A stretch of DNA of 64,000 nucleotides from Halorubrum rubrum (GCF_024494685.1 NZ_JANHDM010000014.1:1-64000); one strand, 5' to 3'. Counted from the first letter of the stretch, positions 1 to 64,000 are shown. Program-made: numbers and translations. The notes: generated by a model from the letters alone, not told the origin.

Positions 1-128
1 CGCCGTGCGTGCGCGAAGCTGGTGGCTAGAGTTCCGTGAAATGCTGCTGAAAGCCACCGTCTACAACCTTCGCCGCAGCGTCCGATACCCGTAAAATCCG
101 CCGCCGTATACCGAAACTACAGAGCCCT
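1..128 (+). mobile_element. 3' end of an IS5-like insertion sequence (transposase C-terminus)
   Basis: Reading from base 2, an open frame gives a transposase-like C-terminus (about 30 codons, ending RRSVRYP and stop TAA at 92-94) containing WWLEFREMLLKATVYNLRR. This resembles the conserved tail of haloarchaeal IS5/ISH-type DDE transposases (W-x-FRE-x-L-x-A-VYN). About 34 bp of non-coding end sequence follow, then the reading frame of a VOC protein resumes at about base 129. The element continues beyond the left edge, so its family, length and target duplication cannot be confirmed here. The junction position is an estimate from where VOC similarity stops. Confidence 0.7.
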
Positions 129-703
129 ATATAGAATCGCTCGAACGCCTCGATCGAGGTCACCTCGAGGTGGACGTGCCCGACGTTGGTGTCCGCCGGT
201 GCCCCGTCCTCGCCGGCCGCGGCCGCGGCGACGCCCTCGGCGTCGAGCGGTTCGGTGGTCATGTGGACCCGGCCGTCGCCGACCGTCGACCACGACTCGC
301 GGGGGCGGTCGCGGTACACCTCCACCCCGTTGCCCTCCGGGTCGGCGAGGTACAGCGCCTCGCTCACGTCGTGGTCGGACGCGCCGTCGAGCTCCCACCG
401 CTCCCGGATCCGATCCAGGGCGTCGCCGAGCGCGGCGCGGGAGGGCACACGGAACGCCGCGTGGAACAGCCCGGCGTCCGCTCGCCCGCGGTCGGGCGCG
501 TCGGGATCGGCGGTCAGTTCGAGAAGCGGCGTCCCGCCGGCGCCGAGCGTCGCCGTCGTTCCGTTCCGGTCGAGCACGGCGAGCCCGATCACGTCCCGGT
601 AGAAGGCGGTCGTCGAGTCGAGGTCGCCGACGCGGAGCGCGACCCGACCGATCCGCGTCTCCGCGGGAAGCGTCCGGTCGTCGCCGTCCGGTGAGGTGCC
701 CAT
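129..703 (-). pseudogene. VOC/glyoxalase family protein, 3' end lost to IS insertion
   Basis: The ATG at 703 begins a protein of about 190 recognisable residues. A first vicinal-oxygen-chelate module (IGRVALRVGDL to GNGVEVYRDRP, residues about 16-135) is followed by the start of a second (NVGHVHLEVTSIEAFERFY). Haloarchaeal two-module CatE/glyoxalase-like proteins normally run to about 270-300 residues. Here similarity stops after ERFY and the frame runs into the IS end, closing after about 35 unrelated residues at base 26. The gene is therefore interrupted. Substrate unknown; members are dioxygenases, glyoxalases or resistance proteins that bind a metal through His/Glu ligands. Confidence 0.8.
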
Positions 704-831
704 ACCGGTGGACCGGACGGCGCGTGAATCAGGATGTCGATGGGACCGGGGTTCGACCGGTTTCGACCACGGGATCGGTGCGGTGGCCACGAGATCGGTG
801 GGCCACGGAGTCCGGGGCTCCGATCGCTCGG

Positions 832-2322
832 TCAGGGCGCGACGACGTCGACGACGGTCTCGTCGTCCACGACGACGTTGTACGCGCCCTCGTCGTCGTT
901 CCAGAGCACGAGCCCGTTCTCGACGAAGAGGACCGCGCCGTAGTCGGCCCCCCGGAGCCCGTCGTTGAGGACCGTCTCGCGCGTACAGACGAGGTAGTGG
1001 TCGACCGACTGGGAGCCGTCGCCGACGCGGTACACCGCGTTCTTCCCGTCGCTCAAATCGTGGCTGAGCTTCACCGCGAGGAGGTTCACCCGGTCCGTGA
1101 CGTGGGCCTCCGAGTCGGCCATCCGCGCGCAGCGGTCGTCGCTCGCGCGGACGTCGACCCGGCGTTCCCCGTCGGTCCGCAGGATCGAGTAGGCGAACTG
1201 GACGTCGACGTTGTGGAACTCGCCCGGCTCGTCGGTCGCCTCGCGGGTGGCCACCTCGTCGAGCCGGCGCTGGAACGGCGGGACCGCGAGGTCGTCGCGG
1301 ACGTCGAAGGACCACCCGCGGTCGCTCGGGACCGCGTCGGGCCAGAGCCGGAGAGCCGGCGAGTACACCTCGACGGCGCTTTCGGGGCTCGTCACCGCCC
1401 GCTCGGCCTCCCGGAGCCCGATCGCGGTCTCGCGGTCCGCGGGCGCGAGCGCGAGGAGGCTCCCGTCGGCCGCGAGCGCGTCGAGGGCGGCCTCGAGGAC
1501 GGCGATCGGGTCCGCGAGTTCGGAGAGGACGTTCCCGAGGATCACCAGATCGAAGGGCTCCGCGATCGGGGAGTCGCCCGCGGCGACGGCGGACCGGTCG
1601 TCCGCCGCGTCCGCCGCGTCCGCCGCGGACGACGCCTCGAGGCCGAACAGCGACTCGGCGGTCGCCCGGTGGATCGTCGAACGGAAGTTCCGGCCGGTCT
1701 CCTCGAGCAGTCGATCGAGCACGTCGGCGGCGGCGCTGGGCTCGACCGCGTGGTACTCCACGACCGCGTCCTCGGGGAGGTAGTCGTGGAGGCCGAGGGC
1801 CGGGCCGCCGACGCCCGCGCCGACGTCGAGGACGCGGAGCGTCCGGTCCAGCAGGCCGTTCTCGGCGAGGTCGTCGAGGACGTAGCCGATCGCCGCGTAG
1901 TAGCCAGGGAGGTGGTAGATCGCGTAGCCGAGCGCGGCGATCCGGTCGTACTCGACGTCGTTGCCGTAGAGGTAGTCGGTCTTGAGCCGGCGGATCGTCT
2001 CCCGGAGGTCGTCGCCGGAGTCGCCGACGTGCCAGTTCGCGCCGAACTCCGCGACGAGGAGGTCCTCCAGGGCGAACGCGTACGCCTCGGGGAACGCGTC
2101 CGGGGCCCAGCCCGGCGGGCGGACCGGGTCGTCGTCGACGGGGACGAAGCTGCCGTCCTCGCGCTCGCGGAGCCGCAGGTCGAACGCCTCCTCGCGGAGC
2201 GCCTCGCGGACGACGGCCGGATGCGGCGTCCCCTCGATGTACTCGGTTATCTCATCGGGGTCGATGGGGCGGACCTGGCGCAGGTAGTTGGCGGTGTCGC
2301 GGACCGCCGTTCTGTCGATCAT
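832..2322 (-). CDS. Rsm22-like small-subunit ribosomal RNA methyltransferase family protein
   Basis: A 496-residue protein with a SAM-binding Rossmann core: motif I LRVLDVGAGVGGPALGL at residues about 162-178, an acidic post-I loop (HAVEPSAAAD) and a motif IV-like FDLVILGNVLSELADP near 255-270. The arrangement, with a long helical N-terminus and a beta-rich C-terminus, fits the Rsm22 family of mitochondrial and archaeal small ribosomal subunit proteins. I do not see the four-cysteine iron-sulfur signature described for some Rsm22 proteins. An Ala/Asp repeat (ADAADAADD) sits in a surface loop. It starts 4 bp after the TyrA-like gene, so the two are probably cotranscribed. Function assignment rests on family resemblance. 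Confidence 0.7.
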   Translation of the reverse strand: MIDRTAVRDTANYLRQVRPIDPDEITEYIEGTPHPAVVREALREEAFDLRLREREDGSFVPVDDDPVRPPGWAPDAFPEAYAFALEDLLVAEFGANWHVGDSGDDLRETIRRLKTDYLYGNDVEYDRIAALGYAIYHLPGYYAAIGYVLDDLAENGLLDRTLRVLDVGAGVGGPALGLHDYLPEDAVVEYHAVEPSAAADVLDRLLEETGRNFRSTIHRATAESLFGLEASSAADAADAADDRSAVAAGDSPIAEPFDLVILGNVLSELADPIAVLEAALDALAADGSLLALAPADRETAIGLREAERAVTSPESAVEVYSPALRLWPDAVPSDRGWSFDVRDDLAVPPFQRRLDEVATREATDEPGEFHNVDVQFAYSILRTDGERRVDVRASDDRCARMADSEAHVTDRVNLLAVKLSHDLSDGKNAVYRVGDGSQSVDHYLVCTRETVLNDGLRGADYGAVLFVENGLVLWNDDEGAYNVVVDDETVVDVVAP

Positions 2323-2326
2323 GAGT

Positions 2327-3100
2327 TCACTCGTGTCGCTCGCGGGGGTCGCGCTCGCCGCGGGCCTCCTCGTACAGCTCGGCGAACCGCTGCGAGTCGG
2401 CGTCGGCTATCTCGCGGGCCGCCTCGGCGACGCCGTCAGCGCCCCCGAAGGCGCGCTGTATCTCGGCGTACACCGCGGGCGACCCCTCCGTGACCGTGTC
2501 GGCCACGTCGGCGAGCGCCGCGGAGACCGGGGTGTGGAACTCCTCGCGGACCTCCTCGCCGGCGAGTCTCCACGCGAGTACCGCGGCGTGGGCGCCGGCC
2601 TGGACCGTCTCCATCGCGCGGTCGTGTTCGGCCGCCGTGGTCTCGAAGACCTCGTTGCCGCCGGCCTCGATCGCCGCGGTGACCGCGGCGATCGCCGGTC
2701 CGGGCTCGTCGACGACGGCGGCGACGTTGCCGGGGACCCGCGGCGGCGCGAAGAGCGGGTGGTAGCTCGCGCGCTCGAGGTCGGGGACGTGCTCGCGCAT
2801 CGCCGCGATCGACCCGGTCATCTCGCCCGAGACGTCGAACATCGCTCGATCGGCCCGCGGCGCGTACGCCGCGACCGCCTCGGGGACCGCCGACATCGGA
2901 ACGGAGAGACAGACCGCGTCGTGTGTCGTCTCGGCGTCGACGGGGACCGCCTCGGCGTCACGCCCGGCGGCGGCGTCGGCGGCGACGGCGGCGTCGCGAT
3001 CGGTGAAGGCAACGCTCGCGTCGACCGGCGAGCCCTCGGCTGTGAGGGTGTCCGCCACCCAGCGGCCGATCTCTCCCGCGCCGACGACGAGCACGTCCAT
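2327..3100 (-). CDS. tyrA: Prephenate/arogenate dehydrogenase-like protein (TyrA family)
   Basis: A 257-residue NAD(P)-dependent dehydrogenase. The N-terminus MDVLVVGAGEIGRWVADTL is a Rossmann nucleotide-binding motif (GxGxxG at 7-12), followed by the TyrA-like segments DVSGEMTGSIAAMREHVP and SYHPLFAPPRVPGN, where the HPLF block matches the conserved substrate-region histidine. The C-terminal half is helical, as in the dimerisation domain of TyrA. Expected reaction: oxidative decarboxylation of prephenate (or arogenate) in tyrosine synthesis. It is first in a two-gene unit with the Rsm22-like gene 4 bp downstream, an odd pairing. No ACT or chorismate mutase domain is fused. Confidence 0.75.
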   Translation of the reverse strand: MDVLVVGAGEIGRWVADTLTAEGSPVDASVAFTDRDAAVAADAAAGRDAEAVPVDAETTHDAVCLSVPMSAVPEAVAAYAPRADRAMFDVSGEMTGSIAAMREHVPDLERASYHPLFAPPRVPGNVAAVVDEPGPAIAAVTAAIEAGGNEVFETTAAEHDRAMETVQAGAHAAVLAWRLAGEEVREEFHTPVSAALADVADTVTEGSPAVYAEIQRAFGGADGVAEAAREIADADSQRFAELYEEARGERDPRERHE

Positions 3101-3232
3101 TCGTCGTCCGTCCCGATGACCCGCGAGCGCTAAAAAGGCTCGACTCGGTGCTTCGGCTCCGGTCGGGTCCGCCGGGCCGTCCGATCGCGGCAGTCGGGCC
3201 GCGACATCGACGCCGTCGACGGGCGGGGACGG

Positions 3233-4498
3233 TCAGTCGTCACCGGTCGGAGAGGTGGGGGGCGCTCGGGGTGCGACCGCGCGAACGGCCGGGAAGAGCG
3301 CCAGCGCGATGGCGAGCTCGAGCCCGCCCACGGCGAGGAAGGCGGTCCGGTAGCCGAACGCGCCGGTCGCGCCGCCGCCGACGAGAAAGCCCGTCAGGAA
3401 CCCGAGCGAACCGAACACGTTGAACGCCCCCATCGCCGCGCCGCGGGCGGTCGGGTCGACGAGGTCGGTGACGAGCGCCATGGTCGCCGGGGCCATGAGC
3501 GCGCCGCAGACGCCGACCAGCACCATCAGCCCGGCCGCGACGGGATAGACGGGCGCGACGCCGACGCCGATCGTGACGATCCCGTACGCGAGCGACCCGA
3601 CGACGACCGGCGTGAAGCGGCCGATGCGGTCCGACAGCGACCCGAACGGAGACTGTAGCAGCGCGAACGGGACGAAAAACAGCGCGAGCGTCGCGCCGGC
3701 CCCGGTCGCCGAGAGCCCGAAGGTGGCCGAGTCTTGGAAGTAGTACACACCGACGAGTGCGAAGAACCCGGCGGTCAGACGGTCGACGAAGCCGAACGCG
3801 AAGGGGACGAGGAGTCCGGGGGTCTCGCGGGTGCGGGAGAGCACCTCCCGGAATCCGGGGTCGTCGCCGTCGGCGGCGTAGTCGTCGACGGCGTCGCCGC
3901 CGGCTCCCGAACCCGTGACGGCCCCTCCCGCCTTCCGGTCGTCGACTGTCGCCGCGAGTAGCCCCGCGCCGGCGAGGACGACCGCCCCGGCGTATACCGG
4001 GTAGAACGCGCCGAGGTCGGCGAGCGCCCCGCCGACGACCGACCCGACCGCCGCGCCGAGGCCGATCGCGAGGCCGGCGGCCCCCATGTTCCGCCCGTTG
4101 CCGCCGCCCAAGTCCATCAGCATCGTGATCGCGAGCGAGAACGCGCCGATCGTGAGCGAGCCGCCGACGACGCGGACGAGGAGGGCGGCCGGAAAGCCGA
4201 ACCCGAGCCGCGGGACCGCGGCGAGCGCGGCGTAGGAGGCGGCCCCGCCGAGCGCGCCGGCCGCGACGAGCGGCACGCGCCGGCCGAGCGCGTCGCTCGC
4301 GGCCCCCCAGACCACGGCGAACGTCACGAACGCCGCGAACTCCGCGACGAGGAACCACATCCCGGCGTCGATGCCCGCGGGCGCACCGAGTTCGACCACG
4401 AGGTCGGGGACGCCGGGGTAGAGGAGGACCTGCGAGATCAGTACCGCGAGCACGACGGCGACGAGCCGTCGCCGGTCCCCGCGGTCGTCTCCCGTCAT
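3233..4498 (-). CDS. MFS transporter, probable drug or metabolite exporter
   Basis: A 421-residue integral membrane protein with about 12 hydrophobic segments split by a longer acidic central loop (residues about 185-225, rich in Gly/Asp). The segment WGAASDALGRRVPLV after the second helix matches the major facilitator loop 2-3 signature (G-x-x-D-x-x-G-R-R), and SPFGSLSDRIGRFTPVV repeats it in the second half. This fits the sugar/drug-proton antiporter part of the superfamily. Substrate cannot be read from sequence. The gene stands alone, 132 bp upstream of tyrA on the same strand. Confidence 0.85.
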   Translation of the reverse strand: MTGDDRGDRRRLVAVVLAVLISQVLLYPGVPDLVVELGAPAGIDAGMWFLVAEFAAFVTFAVVWGAASDALGRRVPLVAAGALGGAASYAALAAVPRLGFGFPAALLVRVVGGSLTIGAFSLAITMLMDLGGGNGRNMGAAGLAIGLGAAVGSVVGGALADLGAFYPVYAGAVVLAGAGLLAATVDDRKAGGAVTGSGAGGDAVDDYAADGDDPGFREVLSRTRETPGLLVPFAFGFVDRLTAGFFALVGVYYFQDSATFGLSATGAGATLALFFVPFALLQSPFGSLSDRIGRFTPVVVGSLAYGIVTIGVGVAPVYPVAAGLMVLVGVCGALMAPATMALVTDLVDPTARGAAMGAFNVFGSLGFLTGFLVGGGATGAFGYRTAFLAVGGLELAIALALFPAVRAVAPRAPPTSPTGDD

Positions 4499-4572
4499 CG
4501 ACTTATAAGACGGGTTGAACCGTCAAAAGACCGACGTTCGTGGGTCCGCCCGGATGACGGCGAGTCGGCCAC

Positions 4573-5250
4573 TCACAGGGCCGACTCGATCGCGTCGATG
4601 ACCGCCGCAGCCTCGTAGCCGTCGGTCGCCTCGCCGTTCACGAATATCGTCGGCGTTCCGGAGACTCCCATCGACTCGCCCTCGTCGCGGTCGCTCGTCG
4701 ACGCCTCCTCGTACGCCGAGAACTGGGCGTCGGCGATGGCGGCACAGGGGTCCGCACCGGCCGTCTCCGCGGCGGCTCCGAGCGCCGGTCCGTCGTAGTC
4801 GCCCTGCGACTCGTAGGCGGCAGCGGAGAACTCGAAGAAGGCCTCGTCGCCGGCACGGTCGCCGACCCCGCGGGCCGCGCTGGCGACGGGGACCGCCCAC
4901 GTCTCGTTCACCGGGATCGGGAAGTCCCAGTGCTCGTACCGGATCTCATCGGTGGCGATGAACTCCTCGCGGACGGTCGGGAAGTGCTCGAGCTTGTAGG
5001 TCGCGCAGTGCCCGCAGGTGAAGTCCTCGAACGCCCGAACGACCACGTCGGCCTCGGGGTCGCCGAGGGTCGGCCGGTACTCGAGGTCCGGGTCGCTCGG
5101 TTCGGTTACCTCACAGTCGTACTCGCCGGTTTCGAGCGTGTTCCCGCCGTCGCCGTCGCCGCCTCCGCCGCTGCCGCCCGTACAGCCGGCAACTCCGATC
5201 GCGCCGCCGGCCGCGAGGCCGGAGAGCAGCGCCCGCCGCGTGTGTTCCAT
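4573..5250 (-). CDS. DsbA-family thiol-disulfide oxidoreductase lipoprotein
   Basis: A 225-residue exported thioredoxin-fold protein. The N-terminus MEHTRRALLSGLAAGGAIGVAGC is a twin-arginine signal with a lipobox (VAGC, lipidated Cys 23), followed by a Gly/Asp linker. The active site is CGHC at 79-82 (FEDFTCGHCATYK), as in DsbA/DsbG proteins, and a cis-proline loop occurs as GVSGTPTIFVNG near residue 195. The likely role is disulfide formation or exchange in exported proteins outside the cytoplasmic membrane. The start is fixed by the signal peptide. It is divergent from a methyltransferase gene with 54 bp between the starts. Confidence 0.88.
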   Translation of the reverse strand: MEHTRRALLSGLAAGGAIGVAGCTGGSGGGGDGDGGNTLETGEYDCEVTEPSDPDLEYRPTLGDPEADVVVRAFEDFTCGHCATYKLEHFPTVREEFIATDEIRYEHWDFPIPVNETWAVPVASAARGVGDRAGDEAFFEFSAAAYESQGDYDGPALGAAAETAGADPCAAIADAQFSAYEEASTSDRDEGESMGVSGTPTIFVNGEATDGYEAAAVIDAIESAL

Positions 5251-5304
5251 GTCGTCGGCTCGGGGTGGGACGCACTTAACCACACCGAGAGCCTCGAACC
5301 GGAC

Positions 5305-6294
5305 GTGACTCGACCGTCGACGTACGCACACGCCAGATACCTGGAGGCCAAACGCAGCGTCGACGACCGCGCGCTCCACCGCCCGACGCTCGACCGACTC
5401 CGGGAGGCGCTCGCGAACCGCGCCGCCCCCCTCCGCGTCGTCGAGGCCGGCTGTGGCACCGGGACGATGCTCCGGCGGCTCCTCGAACGGGGGGTTCCCG
5501 CCGACGAGGTCGTCTACCGCGGGTACGACCTCCGGGAGGACGCGCTCGATCGCGCCGTCGAGGAACTGGAAGCGTGGGCCGACGGCGCGGGGTACGCCGT
5601 CGAGCGCGGCGACCCGGAGACGACGCGGACGGTTCGCCTCGACGGTCCCGGCGGTTCGTCCGTGACCGCGGCGTTCGTCGCGGCGGACGCGGTCGAGGTC
5701 GCCCGCCGGACGGACGCCGAGTACGACCTGCTCGTCGGCTGCGCGTTCCTCGATATCGTCGATCTCGACCGGGCGCTCGCCCCCCTCCTCGGGTTGGTCC
5801 CCGACGGGCTCGCGTACTTCCCGATCACCTTCGACGGGGAGACGTTCCTCTCCCCTCCGCTCGAGGACGGCGGGAGCGTCGACGAGGCGACCGAGCGGGC
5901 CGTCCTCGACGTCTACCACGCGACCATGGACGCGGCGGATCGGCCGGGCGGGAGCCGGACCGGACGGGAGCTGTTCGCGGCGCTGCCGGCCGCCGGCGGG
6001 GAGGTCGTCGCCGCCGGCGGCTCGGACTGGCTCGTGACGCCCCCGTACCCGGACGACGAGGCGTACTTCCTCCACCACCTCGTCGACGGGATCGAGGGGG
6101 TGGTCCGGGAGGCGGTCGCGGAGAGCGACGGTGAACGCGTCGATGGCGACGCCAACGGGGCCGCCGCACGGCTCTCGCCCGACCGAGTCTCGGCGTGGGC
6201 CGACGCGAGACACCGCGCGGTCGCGGCCGGGCGGCTGACCTTCGGCGCGCACAACCTCGACGTGCTCGCGCGCGTCGGGTCGAACGACGGATAG
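5305..6294 (+). CDS. Class I SAM-dependent methyltransferase, haloarchaeal
   Basis: I chose the GTG at 5305 because coding similarity begins there (VTRPSTYAHARYLEAKRSVDDRAL); the frame stays open upstream but is antisense to the DsbA gene. The 329-residue product carries SAM motif I (LRVVEAGCGTGTMLRRLL, residues about 45-62), an acidic motif II (YRGYDLREDALD) and YDLLVGCAFLDIVDLDRAL as motif IV. No target-recognition domain is visible, so substrate is unknown. Length is more than a bare methyltransferase fold, with about 120 extra residues at the C-terminus. Confidence 0.75.
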   Translation: MTRPSTYAHARYLEAKRSVDDRALHRPTLDRLREALANRAAPLRVVEAGCGTGTMLRRLLERGVPADEVVYRGYDLREDALDRAVEELEAWADGAGYAVERGDPETTRTVRLDGPGGSSVTAAFVAADAVEVARRTDAEYDLLVGCAFLDIVDLDRALAPLLGLVPDGLAYFPITFDGETFLSPPLEDGGSVDEATERAVLDVYHATMDAADRPGGSRTGRELFAALPAAGGEVVAAGGSDWLVTPPYPDDEAYFLHHLVDGIEGVVREAVAESDGERVDGDANGAAARLSPDRVSAWADARHRAVAAGRLTFGAHNLDVLARVGSNDG

Positions 6295-6361
6295 CGGACG
6301 CGGAACGGAGCGTCCCGCGCTCCGCCCGAACGCTTTTGCCGGCGTGAGTCGACGCTGGAGT

Positions 6362-6658
6362 ATGAGCGACTGGGATCTCGACTTACGCGACGCCGAAGAG
6401 CAGATGGACGAGGCGTTCGCCGACGCCGGCGACGTCGTCCTCGGCGTCCTCGACGGAACGACCGACCCGGAGACGTGGATCCGCAGCGTCGACTACGGCA
6501 ACACGCTCGTGTTGTCCGTCGAGGGGGACCTCAACGAGCTGGCGGCCGGCTTCGCTCGCGAGATCAAGGACATGGGCGGCGAGCTGATGCACTTCCGCGG
6601 GTTCCTGATCGTCTCGCCGCCCGGAACGGGGATCGACACGGAGCGGCTGGACGGGTAG
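6362..6658 (+). CDS. DUF5779-type small haloarchaeal protein
   Basis: A 98-residue acidic soluble protein (MSDWDLDLRDAEEQMDEAFADAG...). I recognise it as the haloarchaeal family listed as DUF5779, with no known function. A TATA-like box (CTTTTGCC) lies about 29 bp before the ATG, so the transcript is probably leaderless and this ATG is the start. The segment WIRSVDYGNTLVLSVEGDLNELAAGFAREI suggests a small alpha/beta fold. No metal or nucleotide motif is evident. It is convergent with the RNA-binding protein gene, with only 17 bp between the stops. Confidence 0.75.
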   Translation: MSDWDLDLRDAEEQMDEAFADAGDVVLGVLDGTTDPETWIRSVDYGNTLVLSVEGDLNELAAGFAREIKDMGGELMHFRGFLIVSPPGTGIDTERLDG

Positions 6659-6675
6659 TCCGCACGAAACCGCCG

Positions 6676-7113
6676 CTACGACGCGTCCGCGAGCCGGGAG
6701 AGCGTCTCGCGGGCGTTCTCGACGGCGGCCTCCTTCTTCGCCGGATACGCCTCGACTTTCGCCCGGACGGTGATTCCGGGGCCGAGCCGGACCTCGCCGC
6801 GGAACGCCGCCTGTTTGTCCAGCCGCATGAACAGCGCGCAGTTGTCGTCGACCCGCTGATCGAGCTCCGCGAGCACGCGGTCGAGGTCGTCGAGCTCGGC
6901 GATCCGGTCGAGCACGTGGCGCATCCCGTCGGCGCGCTCGATCCGCGCGGAGAGGACCACGATCCGGTCGCCGTGGTGGCCCACGTTCTCGACGCGGTCG
7001 AGTTCGGCGTCCTCGGGGAGCAGCGATCGGAGCGCCTCCTCGACGCGCTTCTCGTCCTCGGTCGCGTACGAGAACGCCCGGAGGTCGACGTAGTGGAACG
7101 GGACTGCGGGCAC
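6676..7113 (-). CDS. RNA-binding protein of the predicted exosome-associated COG1325 type
   Basis: A 145-residue protein starting MPAVPFHYVDLRAFSYATEDEKRVEEALRSLLP. The opening (VDLRAFxxATED) and the later blocks HHGDRIVVLSARIERADGMRHVLDRI and FMRLDKQAAFRGEVRLG match the archaeal RNA-binding family often called an exosome subunit. Direct evidence for exosome association in haloarchaea is lacking as far as I know. It follows a small SH3-like gene by 15 bp on the same strand, suggesting a two-gene operon. Confidence 0.75.
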   Translation of the reverse strand: MPAVPFHYVDLRAFSYATEDEKRVEEALRSLLPEDAELDRVENVGHHGDRIVVLSARIERADGMRHVLDRIAELDDLDRVLAELDQRVDDNCALFMRLDKQAAFRGEVRLGPGITVRAKVEAYPAKKEAAVENARETLSRLADAS

Positions 7114-7128
7114 GGGCGGAAGAAGGGG

Positions 7129-7317
7129 TTACTCCTCGCTCTCGACGGCCTCGAGCGACCCCTCGGGGACGCCCGTCTCCTGGCCGTCCTCGAAGCTCAC
7201 GGTGTAGGTCGCGTCGCCGAACATCGTCTCCATCACCTGCGTGATCCGCCCGGCCTCGCCGTCGTACTCGCTGTGTTTGTCGTGGAGAACGACCTCGTCT
7301 TCCTTCTCGAAGCTCAT
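7129..7317 (-). CDS. Small SH3/KOW-like haloarchaeal protein
   Basis: A 62-residue protein (MSFEKEDEVVLHDKHSEYDGEAGRITQV...). The pattern of a short beta strand, a DKHSEYDGxxGxIxxV turn and a second strand ending TYTVSFEDGQETGVPE resembles an SH3-like or KOW barrel as found in ribosomal and translation proteins. The longer frame upstream is antisense shadow; the internal ATG at 7317 is the only start that gives a compact domain. It is the first gene of a pair with the RNA-binding protein. No function known. Confidence 0.65.
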   Translation of the reverse strand: MSFEKEDEVVLHDKHSEYDGEAGRITQVMETMFGDATYTVSFEDGQETGVPEGSLEAVESEE

Positions 7318-7436
7318 GTCTCCCGGTTCCGCCGGGACGCTTAAAAGCGCGCGGATCCGGCCCGAGCGGCGGTCCGTCGGACGGTCGCCGCGGCACCCGC
7401 GCCGCGCCGGCGCCCCCACCGCGGCGGTGCGGGTCC

Positions 7437-8018
7437 TCACCACAGCAGGTACAGCGTGGCCGCGAGCGTCACCGCGAGGACGACCCCGACGGCGAGGAAG
7501 ACCAGCACGCTGTCGATCGCGACCGCGGCGGCGACTCCGAGCGCGACCGCGAGGAACGAGACGAGAAGCGCCGGCACGCCGCCACGCTCCACGGCCCGCT
7601 CCAGCCCGGCGACGAGCCGGGTCGGCCACGGCGGTGTAGGAGTGCGTTCGGGTGGCTTCGAGAGCCGCTCGTCGACGACGACCTCGTCGGGAGCCACCTC
7701 CGGCGGCGGCTCGATCCGCACGTCGACGTACGCCGTGTTCGAGCCGTACCCCGTCACGACCTTCAGCTTCCCGCGGACGGGGCCGTCTATCTCGGCGATC
7801 GAGACGTGGACGCGCTTGACCGCGTCGTCCTCGACGTAGTGGTTCACCGCGGCGAGCGAGGCGACCCGATCGAGGTCGTCGTCGAGGTGGAGGTGGACGT
7901 GCGTCGATCGGCCGCGATTCGCGAGCTCGATCGAGAACGGGGCGGTCGTGGCGAACCGGTCAGGGGCGCTGATCGAGTGGACTTCGTCCCCGTTCAGTTC
8001 GACGGCGAGGGTCGACAC
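7437..8018 (-). CDS. Haloarchaeal C-terminally membrane-anchored protein (possibly DUF7524)
   Basis: A 193-residue protein read from a GTG start (VSTLAVELNGDEVHS); a nearby ATG at 8022 is out of frame. The first 120 residues form a beta-rich domain (VHLHLDDDLDRVASLAAVNHYVEDD), then a proline-rich linker (PPERTPTPPWP) and two C-terminal transmembrane helices (VPALLVSFLAVALGVAAAV and LVFLAVGVVLAVTLAATLYLL). I believe this corresponds to a haloarchaeal domain of unknown function, DUF7524, but am not certain of the number. The soluble part faces either side of the membrane; no signal peptide is present. Confidence 0.65.
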   Translation of the reverse strand: MSTLAVELNGDEVHSISAPDRFATTAPFSIELANRGRSTHVHLHLDDDLDRVASLAAVNHYVEDDAVKRVHVSIAEIDGPVRGKLKVVTGYGSNTAYVDVRIEPPPEVAPDEVVVDERLSKPPERTPTPPWPTRLVAGLERAVERGGVPALLVSFLAVALGVAAAVAIDSVLVFLAVGVVLAVTLAATLYLLW

Positions 8019-8059
8019 GCATGGTACCTCACGCCGCGGTCAAAAAAAGATTCAGTATG

Positions 8060-8118
8060 ATCCGGGCCGGGATGGACCGATGCGAAGTCGCATCCGGGCC
8101 GGGATGGACCGATGCGAA
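8060..8118. repeat. 27-bp direct repeat, period 32 bp, upstream of the stress-protein gene
   Basis: Two identical 27-bp copies (8060-8086 and 8092-8118) begin ATCCGGGCCGGGATGG and end CGATGCGAA, with only 5 bp between them. They lie 36-94 bp before the ATG of the two-domain universal stress protein, so the repeat sits just upstream of the expected basal promoter. It may be a recent duplication or paired binding sites. Confidence 0.9.
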
Positions 8119-8154
8119 CGCATTAGCCACCGGGGGTCCTACCTCGAGAGACAC

Positions 8155-9063
8155 ATGTACGACGACCTCCTGCTGCCGTTCGACGGGAGCGACGGAGCCG
8201 CCGACGTTCTCGGGCACGCCGCCGACATCGCGGGTGCTACCGACGCGACGGTTCACGTCCTGTTCGTCGCCGACACCGCCCGCGACAGCGTCACGGTGAT
8301 CGAGGGCCGGACCGTCGACGTGCTCGAAGAGCGGGGCGAACGCCTCGTCTCGGAGGCGACCGAGGCGCTCGAGGCCGCGGGCGTCGACCACGACGCCACG
8401 GTCCGTCAGGGGAACCCCGCGCCGACCATCGTCGACCACGCCGAACGGGAGGGACACGACCTGATCGTGATGCCGACGCGCGGCCGCGAGGGGCTCTCCC
8501 GACACCTCCTCGGGAGCGTGGCGGAGAAGGTGGTCCGGCACTCGACGGTCCCGGTGCTCACGACCCGGATGCGCCCGGACGAGCGGCGCGTCTTCCCGTA
8601 CGAGCGGATCCTGATCCCGACCGACGGGAGCGCCGGCGCGGCCGCCGGGGTCGAACACGGCCTCGCGCTCGCGGCCGCGCTCGACGCGACCGTCCACGGC
8701 CTGACGGTCGTCGACGACGAGGGGTTCGATCCGCTCTCGGGACTCCTCAGCGAGGGCGTGGACGACGAGGACGACGCGGACGCCCCCGCCAGCGTCGTCG
8801 ACGGGAAGGCGGCCGCGAACGCCGCCCTCGACGACCTGGTCGACGCGGCCGAGCGCCACGGGGTCGCGGAGTTCGGTCGACACGTCGAACGCGGGGACCC
8901 CGTGGAGACCATCGTCGACGCCGTCGCCGAACTCGACGCCCACGCGGTCGTGATGGGCGCGACCGGGGACCACGGCGACGAGCGGGTCCTGCTCGGGAGC
9001 GTTGCGGAGCGGACGGTCCGAACCGCCCCCGTCCCGGTGATCACCGTCCGAGACGGGACGTAA
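8155..9063 (+). CDS. Tandem two-domain universal stress protein (UspA superfamily)
   Basis: A 302-residue cytosolic protein made of two UspA modules. The first (MYDDLLLPFDGSDGAAD... to GREGLSRHLLGSVAEKVVRHSTVPVLT, residues 1-145) and the second (YERILIPTDGSAGAAAG... to GDERVLLGSVAERTVRTAPVPVITV) both carry the ATP-binding signature G-x-x-G-x(9)-G(S): GATGDHGDERVLLGS in the second. The frame is open upstream, but those codons translate the direct repeat; I chose the ATG whose product begins with the usual Usp first strand. Usp proteins are stress-induced nucleotide binders with varied roles. The genes on both sides lie at a distance, so this is a single-gene unit. Confidence 0.9.
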   Translation: MYDDLLLPFDGSDGAADVLGHAADIAGATDATVHVLFVADTARDSVTVIEGRTVDVLEERGERLVSEATEALEAAGVDHDATVRQGNPAPTIVDHAEREGHDLIVMPTRGREGLSRHLLGSVAEKVVRHSTVPVLTTRMRPDERRVFPYERILIPTDGSAGAAAGVEHGLALAAALDATVHGLTVVDDEGFDPLSGLLSEGVDDEDDADAPASVVDGKAAANAALDDLVDAAERHGVAEFGRHVERGDPVETIVDAVAELDAHAVVMGATGDHGDERVLLGSVAERTVRTAPVPVITVRDGT

Positions 9064-9413
9064 ATGGACCGAGCCGACTCGGCAGTACCGGACGCGTTCT
9101 AGCTGAATCGGTGCGCTGAGCCCCGTTCTCACCACACGAGCGAAGCGAGCAGGAGCGTCTTTCGGAGGTCCCCGAGGCTGGGGCGTTGGCCGTGTTCACC
9201 GCGCCGGCGACGATTCCCGTTCCGTCCACCCCGATCACCACCGAAACAGCGGTACTATCAGCGCTCGGCATCGACTGGATTCGGACGGAACGTGTCCGGA
9301 GGGTGGGGAGATTCCAGCGGAGTCGGGGCGGACGGAAACGTCGACGGGAGGGCCGGACGAGTTCGAGGCCCCTCGTCGCGGAAGTTTATCACACCTGGGC
9401 GACAGTCGGATCC
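9064..9413. other. Intergenic region holding a degenerate copy of a dispersed repeat
   Basis: No gene is visible in this 350-bp stretch. Bases 9167-9213 match the reverse complement of 22074-22120 at 38 of 47 positions, including a perfect 15-bp core (CGTGTTCACCGCGCC, 9191-9205). The preceding CGAGCGAAGCGAGCAGGAG is the skewed GAGC-rich sequence common around such repeats in haloarchaeal genomes. Near the right end a TATA-like TTTATC (about 30 bp before 9414) probably drives the trans-sulfuration gene. Confidence 0.7.
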
Positions 9414-10619
9414 ATGACCGACGAGCGAGGTGGCGAGTCGAACCGCGGACGGAGCGCCGACGAGCGGGACTTCGAGACGAGGGAGGTCCACGCGAGCGCG
9501 AGAACCGACCAGTACGGCGCGCTCGCGACGCCGATATACGCCAACTCGACGTACGAGTACGACACGATGGAGGGGCCCCGCGGCGGCCACCGCTACTCGC
9601 GGATCTCGGGGCCGACGCGGGGCGAACTCGAGGCGGCGTTCGCCGACCTCGAGAACGCGAGCCACGCGAGCGCGTTCGCCAGCGGCATGGCCGCCATCGA
9701 CGCGGTGTGTTCGCTCCTGGTCGCCGGTGACCACGTCGTGGTGGGCGAGAGCGTCTACGCCGAGACCCACGAGCTTCTGACCCGCGTGTACGCCGACTAC
9801 GGCGTCGAGACGACCGTCGTCGACTCGACCGACCCCGACGCGATCGCCGACGCCATGCGACCGGAGACCGCGATGGTGTACGCCGAGACGCCGACGAACC
9901 CGACGCTCCGCGTCGTCGACCTCGAGGCGACCGCCGCCGCCGTCGACGCTCACGACGGGGACCCCCTGCTGGTCGTCGACAACACCTTCGCGTCGCCGTA
10001 CCTCCAGCGGCCGCTCGAGTACGGGGCCGACCTGGTGGTCGAGTCGCTCACGAAGTACGTCGGGGGCCACTCCGACCTCGTCGCCGGCGCGGTCGCCACC
10101 CGCGACGACGACCTCGCCGAGGAGATCGCCTACTACCAGTACCTCCGCGGCGGCACGCCCGGTCCCTTCGCGTGCTTCCTGGCGCTCCGCGGGATGAAGA
10201 CGCTCTCGGCGCGGATGGAGCGACACTGTCGGAACGCGACGGCGATAGCGGCGCTCTGTGACGGCCACGACGCCGTCGAGCGGGTGTACTATCCGGGTCT
10301 GACGTCACACCCGAACCACGCGGTCGCCCGCGAGCAGATGGCCGACTTCGGCGGCATGGTGAGCGTCGCGCTCGCGGGCGGGCGGGAGGCCGCGGCCGCC
10401 TTCGCCGCCGACCTCGACGTGTTCGTCCTCGCGGAGAGCCTCGGCGGCGTCGAGAGCCTCGCGGAGCACCCGGCGACGATGACCCACCAGGACTTCTCGC
10501 GGGACGAGTTGGAGCGGGCGGGGATCCCGCCCGGACTCGTCCGACTGAGCGTCGGCACGGAGGGCCGCGACGACCTGCTCCGCGACGTCGAGGGCTCGCT
10601 CGCCGCGATCGGCGAGTGA
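9414..10619 (+). CDS. Trans-sulfuration PLP enzyme (cystathionine gamma-synthase/lyase family)
   Basis: A 401-residue fold-type I PLP enzyme. Seen: the family opening [27 protein letters not shown], the phosphate-binding [10 protein letters not shown] near residue 90, the substrate block [14 protein letters not shown], the cofactor aspartate in [14 protein letters not shown], and PLP lysine 214 in [18 protein letters not shown], then the C-terminal [19 protein letters not shown]. These place it firmly in the Cys/Met metabolism family. Synthase (O-acylhomoserine plus cysteine), lyase and methionine gamma-lyase activities cannot be told apart by eye. Start chosen at the ATG about 30 bp after a TATA-like box. 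Confidence 0.92.
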
Positions 10620-10651
10620 AGGCGTCGGCGGCCACGGAGGGCCGGCCCGCC

Positions 10652-11245
10652 CTACAATCCCTCGAGCGTTCCCCGGTCGACGGCCTCCGCGTCCATCGGC
10701 TCGCCGCCGTACTCGGCGACGAACGACTCGACGTCCGACTCCTCGCTGAATGGGATCAGCCCCGGCCCCATCGACCCGATCACGTCGCTTCCGGCGACCA
10801 CCGTGAGTTCGGTCGTCCGCGCGAACGCCGAGGACTCGACGTGCGAGGAGAACATGACGTCCGACCCCTCCTCGAAGACCTCCTGGTCGACGATCGAGTA
10901 GTCCGTAAGGAAGGTCACGAGCGGGTCTCGACCGCCGTCCTCGGCGTCGAACCGGTAGGTGTAGGTACAGACGCTGCTACAGAACTGCGCCGGCCTGCCC
11001 CCCTCGGGCTCGTCGTCCGCGAAGTGGACCTGTCCGACCGGACCGGGGTGGTCCCGGATGATCATCCCGCACTGGTCACAGGCCCGTTCGCCGTCGAGCG
11101 AGATCGGCGAGATCGACGCCTCGCCGTCCCCGCCCGCCCCGCCGCCGAGACACCCGGCCAGCGCCAGCGGGACTCCGCTCGCGATCCCGCCCAATACCCG
11201 CCGCCGCGACCGCGGAACCGCCGTCGATCCGTCGTGCGTGTTCAT
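10652..11245 (-). CDS. nosL: NosL-type copper chaperone lipoprotein
   Basis: A 197-residue exported lipoprotein: twin arginines in SRRRVLGGIASG, lipobox LAGC with Cys 32, then a Gly-rich linker. The NosL core begins with CDQCGMIIRDHPGPVGQVHF (Cys 56 and 59), the copper-binding CxxCGM region, followed by a second pair in AQFCSSVC and the typical tail DVIGSMGPGLIPFSEESDVESFVAEYGGE. NosL carries Cu(I) to nitrous oxide reductase in bacteria. It is divergent from the nosDFY operon with 106 bp between starts; a TATA-like CTAAG about 26 bp before the ATG suggests leaderless transcription. Confidence 0.9.
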   Translation of the reverse strand: MNTHDGSTAVPRSRRRVLGGIASGVPLALAGCLGGGAGGDGEASISPISLDGERACDQCGMIIRDHPGPVGQVHFADDEPEGGRPAQFCSSVCTYTYRFDAEDGGRDPLVTFLTDYSIVDQEVFEEGSDVMFSSHVESSAFARTTELTVVAGSDVIGSMGPGLIPFSEESDVESFVAEYGGEPMDAEAVDRGTLEGL

Positions 11246-11299
11246 CGACTAAACGTTCGAATTCAGTCGTCTTAGCCCCTCGGGACGGATCCGGACGAT

Positions 11300-11326
11300 C
11301 GTTCGAGGAACGAACCAGATAGGCTA
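11300..11326 (+). promoter_or_regulatory. Shared copper-island promoter element, nosD copy
   Basis: This 27-bp element begins 52 bp before the nosD GTG. It has CGTTCG (1-6), GA (9-10), C (12), ACCAGA (15-20), G (23) and TA (26-27), all shared with copies before the SafE-type and SCO genes. In this copy the left part is also a perfect dyad, GTTCG-N5-CGAAC (11301-11315), and the right edge runs into the TATA-like GGCTATA about 26 bp before the start codon. The layout suggests an operator or activator site abutting the core promoter. Confidence 0.75.
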
Positions 11327-11351
11327 TACGCCGGGAGATCGAACCGGCAAC

Positions 11352-13607
11352 GTGGCGCTCTTCGACCCCTACGGCGATCGGTTCGGACGGCTCCTCGTCG
11401 CGGTCGCGGTCCTCGCGGTCCTCGCCGGGGTCGCGACCGCCGGCGCGTACGCGGCGGACCCCTCGACGGCGACCCCCGACCCCGTCGCATACGACGACAC
11501 CGTCGAGCTCGGGATCTCCTCCGAGACCGACGAGCTGATGGCGGGATCGGCGCGGGTACCCGGCGTCCAGGTCTTCTACTCGCAGCTCCAGTACGTGGTC
11601 GGCTACAACGGGGTCGAGTCGTTCGCGGCGACGCTCGACGACGGGAGGACCGAACGCCAGTTCGGCTACCCGCTCGTCGTCTACGTCGAGACGTTCGACG
11701 GGGGTGCCCCCGGCGTGACCGACGACGGGCTCTTCGAGGCCGAGCGGTCGACCGACTGGGTGGCCGCGGACGAGGCGGCCTACGTCGTCGGGAGCGCGGC
11801 CCGAAGCCCGGCGGGCGAGACGGTCGTTCCCTTCGCGGACCGCGCGAACGCCGAGCGGTTCGCCGCCGAACACGGCGGGAGCGTCCTCGACTGGGGGGCC
11901 GTCCGGGACCGATCGTTCAGCGTCGACTCGGCGGCGACCGTTCGTTCGATGGCCCCGGCTCGCTGGAGCGAAGCCGACGAGCGAGTCGCCGACGCGACCG
12001 CGAAGGGGCGTTCCGGCGACGAGAGTGTCGGGCGCGACACCGACGGAGACGGGGACGATGGGGACGAGCGCAGCGGGGGAGAGGCGGACGAGATCGTCGT
12101 CAGCGAGGACGCGCCGACGATCGACGCGGCGGTGGCGGCCGCGCCGCCGAACGGGACCGTCGTCGTCCCGGCGGGCACCTACGAGGAGACGGTCACGGTG
12201 AACGAGTCGGTGACGATCGCGGGCGACGGGGCTCGCGTCCGCGGCGACGGGAACGGCTCCGTGATCGCGGTCCGCGCGCCGAACGTGACCCTCTCCGGAC
12301 TGTCGATCGACGGCGTGGGGAACCGGACGCGCGACCCCGAGGCCGCACGCGAGGCGGCCGAGGAGGGCGAAACCTGGGACACCAACATCCAGCTCGGGTA
12401 CGGCCACGGCGACGCGGGGGTCCTCGCCGTCGACGCGCCCGGCCTCCTCGTCGACGACGTCGCGGTCGAGACGAACGCGAGCGGCGTGCTCCTGCGGGAG
12501 GGCTCCGACGCGGTGATCCGCGACCTCCGCGTCGACGGCAGCGACGACTGGCGCGACGGGTTCATGGGCGTCACCGGGATCGAGTCGCGGGTGACCGTGA
12601 CCGACAGCCGGTTCGACGGCGGCCGCGACGGCGTCTACCTCCACCGCGCCGACGGCTCCGTGATCCGGAACTCGACGTTCGTCGGGAACCGGTACGGGAC
12701 CCACCTCATGTACACCGGCGACGCCCTGATCGCGGACAACGCCTTTCGGAACGCCGAGTTCGGCGGGATAACGGTGATGACCCGACCCTCCGGGAACGCG
12801 ATCGTCGGCAACGACGTCCGCGACTCCGGCGCGGGGATCCAGGCGTCCGGCACGCGCTCGTACGTCGGCTACAACACCCTCGCGGACAACGGGCTCGGCT
12901 TCTCGACCAGCTCACGCGGGTCGCTGTACGAGCGCAACGTCGCCGTCGAGAACGAGGTGGGCGCGCACGCGACCACGGTCGTCCCCTCGAGCCGGGTCGT
13001 CGCGAACGACTTCGTCGGTAACGACCGCCACGCGGAGGCCGGTCCGGGCGCACTGCGGATCTGGGCCGACGGCGACCGCGGGAACTACTGGGAGGGCGCG
13101 AACGTCGGGCTCCACGACCCCGGCGAGCGGGCGTACCGCCCGACCGCCCCGGTCGACGCCGCGCTCCACCGCGAGACGGCCGCGGCGGCGGTTCGGGAGT
13201 CGCCCGCGGCAGCCCTCCTCGACCGGCTCTACGGGACGGTCCCCGGCGCGCGATCCGGGAGCATCGTCGACCCCTCGCCGGCCTCGGAGCCGTACGCGCC
13301 CGAGCGTGTCGACGCCGCGGAGTCGGATTCGGAGCCGATCCACCCCGACTGGCGGCGCGCGCTCGGCGGCGCGGATCCGCGAACCGAGGCGACCGCCGAG
13401 GACTCGACGACCGCCGAGGACCCGACGACCGCATCGACCGGCGACACGACCACATCCATCGACACGATGAACGCACGCAAACGGGACGCGACGGACGAGA
13501 CGGCGAGTCGGGAGACTGGAAGCCAGGAGACGGGAAGCCGGGAGACGGGAAGCCGGGAACCGACCGAGGGGTCGCGCCGCTCCGCGGGGGCGGAGGCTCG
13601 CCGATGA
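11352..13607 (+). CDS. nosD: NosD-type protein with an N-terminal NosL-like domain
   Basis: A 751-residue protein from a GTG placed by the leaderless promoter. Residues 12-34 are a signal or anchor helix. Residues about 45-205 resemble NosL: the stretch VVGSAARSPAGETVVPFAD followed by ANAERFAAEHGGSVLDW lines up with the tail of the neighbouring NosL, but the metal cysteines are replaced (FYSQLQ where NosL has FCSSVC). An acidic linker (206-235) leads into a NosD/CASH parallel beta-helix (about 240-610: TIDAAVAAAPPNGTVVVPAGTYEE, GVYLHRADGSVIRNSTF, YGTHLMYTGDALI). The last 110 residues are Thr/Glu/Ser-rich with repeated ETGSR. NosD works with the NosFY ABC transporter in maturing the copper centre of nitrous oxide reductase. 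Confidence 0.88.
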   Translation: MALFDPYGDRFGRLLVAVAVLAVLAGVATAGAYAADPSTATPDPVAYDDTVELGISSETDELMAGSARVPGVQVFYSQLQYVVGYNGVESFAATLDDGRTERQFGYPLVVYVETFDGGAPGVTDDGLFEAERSTDWVAADEAAYVVGSAARSPAGETVVPFADRANAERFAAEHGGSVLDWGAVRDRSFSVDSAATVRSMAPARWSEADERVADATAKGRSGDESVGRDTDGDGDDGDERSGGEADEIVVSEDAPTIDAAVAAAPPNGTVVVPAGTYEETVTVNESVTIAGDGARVRGDGNGSVIAVRAPNVTLSGLSIDGVGNRTRDPEAAREAAEEGETWDTNIQLGYGHGDAGVLAVDAPGLLVDDVAVETNASGVLLREGSDAVIRDLRVDGSDDWRDGFMGVTGIESRVTVTDSRFDGGRDGVYLHRADGSVIRNSTFVGNRYGTHLMYTGDALIADNAFRNAEFGGITVMTRPSGNAIVGNDVRDSGAGIQASGTRSYVGYNTLADNGLGFSTSSRGSLYERNVAVENEVGAHATTVVPSSRVVANDFVGNDRHAEAGPGALRIWADGDRGNYWEGANVGLHDPGERAYRPTAPVDAALHRETAAAAVRESPAAALLDRLYGTVPGARSGSIVDPSPASEPYAPERVDAAESDSEPIHPDWRRALGGADPRTEATAEDSTTAEDPTTASTGDTTTSIDTMNARKRDATDETASRETGSQETGSRETGSREPTEGSRRSAGAEARR

Positions 13608-14368
13608 GCGACGATCCGCTCGCGGAGCTGTCGGACGTCGCACGGACCTACGGCGGCGTGGCGGTCCTGGAGGAGGTCTCACTCGCCGTCCGACCCGGCG
13701 TGACCGCCGTGATCGGGCCGAACGGGTCGGGGAAGTCGACCCTGCTCGGCGTCCTCGCCGGCGCGGTCGAGCCGACCGACGGACGCGCACGATACGCCGG
13801 GCCGGACGTCGACAGGCCGATCGGGTACCTCCCGCAGCGCGTCCCGTTCCGCGAGGAGTTCAGCGCGCGCGAGACGCTCGCGTTCTACGCCCGCCTCGCG
13901 GGCGGCGATCCCGACGAGGCGCTCGAGCGGGTCGGACTCTCCGACGCGGCCCACCGGCGGGTCGGCGCGCTCTCCGGCGGCATGCGCCGGCTGCTCGGCA
14001 TCGCCCAGGCCACGGTCGGCGATCCGCCGCTCGTCGTGCTCGACGAGCCGACGAGCGGGCTCGATCCTGGGATGCGTCGGCGGGCGTTCCGGACCGCGGC
14101 CGACGCCTCCGGAGCCGACACCGCCGTCGTGGTCAGTTCGCACGACCTCGACCTCGCGGACGAGCACGCCGACCGCGTCGTCGTCCTCGACCGCGGGCAC
14201 GTCGCCGCGGCGGGTCCGCGGGAGCGGCTGTGTACGGAACACGGCGTCGACGACGTGGCCGGGCTCTACCGGGCGGTCGTCGCCGGAGCCGGCGTCGGAC
14301 GCGTCTCCGGCGACGCCGACCGCGACGAGCCGAGCGCGGTCCACGTGACGGGGGTGTCTGATCGATGA
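13604..14368 (+). CDS. nosF: NosF-type ABC transporter ATPase
   Basis: A 254-residue ATPase overlapping nosD by 4 bp (ATGA), so translationally coupled. It shows Walker A GPNGSGKST (38-46), Q-loop GYLPQRVPFREEFSAR, signature LSGGMRRLLGIAQA, Walker B LVVLDEPTSGLDPG and switch histidine VVVSSHDLDLADEHADR. Length and the short C-terminal extension are usual for the NosF/CcmA-like subfamily. It should power the membrane complex with NosY, feeding NosD outside the membrane. Confidence 0.92.
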   Translation: MSDDPLAELSDVARTYGGVAVLEEVSLAVRPGVTAVIGPNGSGKSTLLGVLAGAVEPTDGRARYAGPDVDRPIGYLPQRVPFREEFSARETLAFYARLAGGDPDEALERVGLSDAAHRRVGALSGGMRRLLGIAQATVGDPPLVVLDEPTSGLDPGMRRRAFRTAADASGADTAVVVSSHDLDLADEHADRVVVLDRGHVAAAGPRERLCTEHGVDDVAGLYRAVVAGAGVGRVSGDADRDEPSAVHVTGVSDR

Positions 14369-15264
14369 CGGGTCCCGGAGCGGTGACGGGTCCCGGAGCG
14401 GTCCGGGCCCGCGCCGGCGCGGTCGCCACGGTGTTCCGCCGCGAACTGGCGACGGTCCTCCGAACGCCGGGGTACGGCGTCCTCGCGGTCGGGCTGTTCG
14501 CCATCCTGGGAGGTACCCTCGCCGTCGGCGGCGGGGGCAGTACCGGGTTCGTCCCCGCGGTCGTCGACCTGCTTCTCGTGACCGAGGTCGTGGTGCCGCT
14601 CGTCGCGTTCGTGGTCGGGTACCGCGCGCTGCTCACCGACGCGGGAAGCGGCGAGCTCGCGGTGATCCGGACGTATCCCGTGGGCGTCGGCGGCTACGTC
14701 GCCGGCGTGGTTCTCGCGCGCGCGCTCGCGTTCCTGGCGATCGTCGTCGTTCCGTACGCGCTGATCGGCGGGATCGTCTGGGCGACCGCCGCCCCCGACA
14801 CCGGGATCTTCGCGACCCACTCCGGCGTCGACTCCCCGCTCCTGTACCTCCGCTTTCTCGGACTGATAGGTCCGTTCGGTGCGGCCTACCTCTCCGTCGC
14901 AACCGCCGTCTCGGCGGTCGCCTCGAGCCGGCGCGGCGCGGTCGCGATCGCGGTCCTCGCGCTCGTCGCCGGCGTCCTCGGCGGCGACCTCGCGATCCTG
15001 CGGTCGCTGGCGAGCGGGACCTCCCCGTCGGCGATCCCCGGACTGCTCGCTTCCACCCCGAACGGCGCGTTCCGCGGGCTCGTCTTCGAGACGGTTGTCG
15101 GCGTCACGTTCGCGCCGGCCGGCGGATTCGTCGACGTCGGCCGAGCGGTCGGGTCGCTTCTGGCCTGGATCGCCGGCGGAGTCGCCGTCTCGACCGCGAC
15201 GCTCGCGTACGGCGACCGGTTGGACGTCCTTCTCGAGGGCGTTCGAGCGCGGTTCGTCGAGTGA
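14365..15264 (+). CDS. nosY: NosY-type ABC transporter permease
   Basis: A 299-residue membrane protein overlapping nosF by 4 bp. About six hydrophobic segments can be counted (YGVLAVGLFAILGGTLAVG, VVDLLLVTEVVVPLVAFVVGY, YVAGVVLARALAFLAIVVV, GPFGAAYLSVATAVSAVA, AVAIAVLALVAGVLGGDL, VGSLLAWIAGGVAVSTATLAY), the ABC-2 permease pattern of NosY. The N-terminus holds a perfect 18-bp tandem duplication (14366-14383 and 14384-14401, coding TGPGAV twice), a likely slippage product that does not break the frame. Confidence 0.9.
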   Translation: MTGPGAVTGPGAVRARAGAVATVFRRELATVLRTPGYGVLAVGLFAILGGTLAVGGGGSTGFVPAVVDLLLVTEVVVPLVAFVVGYRALLTDAGSGELAVIRTYPVGVGGYVAGVVLARALAFLAIVVVPYALIGGIVWATAAPDTGIFATHSGVDSPLLYLRFLGLIGPFGAAYLSVATAVSAVASSRRGAVAIAVLALVAGVLGGDLAILRSLASGTSPSAIPGLLASTPNGAFRGLVFETVVGVTFAPAGGFVDVGRAVGSLLAWIAGGVAVSTATLAYGDRLDVLLEGVRARFVE

Positions 15265-15290
15265 CGCCCCGGATCTCCGGCTGCGACCGG

Positions 15291-15632
15291 TCACCCCGAC
15301 GCGCTCGGGATCGACCCCGGCGCGTACGCGTACACCGCGTAGAGCACGGTCGCGGCGATCAGGAAGTCGAGGCTGTGCGCGAGGAAGTGGTGGACGGGCA
15401 TCGGGACGTATCCGAGGACGGTCCCCGCGCCGACGACCGATCGCGCTAGGAGCGCCCCCACGGCGACGCTTATGAGCAGATGTCGGCGGCTCCGACGGCG
15501 GCCGTACGCGACCAGGCTCACGAGAAAGAGGAGGCCGGTGCCGATCCCCGCCACGACGACGACGGCCAGTATCGGGAGCGATCCTTCGACGCCCCAGCCG
15601 GCGGCCGAGAACGCTGCGGTCGACGGGCGCAT
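15291..15632 (-). CDS. Small haloarchaeal membrane protein (possibly DUF7471)
   Basis: A 113-residue protein with three predicted transmembrane helices (LPILAVVVVAGIGTGLLFLVSL, LLISVAVGALLARSVVGAGTVLG, FLAHSLDFLIAATVLYAVYAY) and a His-rich turn VHHFLAHSLD between the second and third. I believe it belongs to a haloarchaeal family of unknown function (DUF7471), which I recall near copper and redox genes, but this is recollection. Start: the internal ATG that gives a hydrophobic protein; upstream codons read as shadow. Convergent with nosY, 26 bp from its stop. The paired histidines could bind metal; that is conjecture. Confidence 0.6.
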   Translation of the reverse strand: MRPSTAAFSAAGWGVEGSLPILAVVVVAGIGTGLLFLVSLVAYGRRRSRRHLLISVAVGALLARSVVGAGTVLGYVPMPVHHFLAHSLDFLIAATVLYAVYAYAPGSIPSASG

Positions 15633-15730
15633 GTGATCGACGATTGGACGCGACCGGTTATCAATTATCCGTTGCGACCCTCGCCGGGAGACGCGTTCGC
15701 GATGGATCGAAGGGCGGTGGACGCCCCCGT

Positions 15731-16525
15731 TCACAGCTCGAGGACGTCGCCGCGCTCGGCGACCCGAAACCCCGCCGACGCCAGCCGCTCGCGTGCGTCG
15801 GACGCCGGGTCGAGGAGCGGGTTCGTGTGGTTCAGGTGGGTGAACAGGATTTCCGTGTCGACGTCGTCGAGGACGCGCATCGAGGACCGGACCGTCGGGT
15901 GGGGGACGTCGTCCACGCGGTCGATCTCGTCCCGGCTCCAGAAGGTGCCGTCGACGAGGGCGACGTCGACCTCCCGGATCAGGGACTCGACGCGAGCCGT
16001 CAGCGCGTCGACGTCGCTCACGTACAGAAGCGATCGGTCCGGGCCGTCGATCCGATACGCGAGCGTTCCGGTCGGGAGGGACTCGCGGTGGTCGACGCGG
16101 AGCGGCGTGACCGACGTCGTCTCGAGGGTGACGGCGTCGCCGTCGGCGACCGGTCGGAGGTCGACGTTCCCCTCCGTCACGAGCGAGCGGAGCGGCTCGT
16201 TGTCCCGGATCACGTCTCCGAGCCCGGACGTGGCGTACACCGGAAGTTCGTCCGCGTCGACCGACTCGCGTCCGAAGTACAACAGTCCGGTGAGGTGCCC
16301 GAGGTGGGCGTGCGTCAGGAACGCCCCGTCGGGGACGTCGACGGCTTGAAACCGAACGTCCGGCGTCGAATCGAACAGGTACCGGCCGGCGTCCTCCAGG
16401 CGGACGGCGCTCGCGTACCGCGTCGGGCGGGATCCCTCACGCGCGGCCGCGCAGTTCTCACACCGGCAGCCGACGTGGGGAACACCCGCGTCCTGAGCGG
16501 TTCCGAGGATCTCGACGGTGCTCAC
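15731..16525 (-). CDS. PqqB-like metallo-beta-lactamase-fold hydrolase
   Basis: A 264-residue protein. The N-terminus VEILGTAQDAGVPHVGCRCENCAAAREG with the CxCxxC cluster is the hallmark of the PqqB group (structural zinc), followed by the metal site FLTHAHLGHLTGLLYFGRES (HxHxGH), YVSDVDALT and the terminal ILFTHLNHTNPLLD. PqqB acts in PQQ cofactor assembly, but no pqqA/C/D/E gene is in the window, so an orphan role is likely; many archaeal members are unassigned. Sits within the copper island on the minus strand. Confidence 0.82.
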   Translation of the reverse strand: MSTVEILGTAQDAGVPHVGCRCENCAAAREGSRPTRYASAVRLEDAGRYLFDSTPDVRFQAVDVPDGAFLTHAHLGHLTGLLYFGRESVDADELPVYATSGLGDVIRDNEPLRSLVTEGNVDLRPVADGDAVTLETTSVTPLRVDHRESLPTGTLAYRIDGPDRSLLYVSDVDALTARVESLIREVDVALVDGTFWSRDEIDRVDDVPHPTVRSSMRVLDDVDTEILFTHLNHTNPLLDPASDARERLASAGFRVAERGDVLEL

Positions 16526-16628
16526 GGTGCTCGTCTCGGGCCCGGCGGTCCATGAAGACGGTGCCGGTTTCCGACCCGACGTTTCACGCGCTCACCCGGC
16601 CCCGTCGGACCTGGACGGCAGGGAGGAG

Positions 16629-17060
16629 TCATTCGATCGTCTCCCGGCCGACGACGGTCTCCATCCGTAGTTCGTACAGTGCGAACTCGACGTTTTCGAC
16701 CGTTTCGTCGAAGAGGCGAAACGGCTGGAACCAGTCGTTGAGCGTCGCCTCGTCGGCGTCGCCCTCCCACTCCCGGATCGGGCCGCGAACGTGGATGCTC
16801 CACGACTCGCTCGTAGAAGCGTCATAACACACGAACGTCGCTCGATCGGTCGTCTCCAGGAACCGTCCCTTTTCGCCGTCGTCGTCGTGGGCGCTCACCC
16901 GAAGGAGAAGCCGGTCGCCGTCGTAGTGGTAACTCAGCGGGATCGCGTACGCGTCGTTCCCGTTCGCCAGTCCGAGGACGCCGTGTTCGCCCGCCCGCAG
17001 GTGGTCGTCGACGTCGGACTCGGTCATCCCGCCGGTGTACACGTACTCGACGTGGTCCAT
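16629..17060 (-). CDS. Pyridoxamine 5'-phosphate oxidase-like FMN-binding split-barrel protein
   Basis: A 143-residue protein (MDHVEYVYTGGMTESDVDDHLRAGEHGVLGLANGNDAYAIPLSYHYDGDRLLLRVSAHD...). The run HGVLGLANGNDAYAIPLSYHYDG, then a second strand and WSIHVRGPIREWEGD, is the split-barrel flavin-binding fold shared by PNPOx-like and nitroimidazole-resistance proteins. The flavin and substrate are not readable from sequence. It is related to the protein at 19652-20110, so two paralogs flank the regulator/SafE/SCO genes. A TATA-like CTATTTGAG precedes the ATG by about 25 bp. Confidence 0.75.
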   Translation of the reverse strand: MDHVEYVYTGGMTESDVDDHLRAGEHGVLGLANGNDAYAIPLSYHYDGDRLLLRVSAHDDDGEKGRFLETTDRATFVCYDASTSESWSIHVRGPIREWEGDADEATLNDWFQPFRLFDETVENVEFALYELRMETVVGRETIE

Positions 17061-17199
17061 ACGAAACGGGACGCGGCGGTCCCTCAAATAGGCTCGCCGA
17101 CTCCCTCCCAACCGACACGTTCGTATCGCGGAGCCCTCTCAACGAGGGGGAACGGACGAGCGGTTTTTACGCGGGGATCCGGTAGCTTCGGTGACTACC

Positions 17200-17703
17200 A
17201 TGCCGGACACCAGATCTCGGGTCCGCGACCACGTCCGGGAGACGCCGGGCGTCCACTTCAACCGCGTAAGCCGGGAGCTCGGCATCGCGACCGGACAGGC
17301 GCAGTACCACCTCCGCCGGCTGGTCCGCGACGACGAGGTCGCCGTCGAGCGCGTCGCCGGTCGCGCTCACTACTTCGATCCGACGTTCGACCCGTGGGAG
17401 CGACGGGCCATCGCCTTCCTCCGACGCGAGACCGCACGAGCGATCCTTCTCCGGCTCCACGCGGAGGGCGCGACGCCACCGTCGGTGCTCGCCGACGACC
17501 TCGACCTCGCGCGGAGCACCATCTCCTGGCACGTCTCGAATCTCGTCGACGCCGGGATAGCCGAGAAGTCCGCGGACCGGCCCATGACCGTCGAACTGGC
17601 TCGACCCGAGCGGACCGCCGAGCTGCTCGACGCCGTCTCGCCGTCGCTTCCGGACCGGATCGTCGACCGGTTCGTTCGGACCGTCGACACCCTCTTCGAG
17701 TGA
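17200..17703 (+). CDS. Transcriptional regulator with two winged-helix domains
   Basis: A 167-residue protein. Residues 4-55 (RVRDHVRETPGVHFNRVSRELGIATGQAQYHLRRLVRDDEVAVERV) form one winged helix and about 70-130 (IAFLRRETARAILLRLHAEGATPPSVLADDLDLARSTISWHVSNLVDAG) a second, both with clear recognition helices. The layout matches haloarchaeal tandem wHTH regulators of the ArsR/MarR type. No ligand-binding cysteines occur, so any metal sensing would be indirect. A GTG at 17191 is in frame and fits the TTTTTAC box slightly better as a leaderless start. Location beside two genes with the shared 27-bp promoter element makes it the natural candidate regulator. Confidence 0.8.
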   Translation: MPDTRSRVRDHVRETPGVHFNRVSRELGIATGQAQYHLRRLVRDDEVAVERVAGRAHYFDPTFDPWERRAIAFLRRETARAILLRLHAEGATPPSVLADDLDLARSTISWHVSNLVDAGIAEKSADRPMTVELARPERTAELLDAVSPSLPDRIVDRFVRTVDTLFE

Positions 17704-17753
17704 GTCGAAAGTCGGCTTTCCCGGCGCGCTCCGCTCGATCCGTGCGACCCGGT

Positions 17754-17780
17754 CGTTCGTCGACCACACCAGATCGGTTA
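17754..17780 (+). promoter_or_regulatory. Shared copper-island promoter element, SafE-type gene copy
   Basis: The element begins 52 bp before the ATG at 17806 and matches the SCO copy at 22 of 27 positions and the nosD copy at 20 of 27. CGTTCG and ACCAGA are intact; the right half-site of the dyad is weaker (CACAC in place of CGAAC). Its right end overlaps the TATA-like GGTTAG about 27 bp before the start codon. Confidence 0.75.
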
Positions 17781-17805
17781 GGGTCGGACGCCGTCGAGAT
17801 CGGGT

Positions 17806-18699
17806 ATGCGCTCGATCCCGGTCGTGGCCGGTTCCGATACGCTCCGTGCGCGGGGAGGCGTCGTCTCGAGCGGGCTCGAAGCCGTCCGCGGGGCGGCGTC
17901 GACGTCCACGTCGACGTGTGAACCGGCCGGCTCCATTCACTCGAGCGAGCCGTTGGGTCTCGTCGTGTTTCTGCTGATCGGCCTGCTCGGCGGGGCGCAC
18001 TGTCTCGGGATGTGCGGGCCGCTCGTCACGACGTACACAGACCGGATGCGGACCGGCGGGCGCCGCGGTGACGACCTCACGGTCCGGCAGGTTCGCCAGC
18101 ACGCGCTCTTCAACGTCGGACGAACGGCGAGCTACGCGGCCATCGGGGGGACGTTCGGGTTCGCCGGTGGGCTCGCGTTCGTCACCGGCCGAACCGTCAC
18201 GACGATCGCCGACGACGTCCACGCGCTCACGGGAATCCTCGTCGGCGGTGTCATCATCGCGATCGGCGTCCGGTACGCGCTCCGACTCGACCGCCACTCG
18301 CTTCCCGCCCCCGGCGTCGACCGCCTCTCGGGTGTCGTCACCGGGCGGGTCGTGCCGCGCATCGACGCGTGGGTCGGCGACTGGCGAATACTCGGGCTCG
18401 GCGCCGCTCACGGTCTGCTTCCGTGTCCCCTGTTGTACCCGGCCTTCCTCTACGCGTTCGTCCAAGGCAGCGCCGCCGGCGGGGTCGTCGCGCTCGGGGC
18501 GCTCGGCGTCGGAACGATCCCGGCGATGTTCCTCTTCGGAACGGCGTTTCAGTCCGTGAGCGTCGGGACTCGCACCCGGCTCCATCGGGTCCTCGGCGTG
18601 GCGTTCGTCGTCCTCGGCTACGTTCCGCTTCAGCACGGGCTGGCGACGCTCGGCGTTCCGCTTCCGCATCCGCCGATCCCGTACTACTCGCCGTTCTGA
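17806..18699 (+). CDS. TauE/SafE-type membrane protein (UreH-like transmembrane domain), probable copper-enzyme assembly
   Basis: A 297-residue protein with a polar 45-residue N-terminus and about six transmembrane segments. The first helix region LGLVVFLLIGLLGGAHCLGMCGPLV has HCxxxC (Cys 66 and 70) preceded by GG, typical of the subfamily associated with cytochrome oxidase and copper assembly. A second set of conserved small residues appears in ILGLGAAHGLLPCPLLYPAFLYA (another HGLLPC). These paired H-x(n)-C motifs in both halves suggest metal or thiol transfer across the membrane. The following gene is SCO, and both share the 27-bp promoter element. TATA spacing supports this ATG. Confidence 0.82.
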   Translation: MRSIPVVAGSDTLRARGGVVSSGLEAVRGAASTSTSTCEPAGSIHSSEPLGLVVFLLIGLLGGAHCLGMCGPLVTTYTDRMRTGGRRGDDLTVRQVRQHALFNVGRTASYAAIGGTFGFAGGLAFVTGRTVTTIADDVHALTGILVGGVIIAIGVRYALRLDRHSLPAPGVDRLSGVVTGRVVPRIDAWVGDWRILGLGAAHGLLPCPLLYPAFLYAFVQGSAAGGVVALGALGVGTIPAMFLFGTAFQSVSVGTRTRLHRVLGVAFVVLGYVPLQHGLATLGVPLPHPPIPYYSPF

Positions 18700-18749
18700 G
18701 CGGACGACGATCGCCGGTTCTCGGGAGCGATCGGTGCCGGTCGGTGGCC

Positions 18750-18776
18750 CGTTCGACGACCGCACCAGACCGACTA
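18750..18776 (+). promoter_or_regulatory. Shared copper-island promoter element, SCO gene copy
   Basis: The element begins 53 bp before the ATG at 18803 and matches the nosD copy at 21 of 27 positions. CGTTCG, GA, ACCAGA and the terminal TA are intact. The TATA-like GACTAT at its right end is about 27 bp before the start, the same geometry as the other two copies. It lies only 51 bp after the SafE-type gene, so SCO probably has its own promoter in spite of the tandem order. Confidence 0.75.
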
Positions 18777-18802
18777 TCCGCGGGCAGTCCGTCGGATCCG
18801 AC

Positions 18803-19492
18803 ATGAGACGCCGAGCGCTGCTCGGAGGGATGGGCGCGGCCGCGATCGGATCCGTCGCCGGCTGTACGACGAGACTGCTGGACGACGAGCCGGATGGAGT
18901 CGTCCTCGAACCCCAGGAGGACCAGATCGCGGACGCCGAGGACCTCTCGTATCCCGCCTACGGCCAGCCGTTGCCCGAGTTCGAGCTTCGGGCGCCGCTC
19001 GCCGGGGAGACGATCTCCAGCACCGATCTCGATCGGACCGCGATCGTCACGGCGATATTCACCTCGTGTCCCGCCGAGTGTGGGATACTCCTCAACCGCC
19101 TCGTCGGCGTTCAACGGCGGGTCGCCGAGGCGGGGCTGACCGACTCGGTCGTCTTCCTCCCGATCACGTTCGATCCCGAGCGCGACGACGCGCAGGCGTT
19201 CCGCGAGAACGCCGAGTCGCTCGGCGTGGACCTGGAGGCGGGCAACTGGCACTACCTGCGGCCGGACTCGCCCGCGGACGCGAAGGCGGTGGTCGAGGAC
19301 CGGCTGGGGATCGGCTTCGAACGAAAGACGGAGAGCGACCGGCTCGAGGGGTACGACTTCACGCACGCCGTGGTGACGCTGCTCGCGAATCCGGACGGGG
19401 TCGTCGAGCGGGCCTACCGCGGCGAGGGCATCGACCGGGACCGCGTCGTCGACGACATCGCCGCGGTGGTCGACGCGTTCTCGGCCGAGTGA
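18803..19492 (+). CDS. SCO family copper-binding lipoprotein
   Basis: A 229-residue exported thioredoxin-fold protein. MRRRALLGGMGAAAIGSVAGC is a twin-arginine signal with lipobox Cys 21. The SCO copper site is present: TSCPAECGILL (CxxxC, Cys 89 and 93) and the distal histidine in YDFTHAVVTLL (His 188). The core FLPITFDPERDDAQAFRENAESLG is the usual SCO segment. SCO proteins load the CuA centre of cytochrome oxidases and, in some denitrifiers, serve nitrous oxide reductase. It follows the SafE-type gene by 103 bp. Confidence 0.9.
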   Translation: MRRRALLGGMGAAAIGSVAGCTTRLLDDEPDGVVLEPQEDQIADAEDLSYPAYGQPLPEFELRAPLAGETISSTDLDRTAIVTAIFTSCPAECGILLNRLVGVQRRVAEAGLTDSVVFLPITFDPERDDAQAFRENAESLGVDLEAGNWHYLRPDSPADAKAVVEDRLGIGFERKTESDRLEGYDFTHAVVTLLANPDGVVERAYRGEGIDRDRVVDDIAAVVDAFSAE

Positions 19493-19651
19493 TCTGGCGG
19501 GGGACGGGGTCCCCGATCGGCTGCCGATCGTCCGCCCCGAGATCGGGAGACCGCTCCCGCGAGGGACTCGCCGTCCGGATCGTCGTTTCCGCGTTCTCAC
19601 GGTCTCCCGCTCGTCTCGTGGTTTAACATCCTGGAGGGAGAACCGTGGGAT

Positions 19652-20110
19652 ATGTCAACGGACGAGTTCCTGGAGTCGAGCGCGGCGACGATGGACGACG
19701 ATCGGATCCGGGCGTTCCTGACCGAGCAGGGCGTCGGAACGCTCGCGCTTCCCGACGAGGACGCCCCCTACCTCGTGCCGATGTCGTTCGGGTACGACGG
19801 GGAGTCGGCGCTCTACTTCGCGTTCCTGCTGTTCGGTCCGGAGAGCCGCAAGGAGACGCTGAGCGACGACGCCGCCGGGGCCCGATTCCTGGTGTACGAC
19901 GCCCGGTCGCCCCACGAGTGGCGGAGCGTCAGCCTCCGCGGGCGGATCGCGCCGATCGAGGAGGGCGAGTGGACCGACCTCCGGGAGGCGATGGAGAACG
20001 CCTGGCACCCCGACCTGTTCAGTTCCGCCGAGCCGATGCGGGGCGTCCGCGGCTATCGGTTCCGGATCGACGACTGGACGGGGATCCGACAGGGCGGCCC
20101 CTCGGAGTGA
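19652..20110 (+). CDS. Pyridoxamine 5'-phosphate oxidase-like FMN-binding protein
   Basis: A 152-residue split-barrel protein: VGTLALPDEDAPYLVPMSFGYDGESALYFAFLLFGPESRKETL then ARFLVYDARSPHEWRSVSLRGRIAPIEEGEW. The strand order and the VPMSFGYDG turn match the protein at 16629-17060, although overall identity is modest. This group includes flavin- and heme-binding proteins and nitroimidazole reductases; no specific role can be assigned. A TTTAAC box about 28 bp before the ATG supports this start. Confidence 0.8.
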   Translation: MSTDEFLESSAATMDDDRIRAFLTEQGVGTLALPDEDAPYLVPMSFGYDGESALYFAFLLFGPESRKETLSDDAAGARFLVYDARSPHEWRSVSLRGRIAPIEEGEWTDLREAMENAWHPDLFSSAEPMRGVRGYRFRIDDWTGIRQGGPSE

Positions 20111-20213
20111 GACGGCCCTCTCGCGTCCGGAGGCTCCCGCTGTCCGCTCGGCCGGGGGCGGAGCGGAACTCCGGAGGGGGAACGCACATGGTCCGTGACC
20201 GCCTTCCACTCGT

Positions 20214-20858
20214 ATGAACGTCGACGTGTTGCTGTACGACGGGTTCGACGAACTCGACGGGATCGGCCCGTACGAGGTGTTCGACTACGCGATCGGCTAC
20301 GCCGTGGAGGCGGACGGAGACGACGCGAGCGGCGGCGGCCGCGTCCGCTACGTCACCCTCGAGGAGCGCGAGACGGTGACCGCGAGCCACGGGACCCGCG
20401 TCGGCGTCGACGGCGTCCTCCCCGAGCCCGGCGACGACGACGTGCCCGACTTGCTCGTCGTTCCGGGCGGCGGGTGGAACGCGCGCGACGAGACCGCGAG
20501 CGCGTGGGCGGAGGCGAACCGCGGGGCGATCCCGGCCGCGCTCGCCGACCACCACGAGGCGGGCACCCGGATCGCGAGCGTCTGTACCGGGTCGATGCTG
20601 CTCGCGGAGTCGGGGATCACGGACGGCCGGCGGGCGGTCACCCACGCGGGCGCGGTCGACGAACTCCGCGAATCGGGCGCGAACGTGGTCGACGCCCGCG
20701 TCGTCGACGACGGCGACCTCCTGACCGCGGGCGGGGTCACATCGGGGCTCGACCTGGCGCTGTACGTCGTGGAACTGGAGTTCGGCGCGGCGGTCGCCGA
20801 CCGGGTCGCGACCGTGATCGAGTACGAGCGGCGCTACGAGGTCGCCGGCCGCGAGTGA
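20214..20858 (+). CDS. DJ-1/PfpI family protein (class I glutamine amidotransferase-like)
   Basis: A 214-residue protein starting MNVDVLLYDGFDELDGIGPYEVF, typical for the ThiJ/PfpI group near transcriptional regulators. The nucleophile elbow is ASVCTGSMLLAESGI (Cys 124), with an upstream conserved PGGG block (LLVVPGGGWNARDE) and the LTAGGVTSGLDLALYVVE segment. Possible activities in the family are glyoxalase III/deglycase, isonitrile hydratase or chaperone. An 11-residue acidic/glycine insert (DGDDASGGGRV) precedes the second strand. No fused regulator domain. Confidence 0.85.
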   Translation: MNVDVLLYDGFDELDGIGPYEVFDYAIGYAVEADGDDASGGGRVRYVTLEERETVTASHGTRVGVDGVLPEPGDDDVPDLLVVPGGGWNARDETASAWAEANRGAIPAALADHHEAGTRIASVCTGSMLLAESGITDGRRAVTHAGAVDELRESGANVVDARVVDDGDLLTAGGVTSGLDLALYVVELEFGAAVADRVATVIEYERRYEVAGRE

Positions 20859-20870
20859 GTCAGGGGGAGA

Positions 20871-21302
20871 TCAGCCGTCGGCGTGTGACACGGTTTCGCC
20901 GGAGCCGTTGACCGTGATCACCGTACAGTCGAGCTGTTCGCGGAGGTACGTGTCGATGTCGGGATCGGAGAGGAGCTTCTGGACCATGCGCCGCCAGCGC
21001 CCCGCCTGCTTCGAGCCGATGACGACGACGTCGGCGTCCTCGGCGACGATCTCCTCGAGGATGGTCTCCTCGACGAGGAAGCCGCGCCGGACCACGAACC
21101 GGGCGCGGTCGACCCGACCGATCCGGCCCTCGACGGCGCGTTTGAGATCGCTTCGCGAGACGCCGCCGCTGTTCTGATACAGGTCGACGTGGAGGACGGT
21201 GAGTTCGGCGTCGCGCTCCTCGGCGACGCGGACCCCCTCTCGAAGCGTCGCCTCCGAGTGGGCCGTCAGCGGGTACCGAACCGGCACCACGACCAGAGTC
21301 AT
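20871..21302 (-). CDS. Single-domain universal stress family protein
   Basis: A 143-residue UspA-like protein (MTLVVVPVRYPLTAHSEATLREGVRVAEERDAELTVLHVDLYQ). The ATP-loop region VVVIGSKQAGRWRRMVQKLLSDPDIDTYLREQLDCTVITV departs from the canonical G-x-x-G-x(9)-G-S, so nucleotide binding is doubtful. Ends 12 bp from the stop of the DJ-1 gene (convergent). Upstream lies a 235-bp gap toward the pilin gene. Confidence 0.75.
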   Translation of the reverse strand: MTLVVVPVRYPLTAHSEATLREGVRVAEERDAELTVLHVDLYQNSGGVSRSDLKRAVEGRIGRVDRARFVVRRGFLVEETILEEIVAEDADVVVIGSKQAGRWRRMVQKLLSDPDIDTYLREQLDCTVITVNGSGETVSHADG

Positions 21303-21537
21303 GTCGTCACCGACGCGTTCGTCACGTAAATACGCTGTCGATACGCGAGGCGATCGGGGGGCTCACGCGCGTTCGCGGTCGTTTCAACTTCCGGAAACGA
21401 GGACGATGTCAATAAGTTCTTGTACGTGACGGATAAATGTCCGCGTAACCGACGATCGACCTGACGAGCGCGTCGTAAGGACGGCACTAACCGCCACGCA
21501 CTCGAGTGATTCCGGTCGATCGACGGCGGATTCAATC

Positions 21538-22026
21538 ATGGACATACCAAACCCGTTCGACTCGGACGACCGCGCGGTGAGCCCCGTTATCGGGGTCATC
21601 CTAATGGTCGCCATCACGGTCATCCTCGCCGCGGTGATCGGCACGTTCGTGCTCGGCCTCGGCGACTCGCTCGGAGACAATCAGCCGACGACGCAGTTAG
21701 ACGTGAGTATCGACGAGGGAGATGACGCCGATGACGACATAAAAAACGTCACCATCGAACACGACGGTGGTGACCCCATCGACTCGGAGACGCTCGATAT
21801 TATCGTTACTGACGAGGACGACAACGAAGCTACGGCATCCGGAGAATTCTCGGATCGGTTCTCCGTCGGAGATATTGAGTCGGGATCTTTCAGTGGAGAC
21901 GGTTCGGGCAGTGCCGATCTCCGGGTCCGGATCATTCACCAGCCTAGTGAATCGATCCTCGTCGATCGGACGATCGAAGTCTCTGGTATCGATACTATCG
22001 ACGGTAGCAGCATCACGTTCGACTAA
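21538..22026 (+). CDS. Type IV pilin-like protein with haloarchaeal pilin N-terminus
   Basis: A 162-residue prepilin. After a short charged leader ([12 protein letters not shown]), the hydrophobic H-domain [20 protein letters not shown] and VIGTFVLG follow, the nearly invariant haloarchaeal pilin signature processed by the prepilin peptidase PibD at the end of the leader. The remainder is a hydrophilic acidic beta domain ([32 protein letters not shown]) without cysteines. Codon use is visibly less GC-rich than neighbours (many AT-ending codons: ATT, GAT, AGT), as often seen for surface proteins. Probable role: adhesion or archaellum-independent pilus. A dispersed repeat follows immediately. 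Confidence 0.88.
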
Positions 22027-22059
22027 TTATCTTCTCTCCGCAGCTGAATTGTTTAAAAG

Positions 22060-22340
22060 AGATCGAGAATACGTAGTTGCTGGCGCGGTGAACACGTCCA
22101 AAGCCCCAGTCGCGAGGACTCGCGCGGCTCGCTGTGCTCCTCGCTCAGTCGCTTTCGCTTCTTCGCTGCGGTGCTTACGTCGCCGGGCTTCGTCCTCGCG
22201 ACTGCCCCTTTGAGTCCCACCCCGCCCGCCCCGCACAGCACCTCACGCCTCCCCAGCCTCGCCACTCGCGCTTTTCAAGCGCTCGTGGCGTCCCTCGCGG
22301 GCTCCTCGCGCCCTACCGGGCGCTCGGAGGCGCGCCACAG
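22060..22340. repeat. Dispersed haloarchaeal intergenic repeat region
   Basis: The 406 bp after the pilin gene contain no credible gene. Bases 22074-22120 are the inverse of a copy at 9167-9213 (38 of 47 identical; a perfect 15-bp core at 22082-22096). To the right lies the strongly strand-skewed TCGC/GCTC-rich sequence (for example GCGGCTCGCTGTGCTCCTCG) that I associate with repeated intergenic elements in Halorubrum-type genomes. Several open frames through it translate as low-complexity Arg/Ser/Ala, which supports a non-coding nature. Limits of the element cannot be defined from this window alone. Confidence 0.6.
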
Positions 22341-22432
22341 CCAGTTTCCTCTCTCGGCTGGTCATTTCACCCGGATCCGGCAGCCTCGGACGCGAGCCGT
22401 AGGTTTACCTGCGGCGGCCGGGAGGCGGTGAC

Positions 22433-23668
22433 ATGGCTTCCGACGCGGAACTCGAGAGGATAGGCGAGGCGGTCGCGGACCTGGAGGCGGAGGCGGTCGA
22501 GTTCCTCCGGGAGATGGTCCGCACGCCGAGCGTGAACCCGCCGGGTGACTACGCCGCGATCGTCGACCTGCTGACGGCGCGGTACGAGGCGTCCGGCTGG
22601 GACGTCGAGGTCGAGTACGCGCCCGAGACGCTCGTCGAGGAACTCGACCTGCCGCATCCCCGGCCGAACGTCCTCGCGCACGTGACCCGCGGGACGGGCC
22701 CGACGATCGCGCTCAACGCCCACATCGACACGGTGCCGGTCGAGGCGTCCAACTGGACGCACGACCCCTTCGGCGGCACGGTCGAGGACGGCCGGCTCTA
22801 CGGCCGGGGCGCACGCGACTCGAAGGGCCGCATCGCCGCCTACACGCTCGCGGCTCGCGCGCTCGAGGCGAGCGGGCTGCTGCCCGAGGACGCCACGCTC
22901 GTGCTGGCGCTGACGGCCGACGAGGAGACGGGCGGGGAGGCCGGCGCGGGCCACGTCGTCGAGAGCGGCGCGCTCGAGGCCGACTACGCGATCGTCGAGG
23001 GGAACACCTACGCGGTCGAGTACGCCTCCTCGGGCGTGCTCACGCTCCGCGTCGACGTCGAGGGCGCGTCCGCGCACGCGGGATTGGAGCCGGAGAAGGG
23101 CGCGAACGCGGTGGTCGCGGCCGCGCGACTCGTCGACCGCCTCGACGCGCACGGCGACGACCTCGCGGCCCGCGAGAGCGCGATCCCCGGCGTCGGGAGC
23201 GCCACCTGTACGCCCGCGACGATCGAGGGCGGCGACGCGACCAACGTCGTCCCGCCGACCTGCTCGTTCACGGTCGACCGCCGGGTGCCGCCGGACCACG
23301 ACGCCGCGGCCGCCGAGCGCGAGGTCCGCGATCTCGTCGCCGGCGCGGACCTCCCGGCGGGGACGTCGGCGACGGTGACCGCGCTGAGCCGGACGAAGGC
23401 GTTCCGGTCGGACCCCGAGGACCCCCACGTCCGCGCGGTCGCGGCGAACGCGGACCGGGTGATCGGCGACGTGCCCGTGCGCGGCACCCGCGGCGGCTCC
23501 GACGCCGGGCACTTCCACGCCGGAGGGACGAAGGCCGTCAAGTTCGGCCCCGGCGGCCGGGACTCGAACGTCCACGGCCCGGACGAGAACCTCGCGCTCG
23601 ACCAGCTACGGGACGCGGCGGTCGTGGTCGCCGCGAGCGTTCGCGACGTCGGCCGCGAGGAGGCGTGA
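22433..23668 (+). CDS. M20-family metallopeptidase (ArgE/DapE/CPG2 type)
   Basis: A 411-residue zinc hydrolase. Metal ligands are visible in order: LNAHIDTVPV (His), GRGARDSKGRIAA (Asp), ALTADEETGGEAGAG (Glu-Glu) and the C-terminal GGSDAGHFHAGG region; a dimerisation insert occupies about residues 190-300 (VLTLRVDVEGASAHAGLEPEKGANA). The family removes N-acyl groups from amino acids or diaminopimelate, or cuts dipeptides. No arginine or lysine synthesis genes are adjacent, so substrate is unknown. TATA-like GGTTTACC is about 29 bp before the ATG. Confidence 0.9.
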   Translation: MASDAELERIGEAVADLEAEAVEFLREMVRTPSVNPPGDYAAIVDLLTARYEASGWDVEVEYAPETLVEELDLPHPRPNVLAHVTRGTGPTIALNAHIDTVPVEASNWTHDPFGGTVEDGRLYGRGARDSKGRIAAYTLAARALEASGLLPEDATLVLALTADEETGGEAGAGHVVESGALEADYAIVEGNTYAVEYASSGVLTLRVDVEGASAHAGLEPEKGANAVVAAARLVDRLDAHGDDLAARESAIPGVGSATCTPATIEGGDATNVVPPTCSFTVDRRVPPDHDAAAAEREVRDLVAGADLPAGTSATVTALSRTKAFRSDPEDPHVRAVAANADRVIGDVPVRGTRGGSDAGHFHAGGTKAVKFGPGGRDSNVHGPDENLALDQLRDAAVVVAASVRDVGREEA

Positions 23669-23759
23669 CTCGCCGCGGCGTGTGACCCGTAACCGCGCGT
23701 GACTCGTCGCGGCGAGGTGCCGACAAAGATTTAACCGACCCGTCGACACTCTGTCGAGC

Positions 23760-26429
23760 GTGCCGTTTCCCCGCGCCAAATCGCCGCGCCGACTCTACGA
23801 CGAGGTCCGCTCGTACGACCGGGTCATCACCCCGGACGGGCCGCTCGCGAGCGCCCTGAACCGCCACCTCGACCGTCCGCATCTCGGCCCGTTCGCCATC
23901 CCGCCGCGCCGCCTCGCCGTCGGCCGCCGACAGGAGTCCGAGGACCGCCTCGCGTTCCTCGGCATGGTCGACGACGAGGACGTCTCCTGGAAGCGCTGTG
24001 CGTACGCGGTCGGGAACATTCTCCAGTGTTGGGAACACCAGGGAACCCACGACGCGATCCTCGAGTACGACGCCTACGTCGACGACGCCACAGAGCGCGC
24101 GGTCGAGCGGATCGCGGGACTCGAGACGGCGTCGATGCGGCTCGCGAACGAGACGATCGACCCGGACCTCGACGTGGCCGTCGTCGAGCCCGAGATGCTC
24201 ACGCCGCTCGAACGGGCGTACCTGCCCGCCGAATACGACGCGGTCGACCTCTTCGCCGACGCCGACTTCGATCTCCCGCCGTTCCGGATCCACGACTCGC
24301 CGACGGCGATGGTCGAGACGGTCGTCGACGCCGTCACCGAGGCGAACGCCGAGAACGTCGGGATCGTCCTCGACGGGCGAAGCGAGTACTCGCCGCTCGT
24401 CGAGTCCGCGCTCGAGGCCGCCGACGTCCCGTTCTTCGGCGGACCGGGGTTCGCCGACCGCGGCGACCACCGGCTGTTCGTCCACCTGCTCCGGACCGCC
24501 CACCGCGGGACCGACACGCGGGTGAACGAGGTCCGGTCGCTGTTGACGGCGTTCGACTGCGACGTGGACGACGCGGACGCGGACAAGCGACTCCACGAAC
24601 TCGACGCGCTCGACGACGCGGGACTCGCGTGGCTGCTCGAGTTCTGCCGCGACGTCGAGTCGTACACGTTCTCGGACGCGCTCTCGGCGTTCGAGCGCCG
24701 CACCGGCGACGCGCTCGACGCCTTCCGCGAGGAACTGGAGACGCTCGGGCTCGCCGGCGAGCGGGTCACCGAGGGGCGGGTCGACGACCTCTCCTTTTAC
24801 CTCCAGACCTACGAGGTGCCGGTCGACCGGGAGAACGAGGGGGTGTTGCTCGCCGACGCGAAGTCGGCGTCGTACGTGGGTCGCGAGGTCGTCTTCTTCC
24901 TGGGGCTCGACGAGCGGTGGACTCACTCGGCCCCGCGCCGACCGTGGGTCGACCGCGACGCCCAGTACACGCGGAACCTCGAGAGCTTCCAGCTGCTCCT
25001 ACAGAGCGGACGTCGACAGCACTACCTCGTTCAGGACGCGGCCGGCGGCTCGCCCGTCACGCCGTGTCTGTACTTCGAGGAGCTGCTCGAGGCTGAGTAC
25101 GACCGCTTCTCGGATCTGCCCTCGACGAGCCACCGGAACCGGTCCGCGGAGCGATCCGCGAACGGGTTCGAACGGGAGTTGGCCGAGCGGGAGCCGATCG
25201 ACGCGTCCTTCGAGCCCGTCGAGACGATCAGCAAGTCGAGTCTCAACGCGTACGTGAACTGTCCGCGGGACTACTACTTCGACCGGATCGTCGACGGTCC
25301 CGAGCGGGCGTACCTCGCCGAGGGGACCCTGCTCCACGACTTCGCGGAGTTCTACGCGAACCACCCGGACGCCGTCGACGGGGCGGCGCTCTCGACGGTC
25401 GTCGACCTCATGCTCGAGGAGGTCCGCCCGCTGGTCCGGTCCGTCGACGAACCGACCCGCCGTACCGAGTACCGCGCGGCCCTCGAGACGATCGTCGCGT
25501 ACCTCGACGCGAACCCGCCGACCGACGGGGCGTTCCTCACGCCGGCAAGCGGCGGCGACAACCCCATCGCGGCCCGCTTCGACCGGGAGGTCGACTCGCC
25601 CGTGACCGAACGCCGGTTCGTCGACGAGGGGTTGGGCGTCAACGGGACCATCGACCTCGTTCGGTCGCCGACGGAGCTCCTCGACTACAAGAGCGGCAGC
25701 GAGAGTAGCGCCACTTCGATCGTCAAGCACGCCGCGATCGACGAGCCGACCGACGCGCCCGACTTTCAGGCGCTGCTGTATCTCACCTACTGGCGGTCGC
25801 GGACGCCGAACGAGACGCTGTCGTTCACGTTCTTCTACGTGACCGAACTCGTCGACGAGGTGATCGCGGGCGGCGATCCCGAGGGCGATCTCGACGACGG
25901 CGACCCAGACGGCGGAATCGACGACGACCTCGCCGCCCACCTCGACGACGCGTTGACGACGGTGACCTACCACCCGGAGTCGCTCGCGGACCACGTCCGA
26001 CGGGAGGCGTTCTTCGAGCACCTCCGCGAGGAGGGCGCGGGGAAGTGTCGGAAGGTCCTCTCGAAGATCGACCACTCGACGTACGCCGCGCTCTTCGACG
26101 CCGCGCCGCTCGTCGAGACGACCGACAACGACGAGCTCATCGACTCCGAGTTCGGCCGGACGATGATCGACCGGCTCGAGGCGGCGATCGGCGAGTACAC
26201 GTACGTGACGACGGGGAGCGAGCAGGTCATGCGGGCGATCGTTGACCGGCGGAAGGGGGCGTTCTTCGAGGACGACCTCGACGCCTTCGAGTCGTTCGTC
26301 GACGAGCGGCTGGCAGAGATCAACCGGCGACGCGCCGGCGACGAGGCGTTCCCGATCGAGGGGCTCGCCGGCGAGCCGAACTACCGGCGGGTGGACAACC
26401 GGGACCTCCTCCTGGAGGGCGAGCGATGA
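23760..26429 (+). CDS. AddB-like protein with C-terminal PD-(D/E)XK nuclease
   Basis: An 889-residue protein from a GTG (a TTTAACC box lies about 29 bp upstream). The N-terminal 480 residues form a degenerate helicase-like fold without Walker A, with inactivated-helicase segments such as GREVVFFLGLDERWTHSAPRRPWVDRD. The C-terminus is a RecB-type nuclease: YVNCPRDYYFDRIVDG (near 500), GTLLHDFAEFYANHP, then GVNGTIDLVRS and TELLDYKSGS (near 625-645), the D and D-x-K catalytic set, and QALLYLTYW. Isolated cysteines (NCPRD near 500, GKCRK near 765) hint at an Fe-S cluster as in AddB but fewer than four align. It overlaps the helicase gene by 4 bp. Confidence 0.82.
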   Translation: MPFPRAKSPRRLYDEVRSYDRVITPDGPLASALNRHLDRPHLGPFAIPPRRLAVGRRQESEDRLAFLGMVDDEDVSWKRCAYAVGNILQCWEHQGTHDAILEYDAYVDDATERAVERIAGLETASMRLANETIDPDLDVAVVEPEMLTPLERAYLPAEYDAVDLFADADFDLPPFRIHDSPTAMVETVVDAVTEANAENVGIVLDGRSEYSPLVESALEAADVPFFGGPGFADRGDHRLFVHLLRTAHRGTDTRVNEVRSLLTAFDCDVDDADADKRLHELDALDDAGLAWLLEFCRDVESYTFSDALSAFERRTGDALDAFREELETLGLAGERVTEGRVDDLSFYLQTYEVPVDRENEGVLLADAKSASYVGREVVFFLGLDERWTHSAPRRPWVDRDAQYTRNLESFQLLLQSGRRQHYLVQDAAGGSPVTPCLYFEELLEAEYDRFSDLPSTSHRNRSAERSANGFERELAEREPIDASFEPVETISKSSLNAYVNCPRDYYFDRIVDGPERAYLAEGTLLHDFAEFYANHPDAVDGAALSTVVDLMLEEVRPLVRSVDEPTRRTEYRAALETIVAYLDANPPTDGAFLTPASGGDNPIAARFDREVDSPVTERRFVDEGLGVNGTIDLVRSPTELLDYKSGSESSATSIVKHAAIDEPTDAPDFQALLYLTYWRSRTPNETLSFTFFYVTELVDEVIAGGDPEGDLDDGDPDGGIDDDLAAHLDDALTTVTYHPESLADHVRREAFFEHLREEGAGKCRKVLSKIDHSTYAALFDAAPLVETTDNDELIDSEFGRTMIDRLEAAIGEYTYVTTGSEQVMRAIVDRRKGAFFEDDLDAFESFVDERLAEINRRRAGDEAFPIEGLAGEPNYRRVDNRDLLLEGER

Positions 26430-29272
26430 GCGGCGTCGAGCCGAACCCGGAGCAGCGCGACCTCATCGAGGCGACCGAGGGGCTGTACCTCGTCGACGCC
26501 GGCGCTGGAACCGGGAAGACCTTCACCGTCACCCACCGGTACGCGAACGTCGTCGAGCGGGACGGGATCGGTCCCGACGACGTGCTGTTGGTGACGTTCA
26601 CCAACAACGCGGCCGAGGAGATGCGCGAACGCATCGTGCGCCACAGCGAGTACGGCGTGCGCGAGCTCGCGGACGCGCCGATCCGGACGTTCCACTCGCT
26701 TTCACACGACATCCTCGACGAGCACGGACACGACGCGCCGACGTTCCTCGGACTCGACGAGACTATCACCGGCTCGACGCGGATAATCGAGGACGACGTC
26801 GTCGAGCGGGCGCTGTTCCGCGAGTTCGTCGGCCAGTTCGTCGACGATCGTCCGGAGTACGAGCCGTTCTTCGCGGCGCTCTCGGGGACGACCGAGCTGC
26901 TCGATCTGATCACGGAACTCTCCGCGAAGGGCGTGTTCCCCGACGCGGACGGCTGGTACCGCGACGGGGAGTCGCACCTCGACGGCGACCTCGAGGCGTT
27001 CGAGACGCTGTTCGCCGAGCTGAACGAGCCCCGGAACGGCGGGAGCAGGCAGTCGAGGCTTCGACGGAAGCTCTACCGCTACGGCGAGAACGGGACGTAC
27101 CTTCCAGAGGCACCGGAGAAACGAGAGATTCGCGGCGACGGCAAGCGGGTCCCTCCCGAGGTCGCCGAGCGCGCCTTCGAGGACGACCGAACGGCGCTCA
27201 AGGGGTTCGTCCACGACGTCTTTCACGGCTACCTCGGGTTCGCGCTCCGGCGGAACTACCTGAACTTCGGGTTCCTCCAGCTGTTCGCGTTCGTGCTCCT
27301 GTGTGAGGACCGCGACCTCCGGGAGCGGCTGGAGTACGAGTACGTGATGGTCGACGAGTTCCAGGACTCCAGTGCGATCCAGTTCAAGCTCACGCTGCTC
27401 CTCGCCGGCACGAACAACGTCTGCGCCGTCGGCGACTGGAAACAGAGCATCTACGGCTTCCAGTACGCCGACGTCGACAACATCCGCGAGTTCGACGAGC
27501 GGCTCGAGCGGTTCGCCGCGGAGTTGAACCGGGACGCGGAACGGGTCACCTTCCCCACGTCGCCGGTCGAGAGGAAGCGGCTGACGCGGAACTACCGGTC
27601 GACGCAGTCGATCCTGGACTTCTCGACGCACGCGCTGACGGCCCGCGCGACGAAACGGGAGTCGCTCGACGCGGAGGCCATCACGGAGTCGATCACGCCG
27701 CTCACGGCCGACACGGACCGGGACCACAGCCGCATCGAGGCGCTGGCGAGCGAGGACGAACACGAGGCGATCCTCGCGCGGATCGACGCGATCGTCGGCG
27801 ACGACGCCTACGCCGTCGAGGGGGACGACGGCGAGTACCGCGTGCCGGAGTACGGCGATATCGCCGTTCTGACGCGCACCCGCGACTTCGGCCGGGATCT
27901 CCTCGACACGGCGAGCGAGTACGGGCTGCCGGTGGCCTACGAGGGCGGGATCGAGGTCTTCCGGACCGACGCCGCGAAGCTGCTCTTAGCGTGGCTGCGG
28001 ATCCTCGAGCGCGACGCCGACCGCGGCTGGGCGCTCGTCTTGGAGGAGGCCGGCTACACGGTCGACGAGGCGAGGGCGATCCTCGACCGCGGCGCGTATC
28101 CCGAGGCGATGGTCGCCTTCCGGGAGAGCCTCCGGGAACTGGAGACGTTCGGCGGCGTCGCTCGGCGCGTGTTCGACCGCTACGGTCGGGAGGGCCCGAC
28201 CGCCGACGTGGTCCTCGAGACCGTCCAGTCGGTTCACGAGACGACGACGTTCACCCGCGGCGAGCTGATCCGGTTCATCGAGGCGGCGATCGCCGACGGG
28301 AGCACGCACGAGGTCGATGCCGGGGCCGGAACGAACGCGGTGACCGTCCAGACGATCCACGCGACGAAGGGCCTCGAGTACCCGATCGTTATCCTCGCGA
28401 ACATGAACGCCGACCGGTTCCCGTCGACCGGGGGCGGCGCGAGCGACGTCGTCTACGCCGACCCGATCGGCCTCCGACGACGGACGGTGTACTCGGAGGA
28501 GGCACACGGGGTCCCGCACGTCTACGACGACTGGCGGACGGACGTTCTCACTGCGTGTCTCCCCCGGAGCTACGACGAGGAGCGGCGGCTCCTCTACGTG
28601 GCGATCACACGCGCCGAGAGCCACGTCGTCCTGGCCGCCGGGGCCGACCCAAACGCGTTCCTCGAGTCGCTCCCCGTCGACGTCGAGTCGGTCGATCCTG
28701 ACCTCTCCGCGTTCCGCCCGGAAGACGAGGAACGCTCCCCGTTCACGGTCGACGTTCCGGTCCCCGACGGGCCGGCGAGCTACTCGCCGCACACGTTCAT
28801 CGACGACGCCGTCTTCGAGGGGGACGTCGGCGGCCGCGGGATGGAGTTCGGGACGGCCGTCCACGAGTTCGCGGAGCGGTACGTGCGCGACGAACCGGTC
28901 GTTCACGAGGGCGACGACGAGGCGAACGTGAGGGCGCTGATCGACTCGCTGGACGGCGAGAAGCGAGCGGAGGTCGACGCTTTCCTTCCGCTCACGGTCG
29001 ACGGCGAGCGGGTGACGATCGGCGGGGTCATCGACCTGCTCCACCTCACGCCCGACCGCGCCGAGATCGTCGACTACAAGACGGATCTCACGCGGCACGC
29101 GGAGGACGAGTACGAGAAGCAGCTCAGCGTCTACTACCACGTCGTCGAGGGGGTACACCCGGACCGGGAGGTCTCCGCGTCGATCCTCTACACCCGCGAC
29201 GGCGAGCGGCGCGAGATCGATCCCCTGAGCGAGGCGGAGCTTCGAGACCTGGTGCGCACGCACCGCGGGTGA
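26426..29272 (+). CDS. AddA-like UvrD/PcrA-family helicase-nuclease
   Basis: A 948-residue superfamily 1 helicase. Motif Q PNPEQRDLIEA, Walker A DAGAGTGKTFTVTHR (24-32 core), motif Ia LLVTFTNNAAEEM, Walker B YVMVDEFQDSS (about 305-315), motif III AVGDWKQSIYGF, motif IV KRLTRNYRST, motif V VQTIHATKGLEYPIVILANM and motif VI RRLLYVAITRAE are all present. The C-terminal 200 residues hold a second PD-(D/E)XK nuclease (GGVIDLLHLTPDRAEIVDYKTDL). With the upstream gene (ATGA overlap) this forms a pair equivalent in layout to bacterial AddAB, implied in resection of DNA double-strand breaks. Confidence 0.9.
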   Translation: MSGVEPNPEQRDLIEATEGLYLVDAGAGTGKTFTVTHRYANVVERDGIGPDDVLLVTFTNNAAEEMRERIVRHSEYGVRELADAPIRTFHSLSHDILDEHGHDAPTFLGLDETITGSTRIIEDDVVERALFREFVGQFVDDRPEYEPFFAALSGTTELLDLITELSAKGVFPDADGWYRDGESHLDGDLEAFETLFAELNEPRNGGSRQSRLRRKLYRYGENGTYLPEAPEKREIRGDGKRVPPEVAERAFEDDRTALKGFVHDVFHGYLGFALRRNYLNFGFLQLFAFVLLCEDRDLRERLEYEYVMVDEFQDSSAIQFKLTLLLAGTNNVCAVGDWKQSIYGFQYADVDNIREFDERLERFAAELNRDAERVTFPTSPVERKRLTRNYRSTQSILDFSTHALTARATKRESLDAEAITESITPLTADTDRDHSRIEALASEDEHEAILARIDAIVGDDAYAVEGDDGEYRVPEYGDIAVLTRTRDFGRDLLDTASEYGLPVAYEGGIEVFRTDAAKLLLAWLRILERDADRGWALVLEEAGYTVDEARAILDRGAYPEAMVAFRESLRELETFGGVARRVFDRYGREGPTADVVLETVQSVHETTTFTRGELIRFIEAAIADGSTHEVDAGAGTNAVTVQTIHATKGLEYPIVILANMNADRFPSTGGGASDVVYADPIGLRRRTVYSEEAHGVPHVYDDWRTDVLTACLPRSYDEERRLLYVAITRAESHVVLAAGADPNAFLESLPVDVESVDPDLSAFRPEDEERSPFTVDVPVPDGPASYSPHTFIDDAVFEGDVGGRGMEFGTAVHEFAERYVRDEPVVHEGDDEANVRALIDSLDGEKRAEVDAFLPLTVDGERVTIGGVIDLLHLTPDRAEIVDYKTDLTRHAEDEYEKQLSVYYHVVEGVHPDREVSASILYTRDGERREIDPLSEAELRDLVRTHRG

Positions 29273-29370
29273 ATCGCTCGGGCGAGGCGACGTCGCGGAC
29301 GCGACGAGCGGCGGGATCCGCGGCGGTTCGTCGACGAATCCTTATGTACGATGTCGCGGCCATCGGGCGC

Positions 29371-29841
29371 ATGTCGTCCGGAGCGGACTCCGCGAGGCGG
29401 AACAGAGGGGAGAGAGGGCGAAGACGGAGGAACCGATGGGAACGGCGGGGACGGGAGGGTAGCACCCGCGGCGGCGGGCCTCGGGTCGAAACGGTCGCTT
29501 TGAGTACGGATCGACGCCCCGACGCCGACCCGGATCGAGGGACGCGCGACTCGACGGGGAACCCGAGGCGCTGGGCGCGGACCCTCTCGGCCGTCGCCCC
29601 GGTCGGGGCGGTCGCGGTCGCCGGGGTCGGTCTCGGATCGATCGGTCGGCGGCGCGTCCCGCGGCTCGCCGCCCGGCTGGAGGGCGCTCCGATCGACGTC
29701 GGCGTCGACGCCGACGTCCTCTCGGCCGTCGCCGGCGGGACGTACGCCGCGTCGCTTCTCCTCGGCCTCCTCGTCGCGTGCGCGGTCGGATGGCTCGTCC
29801 TGTCGGCCGCGGCCCGTATCGTCGCGAGCGCGCCGCCGTAG
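29371..29841 (+). CDS. Hypothetical membrane protein, start uncertain
   Basis: The frame overlaps the helicase stop if read from 29269. I prefer the ATG at 29371 because a TTATGTA box lies about 25 bp before it; a TTG at 29500 is another possibility. The product has a highly basic N-terminus (RRNRGERGRRRRNRWERRGREG) then two hydrophobic segments (TLSAVAPVGAVAVAGVGLG and YAASLLLGLLVACAVGWLVLS). I do not recognise a family. The basic N-terminus may be untranslated if TTG is used, which would leave a compact 113-residue two-helix membrane protein. Confidence 0.45.
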   Translation: MSSGADSARRNRGERGRRRRNRWERRGREGSTRGGGPRVETVALSTDRRPDADPDRGTRDSTGNPRRWARTLSAVAPVGAVAVAGVGLGSIGRRRVPRLAARLEGAPIDVGVDADVLSAVAGGTYAASLLLGLLVACAVGWLVLSAAARIVASAPP

Positions 29842-29897
29842 CCCGAGCGCCCGGAACGCCCGGAACGGCTTTGGATCCGGCGGCACTACGGTCGCGC

Positions 29898-30458
29898 ATG
29901 GTCGCGATGGAATCCGACTCCGAACTCGAACGTGGCGACGCCGCACCCGACTTCGAGCTACCGGGAACCGACGGCGAGACGCACGCGATCGACTCTTTCG
30001 ACGTCGACGCGCTGCTCGTGGTGTTCACCTGTAACCACTGCCCGTACGCGAAGGCGAAGTTCGGGCTGCTCAACGACCTCGCCGCCGAGTACGACGACCT
30101 GGCGGTGGTCGGGATCAACCCGAACGACGCCGAGGAGTACCCCGACGACTCCTTCGAGGCCATGCGCGAGCGAGTCGCGGACGGGACGGTCGCCTACGAC
30201 GCGTACCTCCGGGACGAAACGGGCGAGGTCGCCGCGGCCTACGGCGCGGTGTGTACGCCCGACCCGTTCCTGTTCGGCCGCGAGGGCGACGAGTGGCGGC
30301 TCCGGTACCACGGCCGGCTCGACGACGCGTTGAATCCCGACGACGAGCCGACGGAGTTCTACGTCCGCGACGCGGTCGACGCGGTCCTCGCCGGCGAGGA
30401 GGTAGCACACCCGGACCGCCCGTCGCGGGGCTGTTCGATCAAGTGGCCCGACGAGTGA
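29898..30458 (+). CDS. Redoxin/thioredoxin-like family protein
   Basis: A 186-residue peroxiredoxin-like protein (AhpC/TSA-redoxin fold). The active-site block is LLVVFTCNHCPYAKAKF with Cys 45 and 48 in CNHC, preceded by the GDAAPDFELPGTDGE strand typical of redoxins, and followed by VAAAYGAVCTPDPFLF. The ending HPDRPSRGCSIKWP is a hallmark of this subfamily (CxxC variant with a terminal GCSIKW), found in bacteria and archaea as a thioredoxin-like protein of unknown partner. No signal peptide, so cytosolic. Confidence 0.88.
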   Translation: MVAMESDSELERGDAAPDFELPGTDGETHAIDSFDVDALLVVFTCNHCPYAKAKFGLLNDLAAEYDDLAVVGINPNDAEEYPDDSFEAMRERVADGTVAYDAYLRDETGEVAAAYGAVCTPDPFLFGREGDEWRLRYHGRLDDALNPDDEPTEFYVRDAVDAVLAGEEVAHPDRPSRGCSIKWPDE

Positions 30459-30492
30459 GAGGCCGACGAGTGAAGCGGGTTCGGAGAGCGAC

Positions 30493-31026
30493 TCAGGAAC
30501 CCCGCCGTCCCCGCACCACTCCCCGCACGCCGAGGACTGCCGTGATCACGCCGATCGCGACCGCGACGAACGGGGCGTTCGACCGCTCCTTCCTGAGGAA
30601 CGCGTCCTCAGGCGCGTCGGGGGTCACGTACGCCGTCGTCGTCTCGCCCGACTCGTACTCGGCGATGACGTCTCTCGCGGCCGACCGCGTGTCGTGCGAC
30701 CGCTGAACCGACGCCGGATACACGCCGGTCGCGGTGTATCGCTCCCCTCGATACGCGTACTCGTAGCGGACGAACGGGTAGTAGTTCGTGTCGGGACTCG
30801 ACGCCGAACTCGTGGCGTCGACGTCGGTCTCGAGGACGACCGCCTCGACCGGCTCCGCGGTCTCGATCGCTCGTTCTTGCTGGAGGTAGTCGTACCCGCC
30901 GTAGCCGGCGAGCGCCAGGCCGACGACGAGGAACAACAGGCCGCCGCGGACGGGGTCGATATCCCGCCCGGCGACGGTGATGTCGGTGGTGGAGGACACG
31001 GGAGACGCTCGTCCGCGTCGATTCAT
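30493..31026 (-). CDS. DUF3592-domain membrane protein
   Basis: A 177-residue protein with two transmembrane helices (GGLLFLVVGLALAGYGGYDYL near residue 30 and FVAVAIGVITAVLGVRGVV near the end) enclosing a beta domain of about 85 residues (VEAVVLETDVDATSS...YPFVRYEYAYRGERYTATGVYP...YVTPDAPEDAFLRKE). This is the DUF3592 layout, of unknown function, with the loop likely outside the membrane. The 40-bp tandem repeat starts 15 bp upstream of the ATG. Confidence 0.75.
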   Translation of the reverse strand: MNRRGRASPVSSTTDITVAGRDIDPVRGGLLFLVVGLALAGYGGYDYLQQERAIETAEPVEAVVLETDVDATSSASSPDTNYYPFVRYEYAYRGERYTATGVYPASVQRSHDTRSAARDVIAEYESGETTTAYVTPDAPEDAFLRKERSNAPFVAVAIGVITAVLGVRGVVRGRRGS

Positions 31027-31040
31027 ATCGGTGTCGGATC

Positions 31041-31120
31041 CACGCGACGTATCGCTGTCGGTCCACGCGACCGTCGGACTCACGCGACGTATCGCTGTCG
31101 GTCCACGCGACCGTCGGACT
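31041..31120. repeat. Perfect 40-bp tandem duplication
   Basis: Bases 31041-31080 and 31081-31120 are identical (unit begins CACGCGACGTATCGCTG), followed by a partial third copy (CACGCGACCGTCGGA, from 31121). The array fills the gap between the divergent DUF3592 and MBL-like genes, so it lies over both promoter regions. Perfect identity means recent expansion or active maintenance. Confidence 0.95.
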
Positions 31121-31179
31121 CACGCGACCGTCGGATCCGCGGAGACGGGTTGAAATGGCTCCCGCCCGAAGGGTCCGCC

Positions 31180-31875
31180 ATGACGATGAAGGAGGACGGC
31201 GAGGCGGATCTCCACGAGATCGATCGCTTCGATCGCGGCGTGGGGTGGATCGCGTACCCCGGCGAGACGATGGAGCGCGCGAGCCACGCGCTCGCGGTGC
31301 CGAACGAGGACGGCGACGACGACGTGTGGGTGATCGACCCGGTCGACGCGCCGGGAGTCGACGATCTGCTCGCGGAGTTCGGCTCGGTCGCCGGGGTCGT
31401 CGTCGGGCTCGATCGTCACGAGCGCGACGCCGCGGCGGTGGCGTCCCGCCACGACGCGCCCGTCTACGTGCCCGAGTGGATGACGGGCGTCGCCGGCGGG
31501 ATCGACGCCCCGGTGCGCCGGTTCGGCCGCCGGCTGGCTGACTCCGGGTTCGAGTCGATACGGATCCGCGACTCCGCGTTTCCGCCCTGGCAGGAGGTGG
31601 GCCTGTTCGACGGCGAGACCCTCGTGGTTCCCGAGTCGCTCGGGTCGTCCTCGTACTTCCGGGGGGACCGCGAGCGGCTCGGCGTCCACCCGATGCTCCG
31701 GCTGACGCCGCCGCGGGCGGCCCTCTCCGGACTCGACCCCGAGCGCGTCCTCGTCGGCCACGGCGTGGGCGTCCTCGAGGACGCCGGCGCGGCGGTCGAG
31801 GACGCGCTCGACGGCTCCCGACGGAAGGCCCCCGGACTCTACGCGAAGACGCTCCGTTCCGCGCTCGGGATCTGA
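31180..31875 (+). CDS. Degenerate metallo-beta-lactamase-fold-like haloarchaeal protein
   Basis: A 231-residue protein. VWVIDPVDAPGVDDLLAEFGSVAGVVVGLDRHERDAAAVASRHDAPVYVPEWM follows the fold of metallo-beta-lactamase proteins, but the HxHxDH site is reduced to LDRHERD, and the last ligand region is ERVLVGHGVGVLEDAGAAVEDAL. I infer an MBL-like fold with a partial metal site. A second in-frame ATG lies six bases downstream. It is followed by a GTG-start gene after 7 bp, so the pair forms an operon. Confidence 0.6.
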   Translation: MTMKEDGEADLHEIDRFDRGVGWIAYPGETMERASHALAVPNEDGDDDVWVIDPVDAPGVDDLLAEFGSVAGVVVGLDRHERDAAAVASRHDAPVYVPEWMTGVAGGIDAPVRRFGRRLADSGFESIRIRDSAFPPWQEVGLFDGETLVVPESLGSSSYFRGDRERLGVHPMLRLTPPRAALSGLDPERVLVGHGVGVLEDAGAAVEDALDGSRRKAPGLYAKTLRSALGI

Positions 31876-31882
31876 CCGGCCC

Positions 31883-32299
31883 GTGATCCACGTCACCCGC
31901 GACCTGCTGACGGTGCTTCTCGACCACGCCGCGGAGCGCGATCCGACCGCGGTGAGCCTCCGGCTGTCGGCCACTCGCGCGCGAGAGTTCGACGCTGATC
32001 TCGGGTTGGACCCCGAGACGCCCGTGTTGACGCACTTCACGCTCGAGGGGGTCGGCGGGTCGGTGAACGCGGTGTTCGGCGTCGAGCTCGGGACGCCCGC
32101 GGGCCGGGGCGGCGCACGGTTCCTCTCGCACCCGACCGGTCGGCTCGAACTCTCGAAGACTGACGACCTCGCGGCCGTCGTTCTCGTCTCGGTTCCGCCG
32201 TACGACGACGACCACGTCGCCGCCTTCGACCGCGCCGGCGACGGGATCGAACTGGTCGTCCTCGACGCGGTCCCGCCCGCGGAGGCGGTGCCGGAGTGA
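31883..32299 (+). CDS. Conserved haloarchaeal hypothetical protein
   Basis: A 138-residue soluble acidic protein from a GTG, 7 bp after the preceding stop. Segments VLTHFTLEGVGGSVNAVFGVELGTPAGRGGARFLSHP and DLAAVVLVSVPPYDDDHVAAFDRAG suggest an alternating strand/helix domain. I do not recognise the family. Codon usage (high GC at third positions) and close coupling support it as real. No cysteines, no hydrophobic segments. Confidence 0.6.
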   Translation: MIHVTRDLLTVLLDHAAERDPTAVSLRLSATRAREFDADLGLDPETPVLTHFTLEGVGGSVNAVFGVELGTPAGRGGARFLSHPTGRLELSKTDDLAAVVLVSVPPYDDDHVAAFDRAGDGIELVVLDAVPPAEAVPE

Positions 32300-32349
32300 T
32301 CGTCTCACAAACCCGAGTTTAAAGGCGGCCGAGCGGCTACGAGGAGTCG

Positions 32350-32676
32350 ATGGCAGCACGTCCACCAGGCGGCGGCGGGTCCGCTGAACCGGAGGCGATC
32401 GAGTTCGGCATCGCCGCGCTCGACGCCCGGCTGGGGGAGTCGGACCTCGCGTTTCCCGCGACGAGCGGGGAGATCCTCCGCGCGCTCGATCATCCGGAGA
32501 TCCCCTACGACTCGAAGGGACGAACGATCGAGCTGGCGGCGGCTTTAGAGGAGGTCCCCCAATCGGAGTTCGAGAACGAAACGGAGCTGCTCGACGCGCT
32601 GTACCCGGTCTTCGACGAGGCGCGGCGGGGCGGTCGCGGGTTCCTCGACGGGCTCCGGAACGCGCTTCCGTTCTGA
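32350..32676 (+). CDS. DUF5789 family protein
   Basis: A 108-residue protein whose core (ELDLPATSGEILRALDHPEIPYDSKGRTIEL-like region, here FPATSGEILRALDHPEIPYDSKG, then EFENETELLDALY) matches the haloarchaeal DUF5789 family, which is of unknown function and often present in several copies per genome. A TTTAAAG box about 32 bp before the ATG supports the start. Convergent with the PRC-barrel gene, 27 bp between stops. Confidence 0.8.
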   Translation: MAARPPGGGGSAEPEAIEFGIAALDARLGESDLAFPATSGEILRALDHPEIPYDSKGRTIELAAALEEVPQSEFENETELLDALYPVFDEARRGGRGFLDGLRNALPF

Positions 32677-32703
32677 GCCGCAGTCCGGGGGTTCCGTGCC
32701 GGT

Positions 32704-33009
32704 CTAGGTCGCCTGCTGTTCCGGCTCGACCTCCGGCTCGTCGGTGCCGGTCTCGAGCCGCTCGATGATGTCGTTGACGAGCACCACGTCGCCGACCGCG
32801 CGGACCCAGCGGTAGGGGACGATGACGCCGGTGTTCCCGTCGACGCGTCCGGCGAACAGCTCGCCGTTGAGTTCGGCCAGCGCCAGCCCGGTCACCGACT
32901 GCGTGTCGAGATCGAGGCGGACGTCCTCAACCTCGCCGACGAAGACGCCGTTGTTCGAGTACACCTCTCTGCCGACAAGTGACGTGATCTCTTCGGGAGC
33001 AGCGTTCAT
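32704..33009 (-). CDS. PRC-barrel domain protein
   Basis: A 101-residue protein starting MNAAPEEITSLVGREVYSNNGVFVGEVEDVRLDLDTQSVTGLAL, the PRC-barrel fold found in photosynthetic reaction centre H subunits and RimM. The second half VPYRWVRAVGDVVLVNDIIERL completes the barrel. Haloarchaea carry several stand-alone PRC proteins; H. volcanii CdpA/CdpB1/CdpB2 of this fold act in cell division. I have not established whether this copy is an ortholog of any of these. The acidic C-terminal tail is short. Confidence 0.8.
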   Translation of the reverse strand: MNAAPEEITSLVGREVYSNNGVFVGEVEDVRLDLDTQSVTGLALAELNGELFAGRVDGNTGVIVPYRWVRAVGDVVLVNDIIERLETGTDEPEVEPEQQAT

Positions 33010-33160
33010 GTCAGATATGGTCACGAGCACGCCTATTAAGCGTTCGTTGTCGAACGACGCCCGTCTGACGCGGGACCCGATCGGCCCGCAGACGGCCCCG
33101 CGCCGTGTCGGGTGATCCTCGCGACGTTGGGTGGCCAGCGTCACGCCGGACGGATCCGTG

Positions 33161-34210
33161 TCAGGCCGGAAGGATCCGCGTCACGCCGGCGGTCTCGGCG
33201 ACGACCCACGCGACGAATAGCAGGTACGTGACGAGCAGGGCGTACGACTCGAGGGTCGTCAGCGTCAGATCCGTCCGGAGGATCCCGAAGAGCAGCACCG
33301 TCGCGAACGTGAGCACGGCGAACATCGGCACGGCGGCCGAAAAGTTCACCGGAACCGCCCCCACGACGAGCACGCCGACGGGGATGACCACGAGCAGGTC
33401 GAAGGTGTTCGACCCGAAGACGTTGCCGAGGCTCGTCGCGCTGTTGTCGTCGCGGGCGGACCGGACGCTGACGAGCGTGTCCGGGAGGCTCGTCGCCGCC
33501 GCGACGATCGTCACGCCGGCGAGGAACTCGGGGATCCCGAACGCGTGCCCGAGCGACTCGATGGCGGACACCAACGCCTCGACGCTCGCGAGGATGACGA
33601 GCAGGCCGGCGGCGAGCCTCCCCCACTCGCGGCCGACGGCGACGTCCGCTCCCGGTTCGGCCTCGTAGTCGTTGGTGTCCTGCCACTGGATGAAGAGGTA
33701 GAGCCCGTAGACCAGAAGCGGGACCGTCGCGAGCGGGCGCGTTATCGTCCCGGTCAAACCGCCCCCGTCGGTGCCGCCGGCCTCGGCCGCGACCGGCCCG
33801 TAGATGACCGCGAGCGCGAACGTGATCACGAGGACCGAGACCGCGAGCATGTAGAACTGCGCCTCCTTGTACACGATCGTCCGACTCGATCCGAGGTCGT
33901 CGTCGGTCGAGAGTCCAGAAAGCGCGGGAACGACGAGGACGTTGAATATCGCGGAGCCGACGATAGCGCCGACGCCCATGTCGAAGACGCCGGCGAGGGC
34001 GGTGACGACCACGCTCGCGAGCTCCGGGAAGCTCGACCCGACCGCGACGACGACCGTCCCTTGAACGACCGGCGGGAGCCCGTAGTGCGCCGCGAGTCCC
34101 TCCGCGGCCTCCTCGAGCCACCCGCTACCGACCCAGATCGTCCCGCTCGCGAGGACGACCACGAGGACGTTCGCGACCGCGGTATCGGGAAGGACGCCTC
34201 CGGGAACCAT
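33161..34210 (-). CDS. Calcium/sodium antiporter (CaCA family)
   Basis: A 349-residue membrane protein with about ten helices in two inverted halves. The alpha repeats are visible: VGSSFPELASVVVTALAGVFDMGVGAIVGSAIFNVLVVPAL (residues about 55-95) and VAAATSLPDTLVSVRSARDDNSATSLGNVFGSNTFDLLVVIP (about 240-285), each with the acidic/GS-x-xFN pattern of Na+/Ca2+ exchangers. A central loop with a WQDTNDYEAEPG stretch separates the halves. Start fixed by the first ATG before the first helix; the frame is open far upstream but only as antisense to the flavoprotein gene. Confidence 0.9.
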   Translation of the reverse strand: MVPGGVLPDTAVANVLVVVLASGTIWVGSGWLEEAAEGLAAHYGLPPVVQGTVVVAVGSSFPELASVVVTALAGVFDMGVGAIVGSAIFNVLVVPALSGLSTDDDLGSSRTIVYKEAQFYMLAVSVLVITFALAVIYGPVAAEAGGTDGGGLTGTITRPLATVPLLVYGLYLFIQWQDTNDYEAEPGADVAVGREWGRLAAGLLVILASVEALVSAIESLGHAFGIPEFLAGVTIVAAATSLPDTLVSVRSARDDNSATSLGNVFGSNTFDLLVVIPVGVLVVGAVPVNFSAAVPMFAVLTFATVLLFGILRTDLTLTTLESYALLVTYLLFVAWVVAETAGVTRILPA

Positions 34211-34296
34211 CGTGTCCGGACGATCCGCGAGTCGACGAATGAAACCTCCGGTGGTCGACCGACGGGCGTCGCGCCGAGCGAGCCCGCAGACCTCGG

Positions 34297-34360
34297 GGCC
34301 AGCACAGAGAGATCTCGCCGACTCCGAGGGCCAGCACAGAGAGATCTCGCCGACCCCGAG
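34297..34360. repeat. 32-bp tandem duplication between divergent promoters
   Basis: Units 34297-34328 and 34329-34360 differ at a single base (T/C) and begin GGCCAGCACAGAGAGATC. They lie 34-97 bp before the ATG of the large flavoprotein gene and on the other side 87 bp from the antiporter start. The second unit runs up to the TTTTG box that likely forms the flavoprotein promoter. Confidence 0.92.
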
Positions 34361-34393
34361 GGACTTTTGTCGGTCCGAGCGCGAGGGAGTCGC

Positions 34394-37300
34394 ATGGCAA
34401 CACACTCGAGCGGGTCGGAACGCGACCCGCGGGAGGGAGGGAACTTCGAGTACACGGGCGGGACGGTCGAACGCCCCGACCTCGTCGACGCGCTCGACCG
34501 ACGCGTCGAGGGCGACGTGCGGTTCGACGACTACTCGCGCCGGCTGTACGCGACCGACGCCTCGGCGTACGAGGTGACGCCGATCGGCGTCGTCTTCCCG
34601 GAGTCGACCGCGGACGTGGCCGCGGTCCAGGAGTACTGCTTCGAGGAGGAGATCCCGGTGTTGCCGCGCGGCGGCGGCACCTCGCTGGCCGGCCAGACCG
34701 TGAACGAGGCGGTCGTCCTCGACTTCACCAAGGCGATGGACGCGGTGCTCGACGCCGACCCCGAGGCCCGAACCGCCCGCGTGGAGGCCGGCGCGTACGT
34801 CGGCGACCTCAACGCGGCGGTCGAGCCGCACGGGCTGAAGTTCGCGCCCGACCCCGCCTGGCGCGACAAGTCCGCGGTCGGCGGCGCGATCGGGAACAAC
34901 TCCACCGGGTCGCACTCGCTCAAGTACGGGAAGACCGACCACTACGTCGAGGAGCTCGAGGTCGTGCTCGCGGACGGGACCGTCGCGACCTTCGGCGAGG
35001 AGCGGGTCGCGGATCTCCGCGAGTCCGCGGACCCCGAGAGCGACGACCTCCTCGCCCGGATCCACGCCGAGATCGTCCGGATCATCGACGAGGAAGCCGA
35101 CGAGATCGACGAGCGCTTCCCGGAGATGAAACGTAACGTCTCCGGCTACAACCTCGACCGGCTGCTCGCGGAGTACCGCGGCGAGTACGGCGAGGAGGGC
35201 GTGATCAACCTCGGCCGGCTCATGGCGGGCAGCGAGGGAACCCTCGCGACGGTGACGACGGCGACCGTCTCGCTCGTGGAGATCCCGGAGACGAAGGCGG
35301 TGGCGCTTCTCACCTACGGCGACCTCCTCGATGCGATGGAGGACGTCGCGCCGATCCTCGACCACGACCCCGCGGCCGTCGAGGTGATGGACGACGTGCT
35401 GCTCTCGCTCGCGGCCGACACCCCCGAGTTCGCGGAGGTCGTCGGCATGCTCCCCGAGGGAACCGACTCCGTCCTCCTCGTCGAGTTCTACGCCGAGGAC
35501 GACGAGGCGGGACGGCGGAAGGTCGCGGACCTCGTCGCCGATCGCGTCGACGGCGCGTCGACGGTCGCCGACCCGGCTCCGGGCGCGGCGGAGACGACCG
35601 CCCAACCCAAGCGGGCCCTCCACGCCATGGAGGCGCACGACGCCGACGAGCGCGACCGCTTCTGGAAGATGCGCAAGTCCGGGCTCCCGATCCTGCTGTC
35701 GCGGACCTCCGACGCCAAACACATCTCCTTCATCGAGGACTGCGCGATCCCGCCCGAGCACCTCCCCGAGTACACTCGCGAGTTCCAGGAGATCCTCGAG
35801 GACACCGGCACGTTCGCGACGTTCTACGCGCACGCCGGACCGGGCGTGCTCCACGTTCGGCCGCTGATCGACACGAAACAGGTCGACGAGGTGGAGACGA
35901 TGGTCGAGATCGCCGACCGCGTGACCGACGCGGTCGTCCGGCTCGGGGGATCGGTCTCCGGCGAGCACGGCGACGGCCACGCGCGCACCCAGTGGAACCG
36001 GAAGCTGTACGGCGACGACCTCTGGGACGCGTTCCGCGACCTCAAGACCGCCTTCGACCCCGACTGGCTCCTCAACCCCGGCAACGTCTGCGGCGACTTC
36101 GACATGAGCGAGAACCTCCGGTTCGACCCCGACTACGAGTTCGATGCCGGCTTCGACGCCGCGATGCAGTGGGACAACGAGAACGGGATGCGGGGAATGG
36201 TCGAGCTCTGTCACGGCTGTGGCGGCTGCCGGGGGCCACAGGAGACGACCGGCGGCGTGATGTGTCCGACCTTCCGCGCCGCGGAAGAGGAGATCCAGTC
36301 GACGCGGGGGCGCGCCAACTTGCTCCGGGGCGCGATGAACGGGGAGCTCCCCGACGACCCGACCGAGGACGAGTTCGTGACCGAGGTGATGGACCTCTGT
36401 GTGGGGTGTAAGGGGTGTAAGGTGGACTGTCCGAGCGGTGTCGACATGGCGAAGCTGAAAGCCGAGGTCGAACACGCCCACCACCAGGAGCACGGTGCGA
36501 GTCTCAGGACCCGACTACTCGGGAAGTTCGAGGATCTCGCGCCGCTCGGCTCCCGGTTCGCGCCGCTGTCGAATCTACCGGGGAAGCTCCCCGGCGCGGG
36601 GCTCGTCCTCGAGAAGACGCTCGGGATCGCGAGCGAGCGCGACCTCCCGACGTTCCGCTCGGAGAGCCTGATCGACTGGTTCGAGGCCCGCGGCGGCGCG
36701 GGCGTCCCCCGCGAGGAGGCCGACCACGACGTGTTGTTGTTCCCCGACGTGTACACCACCTACACGAGCCCGAGCGCGGGAAAGGCCGCGGTGCGCGTAC
36801 TCGAGGCCGCGAACTGCCACGTGGCGATCCCGAACGTGAAGGGAAGCGGACGGCCGCCCCACTCGAAGGGGCTCGTAGACGAGTCCCGAGCGACCGCCCG
36901 CGACACCGTCGAGACGCTCGCGCCCGACGTCGAGGCGGGATGGGACGTGGTCGTCGTCGAGCCCACCGACGCGGTCATGCTCCAGTCGGACTACGCCGAC
37001 CTGCTCGGGGGCGACGCCAGCGACGTGCCCGACGAGGACGTCGCGGCGCTCTCGGAGGCCACCTTCGGCGTCATGGAGTACGTCGACGCCCTCCGCCTCG
37101 ACGAGGCGATCTCCTTCGACGCGCCCGGCGAGCGGCTCGCCTACCACGGTCACTGCCACCAGAAGGCGACGAAGAAGGACCACCACGCGGTGGGCGTCCT
37201 CCGGCGGGCCGGCTACGGCGTCGAGCCGCTCGACACCACCTGCTGTGGAATGGCCGGCTCGTTCGGCTACGAGGCCGAACACTACTCGATGAGCAAGGCG

Positions 37301-37453
37301 ATCGGCGAGGATCTCTTCGCGCAGGTGGACGGGAGCGACGCGGACGAGGTGGTCGCGCCCGGCGCGTCCTGTAGCACGCAGCTGAAGGAGCGCGACGACG
37401 CGGCCCCGGAGCCGCCGCACCCGGTGGAGAAGCTGGCGGCGGCGCTCGTCTGA
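34394..37453 (+). CDS. dld: FAD- and Fe-S-binding D-lactate dehydrogenase-type protein
   Basis: A 1019-residue fusion of GlcD-like and GlpC-like halves. The N-terminal FAD domain (PCMH type) has PVLPRGGGTSLAGQ (about residues 92-105) and the SAVGGAIGNNSTGSHSLKYG block, then the flavoprotein cap and HAGPGVLHVRPLI. Two [4Fe-4S] motifs follow: ELCHGCGGCRGPQETTGGVMCP and DLCVGCKGCKVDCPSGV. Two CCG-type domains close the protein (GHCHQKATKKDHH and TTCCGMAGSFGYE). Haloarchaeal genes of this shape are annotated as D-lactate dehydrogenases feeding the quinone pool; glycolate or other 2-hydroxyacids are alternatives. Confidence 0.88.
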   Translation: MATHSSGSERDPREGGNFEYTGGTVERPDLVDALDRRVEGDVRFDDYSRRLYATDASAYEVTPIGVVFPESTADVAAVQEYCFEEEIPVLPRGGGTSLAGQTVNEAVVLDFTKAMDAVLDADPEARTARVEAGAYVGDLNAAVEPHGLKFAPDPAWRDKSAVGGAIGNNSTGSHSLKYGKTDHYVEELEVVLADGTVATFGEERVADLRESADPESDDLLARIHAEIVRIIDEEADEIDERFPEMKRNVSGYNLDRLLAEYRGEYGEEGVINLGRLMAGSEGTLATVTTATVSLVEIPETKAVALLTYGDLLDAMEDVAPILDHDPAAVEVMDDVLLSLAADTPEFAEVVGMLPEGTDSVLLVEFYAEDDEAGRRKVADLVADRVDGASTVADPAPGAAETTAQPKRALHAMEAHDADERDRFWKMRKSGLPILLSRTSDAKHISFIEDCAIPPEHLPEYTREFQEILEDTGTFATFYAHAGPGVLHVRPLIDTKQVDEVETMVEIADRVTDAVVRLGGSVSGEHGDGHARTQWNRKLYGDDLWDAFRDLKTAFDPDWLLNPGNVCGDFDMSENLRFDPDYEFDAGFDAAMQWDNENGMRGMVELCHGCGGCRGPQETTGGVMCPTFRAAEEEIQSTRGRANLLRGAMNGELPDDPTEDEFVTEVMDLCVGCKGCKVDCPSGVDMAKLKAEVEHAHHQEHGASLRTRLLGKFEDLAPLGSRFAPLSNLPGKLPGAGLVLEKTLGIASERDLPTFRSESLIDWFEARGGAGVPREEADHDVLLFPDVYTTYTSPSAGKAAVRVLEAANCHVAIPNVKGSGRPPHSKGLVDESRATARDTVETLAPDVEAGWDVVVVEPTDAVMLQSDYADLLGGDASDVPDEDVAALSEATFGVMEYVDALRLDEAISFDAPGERLAYHGHCHQKATKKDHHAVGVLRRAGYGVEPLDTTCCGMAGSFGYEAEHYSMSKAIGEDLFAQVDGSDADEVVAPGASCSTQLKERDDAAPEPPHPVEKLAAALV

Positions 37454-37462
37454 CCCCTCCCG

Positions 37463-38479
37463 TCACTCATCGGGCTCGACCCGGTCCCGCTCGCGCTCTC
37501 GACGCCGCGAGAGGAGCGCGCGGATCCCCTTGCCCGGACCGCCCTCGATCGGCCACCCCTTCGTCCGCCACGCGGGGGGTTCCGGCGAGAACGCCGGACA
37601 GGAGCCCGAACACTCCCGATCGGTGGGGCATCGGCCCTTGGCCGCACAGCGCGGAACGAGCGCCCGGCCGGCGCGGCGAAGCTGGAAGTGCCGGCAGTCC
37701 GGCCGCATCGTGTCGTGGTAGGAGCGCCACCCCTTGCCGTAGGCGCGCTCGGCTATCTCCAAGCGACGGGTGACCGTCTCGGAGTCGCGGTTCCCCGACC
37801 CGCTCGGCGCGAGGTCGCTCGGGAGCCAGTCCACGGTCGCGGCGTCCGCGTCGACGACGTCGTCGCCTCCCGGATCGTCACCGACGAACGACGTGGTCAG
37901 GATCCCCGCCTCCACGGGCATCTCGCGGAGGAGCGCGGGCTCGACGCGGTCGCCCGTCGCCTCCGTCGCGAGCCAGACCTCGTCCGCGAGGGCGGTCTCG
38001 ACGTCGTGGGCGAGCTGGTCGGCGAGCACGTCCGCCGCCGACCGGTCGAGGTCGGGCTTGTTCTCGATCGCGACGATCCGCTCGACCCAGTCGGGATACG
38101 GCCTGTGGCGTCGGATCTCGATCCGGTTCCCCCGCCGCCGCTTCTCGATCAGCTCCCGGCCCGCGGCGCGGTGGACCGCCTGTCGGACGTATCGCCACGG
38201 GTAGCCCGAATCGGGGAGCGCGTCGCGGTACCACGTCCACTCCGCCGGCGCGTCTCGGACGACGTGGAGGAGGTCGGAGTCGAGAGTCCGGTCGCCGAAT
38301 GCTCGCCGCGCGGCGAATTCCTCCGGATCGACCTCGATCACGACCGTGTCCCAGCGCCGCCGCTTCGTGCCGAGCTGTCTGGAGACGAGCGCCGGACGCG
38401 GGTCGGCGTCGGGGTACCACGTCAACTCGGCGTACCGGCAAACGAGCATCTCGTAGCCGAACTCGGCGTCGGAGATCAC
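37463..38479 (-). CDS. DUF5787 family protein, possible PD-(D/E)XK nuclease with Cys cluster
   Basis: A 338-residue haloarchaeal protein that I place in DUF5787. Two features stand out. First, RIVAIENKPDLDRSAADVLADQLAHDVETALADEVWLAT reads like the E-x-K core and following helix of a PD-(D/E)XK nuclease, preceded by strand-rich RRHRPYPDWVE. Second, a C-terminal cluster of cysteines (DCRHF, VPRCAAKGRCPTDRECSGSCPAF) could bind zinc or an Fe-S cluster, an arrangement reminiscent of Cas4/AddB-type nucleases. Both are my inference. Stops 10 bp from the flavoprotein stop (convergent). Confidence 0.6.
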   Translation of the reverse strand: MISDAEFGYEMLVCRYAELTWYPDADPRPALVSRQLGTKRRRWDTVVIEVDPEEFAARRAFGDRTLDSDLLHVVRDAPAEWTWYRDALPDSGYPWRYVRQAVHRAAGRELIEKRRRGNRIEIRRHRPYPDWVERIVAIENKPDLDRSAADVLADQLAHDVETALADEVWLATEATGDRVEPALLREMPVEAGILTTSFVGDDPGGDDVVDADAATVDWLPSDLAPSGSGNRDSETVTRRLEIAERAYGKGWRSYHDTMRPDCRHFQLRRAGRALVPRCAAKGRCPTDRECSGSCPAFSPEPPAWRTKGWPIEGGPGKGIRALLSRRRERERDRVEPDE

Positions 38480-38539
38480 GGCCGTCGTCGTCGCCGACGC
38501 GGTCGTCCGGGGCGAGTCGATGCCACCGTCACGCCCGCC

Positions 38540-38986
38540 TCAGACGTAGCCGTCGTCGGCCTCCTCCTGGAGCTCGTCGAGGTACTCGTGAGCCTCCTCG
38601 AGGATCTCTCGCGGGCCGTCCTGGGTGATCGTGTTGATCGCCTGTTCGTAATCGCGCCACTGGAGGTCGCGGTGCTCCTTCGAGAGCTCCGCGCTCGCCT
38701 CGAAGGAGCGTGCGATGAACAGGTGGACCGTCTTGTGTATCGTCTTCCCGCCGGCCTCGAACACGTAGTCGTACTCCCGACGGAAGCCGTCGATGAGGCG
38801 GAAGTCTTCGATCCCTGCCTCCTCGGACACCTCCCGTATCGCCGTCTGCTGGAGCTCCTCTTCGCCTTCGATCCCGCCTTTGGGGAACTCCCAGTCCCCC
38901 GGTCGGCTCTTCAGGAGCAAGTACTCCCGTTCGCCGCGGGTATCGCGGAAGAGGATGGCTCCGGAACTGGTCGCTTCGACCGTCAT
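38540..38986 (-). CDS. Nudix hydrolase, diadenosine-polyphosphate-type
   Basis: A 148-residue Nudix protein. The Nudix box is complete: GGIEGEEELQQTAIREVSEEAGIE (G-x5-E-x7-R-E-V-S-E-E-A-G-I) at residues about 38-61. Strands around it (AILFRDTRGEREYLLLKSRPGDWEFPKG, TVHLFIARSFEASAELSKEHRDLQWRDYEQA) match the bis(5'-nucleosyl)-tetraphosphatase group with its KEHxxxxW motif. The start is the ATG whose product begins TVEATSSGAILF. It probably hydrolyses Ap4A or related nucleotides. Confidence 0.88.
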   Translation of the reverse strand: MTVEATSSGAILFRDTRGEREYLLLKSRPGDWEFPKGGIEGEEELQQTAIREVSEEAGIEDFRLIDGFRREYDYVFEAGGKTIHKTVHLFIARSFEASAELSKEHRDLQWRDYEQAINTITQDGPREILEEAHEYLDELQEEADDGYV

Positions 38987-39169
38987 TAGCCTCAGGTAAG
39001 CAACGACCGGTAAAGAGGGTGTCGGAATTGCCGGTTCCTCGACCCTTTCCAACGCTCTCCGTCGATCTGCGCGGGTCCGCGGAACCGTCACGCTCGAGCT
39101 CCTCCGGGCGTGTCCGCCAGTAGATGTGTTTTTACGCCTCGGGGGACCATTCATCCACGACCCCCAGCC

Positions 39170-39502
39170 ATGACCTTCGTCACGAAACTCTCCTTCGCCT
39201 CCGGCGACCGCGACGTGCTCGCCGAGACCGTCCAGGAGCTCAAAGACACCCTCGAGCGGAAGGGTGCGGAGTGTAAGGGCCCGCACGCCTCCCCGCCCGA
39301 GACCGTCAGCGTTCCCCAGTACAAACGCCTTCGCGCCGGCGACGAGTTCTCACCGTGGCGCTACGACGTGTACACGCGGTCGATGGAGATCCACGGCGCC
39401 GACGACGTCGCCCGCGACGTCGTCGGTCGCGACTTCCCGGACTCGATCCACGTCGAGGTCGAGGTCGACCGGAAGCGGCCGCTCGGGCACCGGCGCGATT
39501 GA
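39170..39502 (+). CDS. uS10-like protein (ribosomal S10 paralog)
   Basis: A 110-residue protein. TFVTKLSFASGDRDVLAETVQELKDTLERKGAECKGPHASPPETVSVPQYKRL resembles the S10 fold (strand, helix, then P-x-P-x-x-x-x-VP loop), and SPWRYDVYTRSMEIHGADDVARDVVGRDFPDSIHVEVEV covers the second half with the ...IHVEVE end. Canonical archaeal S10 is shorter and lies in a translation-factor cluster next to EF-1A; here there are no such neighbours, so this is a paralog. A TTTTTAC box 40 bp upstream suggests a short leader. Confidence 0.75.
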   Translation: MTFVTKLSFASGDRDVLAETVQELKDTLERKGAECKGPHASPPETVSVPQYKRLRAGDEFSPWRYDVYTRSMEIHGADDVARDVVGRDFPDSIHVEVEVDRKRPLGHRRD

Positions 39503-39952
39503 ACCGCCGTCCGTGCGACCGGCCGATCGCCGTCCGCGAGGCCGAAGGGTGTCGACCTGCGGGTGACGGAAGCGGCCGAGCAAGGGTACGTCGGTGGGTC
39601 GAGGATACTCGACCGCATGGTCGAGACGGCTCGCCGGCAGGAAGTGCGCCCCGTGAAGACACACCGACGCAGCGGCGTGTTCTCGCTCCAGTCGTCGGAC
39701 AGGACGCCCGATCCAGTTGGGATCGATCAGGTGGATGTCACAGTCCAGCTCGTGGAGCGTACGGCCTTCACCCTCGGGGTCAAGCCCCGAGGCACTCGGC
39801 CTGCTCAGGCTGTAGAACGCCGTCGGTATCGTTTTCGGATCCCAGCGTCCTCTGAGACTGTCGGCCTTCCCCAGGGCGATGCCCATGGAGCCGTACGTGC
39901 TGAGAAACGCCATCCGGGTCTCCGGCGGTTTCTCGAACCCGACGGGTTCCAT
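39350..39952 (-). pseudogene. Orphan coding-like frame, partly antisense to the uS10-like gene
   Basis: Codons from the ATG at 39952 down to about 39560 show typical coding bias and read as a plausible protein (MEPVGFEKPPETRMAFLSTYGSMGIALGKADSLRG..., then HELDCDIHLIDPNWIG, RLEREHAAASVCLHGAHFLPASRLDHAVEYPR). Beyond that the frame runs antisense through the uS10-like gene to 39350 and looks like shadow. I recognise no family. It may be a truncated gene whose 3' end was lost beside the uS10-like gene; the flanking 180 bp to its right are AT-richer and empty. Confidence 0.35.
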
Positions 39953-40132
39953 CGGCCCATCGTCATCGGGTACTCAGTCGAACACCCGATTACAGGATAT
40001 CCCTCAGATCATCTTCTAGTCGGTCGGAGGTACCAGGAACAGGCGGTGACTGGTTCTCGCGAATCGATCACTGCGTTCCGACTAGAAAGCATAATCCGAC
40101 GGTTAGCCCCCGTTGTGACCGTCGTTCACTGT

Positions 40133-40906
40133 CTACTGTGTATTCGTCATCCCGCCGTCCACGACGAGCGATTCACCGTTCACGTAGTCCGAGAGATCGC
40201 TTGCGAGATACACCGCTGCATCCGCGACGTCTTCAGGCTGGCCCGCTCGCCGCGACGGGATCGCCTGTAGGAACTCTTCTTCAGCATCCGTCCCCATGAT
40301 CGGGTAATCATCAGTCGTCATCGTCGTCTCGATCAGTCCCGGATGGATAGCGTTCACCCGAACCCCGTCGGGTCCCAGCTTCGCTGCCATCGAGTACGTG
40401 AGTAGTCGCACAGCGCCTTTCGTCCCGCAGTACGTGATGAACTCGCCGGAGCCCTCGAGACCGGCTACCGACGAGAGGTTGATGATCCGCCCGCCTCCGG
40501 CTTCGACCATCCGCTTTGCGGCCGCCTGTGCGCCGAAATAGACACCTTTGACGTTGATGTCCATCATCCGATCGAACGCGTCTTCGTCGACTTCCAGGAA
40601 CTCCTCGCCGTGGAAGATTCCCGCGTTGTTCACCATCACGGTGACACCACCGAACTCCTCGGCCGCCTCGACCGCCGCCTCGAGATCGTCGACGTTCGTG
40701 ACATCACACTCGACGAACGTCGCCCTCGCCTCCGTTTCGGCCTCGATCAGTTCGTGCGTCGGGTCTCCCCCCTCGCGAGGAGACTCCTGAATGTCCGCGA
40801 TAACGACATCAGCTCCTTCCGAAGCGAACCGTCGAGCGATCGCGCGTCCGTTCCCGCTGGAACCACCGGTAACAACTGCTACGTCGTCTTTGAGTAATGT
40901 GGACAT
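40133..40906 (-). CDS. SDR-family oxidoreductase
   Basis: A 257-residue short-chain dehydrogenase. TGGSSGNGRAIA (TGxxxGxG cofactor site), DVTNVDDLEAAV, VNNAGI, the catalytic serine in INLSSVAGLEG and YCGTKGAVRLL (Y-x-x-x-K) are all present, then the HPGLIETTM loop and terminal YVNGESLVVDGGMTNTQ, the classical layout. An extra ATG sits immediately upstream (40909). The acidic residue after the second strand (VVIADIQESPREGG) suggests NAD rather than NADP. An AT-rich TTATATT box about 25-30 bp before the start implies a leaderless mRNA. Substrate unknown (glucose/3-oxoacyl-type SDR). Confidence 0.9.
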   Translation of the reverse strand: MSTLLKDDVAVVTGGSSGNGRAIARRFASEGADVVIADIQESPREGGDPTHELIEAETEARATFVECDVTNVDDLEAAVEAAEEFGGVTVMVNNAGIFHGEEFLEVDEDAFDRMMDINVKGVYFGAQAAAKRMVEAGGGRIINLSSVAGLEGSGEFITYCGTKGAVRLLTYSMAAKLGPDGVRVNAIHPGLIETTMTTDDYPIMGTDAEEEFLQAIPSRRAGQPEDVADAAVYLASDLSDYVNGESLVVDGGMTNTQ

Positions 40907-41025
40907 CATACACAATATGGGTTGGGAGAGAATATAACTGTATCTCGTCTGTATGCTTATGAACCGCATGTCGCGGCGAGCTAAAACCGCACTCCCCTAG
41001 TTCGACCGTCAGCATCGACGCGGTT

Positions 41026-41388
41026 ATGACCTCAATCCCGTACAAACGTGGTATGCTTCCATTTTTGTCCGGCGACGTCCTATTGCTGGCAATGGTACCT
41101 TCGCCGATCGAAGATGACGACGAGCGACGAGCTGCTGTCAACGAGTTACACGGCCACTTGGCGGCAACGGCGGAATTGCCGATTGAACGTGCCGCGAATC
41201 GTTGGATCGGTGAAGCGGAAGCAGTCGCAGCTGACCTCGTCGAAGTTCCGAACGATCCGGAACTCGTTCGCAAGCGTGCTACCCAAATGGCGGCCCTTCT
41301 CGACGAAGTTGATGACACGGGCGACTCAACAGCAAACGAACACCTCGCAGCAGCCACACGAATCGCGGATCAACTCCGCTGTGATTGA
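41026..41388 (+). CDS. Hypothetical haloarchaeal protein
   Basis: A 120-residue protein (MTSIPYKRGMLPFLSGDVLLLAMVPSPIEDDDERRAAVNELHGHLAATAELPIERAANRWIGEAEAVAADLVE...), mostly helical, acidic, with one cysteine in the final RCD. I do not recognise a family. Codon usage is less GC-biased than the surrounding region. Its stop codon TGA (41386-41388) directly abuts the hairpin that begins the putative IS200/IS605-derived element, so the natural C-terminus may have been cut or replaced by the insertion. Confidence 0.5.
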   Translation: MTSIPYKRGMLPFLSGDVLLLAMVPSPIEDDDERRAAVNELHGHLAATAELPIERAANRWIGEAEAVAADLVEVPNDPELVRKRATQMAALLDEVDDTGDSTANEHLAAATRIADQLRCD

Positions 41389-41573
41389 CATCATCCCGCG
41401 CTTCAGCGCGCGGATGAATCCGACAAGTACCTCCGACTCCCATGCCGGGAGGGTAGTACCGGTTGATTGGCACAGCCAGTAGCCGTCATCGGGGCAGCTA
41501 CGAACCGGAAACATCCCAAACCAGCGGGACGGTGCCATGGGAATCTTCGCTCCTCAGTGTGGAGAGGATGTCA
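41388..41573. mobile_element. Probable non-autonomous IS200/IS605-type element (MITE-like)
   Basis: The left end carries an imperfect palindrome (41391-41417: TCATCC-CGCGC, loop TTCA, then GCGCGCGGATGA) of the kind that starts IS200/IS605 elements. About 120 bp later comes a stretch I recognise from the 3' ends of haloarchaeal tnpB genes (GCGGGACGGTGCCATGGGA at 41524-41542) and a right-end hairpin region (ATCTTCGCTCC ... GGAGAGGAT, 41543-41570), which in intact elements also belongs to the guide-like omega RNA. No tnpA or tnpB fits in 186 bp. The recognition is from memory; exact ends are estimates. Confidence 0.55.
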
Positions 41574-41607
41574 CACCACCAGGGACTTCTCGCCTACGAC
41601 GGCCGTG

Positions 41608-42030
41608 TCACTCGCCGCGGAGTACTCCCCTGATAGCACTGATCGCCTCCTCGAATGCGGAGACATCCATGCTGTCGGCAGTGAAGAGCACGCCAACGTC
41701 GTCCTGGAGCACCCGCACAACGAACCCGTTCTCGTGGAACCGGACGGTGAAATTGTACGGTCCGATATCCGATCCAATGTCCCTGTGTGCGATCGTCGTC
41801 CGAACTGGTCGCTCCGCGAATCCGACTTGTTCGAGGCTGACCAGTTCCGCCTTCACTTCCCGAGCAGCATCGTCAGACGCATAGAGATCCTGTCGGACGT
41901 ACAGTACGTCGAACGCGGACGGAGTGAAGTACACGACGCTTCGGAGGGAGTCGCCGAGACTGGTTCGGGTGGCACTCACGAGACTGTCGACCCTATCGCT
42001 GCCAATACCCGTTTCGAGTGCCTTTGTCAT
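41608..42030 (-). CDS. Haloarchaeal protein of unknown function (possibly DUF7522)
   Basis: A 140-residue acidic protein (MTKALETGIGSDRVDSLVSATRTSLGDSLRSVVYFTPSAFDVLYVRQDLY...). The core FTPSAFDVLYVRQDLYASDDAAREVKAELVSLEQVGFAERP and YNFTVRFHENGFVVRVLQDDVGVLFTAD recur in haloarchaeal proteins that I associate with DUF7522, a set often found as multiple paralogs; the number is from memory. No motifs of known function. The ATG is preceded by AT-rich sequence on the minus strand. Confidence 0.65.
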   Translation of the reverse strand: MTKALETGIGSDRVDSLVSATRTSLGDSLRSVVYFTPSAFDVLYVRQDLYASDDAAREVKAELVSLEQVGFAERPVRTTIAHRDIGSDIGPYNFTVRFHENGFVVRVLQDDVGVLFTADSMDVSAFEEAISAIRGVLRGE

Positions 42031-42152
42031 AATATGTCATAGTAATAGCGTCCAGTCGTATCAAGCATTTCGCTAGCGATCCTTGGAGTACTGACCAAAA
42101 CCCCCTCTTTCCTTCAGGACACGACATGTACTCGCGGATATGTTCCGAGTGT

Positions 42153-42207
42153 GAACGTCCCCTCGTTCCACGGGGTCCCCTGTCCGTACGAGAACGAGGG
42201 GACGTTC
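42153..42207. repeat. Perfect 16-bp inverted repeat with 23-nt loop
   Basis: GAACGTCCCCTCGTTC (42153-42168) is repeated inverted at 42192-42207 without mismatch. The loop holds a smaller palindrome, GGGGTCCCC. It lies in a 227-bp gap between the DUF7522-like gene and the Trm112 gene, downstream of the latter's stop. As RNA it would form a long GC-rich stem, without a T tract. Confidence 0.95.
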
Positions 42208-42257
42208 TCGGATCCGCCGGCACCCGCGGCGTACCTCGGCCCAGGCCGCCGCTTGCT

Positions 42258-42458
42258 TCAGGCCGCCGCTTCCTCCTCCTCGCGCATGTCCGGCGGGAGG
42301 AGGTTCGGGATCCCGTCCTCGATCGGGTAGACCTCGCCGCACTCGGTACAGGTGAGCGTCCCCTCAAGGATGTCCTCGTCGTCCCGCTCGTCGACGTCGA
42401 GTTCGAGGTCGGCCTTGTCGAGCGGACAGCAGATCACGTCCATCAGGGATTCCTTCAT
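42258..42458 (-). CDS. Trm112-type zinc-ribbon methyltransferase partner
   Basis: A 66-residue protein: MKESLMDVICCPLDKADLELDVDERDDEDILEGTLTCTECGEVYPIEDGIPNLLPPDMREEE. The C-P-L-D knuckle near residue 10 and CTECGEVYPIEDGIPNLLP near 37 form the Trm112 zinc-binding site and the IPNLLP tail that docks to methyltransferases. Trm112 activates rRNA, tRNA and translation-factor methyltransferases; H. volcanii Trm112 has been reported to interact with many. The acidic tail is usual in halophiles. An adjacent divergent rnp4 suggests a translation/tRNA-processing context. Confidence 0.85.
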   Translation of the reverse strand: MKESLMDVICCPLDKADLELDVDERDDEDILEGTLTCTECGEVYPIEDGIPNLLPPDMREEEEAAA

Positions 42459-42602
42459 GCGAGCGGGTTGGCGTGGAGCGTTCAAAAAGGATGCGGGTCG
42501 GTGCGGCGGATCGACCGAGAGGCTCCGATCCCGCCGCTCCGGCTCCGGACGGCTCCGACCGCGGACGACAACGCCTTTGCGATGGGGGGATACCGGAAGC
42601 GC

Positions 42603-42881
42603 ATGGGGATCCCGGAAGAACGGATCGAGCGACTGTTCGGGCTCGCGCGCGAGGCGGTCGTCGACGACGAGTACGACCGGGCGCGGGAGTACGTCCGCCT
42701 CGCGAGGCGGATCGCCGAGCGGAACCGCTGTGGCGTCCCCCGCGAGTTCGAGCGGAAGACCTGCGACGACTGCGACGTGTACCTCCGACCGGGCAAGACG
42801 AGCCGGGTCCGGCTCGGTCCCGGCCGGGTCGTCGTCCGGTGCCGCGAGTGCGGCGCGACCGGGCGGTACCCCTACCACTGA
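42603..42881 (+). CDS. rnp4: Ribonuclease P protein component 4
   Basis: A 92-residue protein with an N-terminal helical segment (GIPEERIERLFGLAREAVVDDEYDRAREYVRLARRIAERNRCGVPREF) and a zinc ribbon with two Cys pairs (CDDCDVYLRPG and CRECG), matching Rpp21/Rpr2 (RNP4), which pairs with Rpp29 on RNase P RNA to cleave tRNA leaders. An in-frame ATG at 42582 exists, but the TTTGC box about 30 bp before the ATG at 42603 favours the shorter form. Ends 7 bp from the stop of the convergent HAD gene. Confidence 0.88.
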   Translation: MGIPEERIERLFGLAREAVVDDEYDRAREYVRLARRIAERNRCGVPREFERKTCDDCDVYLRPGKTSRVRLGPGRVVVRCRECGATGRYPYH

Positions 42882-42888
42882 CCGGGGA

Positions 42889-43572
42889 TCACGGATCCTG
42901 GCCCGCACGCAACGCCTCCAGCACCGCCGCGGTACCGTCCATGTACCCCGCCTCGAGGACGACGTCGGCCGCCGCGGTCGCCGCCTCGTCGGCGTTGGCG
43001 ACGGCGTAGGAGTCCCCGGCCACCTCGAACGTCGAGACGTCGTTCTCGCTGTCGCCGATCGCGACGAACGCCGACGGATCGACGCCGAGCGCGTCCGCGA
43101 CCCGGACGAGCCCGTCTCCCTTGTTCACGTCCGGCGACTTGACGTGGAACGCGTAGCCGGTGTCGACGACCTCCACGCCCCCGGCGGCCGCGGCGACCTC
43201 GCGCAACAGCGCCTCGTCCGCGTCGACGGAGACCGCCACCTCCGTCTCGCGCCACCGGTTCACCGTCTCGTCCCCGCCCCAGCCCAGGTCGCCGCCGCGC
43301 TCGAGGAACGTCTCGATCACGGCGCACGCGGCCGCGGAGTCGCCGAGGATCGTCGTCTCGTCGCCGACGTGGACGACCCCGCCGTTCTCGGCGATCACGG
43401 TCGCGTCACGGCCGAGGAACCCCGCGAGCGCCACCGGATACGGGAACGCCTTGCCGGTCGCGAGCGCCACGGGGGCCTCCCAGTCGGGCAACAGCTCGAA
43501 GACGCGGGGATCGACTCGGCCGTCCGGCGTCGTCAGCGTCCCGTCGATGTCGAGCGCGAGGGGCGGAACCAT
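42889..43572 (-). CDS. Archaeal phosphoglycolate phosphatase-type HAD hydrolase (class IIB)
   Basis: A 227-residue haloacid dehalogenase family protein. Motif I LALDIDGTLT, motif II region VALATGK, motif III lysine in DVNKGDGLVRVA and motif IV AIGDSENDVSTFE are all in place, with the class IIB cap between motifs II and III (WRETEVAVSVDADEALLREVAAA). The archaeal subgroup hydrolyses phosphoglycolate; related sucrose-phosphate phosphatases share the fold. I prefer the ATG at 43572, nine codons after a longer alternative. Confidence 0.85.
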   Translation of the reverse strand: MVPPLALDIDGTLTTPDGRVDPRVFELLPDWEAPVALATGKAFPYPVALAGFLGRDATVIAENGGVVHVGDETTILGDSAAACAVIETFLERGGDLGWGGDETVNRWRETEVAVSVDADEALLREVAAAAGGVEVVDTGYAFHVKSPDVNKGDGLVRVADALGVDPSAFVAIGDSENDVSTFEVAGDSYAVANADEAATAAADVVLEAGYMDGTAAVLEALRAGQDP

Positions 43573-43638
43573 GTCGACACACCGGGTCGCCGGTGACAAC
43601 TGTCTTCCGTTCGGCGAGGAAGGGACCGAGGAGTCGGC

Positions 43639-44808
43639 TCAGCCGCGTGTCGATCGGTCGAACAGCTCGCGGTAGACGAGCGTCGGGAACCGCGGGACGA
43701 GCCGGCTCGGCGGCCGGCCCTTGCCGTCGCTCCGTCGCACGGTCACCCGATCGAGCAGCCCGGCGTCGGCGAGCTCGTAGAGCACGCGACGTACCGTGGA
43801 CGGCGACAGGTCGACGCGCCGACGCGAGGCGATCGTCTCCGTCGCGGCGCTCACCGACGACCGGTCGGACTCGGGCAGCGTCGCGAGCTCGTAGAGGAGC
43901 CGGCGGCGGCTCTCCGAGAGCGAGAGGACGCGCCCCAGCGTGACACAGGGCTTCGGAACCTCCTCGATTCCCGCGTCGACGTCCTCGGGTCGGATCGTCG
44001 AGACGCCCGCGCGCTCGGCGCGGATGGCGGCGCCCGCGATCGCGGCGAGCGCGTCGTGAGCGTCCCCGGAGGCCCACTCGCCGATCTCGCGGACCTGGTC
44101 GTGGCTGAGCGCGTCGCGACCGAGCCCCGTCGAACAGCGGCTCGTCAACAGTTCGACGAGCACGTGCCGACGGTATCGCGAGAACGCCACCGATTCGTCG
44201 GGGCTCCACGCGATCTCCTCGGGCGGCTCCCGTCCGAGACACACCGGAACGATGTGCCCGCTCACGTCGGTGAGCCACTCGACGACCGTCGCCGGACTCG
44301 GCGTCTCCGGCTCGTTGGTGTGGTCGACCGCGACCACGACGTCCGGACCCGTCCGGATCGCGTCCCGGAGCGACTCGGCGAGGTCGTCGGTCCCGATGCC
44401 GTGGTCCGGGATCGTTTCGTCGGCGACGGCCGCCAGGGCGTCGTGATAGAGCCGGAATCGGGTCGAAGCCCGCCTGGCGTCCACGTAGACGAACCCCGGA
44501 AGCGACGATTCGACCGCCCGCGTCGACGTCTGGATCGCCTGCGGCGGCCCGGTGTGGGTCGCGAGCCGGGCGAACAGCGCGGAGACGACCGCGGACTTGC
44601 CGCTTCCCTTCGGGCCGTGAACGTAGGTGCTCGGCGGCAGCGCGCCGGAGAAAGCCGGGCTGAACGCGTCGAGCAGGCGCTCGATCGCCGGCCCCCGACC
44701 GATCGGTGACTCGAGGTGGAACACCGGGGAGACGGCGTCGAAGTCGACGAAGACGCCCGCCCCGGTGTCGTACCCAAGCCGCCGCTCGATCCGGTCGTCG
44801 ATGTTCAC
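43639..44808 (-). CDS. Cdc6/Orc1-family AAA+ ATPase paralog
   Basis: A 389-residue AAA+ protein with C-terminal winged helix (LLYELATLPESDRSSVSAATETIASRRRVDLSPSTVRRVLYELADAGLLDRV). Walker A is YVHGPKGSGKSAVVSALF (core near residues 65-73). The expected Walker B, normally D-E, reads VVVAVDHTNE, a change at the catalytic glutamate. SPDESVAFSRYRRHVLVELLTSRC resembles sensor regions of Cdc6. It probably binds replication or other DNA, but with altered hydrolysis. No origin-recognition-box repeats are evident nearby, so it is an accessory paralog rather than the main origin gene. Confidence 0.75.
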   Translation of the reverse strand: MNIDDRIERRLGYDTGAGVFVDFDAVSPVFHLESPIGRGPAIERLLDAFSPAFSGALPPSTYVHGPKGSGKSAVVSALFARLATHTGPPQAIQTSTRAVESSLPGFVYVDARRASTRFRLYHDALAAVADETIPDHGIGTDDLAESLRDAIRTGPDVVVAVDHTNEPETPSPATVVEWLTDVSGHIVPVCLGREPPEEIAWSPDESVAFSRYRRHVLVELLTSRCSTGLGRDALSHDQVREIGEWASGDAHDALAAIAGAAIRAERAGVSTIRPEDVDAGIEEVPKPCVTLGRVLSLSESRRRLLYELATLPESDRSSVSAATETIASRRRVDLSPSTVRRVLYELADAGLLDRVTVRRSDGKGRPPSRLVPRFPTLVYRELFDRSTRG

Positions 44809-44905
44809 GCTCCTCCCTCCCCGGTACGGGAATAAAACCGATACGAACCGCGGTGGGAACGACGGGAACCGCGACGCGAATCACGTCGAGGGCGGCGGCC
44901 CCACC

Positions 44906-45106
44906 CTACCAGTGATCCGGTCCGTACCGGTTGATGAGAAGCGTCGATATCACGAAGACGACGGCGCTCATCACGCCGGCTACCGTCCCGGCGACGACCC
45001 GAACGCCGAGCGCCCCCTCGGCGGTCCCGGCGATGACGAGCGTCACGACGGCCGCGACCACCAGCATGTTCCGTCCGTCGCGCTTCTCGAGACCCAGCGT
45101 GCTCAT
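44906..45106 (-). CDS. Small two-helix membrane protein
   Basis: A 66-residue protein (MSTLGLEKRDGRNMLVVAAVVTLVIAGTAEGALGVRVVAGTVAGVMSAVVFVISTLLINRYGPDHW) with two hydrophobic segments separated by a short Gly/Arg turn. I do not know the family. The start is the ATG that leaves a short polar N-terminus. Upstream of the Cdc6 paralog by 97 bp and divergent from the next membrane protein gene. Confidence 0.5.
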   Translation of the reverse strand: MSTLGLEKRDGRNMLVVAAVVTLVIAGTAEGALGVRVVAGTVAGVMSAVVFVISTLLINRYGPDHW

Positions 45107-45245
45107 GCGGCCCGCTCGCCCCACTCGCTGTTAAATCCACCCCCACGGGCTCGGTTCCGTACCGATCGACCGCGGCGGCGACGGGGAGTGAGTCGCCCTC
45201 ACGTTCGACCACACACTTAACCCGAACGGCCGCTTCCCGGCGAGC

Positions 45246-45647
45246 ATGTCCGAAGGGTCGTTCCACGAGTCGGTGGTCGCCGCCGACAGGTGGAGCAAGG
45301 TGCTCGCGCTGGTCGTCGCGATCGGCGTCTTCCTGGCCGTCCGGGAACTGATCGGCGACGTACAGTTCTCCTCGATCGTCGCGGCGACGGCCGGGATCGG
45401 GACGCGGCTGTACGTTCCGTACCACGCCAGCGTCCGCGTTCCGGAGCCGGACCGGCGACCGCTGCGCGATCACCCGACGGCCGGAAACTACCACCACGGC
45501 GCGGCCGGGCTGGCGCTGGTGGCGGCCTCCGCCGTCGCGGTGGGTTCGTTCGGTCTCGGTCACGGCTTCGTCACCGCGGTTGGTGTCGGGGTCATCTCCG
45601 GGAGTGTTGCGTATCTGCTGTGTGCCTCGGCGCTTCCGACGGCCTAA
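45246..45647 (+). CDS. Small membrane protein of unknown function
   Basis: A 133-residue protein with an amphipathic N-terminus (SFHESVVAADRWSKV) and about three to four hydrophobic segments (VLALVVAIGVFLAVRELIG, HHGAAGLALVAASAVAVGSFGLG, VTAVGVGVISGSVAYLLCASAL). The loop YVPYHASVRVPEPDRRPLRDHPTAGNYHHGA is polar. No family recognised. A CTTAACC box about 30 bp before the ATG fits a leaderless promoter. Confidence 0.55.
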   Translation: MSEGSFHESVVAADRWSKVLALVVAIGVFLAVRELIGDVQFSSIVAATAGIGTRLYVPYHASVRVPEPDRRPLRDHPTAGNYHHGAAGLALVAASAVAVGSFGLGHGFVTAVGVGVISGSVAYLLCASALPTA

Positions 45648-45667
45648 AAATCGGCTCCGGTGGCGGC

Positions 45668-46753
45668 TCAGATGGCTCCGGGAACCCACACGGCCGACCC
45701 GAGTATCCCCGCGATGGAGAGGATCGCGATGAGCGTGTGCGTGATCGCGATGGAGGCGGCCGGCGGGTCGACGTGGGTGTCCCCGTGCGCGTAGAAGACG
45801 CGCTGGAACGCCTCGCCGACGACCGCGCCGAGCAGCCCGAAGAGCCCGGCGATGAGCAGCGCCACGAGCGGGCTGTAGCCCGTCCCCGCCGTGGCGAGGT
45901 ACGCCGTCGCCCCTGGCAGGGTCATGTGGTGTGTGACCGGGATCCGCTCGACGCCGAGGTTCAAGAACAGCAGCGTCGCCGCGCTGATCCCGAACCCGAG
46001 GAACGGGCTGCCGGTCTGGATCGCGGCGTAGGCTGCTGCCAGCCCCGCGGTCAGCCCGATCGCCGCAACGTGTGACCACTTGTACATGTTCGGCAGCCAC
46101 GGCTCGACCGCGAGCCGGTCCTCCGACGACTTCTCGCCGTCGCCCGGCACCTCGTCGGCCTCGCGCATCTCGCCGCGCTCGAAGGGACCCATGTCCATGA
46201 ACCCGTTCGCCTTGTCGCTGACGGTGCCGATCACGGAGTAGCCGAACACCGCACGGTGTAACAGCGCGCTCGCGACGACGGTGAAGGCGATCGGGTCCGT
46301 CGGGATCGCGAGGTTCCGGAACGTCTGTTCGAGCACGATGCCGAACACGCCGAAGACCGCACCCACGGCGAGGATGTCCGGCTTGCTGCCGAGCGCGAAG
46401 CCGATGTCCTTCGCGTTGTGGTAGTCGAAGCCGGACTCCATCTCGCCGTTCTTGGCTGCGTAGGCCGCCGCGGCCGCGCCGCCGGCGAAGGAGATGTGCG
46501 GGCCGAAGACGGGCCCGAAGCCGACGCCGACGCCGACGCCGGAGGCGGCGTCGCCGCCCCAGACGCCGGCGATCACGAGGAACCCGGTGAAGATGAACGC
46601 GGGGAGCGCGCCGAGGGCGGCACCGAACGCGCCGCCGGCGGCCGCGCCGAGCCAGATGGTCGGGTCGAGCAGGATCTCGAGCACCGCGTCGACCGAACCC
46701 GCGTTCCAGCCGCTGGCCTGCGCGAGGACTCCCATCGCGACTGCGGAGTTCAT
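45668..46753 (-). CDS. Polytopic membrane protein coupled to glycerol kinase (candidate glycerol facilitator)
   Basis: A 361-residue protein with about nine to ten hydrophobic segments (WLGAAAGGAFGAALGALPAFIFTGFLVIAG, YSPLVALLIAGLFGLLGAVVGE, ASIAITHTLIAILSIAGILGSAV) rich in Gly/Ala, and a histidine-bearing loop IPVTHHMTLPGAT. It lacks the NPA motifs of MIP/aquaglyceroporin facilitators. Its ATG starts at the very base after the glpK stop (TAG then ATG), so it is expressed with glpK. The Haloferax equivalent locus carries a similar gene thought to aid glycerol entry; function here is inferred from context only. Confidence 0.7.
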   Translation of the reverse strand: MNSAVAMGVLAQASGWNAGSVDAVLEILLDPTIWLGAAAGGAFGAALGALPAFIFTGFLVIAGVWGGDAASGVGVGVGFGPVFGPHISFAGGAAAAAYAAKNGEMESGFDYHNAKDIGFALGSKPDILAVGAVFGVFGIVLEQTFRNLAIPTDPIAFTVVASALLHRAVFGYSVIGTVSDKANGFMDMGPFERGEMREADEVPGDGEKSSEDRLAVEPWLPNMYKWSHVAAIGLTAGLAAAYAAIQTGSPFLGFGISAATLLFLNLGVERIPVTHHMTLPGATAYLATAGTGYSPLVALLIAGLFGLLGAVVGEAFQRVFYAHGDTHVDPPAASIAITHTLIAILSIAGILGSAVWVPGAI

Positions 46754-48295
46754 CTACTCGTCCCCCTCGTCGTCTCTCGCCCAGTCGAGCGACTTCTCGA
46801 CGGCGTCGCCCCACCGGTCGTACAGTTTGTCGACCTCCCCCTGCTCCTTCTCGGGCGTGAACTCGCGGTCGACCTGCCAGTTGTCGCGCAGCTCGTCGAC
46901 GGTGTCCCAGTAGCCGACCGCGAGCCCGGCGGCGTACGCGGAACCGAGCGCGGTCGTCTCGTCGACCTCCGGTCGCGCGATCTCGGTCTGGATGATGTCC
47001 GACTGGAGCTGACAGAGGAAGTTGTTCTTCACCGCCCCGCCGTCGACGCGGAGGCTCGTCGTCTCCACGCCGGAGTCGGCCTCCATCGCCTCGGCCACGT
47101 CGCGGGTCTGGTAGGCGATCGACTCGAGCGTCGCGCGGACGATGTGCTCCTTGCTCGTGCCGCGGGTCATCCCGACGATGGTACCGCGGGCGCGGCCGTC
47201 CCAGTGGGGCGCGCCGAGGCCCGTGAACGCCGGAACCATGTAGACGCCGTCAGTCGACTCGACCGACCGCGCCAGTTCGGCGGTCTGGGCCGCGTTGTTG
47301 ATCAGGTCGACGTCCTCGAGCCACTCGATGGCGGCTCCGGTGATGAAGATGGAGCCCTCCAGCGCGTACTGGACCGGCTCGCCGGACATCTGGAAGCCGA
47401 TGGTCGTTAAGAGTCCGTGGTCGGACTCGACGGCCTCGTTGCCCGTGTTCATCAGGTAGAAGGAGCCGGTGCCGTAGGTGTTCTTCGCGTCGCCCTCGTC
47501 GAAGCAGGTCTGGCCGAACAGCGCGGCCTGCTGGTCGCCGAGCGCGCCCGCGACCGGGATCTCCTCGCCGAGGAAGCCGTCCGCGTCGGTGTGGCCGTAG
47601 TACTCCTCGTCGGAGGAGGGGCGTACCTCCGGAACCATCTCCTTCGGTACGCCGAACTCCTCGAGGAGTCCGTCGTCCCACTCCAGGTCCCGGATGTTGT
47701 ACAGCATCGTCCGGGACGCGTTCGTCACGTCCGTGATGTGGTTGCCCGTGAGGTTGTAGATGAGCCACGAGTCGATCGTGCCCATCACCAGTTCGCCCTC
47801 GCGGGCGCGGTCGCGGAGGTCGCCGCCGCGGGAGCTCTGCATCTTGAGCGGCTCGGCGTTGTCGAGGATCCACTCGGTCTTGGTCGCCGAGAAGTACGCG
47901 TCGGCCTCGAGGCCGGTCTTCTCGCGGATCTCCTCGACCATTCCCGCGTCCTGAAGCTCCTCGACCCGATCCGTCGTCCGGCGGTCCTGCCAGACCAACG
48001 CGTTGTGGACCGGTCTACCGGTCTCGCGGTCCCACACGATCGTGGTCTCGCGCTGGTTCGTGATCCCGATCGCGTCGAGCTGGTTCGCCTCCAATCCGGC
48101 GTCCGCGAGGCCGTCGAGGACGACTTCTTGAGTGTTCTCCCAGATCTCTATCGGGTCGTGTTCGACCCAACCCGGATTGGGGTAGATCTGTTCGTGTTGT
48201 TCGTAGGCGTTCGCGACGACCTGCCCGCCGTGGTCGAACACCATGAAGCGAGTCCCGGTCGTCCCCTGGTCTATCGCACCGACGTACTGTGTCAT
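46754..48295 (-). CDS. glpK: Glycerol kinase
   Basis: A 513-residue FGGY-family kinase. YVGAIDQGTTGTRFMVFDHGG (phosphate 1), the glycerol-contact segments NQRETTIVWDRETGRP and WQDRRT, GALGDQQAALFGQTCF (phosphate 2), and APHWDGRARGTIVGMTRGT near 350 are clear. It phosphorylates glycerol to sn-glycerol 3-phosphate at the expense of ATP, the first step in haloarchaeal use of glycerol from Dunaliella-type algae. The ATG at 48295 fits the family start; the open frame upstream is arginine-rich shadow. It faces the glpABC operon across a long AT-rich promoter region and runs into the membrane protein gene. Confidence 0.96.
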   Translation of the reverse strand: MTQYVGAIDQGTTGTRFMVFDHGGQVVANAYEQHEQIYPNPGWVEHDPIEIWENTQEVVLDGLADAGLEANQLDAIGITNQRETTIVWDRETGRPVHNALVWQDRRTTDRVEELQDAGMVEEIREKTGLEADAYFSATKTEWILDNAEPLKMQSSRGGDLRDRAREGELVMGTIDSWLIYNLTGNHITDVTNASRTMLYNIRDLEWDDGLLEEFGVPKEMVPEVRPSSDEEYYGHTDADGFLGEEIPVAGALGDQQAALFGQTCFDEGDAKNTYGTGSFYLMNTGNEAVESDHGLLTTIGFQMSGEPVQYALEGSIFITGAAIEWLEDVDLINNAAQTAELARSVESTDGVYMVPAFTGLGAPHWDGRARGTIVGMTRGTSKEHIVRATLESIAYQTRDVAEAMEADSGVETTSLRVDGGAVKNNFLCQLQSDIIQTEIARPEVDETTALGSAYAAGLAVGYWDTVDELRDNWQVDREFTPEKEQGEVDKLYDRWGDAVEKSLDWARDDEGDE

Positions 48296-48479
48296 GTTCT
48301 GGATCCCTCCTGCGGCGCTGGTCCGGCCGAAACGACGACGCCACCGTCCGTGTCCCGACCGAGTCCGGGACCGAACCGTCACCTTCCCCACGTCGAAACG
48401 TCGCGTCCGGGCCTCACGCCGGCCCACGGACCGAAGACGCGGGGTCGCTGTCGTCGCCGCCACGGCATATCTTCACGGA

Positions 48480-48678
48480 AGCTACCACGCCATTCGTGAA
48501 CATAATGTACTACCATAATAATCTTCCTGTTAAAATCCGCGATACGGCTCGCATAAAAAAGGTAAATATATAAATTTGTGGGTTAGCTGTCCGACAAGAC
48601 GTAATGACTATCCCTGATAGTTATGATCGGGTCGGGACGGGAGGTAAAGTAAAGTGATCCCAGTCCAAGCGGTATGAC
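48480..48678. promoter_or_regulatory. Divergent glpK/glpA promoter island
   Basis: The intergenic region is 383 bp long. Its right half is strikingly AT-rich, peaking at 48551-48580 (GCATAAAAAAGGTAAATATA and onward), with TATA boxes readable on both strands. ACTATC-CCT-GATAGT (48607-48621) is a perfect 6-bp dyad about 60 bp before glpA and 30 bp after the main TATA stretch, a candidate operator. GlpR-type repressors control glycerol genes in Haloferax; no glpR gene is in this window. The region from 48296 to about 48480 is GC-rich with no visible gene. Confidence 0.6.
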
Positions 48679-50484
48679 ATGGACGATCAAGTGGACGTCG
48701 TCGTCGTCGGTGGTGGGTCGACCGGCTGCGGCGTGATACGGGACCTCGCGCGCCGGGGGCTCGACGCGGTCCTCGTCGAGAAGGGGAACCTCACGCACGG
48801 GACCACGGGGCGCATGCACGGGCTCCTCCACAGCGGCGGGAGGTACGCCGTCTCCGATCAGAAGAGCGCGCGCGAGTGTATCGAGGAGAACCGGGTGCTC
48901 CGGGACATCGCCGCCCACTGCGTCGAGGAGACCGGCGGGATGTTCGTCAAGCGGCCCGAGGACTCCGAGGAGTACTTCCGGGAGAAGCTCGAGGGATGTC
49001 GCGCGTGCGACATCCCCGCGGAGGTGATAGACGGCGAGGAGGCGCGCCGACGCGAGCCGTACCTCGCCCGCGACGTGGAGAAGGCGATCGTCGTCCCGGA
49101 CGGGGCCGTCGACCCGTTCCGGCTCTGCGTGGCCAACGCCGCCGACGCCCGCGAACACGGCGCGCGAGTCGAGACCCACGCCGAGGTGACGGACGTGCTC
49201 GTCGAGGACGACGCGGTCGTCGGCGTCGAGATCGAACACGACAGCGGACCCGGAAAGCGCGTCCACCGCGAGCCGGGGACGACCGAGGAGATCCGCGCGC
49301 GCTACGTCGTCAACGCTACCGGCGCGTGGGCCGGCCGGATCGGCGAGATGGCCGGGGTCGACGTCGAGGTCCGCCCGTCGAAGGGCGTGATGACCGTGAT
49401 GAACACCCGGCAGGTCGACACCGTGATCAACCGGTGCCGACCGAAGGGCGACGCCGACATCGTCGTTCCCCACGAGACGGCCTGTATCCTGGGGACGACG
49501 GACGAGGAGGTCGACGACCCCGAGGACTACCCGGAGGAGGAGTGGGAGGTCGACCTGATGATCGAGACGCTCTCCGAACTCGTGCCCGCGCTGAAGGACG
49601 CCCGTACGCTCCGCTCGTTCTGGGGCGTCAGACCCCTCTACGAGCCGCCCGGAACCGGCACCGACGACCCCACCGACATCACGCGCGACTACTTCCTCTT
49701 GGACCACGCCGAGCGCGACGACCTCCCCGGAATGACGAGCATCGTCGGCGGGAAGCTCACCACCTACCGGATGATGGCCGAGTCGATCTCCGACCACGTC
49801 TGTGGGAAGCTCGGCCACGACGCCGACTGCGACACCGCCGACGTGCCGCTTCCCGGCTCCGAGGACTTCAGCGTCCTGCGCGATTACATGGAGGAGTTCG
49901 GGATCCGGTCGCCGATCGGCCGCAGATCCGCCCAGCGGCTCGGCTCGCGGACCGACGACGTGCTGGGCGGGACCGACCCCAACCCCGTCGTCTGCGAGTG
50001 CGAGGGGGTCACCCGCGCGGAGGTTCGAGACGGGATCGAACAGGCCGGCTCCGACCTGAACGCGGTTCGGCTCCGGACCCGCGCCTCGATGGGGAACTGT
50101 CAGGGCGGATTCTGTACCCACCGCATCGCCTCGGAACTGGCGCAAGAGTACCCCGAGCCCGTCGCCCGCGACGCCGAGGACGAGCTCTACCAGGAGCGCT
50201 GGAAGGGCCAGCGGCACGCGTTGTGGGGCCGCCAGCTCTCGCAGGCGATGTTGAACCACCTGCTCCACGCCACCACGATGAACCGCGACGGCGACCCGGC
50301 GACGACCGACGCCGACGTGGACTTCGGCGCGTTCGACGCGGGGGTCGAGCCGGGGGGCGGCGGGTCCGCGGGCGACGGCTCGGAGTCGGACGACTCGGCC
50401 GCCGGCGTCACGGCGACCGACGGCGGGATCGACGCGGCCGAGAGCCCCGACGCGACCGACGGGGGCACGCATGGCGATCGATAG
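48679..50484 (+). CDS. glpA: Anaerobic-type glycerol-3-phosphate dehydrogenase subunit A
   Basis: A 601-residue flavoprotein. [30 protein letters not shown] (FAD-binding, residues 6-34), [12 protein letters not shown] and the C-terminal cysteine module [12 protein letters not shown]...[13 protein letters not shown] (BFD-like [2Fe-2S] site, residues about 438-480) match GlpA. It oxidises glycerol 3-phosphate to dihydroxyacetone phosphate and passes electrons to quinone through GlpB/GlpC. The last 60 residues are an acidic, glycine-rich tail lacking in bacterial GlpA. It overlaps glpB by 14 bp. Confidence 0.95.
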
Positions 50485-51874
50485 CGAGGTCCTCGTCGTC
50501 GGCGGGGGGATCGCCGGAATCACGGCCGCGATCGCGGCCGCCCGCGAAGGGGCCGACGTCCGGCTCGTCTCGCACAAGGCGAGCACGCTGCGGCAGGCGT
50601 CGGGGCTGATCGACGCGCTCGGCTACGTCCCCCCGACCGAGCCGGCGAAACCCCTGCGCGAGGGGCCGCCGACCGCGGGCTGGAACCTCGACCCCGACGA
50701 GTGGCCCGACCCGGAGGGACCGATCGCCGACCCCTTCGAGGCGATCGACCGGCTCCCCGAGGACCACCCGTACCGGCTCGTCGGCGCGGACGCGCTGCGG
50801 GAGGGGCTCGCGCTGTTCGACGACCTCGTCGGGGACGCGTACCTCGGCGGCCACACCGACCGGAACGCGCTGGTACCGACGTTCGGCGGTAGCGTGAAAC
50901 CGACCGCCCGCTACCCCGCGTCGGCGGCGGCCGGGGTGGCGAGCGACGACCGCCCGACGCTGATCGTGGGGTTCCGGTCGCTCACCGAGTACGACGCGCG
51001 GGCGTTCGCCGACCGGCTCGCGGCGGCCGGCGTCCCCTTCGACGTCGCCGGCGCGGAGGTGGAGTTCGCGGAGGCGTTCCGCGCGGACGCGAAGGTCACC
51101 CGCCTCGCGAAGGCGCTCGACCGCGACGAGCCGATCGACGGCACGCCGGCCCGCGAGGCGCTGGCGAAGGCGGTGGGGCCGCACCTCCACGACGTCGTCG
51201 ACGAGGCCGGCGGCGTCGACCGCGTCGAGCGGGTCGGGTTCCCGGCGTTCCTCGGCGACGACCACGCGGCGGAGGTGCGCGCGGCGCTCGCCGACCGGCT
51301 CGGCGCGGACGTCTTCGAGGTCCCGATGGGGCCGCCGAGCCTGCCCGGACTCCGGCTCGAGGACCTGCTGTACGACGCGCTCGACGACGCCGGCGTCCGG
51401 TTCGAGACGGGGACGCCCGCGGTGGGGTACGAGACGGACGAGGGCGGGGCTGGCGGCGACGGGAACGGCGGCCGGATCGACCACCTCGTGATGGACCGAA
51501 AGGGCAGCGAGGTCCCGTACGGCGCGGAGGCCGTGGTGCTCGCGACGGGCGGGCTGGTCGGGAAGGGGCTGGATTCGGACCGCGACGGCGTGCGCGAGCC
51601 GGTCCTCGACCTACACGTTCCACAGCCCGCGGACCGCTACGAGTGGTTCGTCGACGACGCGTTCGGCGAGCAGCCGTACGCGCGATTCGGTGTGCGGCCG
51701 GACGAGCGACTGCGGCCGCTCGACGGGTCGGGGGAGGTTGCGTACGGGAACGTCCGGGTCGCCGGCGGTGTCGTCGGCGGCGCGGACGTGGCGCGCGAGA
51801 AGTCCGCGAGCGGCGTCTCGCTCGCGACCGGCCTCGTGGCGGGTCGGGAGGCGGCACGGGAGGTTCAGCAATGA
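50471..51874 (+). CDS. glpB: Anaerobic-type glycerol-3-phosphate dehydrogenase subunit B
   Basis: A 467-residue FAD protein starting [47 protein letters not shown], the GlpB N-terminus. The central part ([36 protein letters not shown]) and [26 protein letters not shown] are typical. It forms a dimer with GlpA and carries electrons to GlpC. Overlaps glpA by 14 bp and glpC by 4 bp, so the three are translationally linked. Confidence 0.93.
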
Positions 51875-53463
51875 CACGACACACAGAGAACGGCGACGGG
51901 GCGGACGGGACCGACGGATCGCACGGGGACGGCGGACCGAACGACGGCGACCGCCGCGGGGCGAACGACGCCCAACGCTGCGGCTGTGGGGGGACCGACG
52001 GGACGCCGCAGCCGAACGTGCCCGAGATCGGCCGCGACGAGCGCCCGGCGATCTTCGTTCCCGACGGCGGGGACGAGGAAGGCGCCGGCGCGGGGCCGTC
52101 CGAGACGGACGGGTCGGCCGCGGCGGACGCGCCGCGAACCGCGACCGACGGAGGCGTCGAGAGCGCGACCGGCGGCAGCGACTCGACCGAGCTCGACCCC
52201 GACGCCTACGATCCGATCGACGTGTTCCCGGAGGGCGACCTCGACCTGCGCGACGGGGCCGACTCCTGTTACAAGTGTACCTCCTGTGATACCTCCTGTC
52301 CGGTCGCGGAGGTCGACGACGAGTTCCCCGGCCCGAAGTTTCAGGGACCGGAGCAGTGGCGGCTCAAACGGAAGGACGACCACGACATCGACGAGTCGAT
52401 CACCTCCTGTTCGAACTGTATGCGGTGTGACGACGCCTGCCCCTCCTCCGTGCCGCTCTCGCAGATGCACAACGAGGCGCGCGGCCAGTTCGTCGAGGAA
52501 CAGATGGAGAAGCTCTCCCTCGAGTACGTCCGCAACCGGATCTTAGCGAACTACCGGACCTCGGCGCGGCTGGCGAGCGTGGTCCCGCGGCTCTCCTCGT
52601 TCGCGATGAACTTCGGGCCCGCCCGGTGGGCGATGGACAAAGTGCTCGGGATCCCCAAAGAGCGGGAGTTCCCCGAGTTCGCGACGACGACGTTCCGCGA
52701 GTGGTGGCGCGACCGCGGCGGCGCACAGATTGAGAACCCCGACAAGCGCGTGGCGTACTTCCACGGCTGTTACTCCAACTACAACACGCCGGAGGTGGGG
52801 AAAGCGATGGTCAGAGTGTACGAGCACTTCGGGTACGAGGTGATGGTGCCGCCCCAGAAGTGCTCGGGGACGCCGATGTTCGCGAACGGGATGTTGAAGG
52901 ACGCCCGCCGCCACGCCGAGACCAACGTCGAGAACCTGGTCGAGGCGATCGGCGACGGCGCGGACGTGATCGCGTCGTGTACCTCCTGTTCGATGTCGCT
53001 CCGGCAGGAGTACCCCGAGCTGTTCGACATCCACGGCATCGAGGACGTCTCCGATCACACCTTCGAGGCGCTGGAGTACCTCCGGATCCACGAGGACCTG
53101 GACGGCGCGCTCGCCGAGAGCGACGGCCCCGGCGACGAGCAGTCGTTCGCGTACCACGCGCCGTGTCACGCCCGTAACCAGGGGCTCGCCCGGCAGGCGG
53201 TCGAGACGTTCCGCGACGTCGACGGCGTCGAGATGGAGGACGTGGGCGACTCCTGTTCGGGGATCTCGGGCACCTACGGCTGGAAGAGCGAGAAGTACGA
53301 GAAGTCGATGCAGATCGGCGAGGAGATGTTCGATCACATGGAGGACGCCGAGGGCGAGGTGGGGATGACGGAGTGCCCGACCTGCGCGATGCAGATGGAA
53401 CACGGCACCGGCTACGAGATCGAACACCCGCTCCAGCTGCTCGAGGAGACGCTCGTGGCGTAG
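51871..53463 (+). CDS. glpC: Anaerobic-type glycerol-3-phosphate dehydrogenase subunit C
   Basis: A 530-residue Fe-S protein. Its unusual first 120 residues are low complexity, acidic and glycine-rich, with an odd small Cys cluster (QRCGCGGTDG near 38-46). Two ferredoxin-type motifs follow: SCYKCTSCDTSCPVAEV and SCSNCMRCDDACPSSV. Two CCG domains then appear (HGCYSNYNTPEVGKAMVRVYEHFGYE...PPQKCSGTPMF and APCHARNQG...GDSCSGISGTYGW). GlpC anchors the complex and passes electrons to menaquinone. Ending ...EETLVA is standard. Confidence 0.95.
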   Translation: MTRHTENGDGADGTDGSHGDGGPNDGDRRGANDAQRCGCGGTDGTPQPNVPEIGRDERPAIFVPDGGDEEGAGAGPSETDGSAAADAPRTATDGGVESATGGSDSTELDPDAYDPIDVFPEGDLDLRDGADSCYKCTSCDTSCPVAEVDDEFPGPKFQGPEQWRLKRKDDHDIDESITSCSNCMRCDDACPSSVPLSQMHNEARGQFVEEQMEKLSLEYVRNRILANYRTSARLASVVPRLSSFAMNFGPARWAMDKVLGIPKEREFPEFATTTFREWWRDRGGAQIENPDKRVAYFHGCYSNYNTPEVGKAMVRVYEHFGYEVMVPPQKCSGTPMFANGMLKDARRHAETNVENLVEAIGDGADVIASCTSCSMSLRQEYPELFDIHGIEDVSDHTFEALEYLRIHEDLDGALAESDGPGDEQSFAYHAPCHARNQGLARQAVETFRDVDGVEMEDVGDSCSGISGTYGWKSEKYEKSMQIGEEMFDHMEDAEGEVGMTECPTCAMQMEHGTGYEIEHPLQLLEETLVA

Positions 53464-53692
53464 ATCCGACGCTGCCCCTCGTGTTATCCATCATCTCGAC
53501 GGGAACGATGCCGAGTTGGCCCTCGCGTTCGCTCACGACGGTCGTCTCGTCGAGACCAACCACACCGTCACCGTTCGAATCGTCACTCTGTCCTCGAAGG
53601 CGGTTCCCTCGTGAGGACGACGGCTACGGAAGTGCTCGATGACCGAACCCGTTACCTCGGCAGAAGGTGCGAAACTGAGGAAACCGGGTTAG

Positions 53693-55258
53693 CTACCCGT
53701 CCTCAGGAGTTTCCGGCTGCGCCTCGTCGCTTTCGTCATCACCGGAGTCGTCGTCAGCGTCGTCGTTATCGGCCTCGCCGTCTTCGCCGGAGCCGCCGTC
53801 TTCAGCGTCGCCGTCGTCGGCACCTTCGCCGTCGTCGGCACCTCCATCTTCGCCGTCGTCGCTCTCGTCTTCACCGGAGTCGTCGTCGTCAGCATCGTCG
53901 TCGCCGTCAGCATCGTCGTCGCTCTCGTCTTCACCGGAGTCGCCGTCGTCAGCGTCCTCGCCGCCGTCAGCATCGTCGTCGCTCTCGTCTTCACCGGAGT
54001 CGTCGCCAGCATCGCTATCGTCACCTTCGCCGTCGTCAGCGTCCTCGCCGTCGTCGGCACCTTCGCCGTCGTCAGCGTCCTCGCCTTCGTCGGCATCCTC
54101 ACCGTCGTCAGCGTCGCCGTCGTCGGCATCGCCGTCGTCAGTATCCCCACTCTCGTCGTCCGGGGCTTCGATCGTGATGATCGCGTCCTGCCCGAAGTCG
54201 TTCGAGAAGACGCTGTGGATGTACGTGCCTGCGGGAGTCCCGTCAGTGGGTATCTCGAACTGAACGGTCGTCGAGTTCTCGCCGTCGAGGTCGACGGTTC
54301 GGGTCTCCACGAGGTCGCCGTCGAACCGGAACTGGACCGGCTGTTCGTGGGCGAACTCGTTGGGGTTCGAGACGGTGGCGTTCACGGTGACGTTCTCGCC
54401 CGCGGTCACGGACTCGGGCGCGGTGAGGTCCGTGACTCCGAAGGAGACGATCTCGTCGACGATCAGGACTCGGGCCGGTTGCCCGTCCTCACGCGTGTAC
54501 ACGCCGTGGATGTACGCGTCGGAATCGATCTCCGACGTGTTGACCGTGGTCGTGAAGTCGGTCGATTCGCCGGCATCGAGGCTGACCTCCTCGCGGGCCG
54601 ATACGTTACCGTCGAATCGGTACTCCACGGTCTGTGTGTCCGCTTCGTCGTTGGGGTTCTCGACGGTCGCAGTGACGTCCAGCGCGTCGCCCCGTTCGAC
54701 GACCTCGGGCGCGGTCAGATCATCGACGACGAACGATTCGCCGGTGGTCTCCGAGGCCTCCACGGTGACGTTCGCCGCATCGGTGACCGCCGACCCGTTG
54801 GCGACGTACGGACCGTCCTCCGACCCGTCGGTCGCGACGAAGTCGTAGGTCCCGTTCGCGTTCGTGTCGCGATGCGGCATCGCGATCAGCGTCTCGTTTC
54901 CGGTTAGTTCCGTTCGGTCGAACGTCGCTCCCGGAACGTCATCGAACAGCGTGACGGTGACGTTCTCGTGTTCCCCAGGCTCGAGGTACTCCGAGACGCC
55001 GATCACGCTCCCGGTGACCTCCCCGTCGAGCAGGCTATCGTCGTGGATCACGACGAATCCACCGTCGGACGTGTTGACCGAATCGACGGTCACCGCCGTG
55101 CCGTTCGTTGTCTGGTCGGAAAACGCCACCGTGGCGTCGTTGCCTGCCGGAGCATCGACCTGTGGCCGCAGTTCCTGCGCTCCGACCATCCCCGCGACGG
55201 AGCTCATCATCACCGCCGCGAGTACGACCGCGATAAGTTTCTTCGTTGAAGATTCCAT
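53693..55258 (-). CDS. Secreted protein with DUF7282 and CARDB-like domains and a long acidic tail
   Basis: A 521-residue protein. A Sec signal peptide (STKKLIAVVLAAVMMSSVAGMVGAQE) leads into a domain of the haloarchaeal DUF7282 type (ATVAFSDQTTNGTAVTVDSVNTSDGGFVVIHDDSLLDGEVTGSVIGVSEYLEPGEHENVTVTL). Two CARDB-like modules follow (VDDLTAPEVVERGDALDVTATVENPNDEADTQTVEYRFDG and FGVTDLTAPESVTAGENVTVNATVSNPNEFAHEQPVQFRFDG). The last 150 residues consist almost only of Asp, Glu, Gly, Ser and Ala, with repeats of DSGEDESDD. I see no PGF-CTERM anchor or lipobox, so it is probably free or wall-associated. Function unknown. Confidence 0.75.
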   Translation of the reverse strand: MESSTKKLIAVVLAAVMMSSVAGMVGAQELRPQVDAPAGNDATVAFSDQTTNGTAVTVDSVNTSDGGFVVIHDDSLLDGEVTGSVIGVSEYLEPGEHENVTVTLFDDVPGATFDRTELTGNETLIAMPHRDTNANGTYDFVATDGSEDGPYVANGSAVTDAANVTVEASETTGESFVVDDLTAPEVVERGDALDVTATVENPNDEADTQTVEYRFDGNVSAREEVSLDAGESTDFTTTVNTSEIDSDAYIHGVYTREDGQPARVLIVDEIVSFGVTDLTAPESVTAGENVTVNATVSNPNEFAHEQPVQFRFDGDLVETRTVDLDGENSTTVQFEIPTDGTPAGTYIHSVFSNDFGQDAIITIEAPDDESGDTDDGDADDGDADDGEDADEGEDADDGEGADDGEDADDGEGDDSDAGDDSGEDESDDDADGGEDADDGDSGEDESDDDADGDDDADDDDSGEDESDDGEDGGADDGEGADDGDAEDGGSGEDGEADNDDADDDSGDDESDEAQPETPEDG

Positions 55259-55751
55259 GTGCGTTGTAACTCAGCTCGGCCGTCGCGTTTCGTTCGTCGA
55301 ACTGTCCTCCGATCGCTCGGCCGCAACCCTCGTGTGAACCACAGCGCACGTCACGACCCGGCCCAGGTTTGTTATGCGTCGTCGTGGTCAGATTTCGCTC
55401 GGCTTACTCTCGACCGGTGGTCTCCGACGATTGACGGGTCTCTGCCGCGGCCGATAAGGACCGCTTAGTAGCGACTCCCGGCTGTACTGCCCGGATCAGC
55501 CCGGCGGATCCCGGAACCCCTGACACGGGGAGTAATCCCAACCAACCGACGCGTGACGGAGGTCCCGCGCCGGCGACGCCGGTGTCGCGGTCACATTCCG
55601 TTCAGGGGGAACCCCGCGGTCGGGACGTAGAAGTACGGCTCGACGCCGAGGACGTGGAGCGTGGTACGGGGCGTGAGGGGATAGGAAGGCAAACCGCGCG
55701 GCGGCGGATCCAACCCGTGCGTTCATTACCCCTGGGCGGTGACGGGCGGCC
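55259..55751. other. 493-bp intergenic region with GC hairpins and a possible gene fragment
   Basis: No full gene is visible. GC-rich hairpins occur at 55518-55531 (CCCC-TGACAC-GGGG) and about 55569-55581 (CCGGCGACGCCGG). On the minus strand about 31 codons ending at 55591-55593 read LHVLGVEPYFYVPTAGF, suggestive of the N-terminal region of a family B DNA polymerase. The remaining sequence shows no recognisable signal. The right end must carry the promoter of the CRTAC1-like gene. Confidence 0.5.
55591..55683 (-). pseudogene. Possible fragment of a family B DNA polymerase gene
   Basis: The minus-strand frame reads YPLTPRTTLHVLGVEPY and then FYVPTAGFPLNGM-stop. Archaeal PolB N-termini have a similar element (FGRTPDG..HVLGVEPYFYVPT), so this resembles a short decayed piece. 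Only about 31 codons are alignable and upstream sequence is not similar. Chance resemblance is possible. Confidence 0.25.
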
Positions 55752-57170
55752 ATGTTCGCGGACCGTTCCGATCTGCTCGCCGACGCCGATCCCGTCCGCG
55801 GGTACGGCGTCGCCGTGACGCCCGGACGGGACGGACCGCTGGTCTTCGTCGCCGGATACGGGGAGCCGAACCGACTGTACGCCCGCGAGGACGGCGGGTC
55901 GGGGCGCTTCTCGAACACCGCGTGCGGGATCGTCGCCGACGGCGACAGACACGCCATGGGGGTGTGCGCGGCCGACGTCGACGCGGACGGCTGCGAGGAG
56001 ATATACGTCCACAACTGCGCCAACAGCGTCGGCGTCGCCGGCGACTCCGACCTCCTCCTCGACCGACTGGAGGCGGACAAGTACCGCTGGACCGACACGT
56101 TCGCGCTGCCCGTCAACGGCGACCGGCTCAACTTCCGGGCGGGCCGCTCGGTCGCCGCGCTCGATCGGCTCGGCACCGGGCGGTACGGGGTCGCCGTCGC
56201 CAGCTACGGCGCGCCGCTGGCGTTCTACGAGCTCGGCGACGACGGCGAGGCCTCCGACATGGCCGACGCGGTCGGGCTTGCGGTCGAGGACGGCTGCCGG
56301 TCGCTGCTCCCCGGCCCCCTCTGCTCGGAGGGCACCGACCTGTTCGTCGGCGTCGAGGCCGGACCGAACCGGCTGTTCCGCAACGACGGCGGCCACTACG
56401 AGCCGGTCGACGGCGGGCCCGACCTCGCCGACCCCGCCGGCGACGCTCGGGGCGTCGCGCTGGTCGACGAGGACGGGTCGTTCGCGCTCGCGGTCGGCAA
56501 CTGGGAGGGACACAGCCGGCTGCTCAGACCCGACGCCGAGGGACGGTACCGCGACGTCGCGCCGTCGGCGCTTCGCGCGGCGGAGGGCGTCCGGTCGGTG
56601 GTCGCCGCCGACTTCGACAACGACGGGCGACAGGAGCTGTTCTGTAACGGCTTCGGCGAGGCCAGCCGGCTCTTCGAGCGGGTCGATCCGACGGGGACGG
56701 ACGTCGACGACGCGGCGAACGGGCCCCGCTGGGCCCCCGGCGACGTCGGCGCGGCGACGGAGCCGACGGGGTTCGGCACGGGCGCGGTCGCCGCCGACCT
56801 CGACGGCGACGGGGTCCTCGAGCTCGTCGTCGTCCACGGCGAGGTGGCGGCCCAGCCGATCTCGGTGTACGCCGCGCCGGCCGCGGCCGACAACGACCGG
56901 ATCCGGGTCCGTCCGACGACGCCGCAGGGTGCGCCGGCCCGCGGGGCGACCGTTCGGCTCCGCGTCGCGGGCGGCGGAACGCAGCGGCGAGTGATCGACG
57001 CCGGCGGGGGCTACCTCTGTCAGACGGAGCCGGTCGCGCACTTCGGGCTCGGGGACGCGAGACCGGAGCGCGTCGTCGTGCGCTGGCCGGACGGCCGCGA
57101 GCGGACGATCGCCGACCCCGACGCGAACGTCGAACTCGACGTCGCGCACCCGGCCGCGCGCGTCGAGTGA
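55752..57170 (+). CDS. CRTAC1/ASPIC-UnbV-like FG-GAP repeat protein
   Basis: A 472-residue protein of beta-propeller type: repeated D-x-D-x-D-G-x-x-(E/D) calcium loops are seen in DVDADGCEEIYV, DFDNDGRQELFCN and DLDGDGVLELVVV, plus degenerate copies, and the closing domain (GAPARGATVRLRVAGGGTQRRVIDAGGGYLCQTEPVAHFGLGDARPERVVVRWPDGRERTI) is the ASPIC/UnbV module. Such proteins are normally secreted or surface-bound, but no signal peptide or transmembrane helix is present, so this one appears cytosolic. Function unknown. Confidence 0.8.
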   Translation: MFADRSDLLADADPVRGYGVAVTPGRDGPLVFVAGYGEPNRLYAREDGGSGRFSNTACGIVADGDRHAMGVCAADVDADGCEEIYVHNCANSVGVAGDSDLLLDRLEADKYRWTDTFALPVNGDRLNFRAGRSVAALDRLGTGRYGVAVASYGAPLAFYELGDDGEASDMADAVGLAVEDGCRSLLPGPLCSEGTDLFVGVEAGPNRLFRNDGGHYEPVDGGPDLADPAGDARGVALVDEDGSFALAVGNWEGHSRLLRPDAEGRYRDVAPSALRAAEGVRSVVAADFDNDGRQELFCNGFGEASRLFERVDPTGTDVDDAANGPRWAPGDVGAATEPTGFGTGAVAADLDGDGVLELVVVHGEVAAQPISVYAAPAAADNDRIRVRPTTPQGAPARGATVRLRVAGGGTQRRVIDAGGGYLCQTEPVAHFGLGDARPERVVVRWPDGRERTIADPDANVELDVAHPAARVE

Positions 57171-57276
57171 GCGAGTGGAGAGCAAACAGCGGGGAAAGCG
57201 GACGGGAGCGACCCCCTCGCCCGGCCAGAACTGCCGCGCTTCGCGGGTTCAAGTGGCCGCGAGCCCACGGGCGGGT

Positions 57277-57453
57277 ATGGTGGATCCGACATCCGATCTC
57301 GGCGAGGAGGACGAGGAGTCCGCGCCCCGGTGTGCGTCCTGCGGGGAGCCCGCCCTCGGCGTCGAGAGGCGGACGGTGACGTGGGTGGAGGACGGCGAGA
57401 TCGAACGACGACACTTCTGCGGGGAGGCGTGTCGCGAGGGGTGGGGTCGATAG
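57277..57453 (+). CDS. Small zinc-finger protein (TRASH/MYM-like)
   Basis: A 58-residue protein: MVDPTSDLGEEDEESAPRCASCGEPALGVERRTVTWVEDGEIERRHFCGEACREGWGR. C-x2-C and FCGEAC resemble treble-clef zinc ribbons of the TRASH/MYM kind that bind metals or mediate protein contact. The start is the ATG about 26 bp after a basal promoter-like sequence; 39 bp before SBDS. Possibly DUF7576, from memory. Confidence 0.65.
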   Translation: MVDPTSDLGEEDEESAPRCASCGEPALGVERRTVTWVEDGEIERRHFCGEACREGWGR

Positions 57454-57492
57454 CGCGGGAGGCTTTTTACCACGGGGCGAGAAGCCTCACGC

Positions 57493-58218
57493 ATGATCTC
57501 ACTCGACGAGGCGGTGACCGCCAGACTGGAGTCACACGGGGAGCGGTTCGAGGTCCTCATCGACCCGGACGCCGCGCTGGCGATGAAACGCGGGGAGTTC
57601 GAGGGCGAACTGGAGGAGGTGATCGCCGCAGAGGACGTCTTCGAGAACGCGTCTCGAGGCGATAGGCCCGCCGAGGAGGACCTGGAGACGGTTTTCGGAA
57701 CGACCGATCCACTGGAGATCATCCCGCAGATCGTCGAGCGCGGCGAGATCCAGATCACGGCCGAGCAACGCGAGGAGATGCAAGAGCGGAAGCACAAACA
57801 GCTCGTGAACACGATCACGCGCAACGCCGTGAACCCGCAGATGGACGACTCGCCGCACCCGCCCGAGCGGATCGAACGCGCGCTGGAGGAGGCGGGCTTC
57901 CAGATCGACCCGATGGAGCCGGTCGAGAACCAGGTCGACGACGCGCTCGAGGCGCTCCGCCCCGTCATCCCGATCCGGTTCGAGGAGGTGACGATGGCGG
58001 TCCAACTGCCCGCGGACTACGCGGGGTCCGGACAGGCGAAGGTTCGAGAGTTCGGCGACTTAGAGCGCGAGGAGTGGCAGAACGACGGCTCGTGGGTCGG
58101 CGTGCTCACCTTCCCCGCCGGGTTACAGAACGACCTCTACGACCTCGTCAACGAGGTGACCTCCGGGGAGGGCGACGCCCGCGTGATCAAGGACAAGGAC
58201 GAGCTGCGGACGCGGTGA
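57493..58218 (+). CDS. Ribosome maturation protein SBDS
   Basis: A 241-residue protein: SLDEAVTARLESHGERFEVLIDPDAALAMKRGE (SBDS N-terminal domain), a central helical domain (KHKQLVNTITRNAVNPQMDDSPHPPERIERALEEAGFQIDP) and a C-terminal ferredoxin-like domain (RPVIPIRFEEVTMAVQLPADYAGSGQAKVREFG). The family frees Tif6/eIF6 from the large subunit in eukaryotes and is conserved across archaea. TTTTTAC lies about 25 bp before the ATG, so leaderless. Confidence 0.93.
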   Translation: MISLDEAVTARLESHGERFEVLIDPDAALAMKRGEFEGELEEVIAAEDVFENASRGDRPAEEDLETVFGTTDPLEIIPQIVERGEIQITAEQREEMQERKHKQLVNTITRNAVNPQMDDSPHPPERIERALEEAGFQIDPMEPVENQVDDALEALRPVIPIRFEEVTMAVQLPADYAGSGQAKVREFGDLEREEWQNDGSWVGVLTFPAGLQNDLYDLVNEVTSGEGDARVIKDKDELRTR

Positions 58219-58360
58219 GCGGCCGGCGGTCGCGCGGACGCCACGGGACTGCAGCGAGGTCGGGGCTGCGGCGAGGCCGCGGTCGCCCCGAGACCTTCCG
58301 GATCGTCCGACGTTCACCGCATCCCGAGGGTTGATACCGCACGACTGCGCGGGATCCGGC

Positions 58361-58891
58361 ATGCATCAGCGAGCCTCGGAGTTCGCGGAGCGGGCGCACG
58401 AACGGTACGGCGTCGACGTCGAGGTCCTGGAGTTCGACGCCGGCACGAAGACGGCGGCGGCCGCGGCGAACGCGGTCGGCTGTGAGACCGCGGCGATCGC
58501 CTCGACCATCGTGATCTCGCTCTCCGGCGGCGACCGCGACGACGACGGGGCGCGACGCGCCTCCGGCAGTCGTATTTCACCCGACGACCTCGTCGCCGCG
58601 ATCACGAGCGGCGCGAACCGCCTGGATCTGGACGCCGTCGCCGAGCACTTCGGCGCGTCGTCCGCCTCGATGGGCGACCCCGAACGGATCCGCGAGGTCG
58701 TCGGCTGGAGCATCGGCGGCGTCCCGCCGATCTGTCACGACGAGGCGGTCCCGACCGTGATGGACCCGACGCTCGGGACGTTCGAGACGGTGTACGCCGC
58801 GGCGGGGACTCCGAGCGCGGTGTTCCCGATCGAGCCCGACCGGCTCGCCGAGCTGGCGGACGCGACGGTGGTGGATCTGACGGAGTCGTGA
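58361..58891 (+). CDS. YbaK/EbsC-family aminoacyl-tRNA deacylase
   Basis: A 176-residue protein. The YbaK-like opening AHERYGVDVEVLEFDAGTKTAAAAANAVGCETAAIASTIVI, then GANRLDLDAVAEHFGASSASMGDPERIREVVGWSIGGVPPICHDEAVPTVMDPTLGTFETVYAAAGTPSAVFPIEPDRLAEL, match the YbaK/ProX fold that hydrolyses mischarged tRNAs (Cys-tRNA(Pro)). The GVPP loop is present. A 13-residue acidic/arginine insert (SGGDRDDDGARRA) is found mid-domain. No tRNA synthetase gene is adjacent. Confidence 0.85.
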   Translation: MHQRASEFAERAHERYGVDVEVLEFDAGTKTAAAAANAVGCETAAIASTIVISLSGGDRDDDGARRASGSRISPDDLVAAITSGANRLDLDAVAEHFGASSASMGDPERIREVVGWSIGGVPPICHDEAVPTVMDPTLGTFETVYAAAGTPSAVFPIEPDRLAELADATVVDLTES

Positions 58892-58994
58892 CCCGCCGGA
58901 GTCGCCCCCGATCGAGTCGCGACCAGATCGACTCGTAGCGGCAACCCGCCCGATCGATCCCGACGTTTATCGCGTTAGCGAGACATTCGGTACC

Positions 58995-59972
58995 ATGGCG
59001 CGAGATCTGCCCCCGATGGACCCGGAGCTGTCGGCCGCTCTCGAGGAGATCCCGGACGAGTTCCTCCTCGCGAACGTCGTCGACTTCGACGACCTGCCCG
59101 GCACGCGAGAGCGCATGACGCAGTTGCTTGAGGCGATGCTGGAGGAGATGCCGGAGCGCCCCGGCGTCGAGTCCGAGGACGTGGCCGCACCCGGTCCGAC
59201 GGACGACCGGGACCTCCCGCTGCGCGTCTACCGACCCGTCGACGCGGAAGGGCCGCTGCCGTGCGTCTACTGGATCCACGGCGGCGGCATGGTGTTGGGG
59301 GACTTAGACCAGGACGACCCCACCTGCGAGCGGTTGGCGGACGAACTCGGCTGCGTCGTGGTCTCGGTCGACTACCGGCTCGCGCCCGAACACCCGTATC
59401 CGGCCCCGGTGGACGACTGCTATGCCGGGCTCGAATGGGTCGCGGCGAACGCCGCGGACCTCGGCGCGGACGCCCTCCGGATCGCGATCGGCGGCCAGAG
59501 CGCCGGCGCTGGGCTCTCGGCCGCGGTGGCGCTCCGCGCGCGTGACGAGGGCGGACCCGACCTGTGTCACCAACACCTGATCTATCCCATGTTGGACGAC
59601 CGAAACGTCACCGAGTCCAGCGAGCAGGTGACCGACATCGGGATCTGGGACCGCGGGATGAACGTCCGGGCCTGGGAGGCGTACCTCGACGAACTGAGCG
59701 GCGCGGGCGACCTCCCGCCGTACGCCGCGCCCGGACGGGTCGAGGACCTCTCGGGGCTGCCGCCGACGTACCTCGACGTCGGGACCCACGACGCCTTCCG
59801 CGACGAGACGCGGGCCTACGCGGAGCGGCTGCTCGCCGGCGGAGTCGAGACCGAGTTCCACCTCTGGCCCGGCGCCTACCACGCCTACGAGACGTTCGCG
59901 CCCGAGGCGCGGCTCTCGCGGGAGACGTGGGAGACTCGCCTGAACGCCCTCCGTCGCGCGTTCGACGCGTAG
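58995..59972 (+). CDS. Alpha/beta hydrolase of the hormone-sensitive lipase (HSL) type
   Basis: A 325-residue esterase/lipase-like protein. YWIHGGGMVLGDLDQD carries the HGGG oxyanion hole (near residue 95), the nucleophile elbow is IAIGGQSAGAGLSAAVALR (GQSAG, Ser near 168), the acid is in VGTHDAFRDETRAYAERL and the catalytic His in WPGAYHAYETFAPEARLSRE. Members hydrolyse short-chain esters. A TTTATC box about 27 bp before the ATG fits. Confidence 0.9.
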   Translation: MARDLPPMDPELSAALEEIPDEFLLANVVDFDDLPGTRERMTQLLEAMLEEMPERPGVESEDVAAPGPTDDRDLPLRVYRPVDAEGPLPCVYWIHGGGMVLGDLDQDDPTCERLADELGCVVVSVDYRLAPEHPYPAPVDDCYAGLEWVAANAADLGADALRIAIGGQSAGAGLSAAVALRARDEGGPDLCHQHLIYPMLDDRNVTESSEQVTDIGIWDRGMNVRAWEAYLDELSGAGDLPPYAAPGRVEDLSGLPPTYLDVGTHDAFRDETRAYAERLLAGGVETEFHLWPGAYHAYETFAPEARLSRETWETRLNALRRAFDA

Positions 59973-60057
59973 CGACGCGGCGATACGGTCCGACGGGTCA
60001 CCGATTCGGCAGTCCGGGGTCGTTGTTAACTCGCGACCGCCAGCCACCCAATGTTAT

Positions 60058-60093
60058 TAACTATGAGTTATGAAATAACAACACTTTTGTGTT
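60058..60093 (+). promoter_or_regulatory. Nested palindromes before the metal ABC transporter operon
   Basis: Three inverted repeats overlap or abut within 36 bp: TAAC-TATGA-GTTA (60058-60070), GTTAT-GAA-ATAAC (60067-60079) and AACAC-TTTT-GTGTT (60080-60093), all perfect. They end 20 bp before the ATG at 60114, so they cover the TATA region and likely transcription start. This is what an operator for a metal-responsive repressor (for example a DtxR-family regulator) would look like. No regulator gene lies next to it. Confidence 0.8.
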
Positions 60094-60113
60094 AAACGGA
60101 CGTTGCGATAGGT

Positions 60114-61151
60114 ATGGACGACACGCGCAGATCGGTGTTGCGGCGGAGCGCAGGAATGCTCGGCGTGGGCGCCGTCGGCGCCCTCGCGGGGTGTGCGGGC
60201 GCGGGCGGCGGATCGGGCGCGGACGACGGGGACGAGACGAGCGGATCCGGCGACAGGATCGACTCCGGATACGCGATGTTCTTCCCGCTCTACGACTGGG
60301 CGAACCGGATCGCCGGCGATCACGCGACGTTCACGAACCCGGTCGACGTGGGACAGCTCGGTCACGGCTGGGAGCCGAGCGGGACTCTCGCGACCGACGT
60401 GGCGGCGAGCGACGTCTTCGTCTACTTCGACAGTCCCGAGTTCACCTGGGCACAGGACATCGCGTCGACGCTCGAGTCGGACTACGAGGAGGTGGTCGTC
60501 ATCGACGGCCTGAGCGGTCTCGACGAGCGATTGCTCGCGTGGGACCACGGACAGGAATCACACGAGGAGGGAAGCCACGACCACGAAGAGGAGGCAAGCC
60601 ACGACCACGAAGGCGAGATCGACCCGCACGTCTGGGTCGATCCGGTCCTCGCGACGGATGTCGTCGACACGATCGCGGCGGGGCTGGGCGACGCGGATCC
60701 GGACAACGCCGACGACTACGCCGAGAACGCCGAGGCGTACGCGGCGGAGCTCGAGGAGGTCGACGAGGCGTTCGCCACCACCGTTGAGGCCGCAGAGCGC
60801 GACGTCGTCGTCCTCGCCGGCCACGACTCGTTTCAGTACCTCGCCGAGCGGTACGGTTTCGAGGTCCACTCGCCGGTCGGCGTGTCGCCGCAGAACGAGC
60901 CGAGCGGGAGCGACATCGCCGACACGGTCGCGGTCGTCGACGACAACGGGATCGACGTGGTGTTGTACGACCGGTTCGAGTCGCCGAACCTCGCGGAGAC
61001 GATCGTCGAGAACAGCGACGCGACGGAGACGATGGCGGTGACGCCGGTGGGCGGGTCGACGAGAGAGTGGAACGAGGCGGGGTACGGCTACCGCGAGCAG
61101 ATGCTCGAGGTCAACCTCCCCGCCTTCGGCCGCGCGCTCGGTGCCGAGTGA
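60114..61151 (+). CDS. znuA: Metal ABC transporter substrate-binding lipoprotein (ZnuA-like)
   Basis: A 345-residue exported lipoprotein: RRSVLRRSAGMLGVGAVGALAGC (twin-arginine region plus lipobox, Cys 27), a Gly/Asp linker, then the cluster A-1/TroA fold. Metal ligands expected from the family appear in LGHGWEPSG, the histidine-rich loop SHEEGSHDHEEEASHDHEGEIDPHVWVDP (His-rich followed by the DPHVWVDP hallmark), LAGHDSFQYLAERYGFE and the final YDRFESPNLAETI. A His-rich loop points to zinc rather than manganese. First gene of a three-gene operon. Confidence 0.9.
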   Translation: MDDTRRSVLRRSAGMLGVGAVGALAGCAGAGGGSGADDGDETSGSGDRIDSGYAMFFPLYDWANRIAGDHATFTNPVDVGQLGHGWEPSGTLATDVAASDVFVYFDSPEFTWAQDIASTLESDYEEVVVIDGLSGLDERLLAWDHGQESHEEGSHDHEEEASHDHEGEIDPHVWVDPVLATDVVDTIAAGLGDADPDNADDYAENAEAYAAELEEVDEAFATTVEAAERDVVVLAGHDSFQYLAERYGFEVHSPVGVSPQNEPSGSDIADTVAVVDDNGIDVVLYDRFESPNLAETIVENSDATETMAVTPVGGSTREWNEAGYGYREQMLEVNLPAFGRALGAE

Positions 61152-61222
61152 TCGCCGCCGACCGCCTCGCCGGATCGGATCGAAGAGCTAAACCGCCGAA
61201 GGACGGAACAAGGAGACACACA

Positions 61223-61966
61223 GTGGACCCGGTCATCGAGCTCGAAAACGTGACGTTCGCGTACGGCGACACCGTCGCCGTGAGAGACGTCTCGCTGACG
61301 GTCGAGGCCGGCGACTTCCTGGGGCTCGTCGGCCCGAACGGCTCCGGGAAGACCACGCTCTTACACCTCATGCTGGGGCTTCACACTCCCGACGAGGGGA
61401 CCGTCAGGCTGTTCGACCGCCCGATCGACGCGGTCGAGGACGGGAGCCGGATCGGGTACGTCTCCCAGCGGGCGACGAGCCGGGGGGGCACGATGCCGGT
61501 CACCGTCCGCGAGTGCGTCACGATGGGGAGGTTCGCCCACGTCGGCCACGGTCGGCTCGGCGAGGCGGACCGGGAGGCGGTCGCGACCGCGATGGAGACG
61601 GTCGAGATCGTCGATCTCGCGGATCGGTTGATGAACGAACTCTCGGGCGGGCAGCGGCAGCGCGCGTACATCGCCCGCGCGCTGGCGAGCGAGGCGGAGT
61701 TGCTCGCGCTCGACGAGCCGACCGTCGGCGTCGACGCCGAGTCGCGGGACGCCTTCTACGCGCTCTTGGACCGGCTCAACGACGACGGCATCACGATCGT
61801 GTTGATCGAACACGACATCGGCGTCGTCACCGATCGTGCCGACCACGTGGCGTGTATCAACACCGAACTGTACCACCACGGCGACACCGAGTCGTTCGTC
61901 GAGAGCGACGCCCTGGCCGACGCCTACGGCGCGACCGGACAGGTCGTCCACCACCACCACCCATGA
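61223..61966 (+). CDS. znuC: Metal ABC transporter ATPase (ZnuC-like)
   Basis: A 247-residue ATPase read from a GTG; AAGGAGA 8 bp upstream looks like a ribosome-binding site, rare in this window and consistent with an internal gene. Walker A GPNGSGKTT, Q-loop YVSQRATS, LSGGQRQRAYIARAL, Walker B LLALDEPTVGVD and the switch IEHD are all present, with the VTVRECVTMGRFAH segment typical of the ZnuC/MntB group. It overlaps the permease by 4 bp. The last residues are HHHHP. Confidence 0.9.
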   Translation: MDPVIELENVTFAYGDTVAVRDVSLTVEAGDFLGLVGPNGSGKTTLLHLMLGLHTPDEGTVRLFDRPIDAVEDGSRIGYVSQRATSRGGTMPVTVRECVTMGRFAHVGHGRLGEADREAVATAMETVEIVDLADRLMNELSGGQRQRAYIARALASEAELLALDEPTVGVDAESRDAFYALLDRLNDDGITIVLIEHDIGVVTDRADHVACINTELYHHGDTESFVESDALADAYGATGQVVHHHHP

Positions 61967-63039
61967 CCGGCGAGGGACCGGAGAACACGAGCGACGACGC
62001 GGGGACCGTCGACGCGGCCGGATCGACGCGCGGTCCCCGCCGAACGATCGAGCTCGCGGGGGTGGCCGCCGCCGCCGCCCTGGCGGCCGCCATGATCGGG
62101 TTCGTGCTGCTCTACTGGGCGCAGGACCTCCCGATCGCGAGCGAGTTGTACGCCGGCTTCCGCTCGGTGGGTCGCGTGATGGACGCCGCGTTCGGGACCA
62201 ACGTGTTCAGACACCCGTTCATGTGGCAGTCGATGGCGACCGGCGTGCTGGTCGGCGTCGTCGCCCCGCTCGTCGGGACGTTCCTCGTCCACCGTGAGAT
62301 GGCGCTCATCGGGGAGACGCTCGCACACACCGCCTTCGCGGGGGTCGCGCTCGGCTTCCTCTTGAACGCCGTCACCGGGTGGAACGGTCCGATGCTGCTC
62401 GTCGCGCTCGTCGTCGGGATCGTCGGCGCGCTCGGCGTTCAGTGGCTCACGGAACGAACCGACGCCTACGGCGACGTGCCCATCGCGATCATGCTCTCGG
62501 GGAGCTTCGCCGTCGGGACGCTGATCGTCAGCTACGGCCGCGGGCTCACCGGGATCGCCATCGAGGGGTATCTCTTCGGCAACCTGGGTGTGGTGACCGT
62601 CGAGGGCGCGCGGCTGATGGCCGCCCTCTCCGTCGTCGTCGTCGTCGCGGTCGCGGCCACCTACAAACAGCTGCTCTTCATTACCTTCGACGAGCAGGCC
62701 GCCCGCGTCGCGCGGCTGAACGTGACCGGTTACAACACGCTCCTCGTGGTGTTGACCGCCGTGGTCGTCGTGGGCGCGATGCAGGTGCTGGGAGTGATCC
62801 TCGTCGCCGCGATGCTCGTCGTTCCCGTCGCCGCGGCCTCCCAGATCGCCCGGAGTTTCCGGGAGACGACGTACCTATCGGTGATCTTCGGGCAGCTGTC
62901 GGTGATCGGCGGGTTCGCGGTCGCGATCGGCGGGGAGCTTCCCTCCGGCGGGTCGATCGTGGTCGTCGCGATCGGGATCTACCTGCTCGCGGTCGCCGCC
63001 TCCGGCTTCTCCGTCCGGGCGATCTCGACGCACGGGTGA
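61963..63039 (+). CDS. znuB: Metal ABC transporter permease (ZnuB-like)
   Basis: A 358-residue membrane protein of the ABC-3 type. About nine hydrophobic segments are readable, starting after a polar N-terminus of some 30 residues, with the family blocks FLVHREMALIGETLAHTAFAGVALGF, PIAIMLSGSFAVGTLIVSYG and VARLNVTGYNTLLVVLTAVVVVGAMQVLGVILVAAMLVVPVAAASQIA. It passes the metal delivered by the lipoprotein through the membrane. Translationally coupled to the ATPase (ATGA). Confidence 0.9.
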   Translation: MTGEGPENTSDDAGTVDAAGSTRGPRRTIELAGVAAAAALAAAMIGFVLLYWAQDLPIASELYAGFRSVGRVMDAAFGTNVFRHPFMWQSMATGVLVGVVAPLVGTFLVHREMALIGETLAHTAFAGVALGFLLNAVTGWNGPMLLVALVVGIVGALGVQWLTERTDAYGDVPIAIMLSGSFAVGTLIVSYGRGLTGIAIEGYLFGNLGVVTVEGARLMAALSVVVVVAVAATYKQLLFITFDEQAARVARLNVTGYNTLLVVLTAVVVVGAMQVLGVILVAAMLVVPVAAASQIARSFRETTYLSVIFGQLSVIGGFAVAIGGELPSGGSIVVVAIGIYLLAVAASGFSVRAISTHG

Positions 63040-63164
63040 GTGCGAACGGGGTGGAACGCGAACGAGCGCCATCCCCCGCGGCGCGCGATCCGGCGACCAT
63101 CCCCGCTCGTGCGCGTCGAGTGCGGTTTCCACAGACCCTTATGTCCCGACCGCGAGTGGGGAGT

Positions 63165-63449
63165 ATGGGAGACACCGAGACCTACACCGTCACCGGCCCC
63201 GACGGCGAGGAGGAGTCGTTCGAGCTGCCCGCCGGCCTCGTCGACGTGCTCAGCGAGCAGGGCGAACCGTCGACGCGGGTCGTCACCGACGTGATCGTCC
63301 AGGCGATGGCCCAACAGGCGCACGTCATCGCTCACCACAGCGAGGGCGGCGTCCCCGACGACATCGCCGAGATGAACGAGACCGCGGAGGAACTGTTCGA
63401 GGAGCGGTTCGGCCAGTCGCTCCAGGACGCGCTCGGCCACTCGCACTAG
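63165..63449 (+). CDS. Small haloarchaeal protein of unknown function (possibly DUF7545)
   Basis: A 94-residue acidic protein (MGDTETYTVTGPDGEEESFELPAGLVDVLSEQGEPSTRVVTDVIVQAMAQQAHVIAHH...). The end LFEERFGQSLQDALGHSH recurs in related haloarchaeal proteins. I recall this as DUF7545 but am not sure. A TTATG box about 25 bp before the ATG sets the start; an upstream ATG in frame (63141) falls inside that box. Confidence 0.65.
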   Translation: MGDTETYTVTGPDGEEESFELPAGLVDVLSEQGEPSTRVVTDVIVQAMAQQAHVIAHHSEGGVPDDIAEMNETAEELFEERFGQSLQDALGHSH

Positions 63450-63524
63450 CCGGCTCGGACGCGAGACGGGACCGCGCGACGCGGCGGGCGACCGCTTAAG
63501 TCGCCCCCGAACGTAGATCGAATC

Positions 63525-63959
63525 ATGAGTGACACCGCCGGATCGCCGGTGTTGATCTTCGACGGCGACTGCCCGTACTGCTCGATCGCGGCGGTCGCGC
63601 TCCGCCGGCTCGACGACGTGGCGGCGGTGCCGTGGGAGGCAGACCCCGTCGGCCCGTTCCTCGACGCCCAGTTCGGCGCGCGGCCGTTCGCGATGGTGTT
63701 CGTCGATCCCGACGAGCGGCGGGTGTACGCGGGGCGCTCGGCCGCCGAGGAGCTCGCGGAGCGGGCCGGGACGCCGGGGATCGTCGGCGGACTCGTCCGC
63801 GACAACTACGACCGGATCGCCGGCGTCGTCGGCGCACTGTCGGGTCGCGACCGCGATCCCGACGACTTCCACGACGCCTACGACCTCACCGACGAGGCCA
63901 CCGACCTGGTCGGAACGCTCCGGCCGGCCGCGAGCGAGCCGCCGGAGCCGACCGCCTGA
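63525..63959 (+). CDS. DCC/DUF393-family thiol-disulfide oxidoreductase-like protein
   Basis: A 144-residue protein with FDGDCPYCSIAAVALRRLDDVAAVPWEAD, the DCC (DxxCxxC) family signature; Cys 16 and 19 form CPYC. Then PFAMVFVDPDERRVYAGRSAAEELAERAG. Such proteins are predicted thioredoxin-fold oxidoreductases of unknown role. A CTTAAG box about 28 bp before the ATG suggests leaderless transcription. Complete within the window. Confidence 0.85.
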   Translation: MSDTAGSPVLIFDGDCPYCSIAAVALRRLDDVAAVPWEADPVGPFLDAQFGARPFAMVFVDPDERRVYAGRSAAEELAERAGTPGIVGGLVRDNYDRIAGVVGALSGRDRDPDDFHDAYDLTDEATDLVGTLRPAASEPPEPTA

Positions 63960-64000
63960 GACCGTGTCCGAACCGAACGCGGCCGCGTCCTCGCGGACGG

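Follow-up and report, generated by a model that had tools for sequence, protein, structure and literature searches.

The window analysed here, the whole 64-kb stretch of Halorubrum rubrum DNA, holds nosDFY with a divergent nosL gene, followed by genes for a DUF7471 membrane protein, a tandem winged-helix regulator, a SafE-type membrane protein, and a SCO1/SenC-family lipoprotein (Table 1). The nosD product matched Pfam NosD (80 bits) and Pfam NosL (51 bits), but its score of 172 bits against TIGR04247, the NosD family of N2O reductase maturation, was under the cut-off of 300. A Pfam search with the nosY product gave no match, and the SCO protein has CPAEC in its sequence. No nos_propeller match, and thus no nosZ gene, was found in this 98%-complete genome; such a match is present in 30 of 52 genomes of the genus.

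Table 1. Features of the window that bear on the promoter element and its putative regulator
Feature	Coordinates	Strand	Evidence or remark
nosL	10652..11245	-	Pfam NosL 117 bits; divergent from nosD
Element copy 1 (20-bp core)	11300..11319	+	52 bp before nosD start; contains dyad GTTCG-N5-CGAAC
TATA-like box, nosD promoter (TATA)	11325..11328	+	Sequence and column consensus over 111 sites
nosD, first gene of nosDFY	11352..13607	+	NosL-like N-terminal segment and NosD beta helix
nosF, ABC ATPase	13604..14368	+	ORF overlaps nosD stop; syntenic with regulator loci
nosY, ABC membrane subunit	14365..15264	+	ORF and synteny
DUF7471 membrane protein	15291..15734	-	Pfam; constant neighbour of regulator; without element
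Tandem winged-helix regulator, HVO_0163 type; candidate binder	17200..17703	+	PF24266 120.3 bits, HTH_20 50 bits
Element copy 2 (20-bp core)	17754..17773	+	52 bp before SafE-type gene
Weak TATA-like box, SafE promoter (TTA)	17778..17780	+	Sequence and column consensus
SafE-type membrane protein (DsbD_2)	17806..18699	+	PF13386 162.9 bits; cut-off 24.9
Element copy 3 (20-bp core)	18750..18769	+	53 bp before SCO
Weak TATA-like box, SCO promoter (TAT)	18775..18777	+	Sequence and column consensus
SCO1/SenC-family Tat lipoprotein	18803..19492	+	PF02630 46.6 bits; cut-off 22.8

Three segments of the window, CGTTCGAGGAACGAACCAGATAGGCTA at 11300 to 11326 ahead of nosD, CGTTCGTCGACCACACCAGATCGGTTA at 17754 to 17780 ahead of the SafE-type gene, and CGTTCGACGACCGCACCAGACCGACTA at 18750 to 18776 ahead of the SCO gene, had been put forward in a preliminary description as copies of a 27-bp promoter element. 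On direct reading, the coordinates and the distances of 52, 52, and 53 bp to the start codons (GTG at 11352, ATG at 17806, and ATG at 18803, respectively) were exact, and rereading gave the same count of 18 identical columns among the 27. The length of the element held in part: conservation covers the first 20 bp, up to and including ACCAGA, and the last 7 bp are a spacer running into the TATA-like box. When 8,000 random triples of upstream segments were drawn from 54 window genes at equal distance (+/-3), the best 27-nt match had at most 13 identical columns, compared to the 18 observed. The 18-position pattern, allowing up to 3 mismatches, matched only these three copies in the window against an expectation of 0.13 per 64 kb, which is circular by itself because the pattern was derived from the same copies. 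No element was found on the minus strand ahead of nosL.

The conserved 20-bp core reads CG-TTCGA-N4-CNN-ACCAGA, with A7 and G12 in the majority of sites rather than invariant, and the consensus of 111 nonredundant sites is CG-TTCGA-[CG]G-N-N-CGC-ACCAGA, in which a near-invariant ACCA adjoins the TATA region. At the consensus level the core forms an imperfect dyad, GTTCGA-N3-TCGCAC, which is clearest in the nosD copy. Five base pairs separate the core from a weak TATA-like box at about -28; next come an A/T pair, roughly 10 bp ahead of the start, and then, at 52 to 54, the start codon. Given the established structure of haloarchaeal promoters, this layout was taken to be leaderless; the promoters look like leaderless haloarchaeal ones, in which the element would extend from about -52 to -33 and ACCAGA (about -38 to -33) would reach into the TFB-recognition region. 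The earlier proposal that the element is a regulator site placed at the TATA-like box agrees with this arrangement and with a distance to the start that stays at 52 to 54 bp across unrelated genes and many genera. Between some divergent genes, elements occur as back-to-back pairs.

Searching the whole 3.2-Mb genome for the 20-bp core CGTTCGNNNANCNNACCAGA with at most 1 mismatch recovered the three copies only. A scan of the whole genome for the core combined with a start codon at the right distance returned the three copies, a fourth site, and one ACCAGT match that was taken as chance. The fourth copy (2 mismatches), on contig 6, precedes a second SafE gene by 52 bp. Loose patterns were useless, since a 20-mer with 2 mismatches gave 60 matches in the window versus 74 expected. 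Within the genus, 50 of the 52 genomes had matches to the element; the copy ahead of nosD hardly varies, and additional copies stand elsewhere, 51 to 54 bp ahead of SCO, SafE, NosL-like, nosD, and DUF7405 genes. When 27 to 36 Halorubrum orthologues per gene were compared with the window, identity was 78 to 90% in the element, compared to 27 to 42% just upstream and 41 to 52% in the spacer; for nosD (31 orthologues), the values were 90, 42, and 52%, respectively. The distance was likewise conserved (52 in 30/31 nosD, 53 in 36/36 SCO, and 52 or 53 in 27/27 SafE orthologues), with a small bias because the start was chosen by the best site within 60 nt.

The same element was found at 52 to 54 bp in loci around the regulator gene from other families, and the exact core TTCGANNNNCNNACCAGA was present in 225 of 292 Halobacteria genomes; genome counts of this kind rest on strict patterns, so that diverged sites are missed. 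Among 109 exact-core matches from regulator-bearing genomes, 55 start-codon counts fell 50 to 52 nt from the first T of the core, versus about 0.8 per position elsewhere. Because a reversed-pattern control lacks matched CpG content, position and gene families were relied upon instead. In whole-genome scans, 61 of 64 correctly placed exact copies preceded one of eight families, namely, DUF7405 (18), DUF7350 (17), SCO (10), NosL (6), SafE (4), NosD (4), HiPIP (1), and one membrane-protein family (1), a tally from genomes picked for several matches each and with the HiPIP and membrane-family references taken from such placed matches themselves. Since these 64 matches came from whole-genome scans, gene neighborhood was not a factor in their selection. 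To judge by their families, the majority of the targets act outside the cytoplasm, or in the membrane as partners of such proteins, in handling copper or thiols; copper-centre assembly, suggested earlier as the common theme of the three window genes, is supported by the wider set. The P19-type Iron_transport domain is a further match of the DUF7350 proteins, and DUF7405 has a weak match to DyP peroxidases. The forecast that a genome scan would place matches about 52 bp before copper-related genes was borne out for SCO, SafE, NosD, NosL, and the like, but not for nosZ, halocyanins, or oxidase subunits, which were not among the matches. Indeed, the element preceded none of 20 nosZ genes in 20 relatives, some of which have a NarO-type motif there instead, and its interpretation as a nosZ-linked feature was rejected, the present genome being without nosZ. 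The exact pairs TTCGAAAGACAAACCAGA / TTCGATGACCCAACCAGA, repeated in several genomes, were rejected as sites since no start lies at the right distance; in genome L267, an Lrp-like gene begins at one member of the pair, and the other falls within a stress-protein gene.

The protein encoded at 17200 to 17703 had been named as the nearest candidate binder. An AlphaFold2 model (pLDDT 89.5) gives it two winged helices, each an HHH-EE unit. Its N-terminal HTH domain, PF24266, exceeds the cut-off of 31 bits, as it does in all 18 relatives tested (19/19 aligned members), which places the protein with the HVO_0163-type regulators; the second domain is similar to ArsR/SmtB sensors. There is no conserved cysteine among the 19 aligned members and the score against NCBIfam HTH_metalloreg (36 bits) is under the cut-off of 55, so that copper sensing is not apparent. 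Histidines 19, 37, 57, and 111 are invariant in these members. The HVO_0163 protein itself rises under hypochlorite (PMC10294847).

Depending on the lineage, orthologues of the regulator gene adjoin nosDFY, SCO, SafE, NosL, DUF7405, or DUF7350, with DUF7471 nearly always present. A placed element was found within 9 kb of the regulator gene in 76 of 100 loci (median distance, 88 bp), and near the regulator it preceded SCO in 51/57 cases, NosD in 46/59, SafE in 27/38, NosL in 26/62, DUF7350 in 9/12, and DUF7405 in 8/11. At the regulator loci it was absent before adjacent genes other than copper genes, namely, DUF7471 (0/83), cydA (0/3), and the regulator gene (0/100), and on the last count autoregulation was rejected. 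The element also tracks the presence of the orthologue: a placed copy was found in 192 of 245 genomes with the orthologue compared to 9 of 47 without it (odds ratio = 15; P = 1e-14), where absence was called from a gap in the scores (best E worse than 1e-30). After stratification by genus, which handles phylogenetic dependence only in part and for which the table was compiled by hand, the association persisted (odds ratio = 5.5; P = 0.004). The 53 of 245 regulator-bearing genomes without a placed exact copy are explained in part by the strictness of the pattern. In Halobacterium salinarum DSM 3754, the regulator gene lies beside a nosD homologue and the element was not found there. In at least four genomes, genes preceded by the element occur although no clear regulator orthologue is present (SafE in G042 and G295, and DUF7405 and others in G168 and G191). 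G191 retains a remnant of the regulator. The nomination of this protein is strengthened by its neighborhood and by its co-occurrence with the element, and the HVO_0163-type protein is most likely the binder among the candidates, by association rather than by proof.

The arrangement recalls the UAS of the GvpE/Bat systems, which is also about 20 bp long, stands directly upstream of BRE/TATA at a strict spacing before a weak core promoter, and can likewise occur as a back-to-back pair where genes diverge. The GvpE UAS must lie close to the BRE (PMC4390858), and in the present promoters the TATA-like column begins 5 bp past the core and the start is 52 to 54 bp away, the spacing of a UAS. However, the sequence, the target genes, and the regulator family all differ, neither Bat nor GvpE being an HVO_0163-type winged-helix protein. 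The element also resembles the NarO-type denitrification motif of Haloferax (CGAAN4TTCG / CGAAYATDKTYG), which serves nir, nor, and nosZ at 66 to 79 nt before the ATG (PMC10062603), in that both are semipalindromic, contain CGAA/TTCG words, and lie in haloarchaeal promoters of copper-enzyme genes. Identity with that motif was rejected: the NarO-type motif has no ACCAGA and lies farther from the start, CGAAN4TTCG had no match in the window nosD, SafE, and SCO promoters, and the present element is absent from nosZ promoters. CopR-type regulators (Pyrococcus CopR and the Lrp-like regulator beside copA in Haloferax) likewise control archaeal copper genes, but they are tied to copA-type efflux genes (PMC10694973 and PMC7830388), whereas the genes found here serve extracytoplasmic delivery and maturation and no cysteine is conserved in the candidate regulator. 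The pairing of a UAS with a regulator is of a known kind; the regulon appears to be new. The literature searched, which left most subscription journals outside, held no description of the element, of the binding site or regulon of HVO_0163, or of a function for DUF7405 or DUF7350, nor of the factors that switch haloarchaeal copper-centre assembly. To our knowledge, both the binding site and the regulon are known for few regulators of archaea.

From these results we infer, with a probability of roughly 60%, that the element is the UAS of a class-wide copper-delivery regulon, most likely bound and activated by the protein encoded at 17200 to 17703. A haloarchaeal regulator would bind the element directly upstream of the TFB/TATA region, and the HVO_0163-type protein, as the most likely binder, would activate the weak-TATA promoters by aiding TFB/TBP when extracytoplasmic copper proteins need loading. 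The regulon would serve extracytoplasmic copper delivery through SCO, SafE/DsbD_2, NosL, and NosDFY together with DUF7350 and DUF7405; in the present genome the element would drive four promoters, those of nosDFY, SafE, SCO, and the second SafE gene, and the DUF7405 part would be missing, since DUF7405 is absent from this genome. The weak TATA boxes and the rigid spacing, comparable to those of the GvpE system, speak for activation rather than repression. The same protein might instead bind the element as a repressor, covering the TFB-recognition region and being released at copper (or oxidant) excess, a reading that we consider unlikely while giving it real weight: the place of ACCAGA, where TFB binds, would suit such a role, the second winged helix resembles sensors that are usually repressors, and HVO_0163 increases under hypochlorite, but repression does not need a spacing to the TATA box that is fixed within about 1 bp in all genes, the promoters seem intrinsically weak, and the protein has no cysteine metal site.

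Somewhat less probable still is that another regulator, either a Bat/NarO-type HTH_10 protein or an HVO_0163-family paralogue, binds the element and that the 17200-to-17703 protein merely travels with the cluster. Such a binder would account for element-bearing genes in genomes that have no clear orthologue, several HVO_0163-family paralogues exist per genome, and known haloarchaeal activators have UAS elements at a similar position; however, the association with the orthologue holds within genera, the orthologue adjoins many different element genes, and the NarO-type sequence and position differ. We regard it as quite improbable that the element is instead a specialized core promoter in which one TFB paralogue has its own variant recognition element. 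Several paralogues of TFB and TBP are present in haloarchaea (PMC1447603), and the near-invariant ACCA adjoins the TATA region, but the TTCGA half (about -50 to -46) would lie outside the usual TFB contact, and such a promoter would not account for the tie to the winged-helix gene. A chance resemblance, or a promoter duplicated locally, as the 1-kb separation of SafE and SCO might suggest, is ruled out by the random triples and by the class-wide data, in which nonhomologous genes have the same element at the same distance.

Within the copper-delivery UAS reading, the regulon would serve general copper delivery, with CuA and other extracytoplasmic copper proteins as the most likely recipients. 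NosDFY ordinarily goes with N2O reductase. The general reading is preferred because this genome has no nosZ, because the nosZ promoters of the relatives are without the element, and because H. volcanii is reported to have nosFY with nosZ absent (PMC9240420). As for the signal, an SCO operon of H. mediterranei is strongly induced under denitrifying conditions (PMC11218638); this and the hypochlorite response of HVO_0163 bear on the question without settling it. More tentatively, and with a good deal of doubt, a class-wide copper-supply regulon can be envisaged in which a cysteine-free tandem winged-helix activator would sense copper, perhaps through its invariant histidines, or the demand of copper proteins, NosDFY would work without N2O reductase, and DUF7350 (P19-like) and DUF7405 (DyP-like) would form a copper-linked metal-handling system.

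An element that stands at a near-fixed distance before copper-handling genes across nearly the whole class points to a gene switch for copper delivery, and its binder is probably the small DNA-binding protein encoded alongside. The element provides a sequence-level handle that can be used across the class and that predicts both targets and regulator; the predicted targets include two DUF families not tied to copper earlier in the literature searched, and the regulator family is represented by HVO_0163 in the genetic model Haloferax volcanii. Together, these results suggest that haloarchaea without nosZ may keep nosDFY as general copper-delivery genes rather than as denitrification genes.

The small membrane protein DUF7471 adjoined the HVO_0163-type regulator, the tandem winged-helix protein that is the candidate binder of the element (a putative upstream activator site), at 83 loci, and at none of these 83 did the element precede DUF7471. 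DUF7471 is possibly a partner of the regulator.

Coordinates of features (L, loci in compared genomes, own coordinates; G, genomes)
Feature	Position	Strand	Remark
DUF7471	window 15291-15734	-	near-constant neighbor of regulator
nosD, nosF, nosY	window 11352-15264
SafE	L437 4158-5004		G042
DUF7471, regulator, nosD homologue	L400 418-2060		Halobacterium salinarum DSM 3754
SCO, cydAB	L060 4209-7779; L061 4472-6949
Element pair	L441 6300-6342		G109:C1:780302-780337
TTCGAAAGACAAACCAGA/TTCGATGACCCAACCAGA matches	L267 3616-4640		G109:C4

Outside Halorubrum, the commonest carriers of the element were DUF7405, a DyP-like Tat lipoprotein, and DUF7350, a P19-like Tat lipoprotein (L243, L246, L258, L295, and L436), both possibly functioning in copper-linked metal uptake. 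In G109, a DUF7405 gene and a divergently oriented membrane-protein gene were separated by two abutting copies in back-to-back orientation, an arrangement that recurred in several genomes of its genus. In some Halorubrum genomes SCO adjoined cydAB, which encodes cytochrome bd oxidase; cydA next to SCO (L060 and L061) lacked the element. Identical matches that are not promoters, TTCGAAAGACAAACCAGA and TTCGATGACCCAACCAGA, spaced 1 to 3.8 kb apart, recurred in distant genomes (L267, L268, L249, and L244), perhaps reflecting a common mobile region; at L267, an Lrp-like gene whose C terminus is rich in cysteine lay nearby.

The genome containing the window (98% complete) was found to possess nosD, nosF, nosY, and nosL, and no nosZ was found in the whole genome. 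The window NosD contains a NosL-like segment (residues 129 to 186). In one Halorubrum group (L416, L418, L420, L422, and L435), a NarO-type motif, CGAACGTGTTCG, was present at about -109 from the nosZ start.

Halobacterium salinarum DSM 3754 has kept both the regulator and DUF7471; next to them lies a nosD homologue, itself only a partial match, and no element was found at that locus. G042 carries a SafE gene with a good copy of the element, and no regulator orthologue was found in that genome. The G042 SafE gene provides a natural test of the need for the regulator.
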